A stretch of 39,125 nt of DNA from Rhodocyclaceae bacterium (GTDB taxonomy: Bacteria; Pseudomonadota; Gammaproteobacteria; Burkholderiales; UBA3065), in the NCBI GenBank assembly GCA_018882975.1, contig VEQZ01000011.1, positions 1 through 39,125 of the forward strand. Reading direction: 5' to 3'. The notes beneath the pieces are model-generated. The model was not told where the DNA came from and made no database searches. It was given only the letters and a program-made list of their open reading frames with translations. Positions 1 through 39,125 of the stretch are shown here, in pieces. Numbering within the stretch: position 1 is the first letter of the stretch; each line of letters starts with the position of its first letter. The translations under genes and the position numbers were made by a program.

Positions 1-1270
<1,270 letters not shown>

Positions 1271-1404
1271 CGATCTTTTTTGGGCTCTCGCTTTGGACCC
1301 CGTTGCGTAACGAGGTCCGGGCTTGAGCACCGATTTCAAAGCTTATAGACCTTGCGGTCTTGTCAGGCTTCTCAACCAGGCGCCCACACTTATCGGTTGT
1401 CTGT

Positions 1405-1417
1405 TTTGTTAAAGAGC
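1405..1417 (-). promoter_or_regulatory. rrn leader boxA antitermination site
   Basis: The minus strand reads GCTCTTTAACAAA, a near-perfect match to the rRNA boxA bound by NusB/NusE (S10). It lies about 45 bases downstream of the predicted promoter and 135 bases before the 16S 5' end, as expected for a ribosomal leader. The rest of the 1271-1580 gap is 16S leader sequence and about 95 bases between the tyrS stop and the promoter, where I see no clear terminator. Confidence 0.85.
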
Positions 1418-1455
1418 GGCTGACTTGGCGCTTGCGTCGTCAGCGAAGAGGCCGA

Positions 1456-1485
1456 ACTATACGGCTCCCTGTTCGCGTCCGTCAA
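1456..1485 (-). promoter_or_regulatory. rRNA operon promoter
   Basis: On the minus strand a -35 box TTGACG (1480-1485) and a -10 box TATAGT (1456-1461) are separated by 18 bases, about 185 bases upstream of the mature 16S end. The bases just after the -10 are GC-rich (TCGGCC), like the discriminator of stringently controlled rRNA promoters. An upstream T-run (GAGTTTTTCC) may act as an UP-like element. The assignment rests on motif match and position only. Confidence 0.75.
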
Positions 1486-1580
1486 CACCTTCGGCGGAAA
1501 AACTCGCTGGAGATTGCAGTCCTGCCGTTCGATCAAGCACTTGCGCTGCCAGGCGGGACTCCGGAGCGGGCCGCGCCGTA

Positions 1581-2807
<1,227 letters not shown>

Positions 2808-2891
2808 CGGGTGCGGCCTGTGCGGGTTGGACGGATCTTGGTCGAGTGGGGGCGCCTGCCCGGCGTCAGCGCGGCGCCCGGATCATCCGGG

Positions 2892-4379
2892 TCAATGGCG
2901 GTGCCCGGGCGCGAGATGCGGCGCACGGCCAGCGGTGTGAGCGTGGCGCGGGCGCGCGAGGTGCTCACCGTGACCGCGAATCACCTGCGGCAACAAGGAA
3001 CCGGCGCACATGCCGATGCAGCTGAGCGCCAAGCCGGCCAATTGCGGCGGCAGAAGGGCTTCCGCACCAAACGCGAACTCGCTGACCAGCCAGCCACCTA
3101 TGCCGAGGAAAATGGCCAAATACGCGCCCTGGGTGGTGGCGCGCTGCCACAGGGCACCCGCGATCAGCGGCACGAACGCACCGGCCAGCGTCACCTTGTA
3201 AGCGTTCTCCACCATCTTGAAGATGCTCGCTTCGGAATTCAGGGCAAAGACCAGCACGACGGATGCGAAACACACGATCGTCGCGCGCATCACCCACAAA
3301 AAGCGACGGTCGCTCATGCCCGGCGCCGCGCCACGGATGATGTTCTCGGCAAACGAGACCGATGGCGCCAGCAGCGTCGCCGACGAGCAGCTCATGATGG
3401 CCGAGAGCACCGCACCGAAAAAGATCACCTGCGCCAGCAGCGGCGTGTGCGTCATCACCAGCGTGGGCAGCAGGCGCTGCGGATCGGCCTCGAGCAGCCC
3501 GCCGAAGACTTGCGGATCGACCAGCGTCGAGGCATAGGCGATGAACATCGGCACAAAGGTGAAGCAGAAGTAGATGCCGGCACCAAACATGCTGCCCCAC
3601 AGCGCGATCTGCGCGGTGCGCGCCGAAGTGATGCGCTGAAATACGTCCTGCTGGGGAATCGAGCCGAGCATCATGGTGACCCAGGCAGCAACAAACGACA
3701 ACCACGCGGCGAGGTTGGGCGGCGGGAAGAAATCGAGCTTGCCGGCCAGACGCGCGCTGTCGATCACCGGCGCCACCCCGCCGGTCTGGTCGGCCACCAG
3801 ACTGGCGATGAACAGCAACCCGCCGATGACCACGCCCATCTGCACGAAATCCAGAATGGCAACCGAGAGCATGCCGCCCAGCGTGGTGTAGGTGAGAACC
3901 ACCAGCGTGCCCACCAGCATGCCCGCCGGCTCGCTCAGCGCGCCATCGGTGACCATGTTGAGGATCAGGCCGAGCGCCTTGATCTGCGCCGACACCCAGC
4001 CCAGATACGAGGCGACGATGGCCAAGGTCGTCAGGACCTCGATACCGCGCCCGTAGCGCAGCCGAAAGAAGTCCCCCAGCGTGAGGATGTTGAGTCGATA
4101 CAGGTAGCGGGCGAAGAAGATGCCGGCCAGCACCAGGCAGAGAGACGAGCCAAAGGGGTCGGCGACCACGCCGCGCAGGCCCTCGGTGGCGAAGGTCGCG
4201 GAGACGCCAAACACCGCCTCGGCGCCAAACCAGGTGGCGAACACCGTCGCGGTGACCACCGGCAGGGGCAGGTGCCGGCCGGCCACGGCGAAGTCCTTGC
4301 TGTTCTTGACCCGCGTGCCGGCGGCGACGCCGATGCCGATGGAGAGCAGCAGATAGAGGACGACAAAAGTCAGCAACAT
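2892..4379 (-). CDS. Sodium:solute symporter family transporter with His-rich tail
   Basis: Inner-membrane secondary transporter of the SSS family (Na+- or H+-coupled uptake of small solutes); the substrate cannot be told from sequence. About 495 residues with roughly 13 hydrophobic segments. The N-terminal helix (LLTFVVLYLLLSIGIGVAAG) is followed by the family's KNSKDFAVAGR-type segment and the TWFGAEAVFG region near residues 55-65, and later by SCSSATLLAPSVSFAENI. I chose the ATG at 4379, preceded by GGGGTG, over an in-frame start 45 bases upstream that lacks homology-like sequence. The last 26 residues carry seven histidines and look cytoplasmic. It lies between ubiB and tyrS on the same strand, 67 and 84 bases from them, with no evident functional link. 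A choline- or proline-type substrate is possible but unsupported. Confidence 0.88.
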   Translation of the reverse strand: MLLTFVVLYLLLSIGIGVAAGTRVKNSKDFAVAGRHLPLPVVTATVFATWFGAEAVFGVSATFATEGLRGVVADPFGSSLCLVLAGIFFARYLYRLNILTLGDFFRLRYGRGIEVLTTLAIVASYLGWVSAQIKALGLILNMVTDGALSEPAGMLVGTLVVLTYTTLGGMLSVAILDFVQMGVVIGGLLFIASLVADQTGGVAPVIDSARLAGKLDFFPPPNLAAWLSFVAAWVTMMLGSIPQQDVFQRITSARTAQIALWGSMFGAGIYFCFTFVPMFIAYASTLVDPQVFGGLLEADPQRLLPTLVMTHTPLLAQVIFFGAVLSAIMSCSSATLLAPSVSFAENIIRGAAPGMSDRRFLWVMRATIVCFASVVLVFALNSEASIFKMVENAYKVTLAGAFVPLIAGALWQRATTQGAYLAIFLGIGGWLVSEFAFGAEALLPPQLAGLALSCIGMCAGSLLPQVIRGHGEHLARPRHAHTAGRAPHLAPGHRH

Positions 4380-4446
4380 GCCGGCACCCCGCGTGTCTGC
4401 GACGCGCCGGTGGATGCGCCGCACAAAAACCGGAGTCTAGCAAGCA

Positions 4447-5949
4447 TCAGCCGCCGAGCCAGCGCCATGCCTCGACGCCGAGCAGCAGCGCCAGCAGCAG
4501 CGCCACCGCTGCCAGCCAGCGCTCCAGCCGCCGCAACGGCGCGCGCAGGTCGCCGGTGCCATCGTCCGGGCGGCTGAGGCGGGTCAGTGCCTCGTGCGCC
4601 AAACGCGGCACCTGCGGCAGGGTCTTGGCCCAGGTGGTGGCCTCGCTCTCCAGATGTCGGCGCAGCGCACGCCAGCCGATCTGGTCGTTCATCCAGCGTT
4701 CGAGGAAGGGCTTGGCGGTGGCCCAGAGGTCGAGGTCGGGGTCGAGGTCGCGGCCCAGCCCTTCGATATTGAGCAGAGTCTTCTGCAGCAGGACCAGTTG
4801 CGGCTGGATCTCGACCTGAAACTGGCGCGACGTCTCGAACAGGCGCAGCAACACGCGGCCGAAGGAGATCTCCTTGAGCGGACGGTCGAAGATCGGCTCG
4901 CAGCAGGCGCGGATGGCCGACTCGAACTCATCGACGCGCGTACCGGCCGGCACCCAGCCGGCGTCGACGTGGGCCTGCGCCACACCGCGGTAGTCGCGGC
5001 GGAAGAAGGCGAGGAAGTTGCGCGCGAGGTAGTTCTTGTCGACCTCGGACAAGGTGCCGACGATGCCGAAGTCGAGCGCGATATAGGTACCGTCGTCGTG
5101 CACCATGATGTTGCCCGGGTGCATGTCGGCGTGGAAGAAGCCGTCGCGGAAGACTTGCGTAAAGAAGATCTCGACGCCTTCCCTCGCCAGTTTGGGGATG
5201 CTGATGTTCTTCTCGCGCAGGCGCGCGACCTGGCTGATCGGCGTGCCGCTCATGCGCTGCATGACGATGATGTTGCGCTCGCACCAGTCCCAGTGGATCT
5301 CCGGCACGTAGAGCAGGCGCGACTTCTCGAAATTGCGCCGCAGCTGGCTGGCGTTGGCGGCCTCGAACATGAGGTCGAGTTCCTGGCCGATGTGCTTCTC
5401 GAACTCGGCCACCACCTGGCGCGGCTTGAGCCGCTTGCCGTCGCTGTAGAGGCGCTCGACCAGACCGGCGATGACGTACATGAGCGCGACGTCGCTGGCG
5501 ATGACCGACTCGATGCCGGGACGCAGCACCTTGACCGCCACCTCGCGGCCGTCGGGCAGCACCGCGAAGTGCACCTGCGCCACCGAGGCGCTGGCCACCG
5601 GCTCGACCTGGAAGCTGGCGAAGACCTGGTCCAGCGGCTTGCGGTAAGCGCGCTCCAACACCGCCACCGCCTCCTCGCCGGGAAAGGGTGCGACGCGGTC
5701 CTGCAGCAATGCCAAGCGGTCGGCGATGTCGGCCGGTAGCAGGTCGCGGCGGGTCGAGAGCACCTGGCCGAACTTGACAAAGATCGGGCCGAGGCTCTCC
5801 AGCGCCAGTTGCAGACGGTCGCCGCGCGGCGTGGTGGTGATGCGCCGACCAAGCCGCCCGCTCCAGCGCCAACGGCGCGGCAACAGCAGGTCGTCGAGGC
5901 CGTACACCCAGACCACGCGAACGATGCGCAGCAGGCGAAGGATGCGCAT
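4447..5949 (-). CDS. ubiB: UbiB, ABC1/ADCK-type atypical kinase for ubiquinone biosynthesis
   Basis: Membrane-anchored atypical protein-kinase-like ATPase needed for ubiquinone synthesis, thought to help extract lipid intermediates. The 500-residue product has the family's KxGQ motif (KFGQ, residues 59-62), the Ala-rich nucleotide loop ([12 protein letters not shown]), an invariant-lysine strand ([10 protein letters not shown]), HADMHPGN catalytic-loop residues and the DFG-type DFGIVG. A C-terminal hydrophobic helix ([15 protein letters not shown]) provides the membrane anchor. The chosen ATG at 5949 shares one base with the ubiJ stop codon (TGATG), which indicates translational coupling; a TTG one codon upstream is less likely. 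It is a little shorter than E. coli UbiB (546). It belongs to a ubiE-ubiJ-ubiB operon. Confidence 0.96.
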
Positions 5950-6551
5950 CAAGCCTTGCGTGACAGCCGCTCGACCCGCGCCTGCAGACGGTCGGCCGCC
6001 TCGCGCAACTCGTCGACGCCGTCAAGGAAGCTTTTCATCTCGGCTGGCGTGACCAGCCCGGACTCGTTGCGCAGGTAGTCGCGCGCCATGCTGCCGGCGC
6101 GCTCGCCGGCCTCGCGCCACGCCGCCTGCATGCGCCCGGCCAGCACGCCGAGCGGCGCGGCCACCGGCGGCGGCAGCACCGACTCCAGTGCAGTCGGCCA
6201 GTCCCAGTAGAAGTCGCGGGCGACCGCCGCAAGTGCCTGCGCCAACGCGGCATCGCCGCTGAAGGCGAGCCCCTCGAAGGCGCTGCTGTCGCCCAGCGCC
6301 CGACGCAGCAGACGGTCGGGCGGGATGTCCATGTGCAGGTCGGGCGGCGCGCCGTCGGCCACATGCAAGTCGCCGTCGTCGCCGATGACAAAGCCGAGAC
6401 CGAGTCCGGCCGCCTCGATGCGCAGGGTCTTGCCGGCGAACGGCCGCAGCCGCTCGCGCACCGGCTCATAGAGCGGTGAACGGCGCAACGCCGCAGCAAA
6501 GCGCTCGGCCGCTGGCGCAAGCAGGGGCGGAGTGGTGAAAGGCCGTGCCAT
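5949..6551 (-). CDS. ubiJ: UbiJ, SCP2-domain ubiquinone biosynthesis accessory protein
   Basis: Lipid-binding accessory protein of the aerobic ubiquinone-biosynthesis complex, in which UbiJ with UbiK is thought to present hydrophobic intermediates to the hydroxylases and methylases. The 200-residue product matches UbiJ in length (about 200). An SCP2-like region (residues about 15-110) contains [15 protein letters not shown] and [14 protein letters not shown], and the C-terminal end is a charged, coiled-coil-like helix ([20 protein letters not shown]). The ATG at 6551 (MARPF) was chosen because it follows the ubiE stop by 17 bases and gives the family length; a longer in-frame extension overlaps ubiE and is not coding-like. 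Position between ubiE and ubiB supports the call more strongly than sequence, since the family diverges fast. Confidence 0.88.
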
Positions 6552-6568
6552 GCGCGTTGGATCCGGGC

Positions 6569-7321
6569 TCAGGCGGTCCGGGTACCCCGATGCAACGCGA
6601 CCACCCCGGCGCTGAGGTTGAACCAGTCGACCTTGGCGAAACCCGCGTCGATCATCATCTGCCGCAGGGTGTCCTGGTCGGGGTGCATGCGGATCGACTC
6701 GGCCAAGTAACGGTAACTCTCGGCATCGCCGGCAATGCGCTGGCCCAGCAGCGGCAGCACGCGAAAGGAATAGGCGTCGTAGAGCGGGCGCAGCGGCGCT
6801 GCCACCTTGGAGAACTCGAGCACCAGCAGGCGCCCGCCGGGCTTGAGCACACGATGCATCTCGGCCAGCGCGAGGTCCTTGTGCGTCATGTTGCGCAAAC
6901 CAAAAGCCACGACGACGCAGTCGAAGCGGCGATCGGGAAAGGGCAGGCGCTCGGCGTCGCACTGGATGGCCGGCACCGGAGTGCCGGCGTCGATCATGCG
7001 GTCGCGGCCGACCTGCAGCATGTCGGCGTTGATGTCGGTCAGCAGCACCTCACCCTGCGCGCCGACGCGGTCCCGGAACAGCCGACTCAGGTCGCCCGAA
7101 CCCCCGGCCACGTCGAGCACGCGGTCGCCCGGGCGCACGCCCGAGAGTTCCACCGCAAAGCGCTTCCAGACCCGGTGCAGGCCGAGCGACATCAGGTCGT
7201 TCATGATGTCGTAACGGCGCGCGACCGAAGCGAACACGGCGCGGACCTTGTCGGCTTTCTCCACCTCGGCGACGGTCTGGTAGCCGAAGTGGGTGGTGCG
7301 GGTGTTGGAGTCCGTGGCCAT
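6569..7321 (-). CDS. ubiE: UbiE, ubiquinone/menaquinone C-methyltransferase
   Basis: SAM-dependent methyltransferase that adds the C-methyl group to the benzoquinol ring during ubiquinone (and demethylmenaquinone) synthesis. The 250-residue product shows the UbiE signatures [17 protein letters not shown] near residues 37-53, the SAM-binding motif [12 protein letters not shown] near 67-78, and [20 protein letters not shown] near 135-155. Length equals the family norm. The ATG at 7321 has only a weak ribosome-binding site. It is the first gene of the ubi operon and is divergent from phoB across 173 bases; a promoter for it is expected there but I do not see a convincing one. Confidence 0.97.
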
Positions 7322-7395
7322 GGTGGAATGGTAGCAGGGATGCCCCGCGGCACCGGACCGGCGACTGAGGCCGGACGGCTCGTCGGGTCACCGCG

Positions 7396-7428
7396 CTGTC
7401 ATGTTTCGGCAACATAGGCGTCATAGTC
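7396..7428 (+). promoter_or_regulatory. PHO box upstream of phoB
   Basis: Three seven-base half-sites occur at exact 11-bp steps: CTGTCAT (7396-7402), CGGCAAC (7407-7413, weak) and GCGTCAT (7418-7424), with AT-rich four-base spacers between them. This matches the direct-repeat architecture of PhoB binding sites. It lies about 70 bases before the phoB start, so autoregulation by PhoB is inferred. The middle half-site is poor. Confidence 0.7.
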
Positions 7429-7494
7429 TCGTGGCGGCGCTTCAGCCGGGCGCTTCCGACACGGCGCCAAACCCTACATGGACGGGCAGACGAC

Positions 7495-8187
7495 ATGGCC
7501 GCAACCATCCTCCTCGTCGAGGACGAGCTGGCGATCCAGGAACTGATCGCCTTCAACCTGCAGCACGCCGGCCACCTGGTGGTGCGCGCCGGCGACGCCG
7601 AGCAGGCGCTCGGCCTGGTGCGCCACGCGCTGCCCGATGTGGTGCTACTCGACTGGATGCTGCCCGGTGCCAGCGGCGTGGAGCTGGCGCGCCGCCTGCG
7701 CGCCGACCCGCGGACCCGCGCCATCCCCATCATCATGCTCACTGCCCGCGCCGAGGAGGGCGACAAGGTGCTCGGCCTCGAGGCAGGCGCCGACGACTAC
7801 GTGACCAAGCCCTTCTCGCCGCGCGAGCTGCTGGCGCGCATCAAGGCGGTGTTGCGCCGGCGCGCGCCGCAGATGACCGACGACTTGGTCGAGGCCGGCG
7901 GACTGCGCCTTGACCCGGCGACCCACCGTGTCAGCGGAAAGGAGCAGACACTCAACCTCGGCCCCACCGAGTTCCGCCTGTTACATTTCCTCATGACGCA
8001 CCCCGAGCGGGTGCATACCCGCAGCCACCTGCTTGATCAGGTCTGGGGTGACCACGTGTTCGTTGAGGAGCGCACCGTCGATGTCCACATCCGCCGTCTG
8101 CGCGCAGCCCTTGAGCCGAGCGGCCTCGATGCTCTGGTGCAGACGGTGCGCGGCGCCGGCTACCGCTTCTCGGTCAAGCCCGACTGA
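7495..8187 (+). CDS. phoB: PhoB, phosphate regulon response regulator
   Basis: OmpR-family response regulator that, when phosphorylated by PhoR under phosphate limitation, activates phosphate-uptake genes by binding PHO boxes. The 230-residue product has a receiver domain (about 1-120) with acidic residues EDE near 10-12, phosphoacceptor Asp53 in LLDWMLPG, a conserved T/K pair (LTARAEEG, TKPFSP), and a winged-helix domain (about 130-228) containing GPTEFRLLHFL, the recognition-helix segment VFVEERTVDVHIRRLR and GAGYRF. These spellings are those of PhoB rather than other OmpR-type regulators. phoR follows after 28 bases, and a PHO box precedes it. The start is the ATG after the ACGGGCAGACGAC leader. 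Confidence 0.96.
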   Translation: MAATILLVEDELAIQELIAFNLQHAGHLVVRAGDAEQALGLVRHALPDVVLLDWMLPGASGVELARRLRADPRTRAIPIIMLTARAEEGDKVLGLEAGADDYVTKPFSPRELLARIKAVLRRRAPQMTDDLVEAGGLRLDPATHRVSGKEQTLNLGPTEFRLLHFLMTHPERVHTRSHLLDQVWGDHVFVEERTVDVHIRRLRAALEPSGLDALVQTVRGAGYRFSVKPD

Positions 8188-8215
8188 GCGTCTGCCCGAT
8201 CGGGTGGCCTGAGTC

Positions 8216-9538
8216 ATGCCGGGCGCAGCGAGGGTGTTCGTGTGGCTGCTGCAGGTGGCCACCGGAGCCTTGATCGGCGCCATGGCGGGCGGGCGCGGCG
8301 GCGCGCTGGCCGGCGTCCTGCTGGTGCTCGTCGCGCTGCTGCTTATCGAGGGACGCCGTGCCGCCCGGCTCCTTGCGTGGTTGCACGATCCGGCCGGCAA
8401 GCCCCCGGTCGGCGACCCGCTGTGGCAGGAGTTCAATCTGATGTTGTCGCGCCAGCGTCGGCAGCATGCAGCAGAACTCGCGCGCCTTGAAGCCGAGGTC
8501 GGGCGCTTCGAGGCGGCCGGTCAGGCCATCCCCGACGGCGTGGTGGCGCTCGACCCGGACTTGCGCATCCGCTGGGTCAACCGGCTCGGGGCGCGGCATT
8601 TCAGGCTGGACCCGCGCAGTGACCGTGGCAACCTCCTGACGCATCTGGTGCGCGACCCCCAGTTCAGCGCATTCATGACGCGCGGCGACTTTGCCGAACC
8701 CTTGCTGCTGCACCCCACTCACCAGCCGGGGCTGGCGCTGCAGGTGTTTGTGGTCGAGTTCGGCGACGCGCAACGCCTGATCGTCAGCCGCGACGTCTCC
8801 GACCGCGAACAGGTCGAACGCATGCGCCGTGATTTTGTCGCCAACGTCTCCCACGAATTGCGCACACCGATCACCGTGGTCTCGGGCTTTGTCGAGACGC
8901 TCGCCGAACTGGATCCGGACGAAGCCACGGCCGCCCTCGCCAACGTATTGCCGCTGCTGCAGAAACAGATGAAGCGCATGCAGAGCCTGGTCGCCGATCT
9001 GCTGACCTTGGCACGGCTGGAAAGCACCCCGGAACCGCCGCCGATGAAGCCGGTCGACTTGCCGGCACTGCTCACCGGGATGGTCGCCGATGCGCGCGCG
9101 GTGAACGGCGACCTGCACCCGATCCACTGCGCGGCGGACCCCGGTCTCGATCTGCGCGGAACACCGGGCGAGATCCGCAGCATCGCCGGCAACCTCCTCA
9201 ACAACGCACTGCGCTATTCACCCGAGGGCAGCCGGGTGGAGGTGACGTGGCAGCGCGCGACTGATGCGCGGGGGCAGGTGGTGGGTGTTCTGGCGGTGCG
9301 CGACGAGGGTCCGGGGATTGCCGCCGAGCACCTGCCGCGCCTGACCGAACGCTTCTATCGGGTGGACAGCGGCCGCTCGCGCGACACCGGCGGCACCGGC
9401 CTCGGGCTCGCCATCGTCAAGCACGCGCTGACGCGCCACGGCGGGCATCTCGAGATCGAGAGCGAAGTCGGGCGCGGCAGCGAGTTTCGTGCGGTGTTTC
9501 CGGCCGAGCGGCTCGTTTCCAACCCCACAGGCCCTTGA
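8216..9538 (+). CDS. phoR: PhoR, phosphate regulon sensor histidine kinase
   Basis: Inner-membrane sensor kinase/phosphatase for PhoB that responds to the state of the Pst phosphate transporter. The 440-residue product has two short hydrophobic segments at the N-terminus (VFVWLLQVATGALIGAMAGG and ALAGVLLVLVALLL) with almost no periplasmic loop, as in E. coli PhoR. A PAS-like region (about 100-195) and a HisKA domain with phosphoacceptor His213 (FVANVSHELRTP) follow. The ATPase domain carries the N box (NLLNNALRYSPEG), the G1 box (VRDEGPGI) and the G2 box (GGTGLGLAIVKH). The gene is convergent with greA, with 12 bases between the two stop codons and no room for a hairpin terminator outside coding sequence. 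Confidence 0.95.
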   Translation: MPGAARVFVWLLQVATGALIGAMAGGRGGALAGVLLVLVALLLIEGRRAARLLAWLHDPAGKPPVGDPLWQEFNLMLSRQRRQHAAELARLEAEVGRFEAAGQAIPDGVVALDPDLRIRWVNRLGARHFRLDPRSDRGNLLTHLVRDPQFSAFMTRGDFAEPLLLHPTHQPGLALQVFVVEFGDAQRLIVSRDVSDREQVERMRRDFVANVSHELRTPITVVSGFVETLAELDPDEATAALANVLPLLQKQMKRMQSLVADLLTLARLESTPEPPPMKPVDLPALLTGMVADARAVNGDLHPIHCAADPGLDLRGTPGEIRSIAGNLLNNALRYSPEGSRVEVTWQRATDARGQVVGVLAVRDEGPGIAAEHLPRLTERFYRVDSGRSRDTGGTGLGLAIVKHALTRHGGHLEIESEVGRGSEFRAVFPAERLVSNPTGP

Positions 9539-9550
9539 AAAAACGTCGCG

Positions 9551-10027
9551 TCAACCGTAGCGCACGTCCAGGATCTCGTACTCCCGCACCCCGCCCGGCG
9601 CCTGCACCTCGGCGGTCTCGCCGGCCTCCTTGCCGATCAGCGCGCGGGCAAGCGGGCTGGAAATGCTGATCTTGCCTTCCTTGAGGTCGGCCTCGTCGTC
9701 GCCAACGATCTGGTAAGTCACGGTGGCGCCGGATTCGACGTCCTCCAGTTCCACCGTGGCGCCGAACACGCAGCGGCCATCGGCGTCAAGCGTGCTCGGG
9801 TCGATGATCTGCGCGTTGCCGAGCTTGGCCTCGATCTCGGCGATGCGACCCTCAAGAAAGCTCTGTCGCTCCTTGGCGGCGTCGTACTCGGCGTTCTCGG
9901 AAAGGTCGCCATGGCTGCGCGCCTCGGCGATGGCGTCGATCACACGCGGGCGCTCGACGGTCTTGAGATGGTGGAGTTCGGCCTTGAGCTTCTCGGCGCC
10001 GGTGACGGTGAGCGGAGTCTTCTGCAT
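9551..10027 (-). CDS. greA: Transcript cleavage/elongation factor GreA
   Basis: Binds in the secondary channel of RNA polymerase and stimulates cleavage of backtracked RNA. The 158-residue product matches GreA length and has the N-terminal coiled coil (residues about 1-75) with the conserved tip acidic pair in [18 protein letters not shown], followed by an FKBP-like C-terminal domain (about 80-158) with [13 protein letters not shown] and [14 protein letters not shown]. It follows carB after 59 bases on the same strand, as in many betaproteobacteria, so co-transcription with carAB is likely. No distinct promoter or terminator was recognised around it. Confidence 0.97.
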
Positions 10028-10086
10028 GGTGGTGACGGACGTGAAAGGGACTGGCGTGGTGTCGCCGGCGGATGCGTCGCGCCGGA

Positions 10087-13285
<3,199 letters not shown>

Positions 13286-13293
<8 letters not shown>

Positions 13294-14434
13294 GGGCCGA
13301 CTCCGTGTTGCGGGCGGCCATGTCGCCGACGAAGCGGTCGAACAGCGGCGCCACGTCATGCGGACCGGGGCTGGCCTCGGGGTGCCCCTGGAAACAGAAG
13401 GCCGGACGGTCGGTCAGGGCAAAGCCCTGCAGGCTGCCGTCGAACAGGCTCTTGTGGGTGATGCGGGCATTGCCCGGCAGCGTCGTGGCGTCCACCGCGA
13501 AGCCGTGGTTCTGGCTGGTGATCATGACGCGGCCGCTCTCCAAGTCCTGCACCGGGTGGTTGGCGCCGTGGTGGCCGAACTTCATCTTGAGGGTCTTGGC
13601 GCCGATGGCAAGCGCCATCAACTGGTGGCCGAGACAGATGCCGAAGGTCGGGATGCGCTTGTCCAACACCGCGCGGATTGCGGCGATGGCGTAGTCGCAG
13701 GGCGCCGGGTCGCCCGGGCCGTTGGAGAGGAAGACGCCGTCCGGCTTGAGCGCGAGCACCGCGTCGACCGGCGTGCGTGCCGGCACCACGGTGATGCGAC
13801 AGCCGCGCTCGGCGAGCATGCGAAGGATGTTGTGCTTGACGCCAAAGTCGTAGGCGACCACATGGAAACGCGGCACCGCCAGCGTGCCGAACCCACTGCC
13901 CAGCCGCCACTCGGTCTGCGTCCAGTCGTAGGGCTTGCTGCAACTCACCACCTGCGCCAGATCCATGCCTTCCAGCCCGGGAAACTCTCTCGCGCGCGCC
14001 AGCGCCTCGGCCTCGTCGATGCGGCCAGCCATGATGCAGCCGTTCTGCGCGCCGGAGTCGCGCAGGATGCGGGTCAGGCGGCGCGTGTCGATTCCGGCGA
14101 TGCCCGGCGTGCCGGCATCGCGCAGGTAGTCGGTGAGGGTGCGCGTCGAGCGAAAGTTGGAGGTGCGCAGCGGCAGGTCACGGATGATCAGCGCGGCCGC
14201 GTGCACCGACTCGGACTCGGTGTCCTCAGGGTTGCTGCCGGTGTTACCGATGTGCGGGTAGGTCAGCGTCACCATCTGCCGACTGTAGGAGGGGTCGGTG
14301 AGGATCTCCTGGTAACCGGTCATCGCCGTGTTGAACACCACCTCGCCCACCGTCGCCGCCTCTGCCCCAATGGAGATGCCGCGAAACAGCGAACCGTTGG
14401 CAAGGGCAAGAAGGGCGGGGGTGGCTGCGGTCAC
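13286..14434 (-). CDS. carA: Carbamoyl-phosphate synthase small (glutaminase) subunit
   Basis: Class I glutamine amidotransferase subunit that hydrolyses glutamine and passes ammonia to CarB. The 382-residue product matches the family length. The N-terminal CarA-specific domain contains [20 protein letters not shown]; the amidotransferase domain has nucleophile Cys267 in [13 protein letters not shown] and the GHHGANHPV and [13 protein letters not shown] segments carrying the His/Glu of the triad. I chose the GTG at 14434 ([14 protein letters not shown]) because homologous sequence begins there; an in-frame ATG-like extension to 14530 covers the leader and is not coding-like. There is no strong Shine-Dalgarno sequence, so the exact start is less certain than the gene. 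Confidence 0.95.
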
Positions 14435-14494
14435 AGGGGCTCGGCAGGTGTGTTTCCGGGGGCGCGGGGCGGTTTTCGGGGTGCGGATGTGACA

Positions 14495-14519
14495 AGCGGA
14501 CACCGCTGGGGCGTCCGCT
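14495..14519 (-). promoter_or_regulatory. Leader hairpin region before carA
   Basis: The arms AGCGGAC (14495-14501) and GTCCGCT (14513-14519) can pair around an 11-base loop. The same left arm can instead pair locally as AGCGG-ACA-CCGCT (14495-14507). The two structures exclude each other, which is the form of an attenuator-like switch, but no T-run follows on the minus strand, so a classic terminator is not seen. The rest of the 14435-14601 gap is GC-rich with no gene visible. Confidence 0.4.
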
Positions 14520-14534
14520 CGTTTACGCACCGAA

Positions 14535-14564
14535 ATGATACGCGAGTCAGCCTACCCCGGGCAA
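14535..14564 (-). promoter_or_regulatory. Probable carA promoter
   Basis: On the minus strand, TTGCCC (14559-14564) and TATCAT (14535-14540) are separated by 18 bases, placed between the dapB stop and the carA start. Transcription from here would give a leader of about 95 bases that contains the inverted repeats at 14495-14519. Prediction from motif match only. Confidence 0.4.
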
Positions 14565-14601
14565 CGCTGCCGAGGCCTGCAGGAGGCAAAGCGAGGAGGC
14601 G

Positions 14602-15827
<1,226 letters not shown>

Positions 15828-15902
15828 GGAGTCGGTCGGGGGCGACGTTGGGGGCTGCGTTATGATACCGCACGGCAACCTCAGGCCTCCAGGCGCCGCG
15901 CC

Positions 15903-16343
15903 ATGACTTCCCCGGCAGACAACCTCAAGAGCATCGGCCTCAAGGCGACCCAGCCGCGTCTGCGCATCCTCGCCTTGTTCGAGCGCAGCGAGACCCGGCA
16001 CCTCTCGGCGGAAGACGTCTACCGCGCCCTGCTGACCGAGAACATCGACGTCGGGCTGGCCACCGTGTACCGCGTGCTGACCCAGTTCGAGCAGGCCGGC
16101 GTGCTGATGCGCCACCACTTCGAAGGCGATCGCTCGGTGTTCGAACTCAACGAGGGTGGCCACCATGACCACCTCGTCTGCACCGACTGTGGTCAGGTGG
16201 TCGAGTTCTACGACGCCGAGATCGAGCGCCGCCAAGCCGAGATCGCCGCGCAACGCGGTTTTCGCATTCGCGAGCATGCGCTCTGCCTGTACGCCGAGTG
16301 CGTCCGCGAGGACTGCCCCGAACGCCGCCGTGCCACGCCCTGA
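15903..16343 (+). CDS. fur: Ferric uptake regulator Fur
   Basis: Fe2+-responsive dimeric repressor of iron acquisition genes. The 146-residue product has an N-terminal winged helix (about 1-85) with [28 protein letters not shown] and the recognition segment [18 protein letters not shown]. The dimerisation domain has the metal-site histidines of [12 protein letters not shown] and [18 protein letters not shown], including the CxxC pair, and a second cysteine pair near the C-terminus (CVREDC). These are Fur rather than Zur or PerR spellings. The ATG at 15903 was chosen as the first Met in the conserved frame. No clear Fur box is visible upstream, so autoregulation is not shown. Confidence 0.96.
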
Positions 16344-16368
16344 CGCGCATCGACCGGGATGAGCGTCG

Positions 16369-17625
16369 ATGGCTGAAGAGAGCGATCTCGAACGCACCGA
16401 GGAGCCCACTCCAAAACGGCTGCAGGATGCCCGCGAGCGTGGCCAGGTGGCGCGCTCGCGCGAGCTCACCACCTTTGCCGGCCTGCTGGCGGGCGGAGCG
16501 CTGCTGCTGTTCGCCGGCGGCGGTCTGGCGGTCGCGCTTGGCGACCTGGTCACCCGCGGGCTGCGCTTCGACCGGCGTGAGGCCTTCGACACCCAAGCCG
16601 CCGTCACCCGTCTGCTCGAGCTCAACACCGACGCCGTGCTCGGCCTGCTGCCACTGATGACGGCGGTGCTGGTCATCGTGGTGCTGGCATCGCTGCTGTT
16701 GTCGGGCTGGGTGTTCAGCGCCGAACCCCTGACACCGCAGCCGTCGCGGCTCAACCCGTTCACCGGCATCGCGCGCATTTTCTCGGTAGTCGGTCTGGTG
16801 GAACTGCTCAAGTCGGTGGTCAAGACCGTGTTCATCGGCGCGGTGGCCTTCTGGTTCCTCTGGACCCACGCCGCCGAATGGCTGCAACTGGCCGACGGCG
16901 ATCTGGGCAGCTCGGTGGTGGGCGGCATGCGCCGCATCGGCGAGGGCATGCTCTGGGTGGTCGGCGCGCTGGCGCTGGTGGTGCTCATCGACGTGCCGTT
17001 CCAGGTCTGGAACTTCCGCAAGGAACTGCGCATGACCAAGGAGGAGGTGCGGCGCGAGACGCGCGAGAGCGAGGGCGACCCGCAGATCAAGGCGCGCATC
17101 CGCCAGTTGCAGCGCGCCGCGGCACGCCGCCGCATGATGGCCAACGTGCCCAAGGCCACGGTGGTCATCACCAATCCGCAGCACTACGCGGTGGCACTGC
17201 GCTACGAAGGCGGCGCCAGCGCCGCGCCGCGCCTGCTGGCCAAGGGCATCGACCTGATCGCGCTGCGCATCCGCGAGATCGCCGCGGAGAACGACATCCC
17301 GATCCTCGAGGCGCCACCGCTGGCGCGCGCGGTCTACGCCCACACCGAACTCGAGCAGGAGATTCCCGCCGAGCTCTACACGGCGGTGGCCGAGGTGCTG
17401 GCGTGGGTCTATGCGCTGGATCAGCAACGCGGCGACATCGCGCCGCCCACCGGCATCGCCGTGCCACCCGGCATGGACCCGCTGGCGGACGGACCTGCGG
17501 CAGCGGCACCGCGCGGCGCACGCGGACCCCGCACAGCCGGCGGCATGGCCGGCGCGCAGGGGGCCGGCGGTGCCGGCGGTGGCAGCGCCGGGATGGTGGC
17601 CGGCGTGGGTGGCATTGACGCATGA
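16369..17625 (+). CDS. flhB: Flagellar export switch protein FlhB, with extended Gly/Ala-rich tail
   Basis: Inner-membrane component of the flagellar type III export gate that switches substrate specificity after self-cleavage. The 418-residue product has the N-terminal ERTEEPTPKRLQDARERGQVARSREL segment split as usual (residues about 8-33), four hydrophobic segments between about 35 and 215, and the soluble C-terminal domain. The autocleavage site sits at residues 269-272, the same numbering as E. coli, but reads NPQH instead of the canonical NPTH. The final ~55 residues are a Gly/Ala/Pro-rich tail (for example AGAQGAGGAGGGSAGMV), probably disordered. Its stop overlaps the flhA start (ATGA). 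It opens a five-gene flagellar operon, 25 bases after fur. Confidence 0.96.
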   Translation: MAEESDLERTEEPTPKRLQDARERGQVARSRELTTFAGLLAGGALLLFAGGGLAVALGDLVTRGLRFDRREAFDTQAAVTRLLELNTDAVLGLLPLMTAVLVIVVLASLLLSGWVFSAEPLTPQPSRLNPFTGIARIFSVVGLVELLKSVVKTVFIGAVAFWFLWTHAAEWLQLADGDLGSSVVGGMRRIGEGMLWVVGALALVVLIDVPFQVWNFRKELRMTKEEVRRETRESEGDPQIKARIRQLQRAAARRRMMANVPKATVVITNPQHYAVALRYEGGASAAPRLLAKGIDLIALRIREIAAENDIPILEAPPLARAVYAHTELEQEIPAELYTAVAEVLAWVYALDQQRGDIAPPTGIAVPPGMDPLADGPAAAAPRGARGPRTAGGMAGAQGAGGAGGGSAGMVAGVGGIDA

Positions 17626-19658
17626 ACGCGCGCGTCGCCACACCGCTGCTGGTCGTGCTGATCCTGGCGATGATGGTGCTGCCGCTGCCGCCAGTGGCGC
17701 TCGATGTGCTGTTCACCTTCAACATCGCGCTGTCGATGATCATCCTGCTGGTGGCGCTCTACACCTTGCGGCCGCTGGATTTCTCGGTGTTCCCGACCAT
17801 GCTGCTGCTCACCGCGCTGCTGCGACTCTCGCTCAATGTCGCCTCGACGCGCGTGGTGCTGATGGCCGGCCACACCGGCGCCGACGCCGCCGGACGCGTG
17901 ATCGAGGCCTTCGGCAACTTCGTGGTGGGCGGCAACTACGCGGTCGGCATCGTCGTCTTCGTCATCCTCGTCATCATCAATTTCGTTGTCATCACCAAGG
18001 GCGCCGGGCGCATCGCCGAAGTGAGCGCGCGCTTCACCCTCGACGCGATGCCCGGCAAGCAGATGGCCATCGACGCCGACCTCAACAGCGGCCTGATCGG
18101 CGAGGCCGAGGCGCGGCGCCGGCGTCAGGAGATCGCGCAGGAGGCCGATTTCTTCGGCTCGATGGACGGCGCCAGCAAGTTCGTGCGCGGCGACGCCATC
18201 GCCGGCATCCTGATCATGGTCATCAACATCGTCGGCGGGCTGCTCATCGGTACACTGCAACACGATCTGTCGTTCGGTCAGGCGGCGCAGAACTACACCC
18301 TGCTCACCATCGGCGACGGCCTCGTGGCGCAGATCCCGGCGCTGATCATCAGCACGGCGGCAGGCATTGTGGTGGCGCGGGTCGGCTCCGACCGCGAACT
18401 CGGCGACGAGGTGGTCGGCCAGGTCTTCGACAGGCCGCGCGTGCTCTACACCACCGCCGGCATCCTCACCGCGCTCGGGCTCATCCCCGGCATGCCGAAC
18501 ATGGTCTTTCTGCTGATGGGCGCCGGTATCGCCGCGCTGGCGCGCGCCATCGAAAAGCGCCCGCCACCGGCAGAGGCGGCATCGGCCGAAACCGAGCCGC
18601 TCGACAGCGGCGAGGTGACTTGGGAGGACGTGGCGCCGGTCGACATGCTGGCGCTCGAGGTGGGTTACCGCCTCATCCCGCTGGTCGACCGGGCGCAGGA
18701 TGGCGAACTGCTGCGGCGCATCCGCGCCTTGCGCAAGAAGTTCGCCGGCGAACTGGGTTTCCTCATCCCGCCGGTGCACATCCGCGACAACCTGCAGCTC
18801 AAGCCCAACGCCTACCGCATCCTGCTCAAGGGTGTGGAGGTGGCGTCCGGCGACATCCAGGTCGGCCAGCATCTGGCGATCAACCCGGGCAAGGTGCTCG
18901 GCCCGATCGAGGGCATGGCCACCACCGACCCGAGCTTTGGGCTGCCGGCGACCTGGGTGGCGAGCGAGAACCGCGAGCAGGCGCAGCTGCTCGGCTACAC
19001 CGTGGTGGATGCCAGCACGGTGGTCGCCACCCACCTCTCCAACGTCATCCAGCGCCATGCTTCGGAACTGCTCGGCCGCGAGGAAGTGCAGGGCCTGCTC
19101 GACCATCTGGCAAGAACGGCGCCGAAGCTGGTCGAGGATCTGGTGCCGAAGACCATCAGTCTGGGCTTGCTGCGGCAGGTGCTGCAGGGCTTGCTCGACG
19201 AAGGCGTACCCCTGCGCGACATCCGCTCGATCATCAGCATCGTCAGCGAGACCGCCAAACCGGACAGCACTGCAACCAGTCTGGTGGAGACGGTGCGGGT
19301 CGGGCTGCGCCGCGCCATCGTCAGCGAACTGGCCCCGGACAGCAGCGAGATCGGCGTGCTTGCCCTCGACCCCAAGCTCGAACAACTGCTGATGCAGGCG
19401 GCTGGCAACCGCAGCGGACAGGAGGAGGCCGGCCTTGAACCGGGGCTCGCCGAAGGCCTGCTGCGCCGCGCCGGAGAACTCGCGCAGGCGCGTGAAGCGG
19501 TGGGCCAGACGCCAGTGCTGCTGGTGCCGGCGCCGCTGCGGCAACTGCTGTCGCGCTTCCTGCGGCGCTCGCTGCCGCAGCTTCGGGTGCTTTCGCACAA
19601 CGAAATCCCGGACAATAGGACGGTCCGTATCGTGGCCACCCTCGGCGCCCAGGCATGA
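17622..19658 (+). CDS. flhA: Flagellar export gate protein FlhA
   Basis: Large inner-membrane subunit of the flagellar type III export gate; its nonameric cytoplasmic ring docks chaperone-substrate complexes. The 678-residue product has about eight membrane segments in its first ~310 residues, the FHIPEP-family signature RLSLNVASTRVVLM near residue 66, and the conserved cytoplasmic loop segment ARFTLDAMPGKQMAIDADL near 131-150. The C-terminal domain (about 340-678) contains GYRLIPLVD and VVDASTVVATHLSNVIQRHA. Its start overlaps the flhB stop and its stop overlaps the flhF start, both as ATGA, so the operon is translationally coupled. Confidence 0.97.
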   Translation: MNARVATPLLVVLILAMMVLPLPPVALDVLFTFNIALSMIILLVALYTLRPLDFSVFPTMLLLTALLRLSLNVASTRVVLMAGHTGADAAGRVIEAFGNFVVGGNYAVGIVVFVILVIINFVVITKGAGRIAEVSARFTLDAMPGKQMAIDADLNSGLIGEAEARRRRQEIAQEADFFGSMDGASKFVRGDAIAGILIMVINIVGGLLIGTLQHDLSFGQAAQNYTLLTIGDGLVAQIPALIISTAAGIVVARVGSDRELGDEVVGQVFDRPRVLYTTAGILTALGLIPGMPNMVFLLMGAGIAALARAIEKRPPPAEAASAETEPLDSGEVTWEDVAPVDMLALEVGYRLIPLVDRAQDGELLRRIRALRKKFAGELGFLIPPVHIRDNLQLKPNAYRILLKGVEVASGDIQVGQHLAINPGKVLGPIEGMATTDPSFGLPATWVASENREQAQLLGYTVVDASTVVATHLSNVIQRHASELLGREEVQGLLDHLARTAPKLVEDLVPKTISLGLLRQVLQGLLDEGVPLRDIRSIISIVSETAKPDSTATSLVETVRVGLRRAIVSELAPDSSEIGVLALDPKLEQLLMQAAGNRSGQEEAGLEPGLAEGLLRRAGELAQAREAVGQTPVLLVPAPLRQLLSRFLRRSLPQLRVLSHNEIPDNRTVRIVATLGAQA

Positions 19659-20983
19659 TCGTCCGCAAGTTCGTTGCCAGCAACACGCGCGAGGCCCTGC
19701 GCCTGGTCCGGGACACGCTCGGCTCCGATGCCATCATCCTCTCCAACCGCACCATCGACGGCGAGATCGAGGTGATGGCGGTGGCCGAAGCCGATTTCGA
19801 CGGCAGCATGCCGGTGGTCAAGACGGCGCCTCCGGCGGTTCAGCCCCCGGCCGCGCCGGCGGCCGCGCTGCAGGCGCCGCCGTGGATGGCGCCGGGCCAA
19901 GCGCCGGCGCGCGGCGAAGCCCAGGTGTTTCGCAACGCCCGGGTGCGGCCCGCGCGTCTGCGGCCGGCGGCGGCGGTCGAACGCGAGGTGGCACCGGCGC
20001 CGTCCCCACCGTCGGTGCCCGAGGGCGTGGTCGCCGACCTGCTGGGCGAGGTTCGCTCGCTCAAGCAACTGGTCGAGAGCCAGCTCTCCGGCTTTGCCTG
20101 GGGCGAGGTGGCGCGGCAGAACCCGGCCCGCGCCGAGGCGCTACGACAGTGGCTGGCGGCGGGTTTCAGCCCGGCGCTGGGCCGCGCCTGGCTCGACGAG
20201 CAAGCCCCGGGGCTGGCGCCGACCGCCCTCTGCGCGGCGCTGCGCCTGCGGCTGCACCGCGAGTTGCAGGGCCATGTGGTCGAGTCCGACCTGGTCGAGG
20301 AGACCGGCACCTATGCCCTGGTCGGGCCCACCGGTGTCGGCAAGACCACCACCGTGGCCAAGATCGGCGCGCGCTGCGCCATGCGCCACAGTTCGCAACA
20401 GGTGGCCTTCGTCACCACCGACAGCTACCGCGTCGGCGCCGAAGACCAGTTGCGCGTCTACGCCAAGTTGCTGGGCGCGCCGGTGTTCGCCGCGCGCGAC
20501 GGCGCCGAACTCGACGTCACCCTTGAGGACATCCGGCGGCGGCGTCTGGTACTGGTCGACACCATCGGCATGGGCCAGCGCGACCAGCGCCTCGCCGACC
20601 AGCTACAGCTGCTGACCAGTGCCGGTCATGGCGTGCGGCGCATTCTGGTGATCGCCGCCAACACCCAGCTCAGCACCCTCGAGGACGTCGTCAAGCGGTA
20701 CGGGGAAGGCGGCCTCGACGGTTGCATCCTGACCAAGATCGATGAGGCGGTGCGGCTCGGCGAGGTGCTCGACGTGGTGGTGCGCCACCGCCTGCCGGTG
20801 CACTACCTGAGCAACGGCCAGCGCGTGCCGGAGGACCTGCACCGTCCCAACCCGCTGTATCTCGCCGACCGCGCTTTCCGTGCCGTCGGCCGTCTGCCGC
20901 CATTCGAGGGCGCGGAGCGCGACGAGCTAGCGCTCTACACCGCCGCGCTGGAAACCCGCATCAACGCCCCGGATCCGCTGTGA
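19655..20983 (+). CDS. flhF: Flagellar biosynthesis GTPase FlhF
   Basis: SRP-type GTPase that sets flagellar placement and number, usually at the cell pole, working with FlhG. The 442-residue product has a short N-terminal basic segment (MIVRKFVASNTREALRLV), a Pro/Ala-rich linker (about 60-125), an N-domain, and the G domain with the P-loop GPTGVGKTTT at 224-233. Also present are the SRP-GTPase DTIGMGQRD motif and the TKIDEA guanine-specificity motif. This is the standard FlhF layout. The presence of FlhF with a polar-type FlhG homologue suggests polar flagella, though that is inference. Overlaps flhA (ATGA) and the next gene (GTGA). Confidence 0.95.
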   Translation: MIVRKFVASNTREALRLVRDTLGSDAIILSNRTIDGEIEVMAVAEADFDGSMPVVKTAPPAVQPPAAPAAALQAPPWMAPGQAPARGEAQVFRNARVRPARLRPAAAVEREVAPAPSPPSVPEGVVADLLGEVRSLKQLVESQLSGFAWGEVARQNPARAEALRQWLAAGFSPALGRAWLDEQAPGLAPTALCAALRLRLHRELQGHVVESDLVEETGTYALVGPTGVGKTTTVAKIGARCAMRHSSQQVAFVTTDSYRVGAEDQLRVYAKLLGAPVFAARDGAELDVTLEDIRRRRLVLVDTIGMGQRDQRLADQLQLLTSAGHGVRRILVIAANTQLSTLEDVVKRYGEGGLDGCILTKIDEAVRLGEVLDVVVRHRLPVHYLSNGQRVPEDLHRPNPLYLADRAFRAVGRLPPFEGAERDELALYTAALETRINAPDPL

Positions 20984-21720
20984 GCGCATCGGTGCGCGAT
21001 CAGGCCGAGGGCTTGCGGCGACTGGTGAATGTGCGCGCGGTGCGCTGCGTCGGTGTGCTCGGCCCACGCGACCTCGACCTCGACCTGGTCGCCGACGCCC
21101 TTGCCGACGCCTGGCAGCAGCGTGGCCGTTCGGTTCTGGTGGTCGAACTGCGGCCGACGTCCGCAGCCGGGAGGGCCGGCGCGCCCGGTGTTGCCAGGGC
21201 GATGCCAGCGGCGCAGGACGACCTGTCGGGCTGGCTCGCCGCATTGCCGTCGGCGGATGTGGTGCTCGGCCTGCTCGACCCGATGGAGCGAGCCTGGCCC
21301 TGCCTGGGCTTCGACGAATTCGTGATGGTGGCCTCGGGCCGTCCCGATCACCTGACGCGCGCCTACGCCCAACTCAAGACGCTGTCGGCCACCAGCGGCC
21401 GCAGCAGCTGCCACGTCCTGTTCTCGCGCACTGCGGAGTCGGCCGCGCTGCTGCCGATGCAGAACATCCAGCAAACCGCCCGCCGCTTTCTGGGATGCGT
21501 GCCGGAGGCGCTGGGCTGCATGCCCGACGACGCCATCCTGCACCAATCGGCGCAGCAGGGTCTGAGCGCGGTCGAAGCCCACCCGCGCGCACCGGCGGTA
21601 CGGGCGATTCGTCTGGCGGTGGAGCGTCTGGACAGCATGGCGCCGCGCACCACCGACTGGTCAGCCTGGCTGCAGCGTCTGACGCGCGCCGCCGGACAAG
21701 CCGGTCGGGCACCGGCCTGA
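20980..21720 (+). CDS. flhG: Degenerate FlhG/FleN-like protein lacking the P-loop
   Basis: Homologue, by position and N-terminus, of the MinD-like ATPase FlhG (FleN) that limits flagellar number and stimulates FlhF GTP hydrolysis. The 246-residue product keeps the N-terminal DQAxxLR-type activator helix (DQAEGLRRL, residues 7-15), which in FlhG contacts FlhF. The expected Walker A (KGGVGKT) that should follow is replaced by VGVLGPRDLDLDLVADAL, with no Gly-Lys-Thr. The deviant Walker region ahead of it is also weak (VLVVELRPTSAAG). The remainder keeps only general similarity (LLDPMERAWPCLGFDEFVMVASGRPDHLTRAYAQLK). It starts with GTG overlapping the flhF stop. I infer an FlhF activator or scaffold without ATPase activity. 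Sequence reading frame is intact. Confidence 0.8.
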   Translation: MSASVRDQAEGLRRLVNVRAVRCVGVLGPRDLDLDLVADALADAWQQRGRSVLVVELRPTSAAGRAGAPGVARAMPAAQDDLSGWLAALPSADVVLGLLDPMERAWPCLGFDEFVMVASGRPDHLTRAYAQLKTLSATSGRSSCHVLFSRTAESAALLPMQNIQQTARRFLGCVPEALGCMPDDAILHQSAQQGLSAVEAHPRAPAVRAIRLAVERLDSMAPRTTDWSAWLQRLTRAAGQAGRAPA

Positions 21721-21731
21721 ACGCGACGGCC

Positions 21732-22439
21732 ATGGACCGCGACAGCGAACAGAGGGTGATGGCCCATGCGCAACTGGTCAAGCGCATTGCCTACCATTTC
21801 ATGGCGCGTTTGCCATCCAGCGTGCAGGTCGACGACCTGATCCAGGTCGGGCTGATCGGCCTGATGGACGCCGCGGAGAATTTCGACGACACCCAGGGCG
21901 CCCAGTTCGAGACCTATGCCGCGCAGCGCATCCGTGGCGCCATCCTCGACGAGTTGCGCCACGCCGACTGGCTGCCGCGCAGCGTGCGCCGCAACATGCG
22001 GCAGATCGAGGCCGCGCACAGCCGGCTCGAGCAGCTCCTCGGGCGCACGCCCACCGAGCGCGAGCTGGCCGAGACGCTGGACATCCCGCTGGACCAGTAC
22101 CAGCAACAGCTGGCCGACGCGCGCGGCGCGCAGCTGCTCTACTACGAGGATTTCCACGACAGCGACGAGGCGCACTTTCTTGACGGCTACGCCGGCGAGG
22201 GCCAGCCGACGCCGGTCAGCGTGCTCGAGGACGCGCGTTTCCGCGAGAGCCTGATCGCCGCCATCGAGCAGCTGCCCGAACGCGAGAAGCTCATCATGGG
22301 CCTCTACTACGAGCAGGAACTTAACCTCAAGGAGATTGGCGAAGTGCTCGGTGTATCCGAGTCACGCGTCTGCCAGTTGCACAGCCAGGCCGTGGCGCGC
22401 CTGCGCAGCCGCCTGCGCGACTGGACGCAAGCGGCTTAA
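21732..22439 (+). CDS. fliA: Flagellar sigma factor FliA (sigma-28)
   Basis: Sigma factor that directs RNA polymerase to late flagellar and chemotaxis promoters; normally held by FlgM until the hook is complete. The 235-residue product (E. coli 239) has region 2 with HAQLVKRIAYHFMARLPSSV and DDLIQVGLIGLMDAAENFD, the core-binding/-10 segment FETYAAQRIRGAILDELR, a region 3 stretch (GRTPTERELAETLDIPLDQY), and a region 4 helix-turn-helix (LKEIGEVLGVSESRVCQLHSQAVARLR). The ATG at 21732 lies 11 bases after the flhG stop. The stop codon overlaps that of convergent dsbA by three bases (gene ends overlap by four), so no terminator fits between them. Confidence 0.96.
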   Translation: MDRDSEQRVMAHAQLVKRIAYHFMARLPSSVQVDDLIQVGLIGLMDAAENFDDTQGAQFETYAAQRIRGAILDELRHADWLPRSVRRNMRQIEAAHSRLEQLLGRTPTERELAETLDIPLDQYQQQLADARGAQLLYYEDFHDSDEAHFLDGYAGEGQPTPVSVLEDARFRESLIAAIEQLPEREKLIMGLYYEQELNLKEIGEVLGVSESRVCQLHSQAVARLRSRLRDWTQAA

Positions 22440-23068
22440 CGCTTCTTGCGGGCCTGCTCAACCAGATAATCGACCACTTCGAACATCTGGTCAGCACCAC
22501 CGGCCATCGACGGCGACGTCATGTACTTGCCGGCCACCACCAGCGACGGCACGCTCGTCAGCCCGAAATTGACGTTCATCTGGCGCGCCGCCTGCACCTT
22601 GCTCTGCACGCCGAAGGAGCGATAGGCATCGCCGACCTTGGCGCTGTCGGCACCCTGCTTGCCGACCCACTGCAGGAACGTCTTCTCGTCGTCGAGGTTG
22701 AACTTTTCGAGGTGGATGGCATTGAAAATCTTGGCGTGCAGGTCGGTGCCGGTGGCGTCCAGCGCGTAGAAGGCCTTGGCCATCGGCTGCCAGTGGGCTG
22801 CAAGCACCGCCGGCACGCGGCGGAACTGCACGTCCTTGGGCTGGTTTGCCAGCCAAGCGGCGAGCTTGGGCTCCAGCGCGAAGCAATGCGGGCAGCCGTA
22901 CCAGAAAAACTCGGTGACCTCGATCTTGCCGCTGCCGGCGGCCTGCGCCTGCGGCAAGGGTACGGCAACGTAATCCTTGCCCTCGACCGGGGCGGCCGTG
23001 GCGGCGCCGGCAAGGAACAAGGTGGCCATCAGGGTCAGGTGGCCGACGAGGCGTTGCAAGACGATCAT
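22436..23068 (-). CDS. dsbA: Thiol:disulfide interchange protein DsbA
   Basis: Periplasmic oxidoreductase that forms disulfide bonds in exported proteins. The 210-residue precursor has a signal peptide (LVGHLTLMATLFLAGAATAA, cleavage after about residue 28), the thioredoxin-fold active site CPHC at 59-62 in FFWYGCPHCFALEP, the helical insertion (about 85-155), and the cis-Pro loop LTSVPSLVVAGKY. The ATG at 23068 is preceded by a good GAGG Shine-Dalgarno sequence, which argues against the in-frame GTG four codons upstream. The gene follows the SPOR-protein stop by 8 bases, so argS, the SPOR gene and dsbA form one operon. Confidence 0.95.
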   Translation of the reverse strand: MIVLQRLVGHLTLMATLFLAGAATAAPVEGKDYVAVPLPQAQAAGSGKIEVTEFFWYGCPHCFALEPKLAAWLANQPKDVQFRRVPAVLAAHWQPMAKAFYALDATGTDLHAKIFNAIHLEKFNLDDEKTFLQWVGKQGADSAKVGDAYRSFGVQSKVQAARQMNVNFGLTSVPSLVVAGKYMTSPSMAGGADQMFEVVDYLVEQARKKR

Positions 23069-23076
23069 GGGAATCC

Positions 23077-23706
23077 TCACGGGGGGTTGGCGGCCTCGGG
23101 CCGCATCGGGATGCTGTCGATGCCGTTGCGCTTGAGAAACTCGCGGGCGCGCTCAAGTTCCGCCTGCGTGGCGAAAGGCCCGACGCGGATGCGGTACAGC
23201 AGCCCGCTGCCGCCGGGCAGTGGCTGCACGGTCGCTGTCTGGCCGAGCAGGTTGAGCCGGGCCTTGCGGTCCTCGGCCTCGACCGGATTGCGAAAGGCAC
23301 CGGCCTGCAGGTAGTAGCCGAACGGCAGGCTGATGCGCGGCGCAGACCCGTCTGCCGCGGCTGAGCGCTCCGGCCGCAACTCGCCGGCGTCCGGGCGCGA
23401 CAGGTCGGCCGGCGCCGGCGCGACGCCTTGGTCCGGCGTGCCGATGTCGAGACCGTCGTCGGGCAGTGCTCCAGCGTCGCCGGGACCGGTGACCGGTGCT
23501 GCCGGCGGCGTCTTCAGCGGGGGCAGTTCGACGGGCACCTCGCGCTCGCTGAACGGCGAACCGCGCACGTTGAGCCAGACCGCCACGGCGAGCGCCGAGC
23601 CGATGCCAAACAGCACACCGATGAAGAAGCCGGCAAAAAAGCCGCCACGCCCTCGCGCGGCGGGCGGGTCGGGCGTGGCGGGCGCGGAGGGCTTGTGCCG
23701 CGCCAC
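23077..23706 (-). CDS. SPOR-domain membrane protein
   Basis: A bitopic inner-membrane protein with a periplasmic SPOR domain, which binds denuded peptidoglycan glycan strands at septa. The 209-residue product has a short cytoplasmic N-terminus, one membrane helix (residues about 23-45, GGFFAGFFIGVLFGIGSALA), a Pro-rich linker (about 60-130), and a SPOR domain (about 133-205) with GYYLQAGAFRNPVEAEDRKA and YRIRVGPFATQAELERARE. The GTG start at 23706 lies two bases after the argS stop; this choice gives a sensible length but has only a weak ribosome-binding site. The argS-SPOR-dsbA order recurs in betaproteobacteria. Its exact partner is unknown; FtsN-like function cannot be claimed. Confidence 0.88.
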   Translation of the reverse strand: MARHKPSAPATPDPPAARGRGGFFAGFFIGVLFGIGSALAVAVWLNVRGSPFSEREVPVELPPLKTPPAAPVTGPGDAGALPDDGLDIGTPDQGVAPAPADLSRPDAGELRPERSAAADGSAPRISLPFGYYLQAGAFRNPVEAEDRKARLNLLGQTATVQPLPGGSGLLYRIRVGPFATQAELERAREFLKRNGIDSIPMRPEAANPP

Positions 23707-23708
23707 CG

Positions 23709-25385
23709 CTACATCCGCTCCGGGGCGCTCACGCCCAGCAATGCGAGGCCGTTGGCGATGACCTGGCGAGTGGCGGCGGCCAGCGCCAGACGTGCGGTGC
23801 GCAGCGCCGCGTCGTCGACCAGGAACTGGCTGGCGTTGTACCAGCTGTGGAAGTCGGCGGCGAGGTCCTTGAGGTAGAACGCGACGCTGTGCGGCGCGAG
23901 GTCCGCCGCCGCGTCGGCGACCATCTGCGGGAAGGCCTCGAGGCGGTTGATCACGGCGCGCTCGTGCTCGCTGGCCAGTGGCGCGAGGCCGGCCTGCGCC
24001 AGCGCAGCGGCATCGCCGCCCCATTGTTCCAAAACGCTGCAGATGCGCGCGTGCGCATACTGGATGTAATAGACCGGGTTGTCGTTGGTCTGCGCGCGGG
24101 CCAGGTCGATGTCGAACACCAGTTGCGAGTCGGCGCGCCGCGCCGCGAGGAAGTAACGCGTCGCATCCGCACCGACCTCGTCGATGAGATCGCGCAGGGT
24201 CACGTAGCTGCCAGCGCGTTTGGAGATCTTGACCTCCTCGCCGCCGCGCATCACCGTCACCATCTGGTGCAGCACGTAGTCCGGCCAACCGGTTGGAATG
24301 CCGATACCGAGCGCCTGCAGGCCGGCGCGCACGCGGGTGATGGTGCTGTGGTGGTCGGCGCCCTGCTCGTTGATGACCCGCTCGAAGCCACGATGCCACT
24401 TGGCGGCGTGGTAGGCCACGTCCGGCACGAAATAGGTGTAGCCGCCTTCACGCTTGCGCATGACGCGGTCCTTGTCATCGCCGAAGGACGTGGTCCGCAG
24501 CCACAGCGCGCCGTCTTCCTCGAAAGTGTGGCCGGAATCGACCAGCGCCTGCACGGTGCGCTCGACCGAGCCGTCGGCGTAGAGCGCCGACTCCAGGCTG
24601 AACACGTCGAAGCGCACGCCGAAGGCCTTGAGGTCGAGGTCCTGCTCGTGGCGCAACCAGGCCACGGCGAAGTGGCGGACCGCCTCGGCATCGTCCGGGT
24701 CGCCGGCGCCGACCACGTGCTGGTCCTCGGCATCGACTTTCTCGCGGGCCATGTAGGCGCGCGCCACTTCGACGATGTAGTCGCCGCGGTAGCCGTCGGC
24801 CGGCCAAGAGGCGTGGTCGGGGCCGAGACCGCGCGCCCGCGCCTGCACCGAGAGGGTGAGGTTGTCGATCTGCGCGCCGGCGTCGTTGTAATAGAACTCG
24901 CGCGTCACCGCCCAGCCGGTGGCCTCAAGCAGGCGGCACAGGCAGTCGCCCACCGCCGCGCCGCGGCCATGGCCCACATGCAGCGGCCCGGTCGGGTTGG
25001 CCGAGACGAACTCGACCTGGACCTTGCGGCCCTGCCCCGCTTGCGAGCGGCCGAATGCGCGACCGGCGCTCAGCACCGCGTGGACCACGCCGTTGCGCGC
25101 GGCCGCGTCGACAAACAGATTGATGAAGCCGGGCCCGGCCACCTCGGCGCGCGCGACCAGCCCCGGCGCGGCCAGCGCGTCAACCAGCGCCTGCGCCAGT
25201 TCGCGCGGGTTGCGCTTGAGCGGCTTGGCCAGCACCAGCGCGATGTTGCAGGCGAAGTCGCCGTGGCCAGCTTGGCGCGGCCGCTCGAGGACTGGCGTGG
25301 CACCCCCGGCTTCGAGCCCCGCCGCCGCTACGGCGTGGGCCAGCGCGTCGGCCAGACGCTGCCGGAGATCGGGAGTGGAGGACAT
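23709..25385 (-). CDS. argS: Arginyl-tRNA synthetase
   Basis: Class I synthetase that charges tRNA-Arg. The 558-residue product (E. coli 577) has the N-terminal Add-1 domain (about 1-110), the HIGH-type signature in [16 protein letters not shown] (HVGH), and [13 protein letters not shown]. The KMSKS-like segment [15 protein letters not shown], the family motif [15 protein letters not shown], and an anticodon-binding DALR domain at the C-terminus ([18 protein letters not shown]) follow. The ATG at 25385 is the first in the conserved frame. A rho-independent terminator for the upstream cytochrome operon ends about 10 bases before it, so argS probably has its own promoter; a TATAAT lies in the loop of that terminator. 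Confidence 0.97.
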
Positions 25386-25395
25386 GGCGGCATTG

Positions 25396-25425
25396 CAAAA
25401 AAGAGGGGCGGATTATAACCGCCCC
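25396..25425 (-). terminator. Rho-independent terminator of the cytochrome cluster
   Basis: On the minus strand a perfect 7-bp GC stem, GGGGCGG / CCGCCCC (25419-25425 and 25405-25411), encloses a 7-base loop and is followed by TCTTTTTT. It lies about 75 bases after the stop of the porin-cytochrome gene and ends just before argS. The loop contains TATAAT on the minus strand, which could double as a -10 box for argS, though I see no matching -35. Confidence 0.88.
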
Positions 25426-25500
25426 GCAACGGCGGCCGGCCCGGTCGGCCGACCACCGCAATAGCCTGCGCCGGGGGAGCGCAGGCCGGAGAGACTTGCC

Positions 25501-26790
25501 TTAAAACGCAGTCCAGACGTAGCCGAACAGGGTGTTGTTGCCGTGCGCGTACGATCCGCCTTCCCCATCGAGGCGTTGGAAGTTGATGTACTGGAGACCG
25601 ACGCGGACATTGGCCCACGGCGCCATCCACGAGTCTTCCTTGCCCAGCGGCGTCCAGCTCAACTCGGTGATGAAGCCGCGGCTGTTGGGCGACTTGGTCG
25701 GATCGGCGGTGTAGAGGCCGATCGAGTCGCCGGTGGTCGAGAAGTAGCCTAGTGAGAGGCCGTAGGTGTTGCGATAGAAGTAGGAGGCGTTGGCCTTGAA
25801 CTCGTTGAGATGGCCGCGTTCGCCCTGCGACGAGGCGGTCTCGCGCACGTAACTGGTGTTGAGTGTGCCGATGTGCTCGCGGCCGCCGAGGTACTGGTAC
25901 ATGGCATCGACGCCAATGTCGTGGAAGTTGCCTACCGTGGCCGGATCCACAGCCCCCCGCGAGTGCAACCCGCCGTTCATGCCGAACAGCCCGACAGCGA
26001 AGGCCTGCCGTTTGAGGTCACGGAAGTAGGCGGTGCGCCAGTAGATCGTTCCGTCACCGAGCCGGCCGGGGTCGCTGTCCTTGCCCTCGCCCAGCGCGAC
26101 CTGCGTTCGCGGCGCAAGCGTGCGGTAGGTGCCGACCTCGGCGTAGATCGAGTTGTCGAGAAATCCGTAAAGGGTCAGACCGCCGACCGTGTGCTCCAAG
26201 CCGCGTCCGCCACCGATCAGCGATGCCGCACTGGGTCCGCCCGCCAACTCCGAGCCGGTGTAGGGGAAGCCCCACACGGTGAGCGTGTTGAACGGGTCCT
26301 GCACGGTCGGGTTGTTGTTGAAACTCAGGCCGTAGACGAGCTCCTTGCCGCCCACGCTGCGGGCATCGACCAGGCGCAGGTCGGTGTGGTCGAGGCCCCA
26401 TTCGTGGCCGATGCCATCCCAGGTCGCCTGCACGAAGCCGCCGATGTGGTCGTTGACGCGGCCGGCGGCAAAGATCGAGGCCTCGTTGAGGCGGTCGCTA
26501 TTGACCTTGTCGACCTCGGCAGTCTTGGAGCCGCGCACTTTGGTGTAGCCGGCGATGGCATGCGCCGACATCGGCATCCAGGTGCTTGAGCCGTCCCAGT
26601 CGGTATAGCCGCCGATCTTGAACTTCATGCCGTTCGGCGTGAGTTGCGGGCCGAAGGCGCCGATGTGGCAAGCGGTGCAGGCCTGCCCGGTCTGACGGGC
26701 GAAGCTCGGCAGGGCGTGCGCGGGGGATGCCCATGCCAGCAACGCGGCGCAGGCGGCGAACAGGCGCAGGAGGGTGTGAAGGGTTCGCAT
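25501..26790 (-). CDS. Cyc2-like outer-membrane cytochrome-porin fusion
   Basis: Predicted outer-membrane beta-barrel carrying one N-terminal c-type heme. The 429-residue precursor has a signal peptide (about 1-26, ending SPAHA), then LPSFARQTGQACTACH with the heme motif CTACH at 38-42, then a Q-LTPNGMKFKIGGY segment near 48-61. This order (FARQTG, CxxCH, LTPxGxxFKxxGY) is that of the Cyc2 Fe(II)-oxidase family and its relatives. The remaining ~365 residues alternate polar and aromatic residues in short strands and end in Phe, as outer-membrane barrels do. The ATG at 26790 was chosen because it starts the signal peptide. It is last in a three-cytochrome operon. Substrate is unknown: iron oxidation is possible, but other family members may serve different donors or acceptors. 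Confidence 0.75.
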   Translation of the reverse strand: MRTLHTLLRLFAACAALLAWASPAHALPSFARQTGQACTACHIGAFGPQLTPNGMKFKIGGYTDWDGSSTWMPMSAHAIAGYTKVRGSKTAEVDKVNSDRLNEASIFAAGRVNDHIGGFVQATWDGIGHEWGLDHTDLRLVDARSVGGKELVYGLSFNNNPTVQDPFNTLTVWGFPYTGSELAGGPSAASLIGGGRGLEHTVGGLTLYGFLDNSIYAEVGTYRTLAPRTQVALGEGKDSDPGRLGDGTIYWRTAYFRDLKRQAFAVGLFGMNGGLHSRGAVDPATVGNFHDIGVDAMYQYLGGREHIGTLNTSYVRETASSQGERGHLNEFKANASYFYRNTYGLSLGYFSTTGDSIGLYTADPTKSPNSRGFITELSWTPLGKEDSWMAPWANVRVGLQYINFQRLDGEGGSYAHGNNTLFGYVWTAF

Positions 26791-26864
26791 GGGTGTCTCG
26801 CGGAGGGTGATGCGTGGCCGGCCAGAGCCGGACGGATTCGGGCGGATGGCGTGGCGGGCCGCGC

Positions 26865-27260
26865 TCACTTGACGGACAGCAGGTAGGCGATCACGTCGGC
26901 ACGGTCCTTCTCGTCATCGAGGCCGTCGTACTTCATCTTTCCGCCCGGCACGACCTTCTTGGGGCGGGTGATGTAGGCGTCGATCTTTTCCGGGCTCCAG
27001 GTGATGTCGCTGGCCTTCATGGCGTCGGAATAGGCAAAGCCGGCCACAGTGGCGGCCTTGCGGCCGTTGACGCCGTTCAGGCTCGGCCCCTTCTTGTTCT
27101 TGCCGGCGGTCAGGCTGTGGCAGTCGGAGCACTCGCCAGCAAAGACCTTCTCGCCTTTGGCCGGGTCGCCGTTGGCATGGGCCACAAACGGGGTGACCGC
27201 CAGTGCGCTTGCGGCAAAGACGGCCGCAGCAAGGCTTCGTGAGTTTGGGAAGTGCATCAT
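26865..27260 (-). CDS. Periplasmic class I cytochrome c
   Basis: Small soluble monoheme electron carrier. The 131-residue precursor has a signal peptide (about 1-29, ending VAHA), a heme-binding CSDCH at 44-48, and a methionine axial-ligand segment (VVPGGKMKYDGL) followed by the C-terminal helix (KDRADVIAYLLSVK). This is the fold of cytochrome c2/c550-type proteins. A GAGAGG Shine-Dalgarno precedes two tandem ATGs at 27260 and 27257, so the exact first residue is uncertain by one. It sits between the NapC/NirT-type gene (33 bases) and the porin-cytochrome gene (74 bases) and would suit as the periplasmic shuttle between them. Confidence 0.93.
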   Translation of the reverse strand: MMHFPNSRSLAAAVFAASALAVTPFVAHANGDPAKGEKVFAGECSDCHSLTAGKNKKGPSLNGVNGRKAATVAGFAYSDAMKASDITWSPEKIDAYITRPKKVVPGGKMKYDGLDDEKDRADVIAYLLSVK

Positions 27261-27293
27261 TGGTCCTCTCTTGGATGTGGTGTCGGCACGGGC

Positions 27294-27863
27294 TCAGGAA
27301 CCACCCACCACATCGGCGGGCTCGAGGCCGCCAGGGGGTTCCTTGTGGGCGATGCCGTAGTGGCAGTCGATGCAGGTCTTGCCGTCCTTGCCGATCTTCT
27401 GGTGCTGCTTGCGCGCGGTCGGGCCCTGCGCCTCAGGATCCATCGCCCTGACGTCGTGGCAGTGGCGGCACTCGGCCGAATCGGTCGCCTTCATGTGGCG
27501 CCAGACCTGCTTGGCCATTTCGAGGCGGTGCGCCTCGAATTTCTCGGGCGTGTCGATCTCGCCGGTGAAGTGCGACCAGACGTCCTTGGCGGCGCCGATC
27601 TTGCGCAGCGTCAGCCCGACCGGGTCGTGCGGCACATGGCAGTCGGAGCAACCGGCCTTGACCCCGGCGGCATTGCGCGCGTGGATGGTGTCCTTGTATT
27701 CGGCGTAGTTGTGGTCGCGCATCTCGTGGCACGAGGTGCAGAACTCGACGCTGCTGGTGGCATGGACGCCCCACTGCATGCCGGCGAACACGGCACCGCC
27801 GGCGAGAAAAAAACCCGCCAACCCAATCACGCCGAGCGTGAACCGTCGCCGCAACAGACCCAT
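27294..27863 (-). CDS. NapC/NirT-family tetraheme membrane cytochrome c
   Basis: Membrane-anchored periplasmic cytochrome that typically takes electrons from quinol and passes them to soluble partners. The 189-residue product has one N-terminal membrane helix (residues about 9-29), and four heme motifs: CTSCH (42-46), CSDCH (72-76), CRHCH (132-136) and CIDCH (164-168). Other conserved segments include CHEMRDHNYAEYKDTIHARN and SDCHVPHDP. This heme number and spacing are the standard NapC/NirT pattern. No nap, nir or tor reductase gene is adjacent; instead its neighbours are a soluble cytochrome c and a Cyc2-like porin, so its partner is probably one of these. First gene of the cluster, 125 bases after the sensor-kinase stop. 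Confidence 0.94.
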   Translation of the reverse strand: MGLLRRRFTLGVIGLAGFFLAGGAVFAGMQWGVHATSSVEFCTSCHEMRDHNYAEYKDTIHARNAAGVKAGCSDCHVPHDPVGLTLRKIGAAKDVWSHFTGEIDTPEKFEAHRLEMAKQVWRHMKATDSAECRHCHDVRAMDPEAQGPTARKQHQKIGKDGKTCIDCHYGIAHKEPPGGLEPADVVGGS

Positions 27864-27919
27864 CGCAATCCCGGAACGAGAGATATCCGACTGGATTGGA
27901 ACTGCCTGAACCCTTCAAA

Positions 27920-27949
27920 AGCCTGACAGGGCAAAGGGTCCATCAGGCT
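27920..27949. repeat. Inverted repeat upstream of the cytochrome cluster
   Basis: Arms AGCCTGA (27920-27926) and TCAGGCT (27943-27949) are perfect inverted repeats separated by 16 bases, in the 125-base gap between the sensor kinase stop and the NapC/NirT-type gene. The site lies about 60-85 bases before that start codon. It could be an operator or the remains of a terminator; there is no T-run. Confidence 0.35.
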
Positions 27950-27988
27950 GGACGCGTTGTGACGGCGAGGCCGCGGGGTGAATCGCCC

Positions 27989-29377
27989 TCAAGCGGGCAG
28001 ATGGATGACGAAACAGGCGCCGCCCATCGGTGCGGGCTCAAAATCGACGCGGCCGCCGTGCGCCTCGGCCGCAGCGCGGACGATGGCCAAGCCCAGCCCG
28101 CTGCCAGGCACAGGCGTGTCACCACGTCGGAAGCGCTCGAACAGACTGCTGCGGTCCTTCTCGTCGACGCCGCAGCCATCATCCTCGACCAGCAGCAGCG
28201 CTTCGGCGTGGTCAGCGTGGCAGGCAATGGTCACGCGGGTGGCACCCACCGCATGCAACAGGGCGTTTTCGACCAGATTGAGCAGCGCCTCGCGCAGCAG
28301 CCAGCGCACGCCGCGAATGCGCTCGCAGCCGATATCAAAGCCGAGATCGATGCCGCGAGCCAGCGCGCGGTCGAGGCACTGGTCGGCGACGCTGGTGAGC
28401 AGGGCCGACACGTCCACCGCCGCGGCTTGCGGTCCGCCCTCCACGGCATCGCGGGCGCGCGCCAGCGCGAGCATCTGGTGGGTGGTGTGGGTCAGTTCGC
28501 GGCTGCTGTCGATGACCTCGCCGAGCCGCCGGGCGGTGTCCGGGTCAGCCCCGCGCGCGGCGAGCTCGAGCCGGGTGCGCAGCGTCGCCAGCGGTGTGCG
28601 CAACTGGTGGGCAGCCGCTGAGAGAAAGGCCTGTTCGTCGGCGTGAACCTTCTCTAGCCGGCCGAGCAGGCGGTTGATCGCCTCGACCAGACCACCGGCC
28701 TCGCTCGGCAGCCCCCGCAGCGAGAGTGGGCGCAGGTCGTCGGGTTTGCGCGCATCGACGGCACGCCCAAGGCGCATCAGCGGGTCCATGACCCAGCCGG
28801 TGGCAAGTGACAGGACCAGCGAGAGCAGGAGGAAGACCAGGATATTGACGTAGACGACGTTGCCGAGGATGTCGCTGGCGATCTGGTTGCGCTTGCCCAT
28901 GGTCTCGGCCACGACCACGCGCAAACCCGGCGCGTCGCGCACGGACAAGGTCACCAAGCGCCACGGCTGGCCGTCGATGCGCGCGTCGGCGAACACCGGG
29001 ACGGCCACTCGCGGCGGCGCGGCGTAAGCCTCGAGGCCCTCGGCACCGGCCAGCAACTGCCCATCGCCGTCGATCACCGCAAAACGGACACTGTCGTCTG
29101 CGTCCGAATGCGCGACACGCATGCCGATGTCGCGGGCTGTCGCCGCGACGCGGGCTGCATCGCCGGCGACCGGGACCAGCGCGTCCGCAAGCACATCGGC
29201 GAGGTCGGCGATGGCGTGGTCGTAACCCTCGTTGGCGAGGCGCACGGCATCGCGGTAGTCGAGCACGGCACTGGCTGGCACGCCCACCGCCAGACACAGC
29301 AGGATCACCAGCATCAAGCGCAGGCGCAGACTCGCCAGCCCGCCGCGCGGGGCACCACGCAACTCAGGCGTCGGCAT
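27989..29377 (-). CDS. Sensor histidine kinase (TctE/QseC-like)
   Basis: Inner-membrane two-component sensor; signal unknown. The 462-residue product has a first membrane helix (about 17-38, LRLRLMLVILLCLAVGVPAS), a periplasmic sensing region of about 125 residues resembling the 2CSK_N type, and a second helix (about 180-200, YVNILVFLLLSLVLSLA). A HAMP-like linker, HisKA (SAAAHQLRTPLATL, with the phosphoacceptor His) and the ATPase domain follow (N box LLNLVENALLHA, G boxes DDGCGVDEKD and GSGLGLAIV). Its start overlaps the response-regulator stop by 14 bases. The TctDE and QseBC groups share this architecture. Proximity to the cytochrome cluster suggests, but does not show, that it controls it. 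Confidence 0.92.
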   Translation of the reverse strand: MPTPELRGAPRGGLASLRLRLMLVILLCLAVGVPASAVLDYRDAVRLANEGYDHAIADLADVLADALVPVAGDAARVAATARDIGMRVAHSDADDSVRFAVIDGDGQLLAGAEGLEAYAAPPRVAVPVFADARIDGQPWRLVTLSVRDAPGLRVVVAETMGKRNQIASDILGNVVYVNILVFLLLSLVLSLATGWVMDPLMRLGRAVDARKPDDLRPLSLRGLPSEAGGLVEAINRLLGRLEKVHADEQAFLSAAAHQLRTPLATLRTRLELAARGADPDTARRLGEVIDSSRELTHTTHQMLALARARDAVEGGPQAAAVDVSALLTSVADQCLDRALARGIDLGFDIGCERIRGVRWLLREALLNLVENALLHAVGATRVTIACHADHAEALLLVEDDGCGVDEKDRSSLFERFRRGDTPVPGSGLGLAIVRAAAEAHGGRVDFEPAPMGGACFVIHLPA

Positions 29378-30041
29378 CGTCGTCTTCGAGGCGGTAACCG
29401 AGACCGCGCACGGTACGAATCATGCGGCCGTCCTCGCCGAGTTTGGCGCGCAGGCGCGAGACATAGATCTCGATGGCGTTGCCGGTGATCTCGCGCTCCC
29501 AAGTGCCCATGGCGGCGACCAGCGCGTCCTTGGACAGGATGCCGGGTGCCGCCATCGCCAGAGTGCGCAGCAGGCGCCATTCGCTGGGAGTAAGGTCGAG
29601 CGGCTCACCCCGCAGCCGCGCGTCCTGGCGCTGCAGATCGATCTCCAGGACGCCCATGGACAGGCGCGCCGCACGCAGCGCGTTGTCACGCCGCACCAGC
29701 GCACGCACGCGCGCCATGAACTCCGCCAGGTCAAAGGGCTTGACCAGATAGTCATCGGCGCCCTCGTCGAGGCCACGGACACGGTCCGCCAGGCCATCGC
29801 GCGCGGTGACGATGAGCACCGGCGTGCCGATTCGCCGGCCACGTACGGCGCGCACCAGGTCGAGGCCGTTGCCGTCGGGAAGACCGAGGTCGACCACCAG
29901 CAGCGAGTAGTCACCGCTGCGCGCACTGATGATCGCCGGGTCCAACCGCGCAATGCGGTCAACGCCAAAGTTCTGTGCCTCGAGGGCCTCGGTCATCGCC
30001 GCAGCGAGACCGGCATCGTCCTCGACCAGCAGAACTCTCAC
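29364..30041 (-). CDS. OmpR-family response regulator (TctD/QseB-like)
   Basis: DNA-binding regulator paired with the overlapping sensor kinase. The 225-residue product has a receiver domain (about 1-115) with EDD at 7-9, phosphoacceptor Asp51 in LLVVDLGLPDGNG, VTARDG and LVKPFD, and a winged-helix domain (about 128-220) with LTPSEWRLLRTLA, AIEIYVSRLRAKLGEDG and RTVRGLGYRL. These spellings place it with TctD/QseB-type regulators. It starts 11 bases after the DUF2237 gene stop, so the three genes probably share a transcript. Target promoters are not known; the cytochrome gene cluster downstream is the nearest candidate. Confidence 0.93.
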   Translation of the reverse strand: MRVLLVEDDAGLAAAMTEALEAQNFGVDRIARLDPAIISARSGDYSLLVVDLGLPDGNGLDLVRAVRGRRIGTPVLIVTARDGLADRVRGLDEGADDYLVKPFDLAEFMARVRALVRRDNALRAARLSMGVLEIDLQRQDARLRGEPLDLTPSEWRLLRTLAMAAPGILSKDALVAAMGTWEREITGNAIEIYVSRLRAKLGEDGRMIRTVRGLGYRLEDDDADA

Positions 30042-30052
30042 GGGTCAGCCGG

Positions 30053-30463
30053 TCACGCGTCGGCCGGCGGCAAAACGACGGCGTGCCGTCGCAGGTCGTC
30101 GAGGCTCAGGTAGGCCAATGCCGAAAAGTGCGTCGCTTCGAGGATCACCGGCGGGGCGACGTCGGCCTCGAGCGCCTCCTTCCAGCGCGCCGCGCAGAGG
30201 CACCAGCGGTCGCCCGGGCGCAGGCCGGGAAAGCCATAGTGCGGCATGGGCGTGACCAGATCGTTGCCCTGCGCGACCGAGAAGCGCAAAAACTCGTCGG
30301 TGACCACCGCGCAGACCACGTGCAAGCCGACGTCGCCGGGCCCGGTGCGGCAGCAGCCGTCACGAAAGAAACCGGTGACCGGCTTGAGGCCACAAGGCTC
30401 GAGCTCTCCACCCAGCACGTTGACCTGGCTGGAGGCGGGGTTTTCGGAAGGCGTCTGACTCAT
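30053..30463 (-). CDS. DUF2237 family protein
   Basis: Conserved bacterial protein of unknown function. The 136-residue product shows the features I associate with DUF2237: LGGELEPCGLKPVTGFFRDGCC split around residues 17-38, DVGLHVVCAVVTDEFL, and a strongly conserved GFPGLRPGDRWCLCAARW. Five cysteines are present, arranged as single C, CC, C and CxC, which might bind metal or form disulfides; no signal peptide is seen, so it is likely cytoplasmic. The ATG at 30463 was chosen over a longer frame that runs into the dnaE promoter region. It is divergent from dnaE and 11 bases ahead of the response regulator. Confidence 0.85.
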   Translation of the reverse strand: MSQTPSENPASSQVNVLGGELEPCGLKPVTGFFRDGCCRTGPGDVGLHVVCAVVTDEFLRFSVAQGNDLVTPMPHYGFPGLRPGDRWCLCAARWKEALEADVAPPVILEATHFSALAYLSLDDLRRHAVVLPPADA

Positions 30464-30480
30464 CGGGTTCGGTCTGCGGG

Positions 30481-30509
30481 TGGGGTGAAAAGGGCCCTCA
30501 TTGTAGAAT
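30481..30509 (+). promoter_or_regulatory. Possible dnaE promoter
   Basis: A TAGAAT hexamer (30504-30509) lies 41 bases before the dnaE start in the 87-base divergent gap. The -35 position 17 bases upstream (30481-30486, TGGGGT) is a poor match, so this is only a -10 candidate. On the other strand the gap must also hold the DUF2237 promoter, which I could not identify. Confidence 0.3.
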
Positions 30510-30550
30510 CGTCCGACGCCGCAAGACCCATTCCCGCTACCGAGACCTGC

Positions 30551-33500
30551 ATGCCGCAACCGCGCTTTGTCCACCTGCGACTGCACAGCGAATACTCGGT
30601 GAGCGACGGCACCACGCGCGTCGATGATGCAGTGGCGGCGGCACGCGCCGACGGCCAGCCGGCGCTGGCCCTGACCGACCTCGGCAATCTGTTTGGTCTG
30701 GTCAAGTTCTACAACGCCGCGCGCGGCGCTGGCGTCAAGCCGATCTGCGGCGCCGAGCTGTGGCTGGCCGGCGCGGGCGATGCCGAGCCTTCACGCATGC
30801 TGTGGCTGGTGCGCGACCACGGGGGTTACCTCGCGCTGTGCAGGCTCATGACGCGAGCCTATCGCGAAGGCATGCAGCGCGGCCGCGCCGTGCTTCGGCG
30901 CGACTGGTTCGACGCCGAAGACTGCAGGGGCCTGATCCTGCTCTGCGGCGCCCGCCACGGCGAGATCGGCCGGGCGCTGCTCGGCGGGCATGCAGATGCG
31001 GCGGAGGCGCTGGCCCGGGCGTGGGCGGCGCGCTTTCCCGGCGCGTTCTACCTCGAGGCCCAGCGCGACGGCTCGCCCGAATCCGAGACGCACACCCGCG
31101 CGGCGGCACGTCTGGCGAGCATGCTGGGTCTGCCGCTGGTTGCCACCCACCCGGTGCAGTTCCTCGCTCCGGCCGACTTCAAGGCACACGAGGCGCGCGT
31201 CTGCATCGCCGAGGGCTATGCGCTGGCCGACCGTCGTCGGCCGCGGCCCTACACACCGCAGCAGTACTTCGCCAGCCAGGCCGAGATGGCCGAGCGCTTC
31301 GCCGACCTGCCGCAGGCGCTGGAGAACGCGGTCGAGATCGCGCGGCGCTGCAACCTCACGCTCACGCTGGGCAAGTCGCGTCTACCGCTGTTCCCCACGC
31401 CCGATGGCGTGACCTTGGACGACCACCTGGTCGCCGAATCCGAGGCCGGTCTGGAGCGGCGCCTGACGCAACTCTACGCAGACCCGCAGCAGCGCGAGGC
31501 GGAGCGGCCGCGCTACCGCGAGCGCCTCGGCTTCGAGTGTCGGACCATCATCCAGATGGGCTTTCCGGGCTACTTCCTGATCGTTGCCGACTTCATCAAC
31601 TGGGCCAAGAACAACGGCGTGCCGGTCGGCCCCGGACGCGGCTCCGGCGCCGGCTCGCTGGTGGCCTACAGCCTCGGCATCACCGACCTCGATCCGCTCC
31701 GATACGACCTGCTGTTCGAGCGCTTCCTCAACCCGGAGCGGGTGTCCATGCCTGACTTCGACATCGACTTTTGTCAGGAAGGCCGCGACCGCGTCATCGA
31801 TTACGTGCGCGGCAAATATGGCGAGGAATCGGTGTCGCAGATCGTCACCTTTGGCACCATGGCGGCGCGGGCCGTGCTGCGCGACGTCGGCCGCGTGCTG
31901 GAATGGGGCTATAACCGCACCGACGAGCTGGTCAAGCTGGTGCCCAACCCGCCGGGCAAGGCGGTGACGCTGCGCCGCCGCAGCGACCCGGACGACAAGC
32001 AGACCGTCTACGCCCGCGAGGAGTCGCCCGAACTCGAGGCGCGCGAAGCGCAGGACGAGGAGACCGCGCAGCTGCTGGCGCTGGCCGAGCAGCTCGAAGG
32101 CACCATCCGCAACGTCGGCATGCATGCCGGCGGCGTGCTCATCGCGCCGGGCCGGCTGACCGACTTCTGCCCGCTGTACATCGCCGAGGGCAGCGGCCCG
32201 GTGAGCCAGTTCGACAAGGACGACGTGGAGGCGGCCGGGCTGGTCAAGTTCGACTTCCTCGGGCTGACCACGCTGACCATTCTCGCCGCCGCCGAGAAGT
32301 ACGTGCGCGAGATGCCGCCCGAGCAGGGTGGCGATGCCGGCTTCGACCTGCGGCAGATCCCGCTCGACGACCGCGCCACCTTCGAACTGCTGGCCGGCGC
32401 CAACACCACCGCCGTGTTCCAGCTTGAATCGCGCGGCATGAAGGACATGCTCAAGCGCGCCAGACCGGACCGCTTCGAGGACATCATTGCGCTGGTGGCG
32501 CTCTACCGACCCGGGCCGATGGACCTCATCCCGGATTTCATTGAGCGCAAGCACGGCAAACAACGCGTCGAATACCTCGACGAGCGCCTGCGGCCGATTC
32601 TCGGCGAGACCTACGGCATCATGGTTTACCAGGAACAGGTGATGCAGATCGCGCAGGTGATCGGCGGCTACTCGCTGGGCGGCGCCGACCTCTTGCGCCG
32701 CGCCATGGGCAAGAAGAAACCCGAGGAGATGGCCGCGCACCGCGTCACATTCACCGAGGGCGCAGCGAAGAACGGCGTGCCGGCGGCACGCGCAACGCAG
32801 TTGTTCGATTTGATGGAACGCTTTGCCGGCTACGGCTTCAACAAGTCGCACGCGGCGGCTTATGCGCTGGTGGCCTACCAGACCGCCTGGATGAAGGCGC
32901 ACCACCCGGCCGCCTTTGCCGCTGCCAACATGAGTTCGGCGATGGACGACACCGACAAGCTGCGGGTGTTCTTCGAGGACGCCAAGCAGAACGGCATCGC
33001 CGTCTTGCCGCCCGACGTCAACGCGTCGGACTACCGCTTCGTGCCGGTCAGCCGCGAGCAGGTGCGCTACGGGGTGGGCGGCATCAAGGGCGTGGGCGAG
33101 GGCGCGATCCTGAGCTTGGTGGCGGCGCGCCAGGCCGATGGCGGCTTCGCCAGTCTGTTCGACTTCTGCCTGCGCGTGGACCGGCGCCTGGCCAACCGCA
33201 AGACCGTCGAGGCGCTGATCCGCGGCGGCGCGCTCGACACGCTGCACCCGGAGCGGGCGGCCATGCTCGCCTCGGTCGGGCTGGCCATGGAGGCGGCGCA
33301 GCAGGCCGAGGCCCACGCCAATCAGGTGAGCCTGTTCGGCGACGACCCGGTGGCCGTGGCGTCCCCGCAACTGGTCGCCTGCGCGCCGTGGTCTGAGGAA
33401 GAGCGGCTTGCTGCCGAGAAGGCGGTGCTCGGGCTCTACCTGTCGGGGCACCCCTTCGAGGCGGCGTGGCCGCAGTTGCAGGCGTTTGTCCGCGCTCGCC

Positions 33501-34072
33501 TGCGCGAGCTGCAGCCCGCGCGCGAAACGCAGGTGCTGGCCGGCATCGTCACCGGCTTGCGCATGCTCTCGGGCGCACGCGGCCGGCGCGGCGTTCTGCT
33601 GCTCGACGACAACACGGCGGTGGTCGAGGTGACCGTGTTCGGCGAGACACTCGAGGTCAGCCAGGGGCTGCTGGCCGAGGAACGGCTGGTGGTGATCGAG
33701 GGCCGTGCCAGCCACGACGAGTATTCCGACAGCACGCGGGTGGTGGCCGACGCGGTGTTCGACCTCGACGCGGCGCGCGCGCGCTTTGCCCGCCGCATGA
33801 CCTTGCGCATGAATGGCGGCTCCGACCTGGCCCGCCTGCGCGGACTGTTACAGCCACACACCAGCGGCGCAACGGCGATCCGCATCGACTACCGCAACGC
33901 CAATGGCGCGGCGCAGATCGACCTCGGCGAGGAATGGCGGGTGCGGCTGACGCCGGGCCTGCTCGGCGCGCTCACCGAGTGGCTAAGCGCCGAGGGCATC
34001 GGCATCGAGTATGGGCTGCCGGAGGGGGGCGAAAGCCGCGGCCGGCGCGGCGAGCGGCGCGAGCGCGGGTAA
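30551..34072 (+). CDS. dnaE: DNA polymerase III alpha subunit
   Basis: Catalytic subunit of the replicative DNA polymerase. The 1173-residue product is full length (E. coli 1160). It has an N-terminal PHP domain (FVHLRLHSEYSVSDG at 6-20, ALTDLGNLFGLVKF), and the C-family palm with GPGRGSGAGSLVAYSLGITD and catalytic aspartates at 402 and 404 in MPDFDIDF. Thumb/fingers segments follow (RNVGMHAGGVLIAPG, LVKFDFLGLTTLTI, YRPGPMDLIPDFIERKHG, GYGFNKSHAAAYALVAYQT). Further on are a tandem HhH region, a beta-clamp-binding type motif region (ANQVSLFGDD) and an OB-fold. The C-terminus ends in an Arg-rich stretch (RGRRGERRERG). Start ATG at 30551 matches the family N-terminus. Confidence 0.98.
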   Translation: MPQPRFVHLRLHSEYSVSDGTTRVDDAVAAARADGQPALALTDLGNLFGLVKFYNAARGAGVKPICGAELWLAGAGDAEPSRMLWLVRDHGGYLALCRLMTRAYREGMQRGRAVLRRDWFDAEDCRGLILLCGARHGEIGRALLGGHADAAEALARAWAARFPGAFYLEAQRDGSPESETHTRAAARLASMLGLPLVATHPVQFLAPADFKAHEARVCIAEGYALADRRRPRPYTPQQYFASQAEMAERFADLPQALENAVEIARRCNLTLTLGKSRLPLFPTPDGVTLDDHLVAESEAGLERRLTQLYADPQQREAERPRYRERLGFECRTIIQMGFPGYFLIVADFINWAKNNGVPVGPGRGSGAGSLVAYSLGITDLDPLRYDLLFERFLNPERVSMPDFDIDFCQEGRDRVIDYVRGKYGEESVSQIVTFGTMAARAVLRDVGRVLEWGYNRTDELVKLVPNPPGKAVTLRRRSDPDDKQTVYAREESPELEAREAQDEETAQLLALAEQLEGTIRNVGMHAGGVLIAPGRLTDFCPLYIAEGSGPVSQFDKDDVEAAGLVKFDFLGLTTLTILAAAEKYVREMPPEQGGDAGFDLRQIPLDDRATFELLAGANTTAVFQLESRGMKDMLKRARPDRFEDIIALVALYRPGPMDLIPDFIERKHGKQRVEYLDERLRPILGETYGIMVYQEQVMQIAQVIGGYSLGGADLLRRAMGKKKPEEMAAHRVTFTEGAAKNGVPAARATQLFDLMERFAGYGFNKSHAAAYALVAYQTAWMKAHHPAAFAAANMSSAMDDTDKLRVFFEDAKQNGIAVLPPDVNASDYRFVPVSREQVRYGVGGIKGVGEGAILSLVAARQADGGFASLFDFCLRVDRRLANRKTVEALIRGGALDTLHPERAAMLASVGLAMEAAQQAEAHANQVSLFGDDPVAVASPQLVACAPWSEEERLAAEKAVLGLYLSGHPFEAAWPQLQAFVRARLRELQPARETQVLAGIVTGLRMLSGARGRRGVLLLDDNTAVVEVTVFGETLEVSQGLLAEERLVVIEGRASHDEYSDSTRVVADAVFDLDAARARFARRMTLRMNGGSDLARLRGLLQPHTSGATAIRIDYRNANGAAQIDLGEEWRVRLTPGLLGALTEWLSAEGIGIEYGLPEGGESRGRRGERRERG

Positions 34073-34268
34073 TCGTGGAATGGGTGATGACGATGGTTGG
34101 TGAAAAGGGCTGACAGCCACCCACGGCGGCCAGAAGCCGATCTTCTCGGCCAACTGGCCGATGCGCGTCTTTCGCCGCCCCGGCATCATGTGCCTGCGCT
34201 AGACGGGGGCAGGACGGCCAGGTGATAACATCGTGCTTACCACCCTGCATGGCGCGCGCCGTACAATC

Positions 34269-34517
34269 ATGGAAGTCACACTCCGCAGAATGGGCAACTC
34301 GCAAGGCATCCTCATCCCCAAACCCATCCTCGCCCAGGTCGGTCTGGAGGGCAAAGCCGACCTGCGCGTGCGCGACGGTGTCATCGAGATCCGGCCACTC
34401 CACGGTAGCCCGCGCGCGGGATGGGCTGACGATGCGAGACGTGTGGCCGGAGCCGGGGACGATGCACTGGTGTGGCCCGAGTTCGGCAATGCCGGCGACG
34501 AGGACATGAGCTGGTGA
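34269..34517 (+). CDS. mazE: MazE-like antitoxin (AbrB/SpoVT fold)
   Basis: Antitoxin that binds and neutralises the MazF-type toxin encoded next to it and usually autorepresses the pair. The 82-residue product starts with the swapped-hairpin DNA-binding motif EVTLRRMGNSQGILIPKPIL (residues 2-21), and has an acidic, toxin-binding C-terminus (AGAGDDALVWPEFGNAGDEDM). I chose the ATG at 34269 because the fold begins there; an in-frame GTG at 34233 would add 12 non-homologous residues. A TACAAT hexamer ends one base before the ATG. The stop overlaps the toxin start (GTGA). The 196 bases between dnaE and this gene hold no other recognisable gene. Confidence 0.9.
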   Translation: MEVTLRRMGNSQGILIPKPILAQVGLEGKADLRVRDGVIEIRPLHGSPRAGWADDARRVAGAGDDALVWPEFGNAGDEDMSW

Positions 34518-34840
34518 AGGCCGGCGAGATCTGGCTGGCCCAACTCGACCCGACGATGGGCAGCGAGATCCGCAAGACGCGCCCCTGCGTGGTGGTCTCG
34601 CCCGACGAGATGAACGCGCATCTGCGCACCGTGATCGTCGCGCCGATGACCACCGGTGCACGCCACGCAGCGTTCCGCGTTCCGTTGCGCTTCGAGGGCA
34701 AGGACGGGCTCATCGTGCTGGACCAGATCCGTACCGTAGACCGCGCCCGGCTGGTCAACCGGCTCGGCGCACTGCAGGCGCCGACGCTGGCAACGACCTT
34801 GCAGACCCTGCAGGCCATGTTCGCGCCAGCCGGCGCTTGA
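34514..34840 (+). CDS. mazF: MazF-like mRNA interferase toxin
   Basis: Endoribonuclease toxin of a type II toxin-antitoxin system that cuts mRNA at short sequences. The 108-residue product, starting from the GTG at 34514, has the PemK/MazF features: GEIWLAQLDPTMGSEIRKTRPCVVVSPDEMN split across residues 4-34 with the conserved E-x-x-K-x-R-P core, TVIVAPMTT, and VPLRFEGKDGLIVLDQIRTVDRARL. Length is typical. Overlap with mazE by four bases couples translation. A perfect inverted repeat begins six bases after its stop. Cleavage specificity cannot be predicted from this sequence by eye. Confidence 0.92.
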   Translation: MKAGEIWLAQLDPTMGSEIRKTRPCVVVSPDEMNAHLRTVIVAPMTTGARHAAFRVPLRFEGKDGLIVLDQIRTVDRARLVNRLGALQAPTLATTLQTLQAMFAPAGA

Positions 34841-34846
34841 GCGCTT

Positions 34847-34864
34847 CTGACTCGAGCGAGTCAG
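34847..34864. repeat. Perfect palindrome after mazF
   Basis: CTGACTCG (34847-34854) and CGAGTCAG (34857-34864) are exact inverted repeats with a 2-base gap, seven bases downstream of the mazF stop. A second perfect stem, CCACG-TTCG-CGTGG, follows at 34898-34911. Neither has a T-run on the plus strand. They fill the 98-base convergent gap with the dienelactone hydrolase gene and may end transcription weakly or bind a protein. Confidence 0.5.
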
Positions 34865-34938
34865 GACCCACGCCACTCCAAAAAGCAGCTTTCGTTACCA
34901 CGTTCGCGTGGAATCTGCGTCCCACATCGCCAAGTGGC

Positions 34939-35628
34939 TCACTGCCGCAGATGGCGGGCAAAAAATCTCTCGGTGCGCTCCCACGCCAGCGCGGCGGAGG
35001 CGGGGTCGTAAGCCAGCGCATCCAAGTGCTTGCTGTCGGCATCCTCGTTGGCAAAGGCGTGTTTGGCGTCGTAGCGGAAGAACTCGAAACCGACCCCCGC
35101 CGCGCGCAAGCTGTGCTCCAGCGCATCGACACCGGCGATGGCAAAGAAGTCGTCGCGCGTCGCCCAGTGCCCCATCAGCGGCGCATGCACCTTGCCGACG
35201 TCGACGAAACCGAGCGGCGGGTAGCCATACCAGATGCAGAAGGCGTCCGCCTCCGGCGCCATGCACGCCGAGAGCACGGTGAGCGCGCCGCCCATGCAGA
35301 AGCCAGTCACACCAACCTTGGCCGAACCGCTGGCCTTGAGGTGCTGCACTGCGCCGCGGATGTCCTGACTCGCCGCGTCGGTAAAGTCGAGGCCTTGCAT
35401 CAGGTGGCTGGCCTCCTCGGCATCCACCCCCAACTGGCCGCGGTAGAGGTCGGGGACCAGCACGCGGTAGCCAGCCGCGGCCAGTCGCGCCGCCACGCCC
35501 TTGATCTGCGCGTTGACGCCCCACCACTCCTGAATCACGACGATGCCCGGCGCTCCAACCGGGCCGGTCAATACGCCGCGCGCGCTGCCGCCGTCCGGGC
35601 GGGGGTAGTCGATGGTCTGCTGATCCAT
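34939..35628 (-). CDS. Dienelactone hydrolase family protein
   Basis: Alpha/beta hydrolase of the dienelactone hydrolase family; the classic reaction opens dienelactone in chlorocatechol breakdown, but many homologues have other or unknown ester substrates. The 229-residue product has the family segment IVVIQEWWGVNAQIKG near residues 29-44, nucleophile Cys111 in GFCMGGALTV, the aspartate of HWATRDDFF, and the histidine in YDAKHAFAN, which complete the Cys-Asp-His triad. The ATG at 35628 has an excellent AAGGAG Shine-Dalgarno sequence eight bases upstream. There is no signal peptide. No aromatic-degradation genes are adjacent, so the physiological substrate is unknown. Confidence 0.92.
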   Translation of the reverse strand: MDQQTIDYPRPDGGSARGVLTGPVGAPGIVVIQEWWGVNAQIKGVAARLAAAGYRVLVPDLYRGQLGVDAEEASHLMQGLDFTDAASQDIRGAVQHLKASGSAKVGVTGFCMGGALTVLSACMAPEADAFCIWYGYPPLGFVDVGKVHAPLMGHWATRDDFFAIAGVDALEHSLRAAGVGFEFFRYDAKHAFANEDADSKHLDALAYDPASAALAWERTERFFARHLRQ

Positions 35629-35753
35629 GTCCGCTCCTTGCTTGGGTTCGCTCGGCGCTTCGGTTTGCTGCTCGGTCCGGTTCGCGGCTTGGCCGTTTTC
35701 GTGCCCGCGTCCCGCTCTGCGCCGGGCCAATGCGCCCGTCGGCGCGCGCCGCG

Positions 35754-35821
35754 CCTGGTCGAGAATAGACCGCGGCCACGACACGCGCTTTGCCCCTCCC
35801 CGCCCCTGGTCTAGAATCGGC
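35754..35821. repeat. Imperfect 17-bp direct repeat in the DLH/dmrB gap
   Basis: CCTGGTCGAGAATAGAC (35754-35770) and CCTGGTCTAGAATCGGC (35805-35821) match at 14 of 17 positions and start 51 bp apart, about five helical turns. The second copy includes the predicted -10 box of the C1 operon. The rest of the 35629-35860 divergent gap is GC-rich with no gene visible. Confidence 0.5.
35789..35817 (+). promoter_or_regulatory. Probable promoter of the C1-cofactor operon
   Basis: TTTGCC (35789-35794) and TAGAAT (35812-35817) are separated by 17 bases and lie about 45 bases upstream of the dmrB-like start. The -10 is good and the -35 partial. Prediction from motif and position. Confidence 0.4.
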
Positions 35822-35860
35822 GCCCCTGCTGCCGCGCGCCAAGGCCCTTCGGCTCTTCCC

Positions 35861-36481
35861 ATGCAAGACGTCAAACCCCGCCTCGCCTGGGGCATCACCG
35901 GGTCGGGCCACTTTCTGCGCGAGTCACTTGAAGTGGCGCTTGCGCTGCCGCACTGCGACCTGTTCCTGACACGCGCCGCCGAGGAGATCCTGCCGATGTA
36001 CGGCATCACGCTGGCGTCGCTCAAGGAGCGCACCCGCGTCTACCGCGACAGCACCGCCAGTTCGGTACCGGTCGGGCTGTTTTATTACGGCCACTATCAC
36101 ACGGTGGTGATCGCGCCGGCGACCAGCAACACCATGGCCAAGTGCGCGCTGGGTCTCTCGGACAGCCTGGTCAGCAATATGTTCGCGCAGGCCGGCAAGA
36201 CGCGCGTGCCGATCTACGTCTACGCCTGCGACACCGAACCGGAGATGGACACCGAGGCGCCCAAGGACTGGGTCAAGGTCTACCCGCGCGCCATCGACCT
36301 CGAATACACGCGGCGCGTCGGCGAGATGGAAGGCGTGACCGTGCTGCATTCGGTCGAGGCGCTGCGCACCGCCATCGACGAACGCTTGCGGGTGGCGCCC
36401 AAGCCCGCTCTCGGCGAGGTGCACCGCGACCTCGACCTGCTTATCGGCGAGGGCGGGGCGGGCGGCGGGACCGCGGTGTGA
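35861..36481 (+). CDS. dmrB: DmrB-like flavoprotein (dihydromethanopterin reductase)
   Basis: Probable FMN-containing flavoprotein that reduces dihydromethanopterin to tetrahydromethanopterin, the last step of H4MPT synthesis; a flavoprotein of this kind (DmrB) is known from Burkholderia. The 206-residue product has the flavoprotein-family N-terminal strand-loop WGITGSGHFLRESLE (residues 10-24), a central YHTVVIAPATSNTMAKCALGLSDSLVSNM stretch split around 80-107 that is typical of the fold, and VPIYVYACDTEP. It is an archaeal-type protein in a bacterium. The ATG at 35861 starts the conserved region. Assignment to dmrB over other archaeoflavoprotein-type paralogues rests on the neighbouring methanopterin and methanofuran genes; a 73-base gap precedes the next gene. 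Confidence 0.78.
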   Translation: MQDVKPRLAWGITGSGHFLRESLEVALALPHCDLFLTRAAEEILPMYGITLASLKERTRVYRDSTASSVPVGLFYYGHYHTVVIAPATSNTMAKCALGLSDSLVSNMFAQAGKTRVPIYVYACDTEPEMDTEAPKDWVKVYPRAIDLEYTRRVGEMEGVTVLHSVEALRTAIDERLRVAPKPALGEVHRDLDLLIGEGGAGGGTAV

Positions 36482-36554
36482 TGCCGATCCAGTCCGCCGA
36501 CCCGGCGCGTTTCGCGCCCGCTGAGCACACTGGCGGCCACGCGCAGGCCTGCCG

Positions 36555-38012
36555 ATGAGCGAGCGCATCCTCTTCCTCACCGGCAAGCTGGCGAAGAAGA
36601 GCCTCGAGCAGGTGCTCGAGGGCATGGCGCCGACCGGCTTCGAGTACACCGTGCACGACCTCGGCATCTCGGTGGCGGGACTGATGACCACCGACATGAT
36701 CCTGCGCCGGCTGCCGGATGCGGCCGGCCATACGCGCATGGTCCTGCCCGGGCGCTGCCGCGGCGAACTCGAGCCGCTGGTGGCCAGGTACGGCATCCCG
36801 GTCGAGCGCGGCCCGGATGATCTCAAGGACATGCCGCAGTTCTTCGGTCGCGCGGCCACCCGCCCCGACCTGTCGCAGCAGCGCGTCCGCATCTTTGCCG
36901 AGATCGTCGAGGCGGCGCAGGTGAGCGTGGCGCGCATCGTCGAGCGGGCGACTTACTACCGCGACTGCGGCGCCGACGTGATCGACCTGGGCTTTCTGCC
37001 GGGAGAGCGCTTCGAGCATCTGGAAGAGGCCATCGCCGAGCTCAAACGCATGGGCCTGCGGGTGAGTGTGGACTCACTCGCGCCGGAAGACCTGATCCGT
37101 GGTGGTCGGGCCGGCGCCGACTACCTGCTCTCGCTGCACGAGGGCACGCTGCACGTCGCCGACGAGGTCGCGAGCACGCCGGTGCTGGTGGGCCAGCCGG
37201 CACAGGACCTCGCGAGCCTCGAGCGCGCCATGGAGGCCATGGACAAGCGCGGCCGGGCGATGCTGTGCGACCCCATTCTCGAGCCGATCCACTTTGGCTT
37301 TACCGAGTCGATCGTGCGTTACCGCGACTTCCGCGCCAAGTACCCGGACGCGCCGATGATGATGGGGGTCGGCAACCTGACCGAGCTCACCGACGCCGAC
37401 ACCAGCGGCATCAACGCGCTGCTGTTCGGCATCATCTCCGAGTTGCGCATCGACGCGGTGCTGGCGACCGAGGTCAGTCCGCATGCGCGCAGCGCGGTGC
37501 GCGAGGCCGACCGCGCGCGGCGCATCATGTATTGGGCCGGCGAGCGCAATCGCCTGCCCAAGGACGTCGATGACAGCCTGATGAACCTGCACGAGCGCCG
37601 CCCCTTCCCCTACACCCCGGCCGAGGTCGCCGAGTTCGCCGCGGCGGTGAAGGACGCCAACTACCGCATCCAGGTGTCGGACGCCGGCGTGCACCTGTAC
37701 AACCGCGACGGGCTGCTGACCGAGGGCGACCCCTACGATTTCTTCCCCAAATTGCGCGAAGCGCTCGGCGGCGATGCCGGCCACGCTTTCTACTTGGGCG
37801 TGGAACTGGCGCGCGCCCACACCGCGTGGAAACTCGGCAAGCGCTACGACCAGGACGAGGACCTCAAGTGGGGCGCGGCGCTGCCGCCGGTGGTCGAGGA
37901 CCTGACGCACCAGAAGGCCATGGGCGCGACCATGCCGCTGCGGCGGCAGAACAAGGGCCGCAGCAAGCCAGCCAGCGATGCAGCCACCGGCTCAGAAGGC
38001 GAAGCAGAGTGA
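36555..38012 (+). CDS. DUF6513/dihydropteroate-synthase-like protein of H4MPT biosynthesis
   Basis: Probable pterin-binding enzyme of tetrahydromethanopterin synthesis. The 485-residue product has an N-terminal domain (about 1-125) of the DUF6513 type (ILFLTGKLAKKSLEQVLEGM, residues 5-24), then a TIM-barrel related to dihydropteroate synthase (about 125-350) with YYRDCGADVIDLGFLPGE and LRVSVDSLAPEDLIRGGRAGADYLLSL each in the expected place. A C-terminal extension (about 350-460) follows, then a charged low-complexity tail (RRQNKGRSKPASDAATGSEG). Close relatives are archaeal and methylotroph proteins. Canonical folate DHPS is much shorter (about 280), so this is not folP. It overlaps the next gene by GTGA. 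The exact reaction is not established to my knowledge. Confidence 0.85.
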   Translation: MSERILFLTGKLAKKSLEQVLEGMAPTGFEYTVHDLGISVAGLMTTDMILRRLPDAAGHTRMVLPGRCRGELEPLVARYGIPVERGPDDLKDMPQFFGRAATRPDLSQQRVRIFAEIVEAAQVSVARIVERATYYRDCGADVIDLGFLPGERFEHLEEAIAELKRMGLRVSVDSLAPEDLIRGGRAGADYLLSLHEGTLHVADEVASTPVLVGQPAQDLASLERAMEAMDKRGRAMLCDPILEPIHFGFTESIVRYRDFRAKYPDAPMMMGVGNLTELTDADTSGINALLFGIISELRIDAVLATEVSPHARSAVREADRARRIMYWAGERNRLPKDVDDSLMNLHERRPFPYTPAEVAEFAAAVKDANYRIQVSDAGVHLYNRDGLLTEGDPYDFFPKLREALGGDAGHAFYLGVELARAHTAWKLGKRYDQDEDLKWGAALPPVVEDLTHQKAMGATMPLRRQNKGRSKPASDAATGSEGEAE

Positions 38013-38713
38013 GCAACCACTTCATCCGCGAGGTCATCGTCACCACGCAGTCGGCCGAGGGCCACGCGCACATCGCACCGATGGGCGTGTGGGAGGAGGA
38101 CGGGCTGGTCACGTTGGCGCCGTTCCGGCCCTCGCGCACGCTCGACAACGTGCTCGCCCGCGGCGTCGCGGTGGTCAACGCCTGCGACGACGTGCGCGTG
38201 TTCGCCGGCTGCCTGACCGGCCGCCACGACTGGCCGCTGGTGGCCGGCGCCACAGCAGGCACGGTGAGATTGCACGACGCGGTGAGCCACCAGGAACTGC
38301 TACTGGTGCGTGTGGACGAGGATGCGTTGCGGCCGAAGCTGCGCTGCCGCGTCGCGCACGCCGAGGCGCACCGGGTTTTTGAAGGCTTCAACCGCGCGCG
38401 CGCGGCAGTGCTGGAGTGCGCCATCCTCGCCAGCCGCCTGGACAGGCTGCCGGCCGAGAAGATTCGCAACGAGTTGGCTTACCTGTCCATCGCCATCGAC
38501 AAGACGGCCGGGGCGGCGGAGAGAGAGGCGTGGTCGTGGTTGCTGGCCAAGATTGAGGCGCACCTGGTTCAACCGGACCCGGTTCGACCGGACCCGGTTC
38601 AAACGAACTCGGTTCAAACGGACCAGCAGCAAACAGACTCGGCACAAGCAGGCACGGCGGCAGACGGCGTCTCGGGCAGCCTCGCGACAGACAAAGGCCC
38701 GGAACCGGCATGA
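38009..38713 (+). CDS. DUF447 family protein with repeat-built tail
   Basis: Conserved protein found with methanopterin-linked C1 genes in methylotrophs and in methanogens; probably a flavin-binding split-barrel fold, with no proven reaction. The 234-residue product begins with a GTG overlapping the previous stop. Its core (about 1-185) has VIVTTQSAEGHAHIAPMGVW, GVAVVNACDDVRVFAGCLTG and the helical segment FEGFNRARAAVLECAILASRLDRL. The last ~48 residues are low-complexity pentapeptide-like units (VQPDP, VRPDP, VQTNS, VQTDQ, QQTDS) encoded by 15-bp tandem repeats, not expected in the family. The stop overlaps the mfnB start (ATGA). Confidence 0.85.
   Translation: MSNHFIREVIVTTQSAEGHAHIAPMGVWEEDGLVTLAPFRPSRTLDNVLARGVAVVNACDDVRVFAGCLTGRHDWPLVAGATAGTVRLHDAVSHQELLLVRVDEDALRPKLRCRVAHAEAHRVFEGFNRARAAVLECAILASRLDRLPAEKIRNELAYLSIAIDKTAGAAEREAWSWLLAKIEAHLVQPDPVRPDPVQTNSVQTDQQQTDSAQAGTAADGVSGSLATDKGPEPA
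38566..38655 (+). repeat. 15-bp tandem repeat array inside the DUF447 gene
   Basis: Six consecutive 15-bp units start at 38566, 38581, 38596, 38611, 38626 and 38641. The first two, GGTTCAACCGGACCC and GGTTCGACCGGACCC, differ by one base; units 3 and 4 keep GGTTCAAACG; units 5 and 6 are degenerate. As the period is a multiple of three the reading frame is preserved, giving five-residue protein repeats. Confidence 0.85.
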
Positions 38714-39125
38714 CCCGGCTGCTGATCAGTGTGTCGTCCGCCGAAGAGGCCTTGCTGGCGCTGCAGGCCGGCGCCGACATCATCGACGGCAAGGACGCTT
38801 CTGCCGGGCCGCTGGCCGCACTACCGGAGGCAACGTTGCGCGACATCGTCGCGGCGGTCGGCGGGCGCTGCCCCGTGTCGGCGACGGTTGGCGACTGGCC
38901 AGCCGAGCCCCAAGTGTTGGTCCGGGCCGCAGAACGCATCGCCGCCACCGGCGTCGACTGGGTCAAGGTCGGCTTCTACCCCGGCGGCGACTGGTCCGCG
39001 TGCCTCGCCGCGCTGGCGCCACTGGCCCGCGTCAAGCCGGTGGTCGGCCTGCTGTTCGGCGACCGCACACCGGCGCCGCACACGCACGGGGCGGCCTTTG
39101 CAGAGGCGGGGGTCAAGGGCGGGGT
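38710..39125 (+). CDS. mfnB: (5-formylfuran-3-yl)methyl phosphate synthase, 5' part (cut by window end)
   Basis: First enzyme of the methanofuran (methylofuran) pathway, which condenses two glyceraldehyde-3-phosphate molecules to a furan phosphate. About 138 residues are visible of a protein of roughly 235. The N-terminus LLISVSSAEEALLALQAGADIIDGKDASAG matches MfnB in order, with Lys28 of DIIDGKD where the archaeal enzyme has its Schiff-base lysine, and a second conserved lysine in WVKVGFYPGG near residue 87. The start overlaps the DUF447 stop (ATGA). Further C1 genes (fae, mch, ftr/fhc, mtd) may lie downstream, outside the window. Confidence 0.88.
   Translation, partial: MTRLLISVSSAEEALLALQAGADIIDGKDASAGPLAALPEATLRDIVAAVGGRCPVSATVGDWPAEPQVLVRAAERIAATGVDWVKVGFYPGGDWSACLAALAPLARVKPVVGLLFGDRTPAPHTHGAAFAEAGVKGG

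Follow-up and report, generated by a model that had tools for sequence, protein, structure and literature searches.

A stretch of 39,125 nucleotides (here called the window) from a Rhodocyclaceae bacterium contains five adjoining genes on the minus strand, which probably encode an electron wire, switched on by a signal, that spans the envelope between the quinone pool and the cell surface. In the order of transcription, they encode an OmpR/PmrA-type response regulator (29364..30041; PF00072, E 6.3e-22; PF00486, E 2.2e-18), a sensor histidine kinase with a periplasmic 2CSK_N domain (27989..29377; PF08521, E 1e-23; HisKA and HATPase_c), a NapC/NirT tetraheme membrane cytochrome of 189 aa as putative quinone module (27294..27863; PF03264, E 2.5e-67), a class I monoheme cytochrome c of 131 aa (26865..27260; PF00034, E 1.3e-10), and a Cyc2-like porin-cytochrome of 429 aa (25501..26790, with its ATG at 26790), which carries an N-terminal ALPSFARQTGQACTACHIGAFGPQL and a predicted 16-strand barrel. 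Both flanking genes, for a DUF2237 protein (30053..30586, minus strand; PF09996, E 1e-53) and for ArgS (23709..25385, minus strand; tRNA-synt_1d and DALR_1; syntenic in sister species), lie outside the module and mark the left and the right edge, respectively, of an acquired or lost segment.

An earlier note on this DNA had named the three haem proteins, their classes, and their order of transcription, all of which hold. The unit is larger than the three genes proposed there, as the regulator and the kinase (27989–30041) belong to it too; regulator, kinase, napC, monoheme, and Cyc2-like gene are one five-gene unit, presumably cotranscribed. The terminator said to close it finds weak support. 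The GC hairpin directly behind the stop codon does not exceed shuffled sequences in stability; a hairpin with T-run at 25425–25405 looks like a terminator, but chance alone would give 2.7 sites of this kind in the region, and the hairpin shares bases with a TATAAT box upstream of argS. A sigma-70 scan returned no promoter.

Cyc2 proteins have been defined by an AXPXFAR[QK][TY] motif, one CXXCH, a PXL, a length of at least 365 residues, and a 16-strand barrel (PMC8406198). The Cyc2-like protein of the window had no match to any Pfam or NCBIfam model in profile searches, and a PDB sequence search returned nothing useful. It contains a single CXXCH within its 429 residues and reads ALPSFARQT-GQA-CTACH-IGAFG-PQL, which corresponds to AXPXFAR[Q/K][T/Y] followed by the downstream PXL, the latter beginning five residues after the CH (four in PMC8406198). 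In an AlphaFold2 model built on 64 homologues (mean pLDDT 88, pTM 0.86), short helices at residues 29–59, the haem segment, precede 16 strands at residues 74–428, in line with the ∼16-strand C-terminal β-barrel of Cyc2. When the model was compared with the PDB using Foldseek, the top matches were the 16-strand porins OmpT, OmpU, OmpC, and Omp32, with OprP ranking lower. The outer-membrane barrel with N-terminal haem, previously read from the letters alone, is thus supported by a confident structure prediction. On sequence grounds, the window porin fits the published definition of Cyc2, and Fe(II) oxidation is one candidate activity. One tested member of each Cyc2 cluster oxidizes Fe(II), and the potential of Cyc2 from strain PV-1 is +208 mV (PMC8406198); the function of distant homologues is called uncertain by the authors (PMC8406198, PMC7029218). 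When a reference Cluster 1 Cyc2 was sought in a named Gallionellaceae bin, nothing beyond the known locus came up. Distant Cyc2-like genes, each followed by a c-type cytochrome gene and labelled cytochrome C or hypothetical protein in the annotation, were found on plasmids of Ideonella dechloratans, Polymorphobacter, and Acidithiobacillus ferrooxidans (L131, L132, and L133).

The membrane cytochrome belongs to the NapC/NirT family (PF03264, 226 bits versus a cut-off of 24.1; four CXXCH) and has a hydrophobic N-terminal stretch, as judged by eye. Its gene is the sole member of this family in the window genome (G000), and there is none in four sister genomes. With 211 bits, it stays below the cut-off (310.6) of TIGR02161, the model for NapC/NirT of nitrate or nitrite reductase. 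A napA gene was not found in the genome (91% complete), three of the four molybdopterin matches scoring below the NapA cut-off and the fourth carrying Fer2 and NADH-G type domains. As this NapC is the only one of its family and no NapA passes the cut-off among the molybdopterin proteins scanned, a part in nitrate reduction is unlikely; NapC as a partner of nitrate reductase was rejected on these grounds and for missing the TIGR02161 cut-off. In the NapC tree, the protein pairs with the NapC of the Cyc2-like locus of Rhodopila (support 98/94), and the group nearest to this pair, with weak support (78/49), consists of NapCs adjoining decaheme cytochromes. The small cytochrome is of class I (PF00034, 42.9 bits versus a cut-off of 21.3; one CXXCH), and the distal methionine in VPGGKM is kept in all 13 aligned homologues, which is consistent with His/Met ligation.

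For the comparison across genomes, 88 loci were assembled: 80 from named organisms (GTDB contig scan), seven others from the same order, and the window. A homologue of the window monoheme adjoins the Cyc2-like gene in 50 of the 88, and in 33 of these 50, a cytochrome b561 (PF01292; identity checked by Pfam in two representative loci) adjoins it as well, often between the kinase and the porin gene; regulator–kinase–b561–Cyc2-like–monoheme is a frequent order. Carriers include Zoogloea, Azoarcus, Ideonella, Roseateles, Derxia, Aquabacterium, and Uliginosibacterium. NapC occurs without b561 in three loci: the window, Zoogloeaceae MAG-185 (L047; regulator–kinase–porin–monoheme–NapC, the contig stopping within napC), and an uncultured Rhodopila (L089; porin–monoheme–NapC). 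None of the 88 loci contains both NapC and b561; this exclusion is modest by itself, the three NapC loci all being among the 17 of 50 without b561 (chance ∼0.035). Thus, NapC as the inner-membrane partner, as first proposed, holds for three loci, but the usual partner in the larger module is cytochrome b561. The porin tree places the window inside the b561 carriers (branch support 96) and requires three changes of the NapC label; NapC therefore appears to have entered the module on more than one occasion. What emerges is a widespread module with an exchangeable inner-membrane part (NapC or b561), apparently undescribed before.

Among the best 20 loci from a NapC search of 399 genomes of the same order, none further had NapC beside a Cyc2-like gene. 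Several NapC genes in these 20 stand beside decaheme and monoheme genes, and the mto-like arrangement of NapC with a ten-haem and a small monoheme gene was seen in L135, L138, L139, L142, and L145, the NapCs of which make up the weakly supported neighbor group of the window NapC. The family of the Derxia genome G060 (74 genomes) yielded two close homologues and no NapC locus. In a third form (L032 10754–13000, L062 2297–3648, L068 11281–13024, and L085 10489–12474), genes for a cytochrome c′ and a diheme cytochrome lie downstream of the Cyc2-like and monoheme genes; the upstream kinase is of another type in three of these loci, and b561 is found in none. Uliginosibacterium gangwonense (L073) has a second Cyc2-like gene (13156–14643) ∼1.8 kb downstream of the module.

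Close homologues of the window kinase adjoin the Cyc2-like gene in 25 of the 74 loci testable for the kinase. Between the kinase and the first cytochrome gene recurs an 11-bp direct repeat with the consensus TTGTCAGG-N3-TTGAAGG, and ∼11 bases beyond it a CTAnnnT. Regulators of the OmpR family use two half-sites 11 bp apart. When one mismatch was allowed, this putative operator was present in 23 of the 25 loci with the kinase and in none of the 49 without (Fisher p 3.6e-17, a value that overstates independence because the loci are related); no other match at this threshold occurred elsewhere in 1.5 Mb of locus sequence. The operator of the window (27912..27928, minus strand; half-sites TGTCAGG-N4-TGAAGG) matches the consensus from the relatives exactly, has no second perfect copy in the genome of 1.95 Mb, and is identical over all 17 bases in the Ideonella loci L053, L077, and L080. 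It lies 48 bases before napC. In L047, the operator precedes the porin–monoheme–NapC genes, whereas L089 has neither kinase nor operator, so that two of the three NapC loci have napC behind this operator. Because the operator sits directly before napC, the window NapC occupies the regulated slot held by b561 elsewhere. The regulator, for which PmrA is the best NCBIfam model (score below cut-off), would be the protein that binds this operator.

Comparison with sister species bears on the history of the segment. In two of them (G002 and G003), all five genes, the regulator included, are missing at this site, and the DUF2237 gene directly adjoins argS (with a gap of ∼60 bases in G003). Their joint absence implies that the block was gained or lost together. 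In a third (G001), the contig end beside argS (L127 4234–4288) reads TLFGYIWTAF-stop, compared with TLFGYVWTAF-stop in the window (frame set by eye); the match of the end codons indicates that this site likewise holds the porin gene, at least, in G001, and the module is probably present there but unassembled. Apart from this fragment, the four sister genomes yielded no Cyc2-like gene in a porin search.

As we envisage it, the sensor kinase would activate the OmpR-family regulator, which would bind TTGTCAGG-N3-TTGAAGG and switch on napC, the monoheme gene, and the Cyc2-like gene. NapC, the place of which cytochrome b561 takes in most relatives, would exchange electrons with the quinone pool, and the monoheme cytochrome, being soluble, would cross the periplasm. 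The single haem of the Cyc2-like porin would pass the electron across the outer membrane, handing it to a dissolved partner outside or taking it from one. Outward flow from quinol is slightly favored over inward flow from Fe(II) because the NapC and b561 families are both quinol-reactive membrane cytochromes and because many of the named carriers (Zoogloea, Azoarcus, Ideonella, and Derxia) are heterotrophs. It is also favored because ImoA, of the NapC family, oxidizes quinol in vivo (PMC9600427), and because of the potentials of ImoA (0 to −400 mV; PMC13390432) and of the PV-1 Cyc2. Speaking against it, the biochemically tested Cyc2 proteins oxidize Fe(II), that is, they work inward (PMC8406198). 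A broader outward reading, possible but less likely than not, takes in the whole clade: quinol-driven export under two-component control would proceed via a monoheme porin in place of a multiheme conduit, NapC and b561 would be interchangeable, and the Cyc2-like proteins would act as external reductases, not as iron oxidases.

If electrons instead flowed inward, Fe(II) would be oxidized by the Cyc2-like protein and the electrons handed via the monoheme to a cbb3 or aa3 oxidase, NapC returning a minor share to quinone; we regard this as possible but doubtful. The porin agrees with the sequence definition of Cyc2, each cluster of which has an Fe(II)-oxidizing member, and a NapC-family quinone reductase has been proposed in the Mto pathway. 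Two genes for haem-copper oxidase subunit I are present in the genome, together with formate dehydrogenase-like proteins and complex I; therefore inward flow to oxygen is also possible. However, the step from ∼+200 mV to quinone is uphill, and we know of no coupling of NapC to proton-motive force; moreover, many carriers are not known as iron oxidizers, and ImoA, the nearest studied case, oxidizes quinol.

A role in redox stress or metal homeostasis instead of respiration is rather unlikely; here, upon sensing by the kinase, quinol electrons would either reduce a metal outside the cell, Fe(III) for instance, or serve to remove an oxidant. Having a two-component system of its own and just one perfect operator genome-wide would suit such a role, as would PmrA being the best, albeit below cut-off, model for the regulator, and the E. 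coli relative of b561, CybB, is a superoxide:quinone oxidoreductase; but likeness to the PmrA/QseC family does not identify the signal of the kinase. That the NapC of an unrelated respiratory chain merely adjoins the porin genes is very improbable and, despite the gene order of the window differing from that of the other two NapC loci, largely refuted already, since the grouping recurs in Betaproteobacteria and Alphaproteobacteria, in two lineages other than that of the window, the only NapC of the genome lies directly behind the operator of the module, the block was gained or lost whole, and the window and Rhodopila NapCs pair in the tree.

The preferred electron wire is made of known parts, that is, Cyc2, NapC/ImoA, and monoheme carriers, the combination of which with a dedicated two-component system was not found described in the open-access papers searched, whether the Cyc2-like gene stands with NapC or with b561. 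Fused cytochrome-porins of the Cyc2 type share motif, single CXXCH, PXL, length, and 16-strand barrel with the window protein (PMC8406198, PMC7029218). Their described partners are rusticyanin, Cyc1, and other periplasmic cytochromes feeding oxidase and bc1/ACIII (PMC8406198, PMC7029218), whereas the module has NapC or b561, a c550-like cytochrome, and a two-component system of its own. The Mto system of Sideroxydans lithotrophicus ES-1 (MtoAB, ImoA, PmcA, and MtoD; PMC13390432, PMC9600427) likewise combines an inner-membrane NapC-family tetraheme cytochrome, a periplasmic monoheme, and an outer-membrane conduit, but its conduit is built from a decaheme protein set in a large, separate porin, in contrast to the monoheme fused to a 16-strand barrel. 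No match to the MtrB/PioB porin (PF11854) was found in the window genome, which speaks against an MtoAB/MtrAB complex and agrees with the earlier view that electrons would cross the envelope without MtrA/MtoA-type decaheme proteins. The Mtr pathway of Shewanella (CymA-MtrAB) also employs an inner-membrane quinol dehydrogenase of the NapC/NirT family in extracellular electron transfer; unlike the window, it relies on a multiheme conduit and surface reductases, without a Cyc2-like protein. In the Fe(II)-responsive ircABCD genes of iron oxidizers (Slit_1321-1324; PMC8788666, PMC12442390), a b-type cytochrome stands beside small c-type cytochromes, as in the module, but neither a porin-cytochrome nor a two-component pair is part of the cluster as listed.

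Cyc2 homologues serve as markers of iron oxidation in metagenomes, yet many occur in bacteria not known to oxidize iron. The module connects one large Cyc2-like clade with membrane cytochromes that react with quinol and with a dedicated signal system whose operator is recognizable, and it cautions against taking every Cyc2-like gene as a sign of iron oxidation. Its function, namely, the inducer acting on the operator and the direction of electron flow, can be tested in cultured carriers (Ideonella, Zoogloea, Derxia, and Azoarcus). Elsewhere in the window, positions 35627–38713 encode a flavoprotein along with DUF6513 and DUF447 proteins; these families are associated with the synthesis of tetrahydromethanopterin and methanofuran, and their presence suggests that this small genome of 1.95 Mb supports C1 metabolism.
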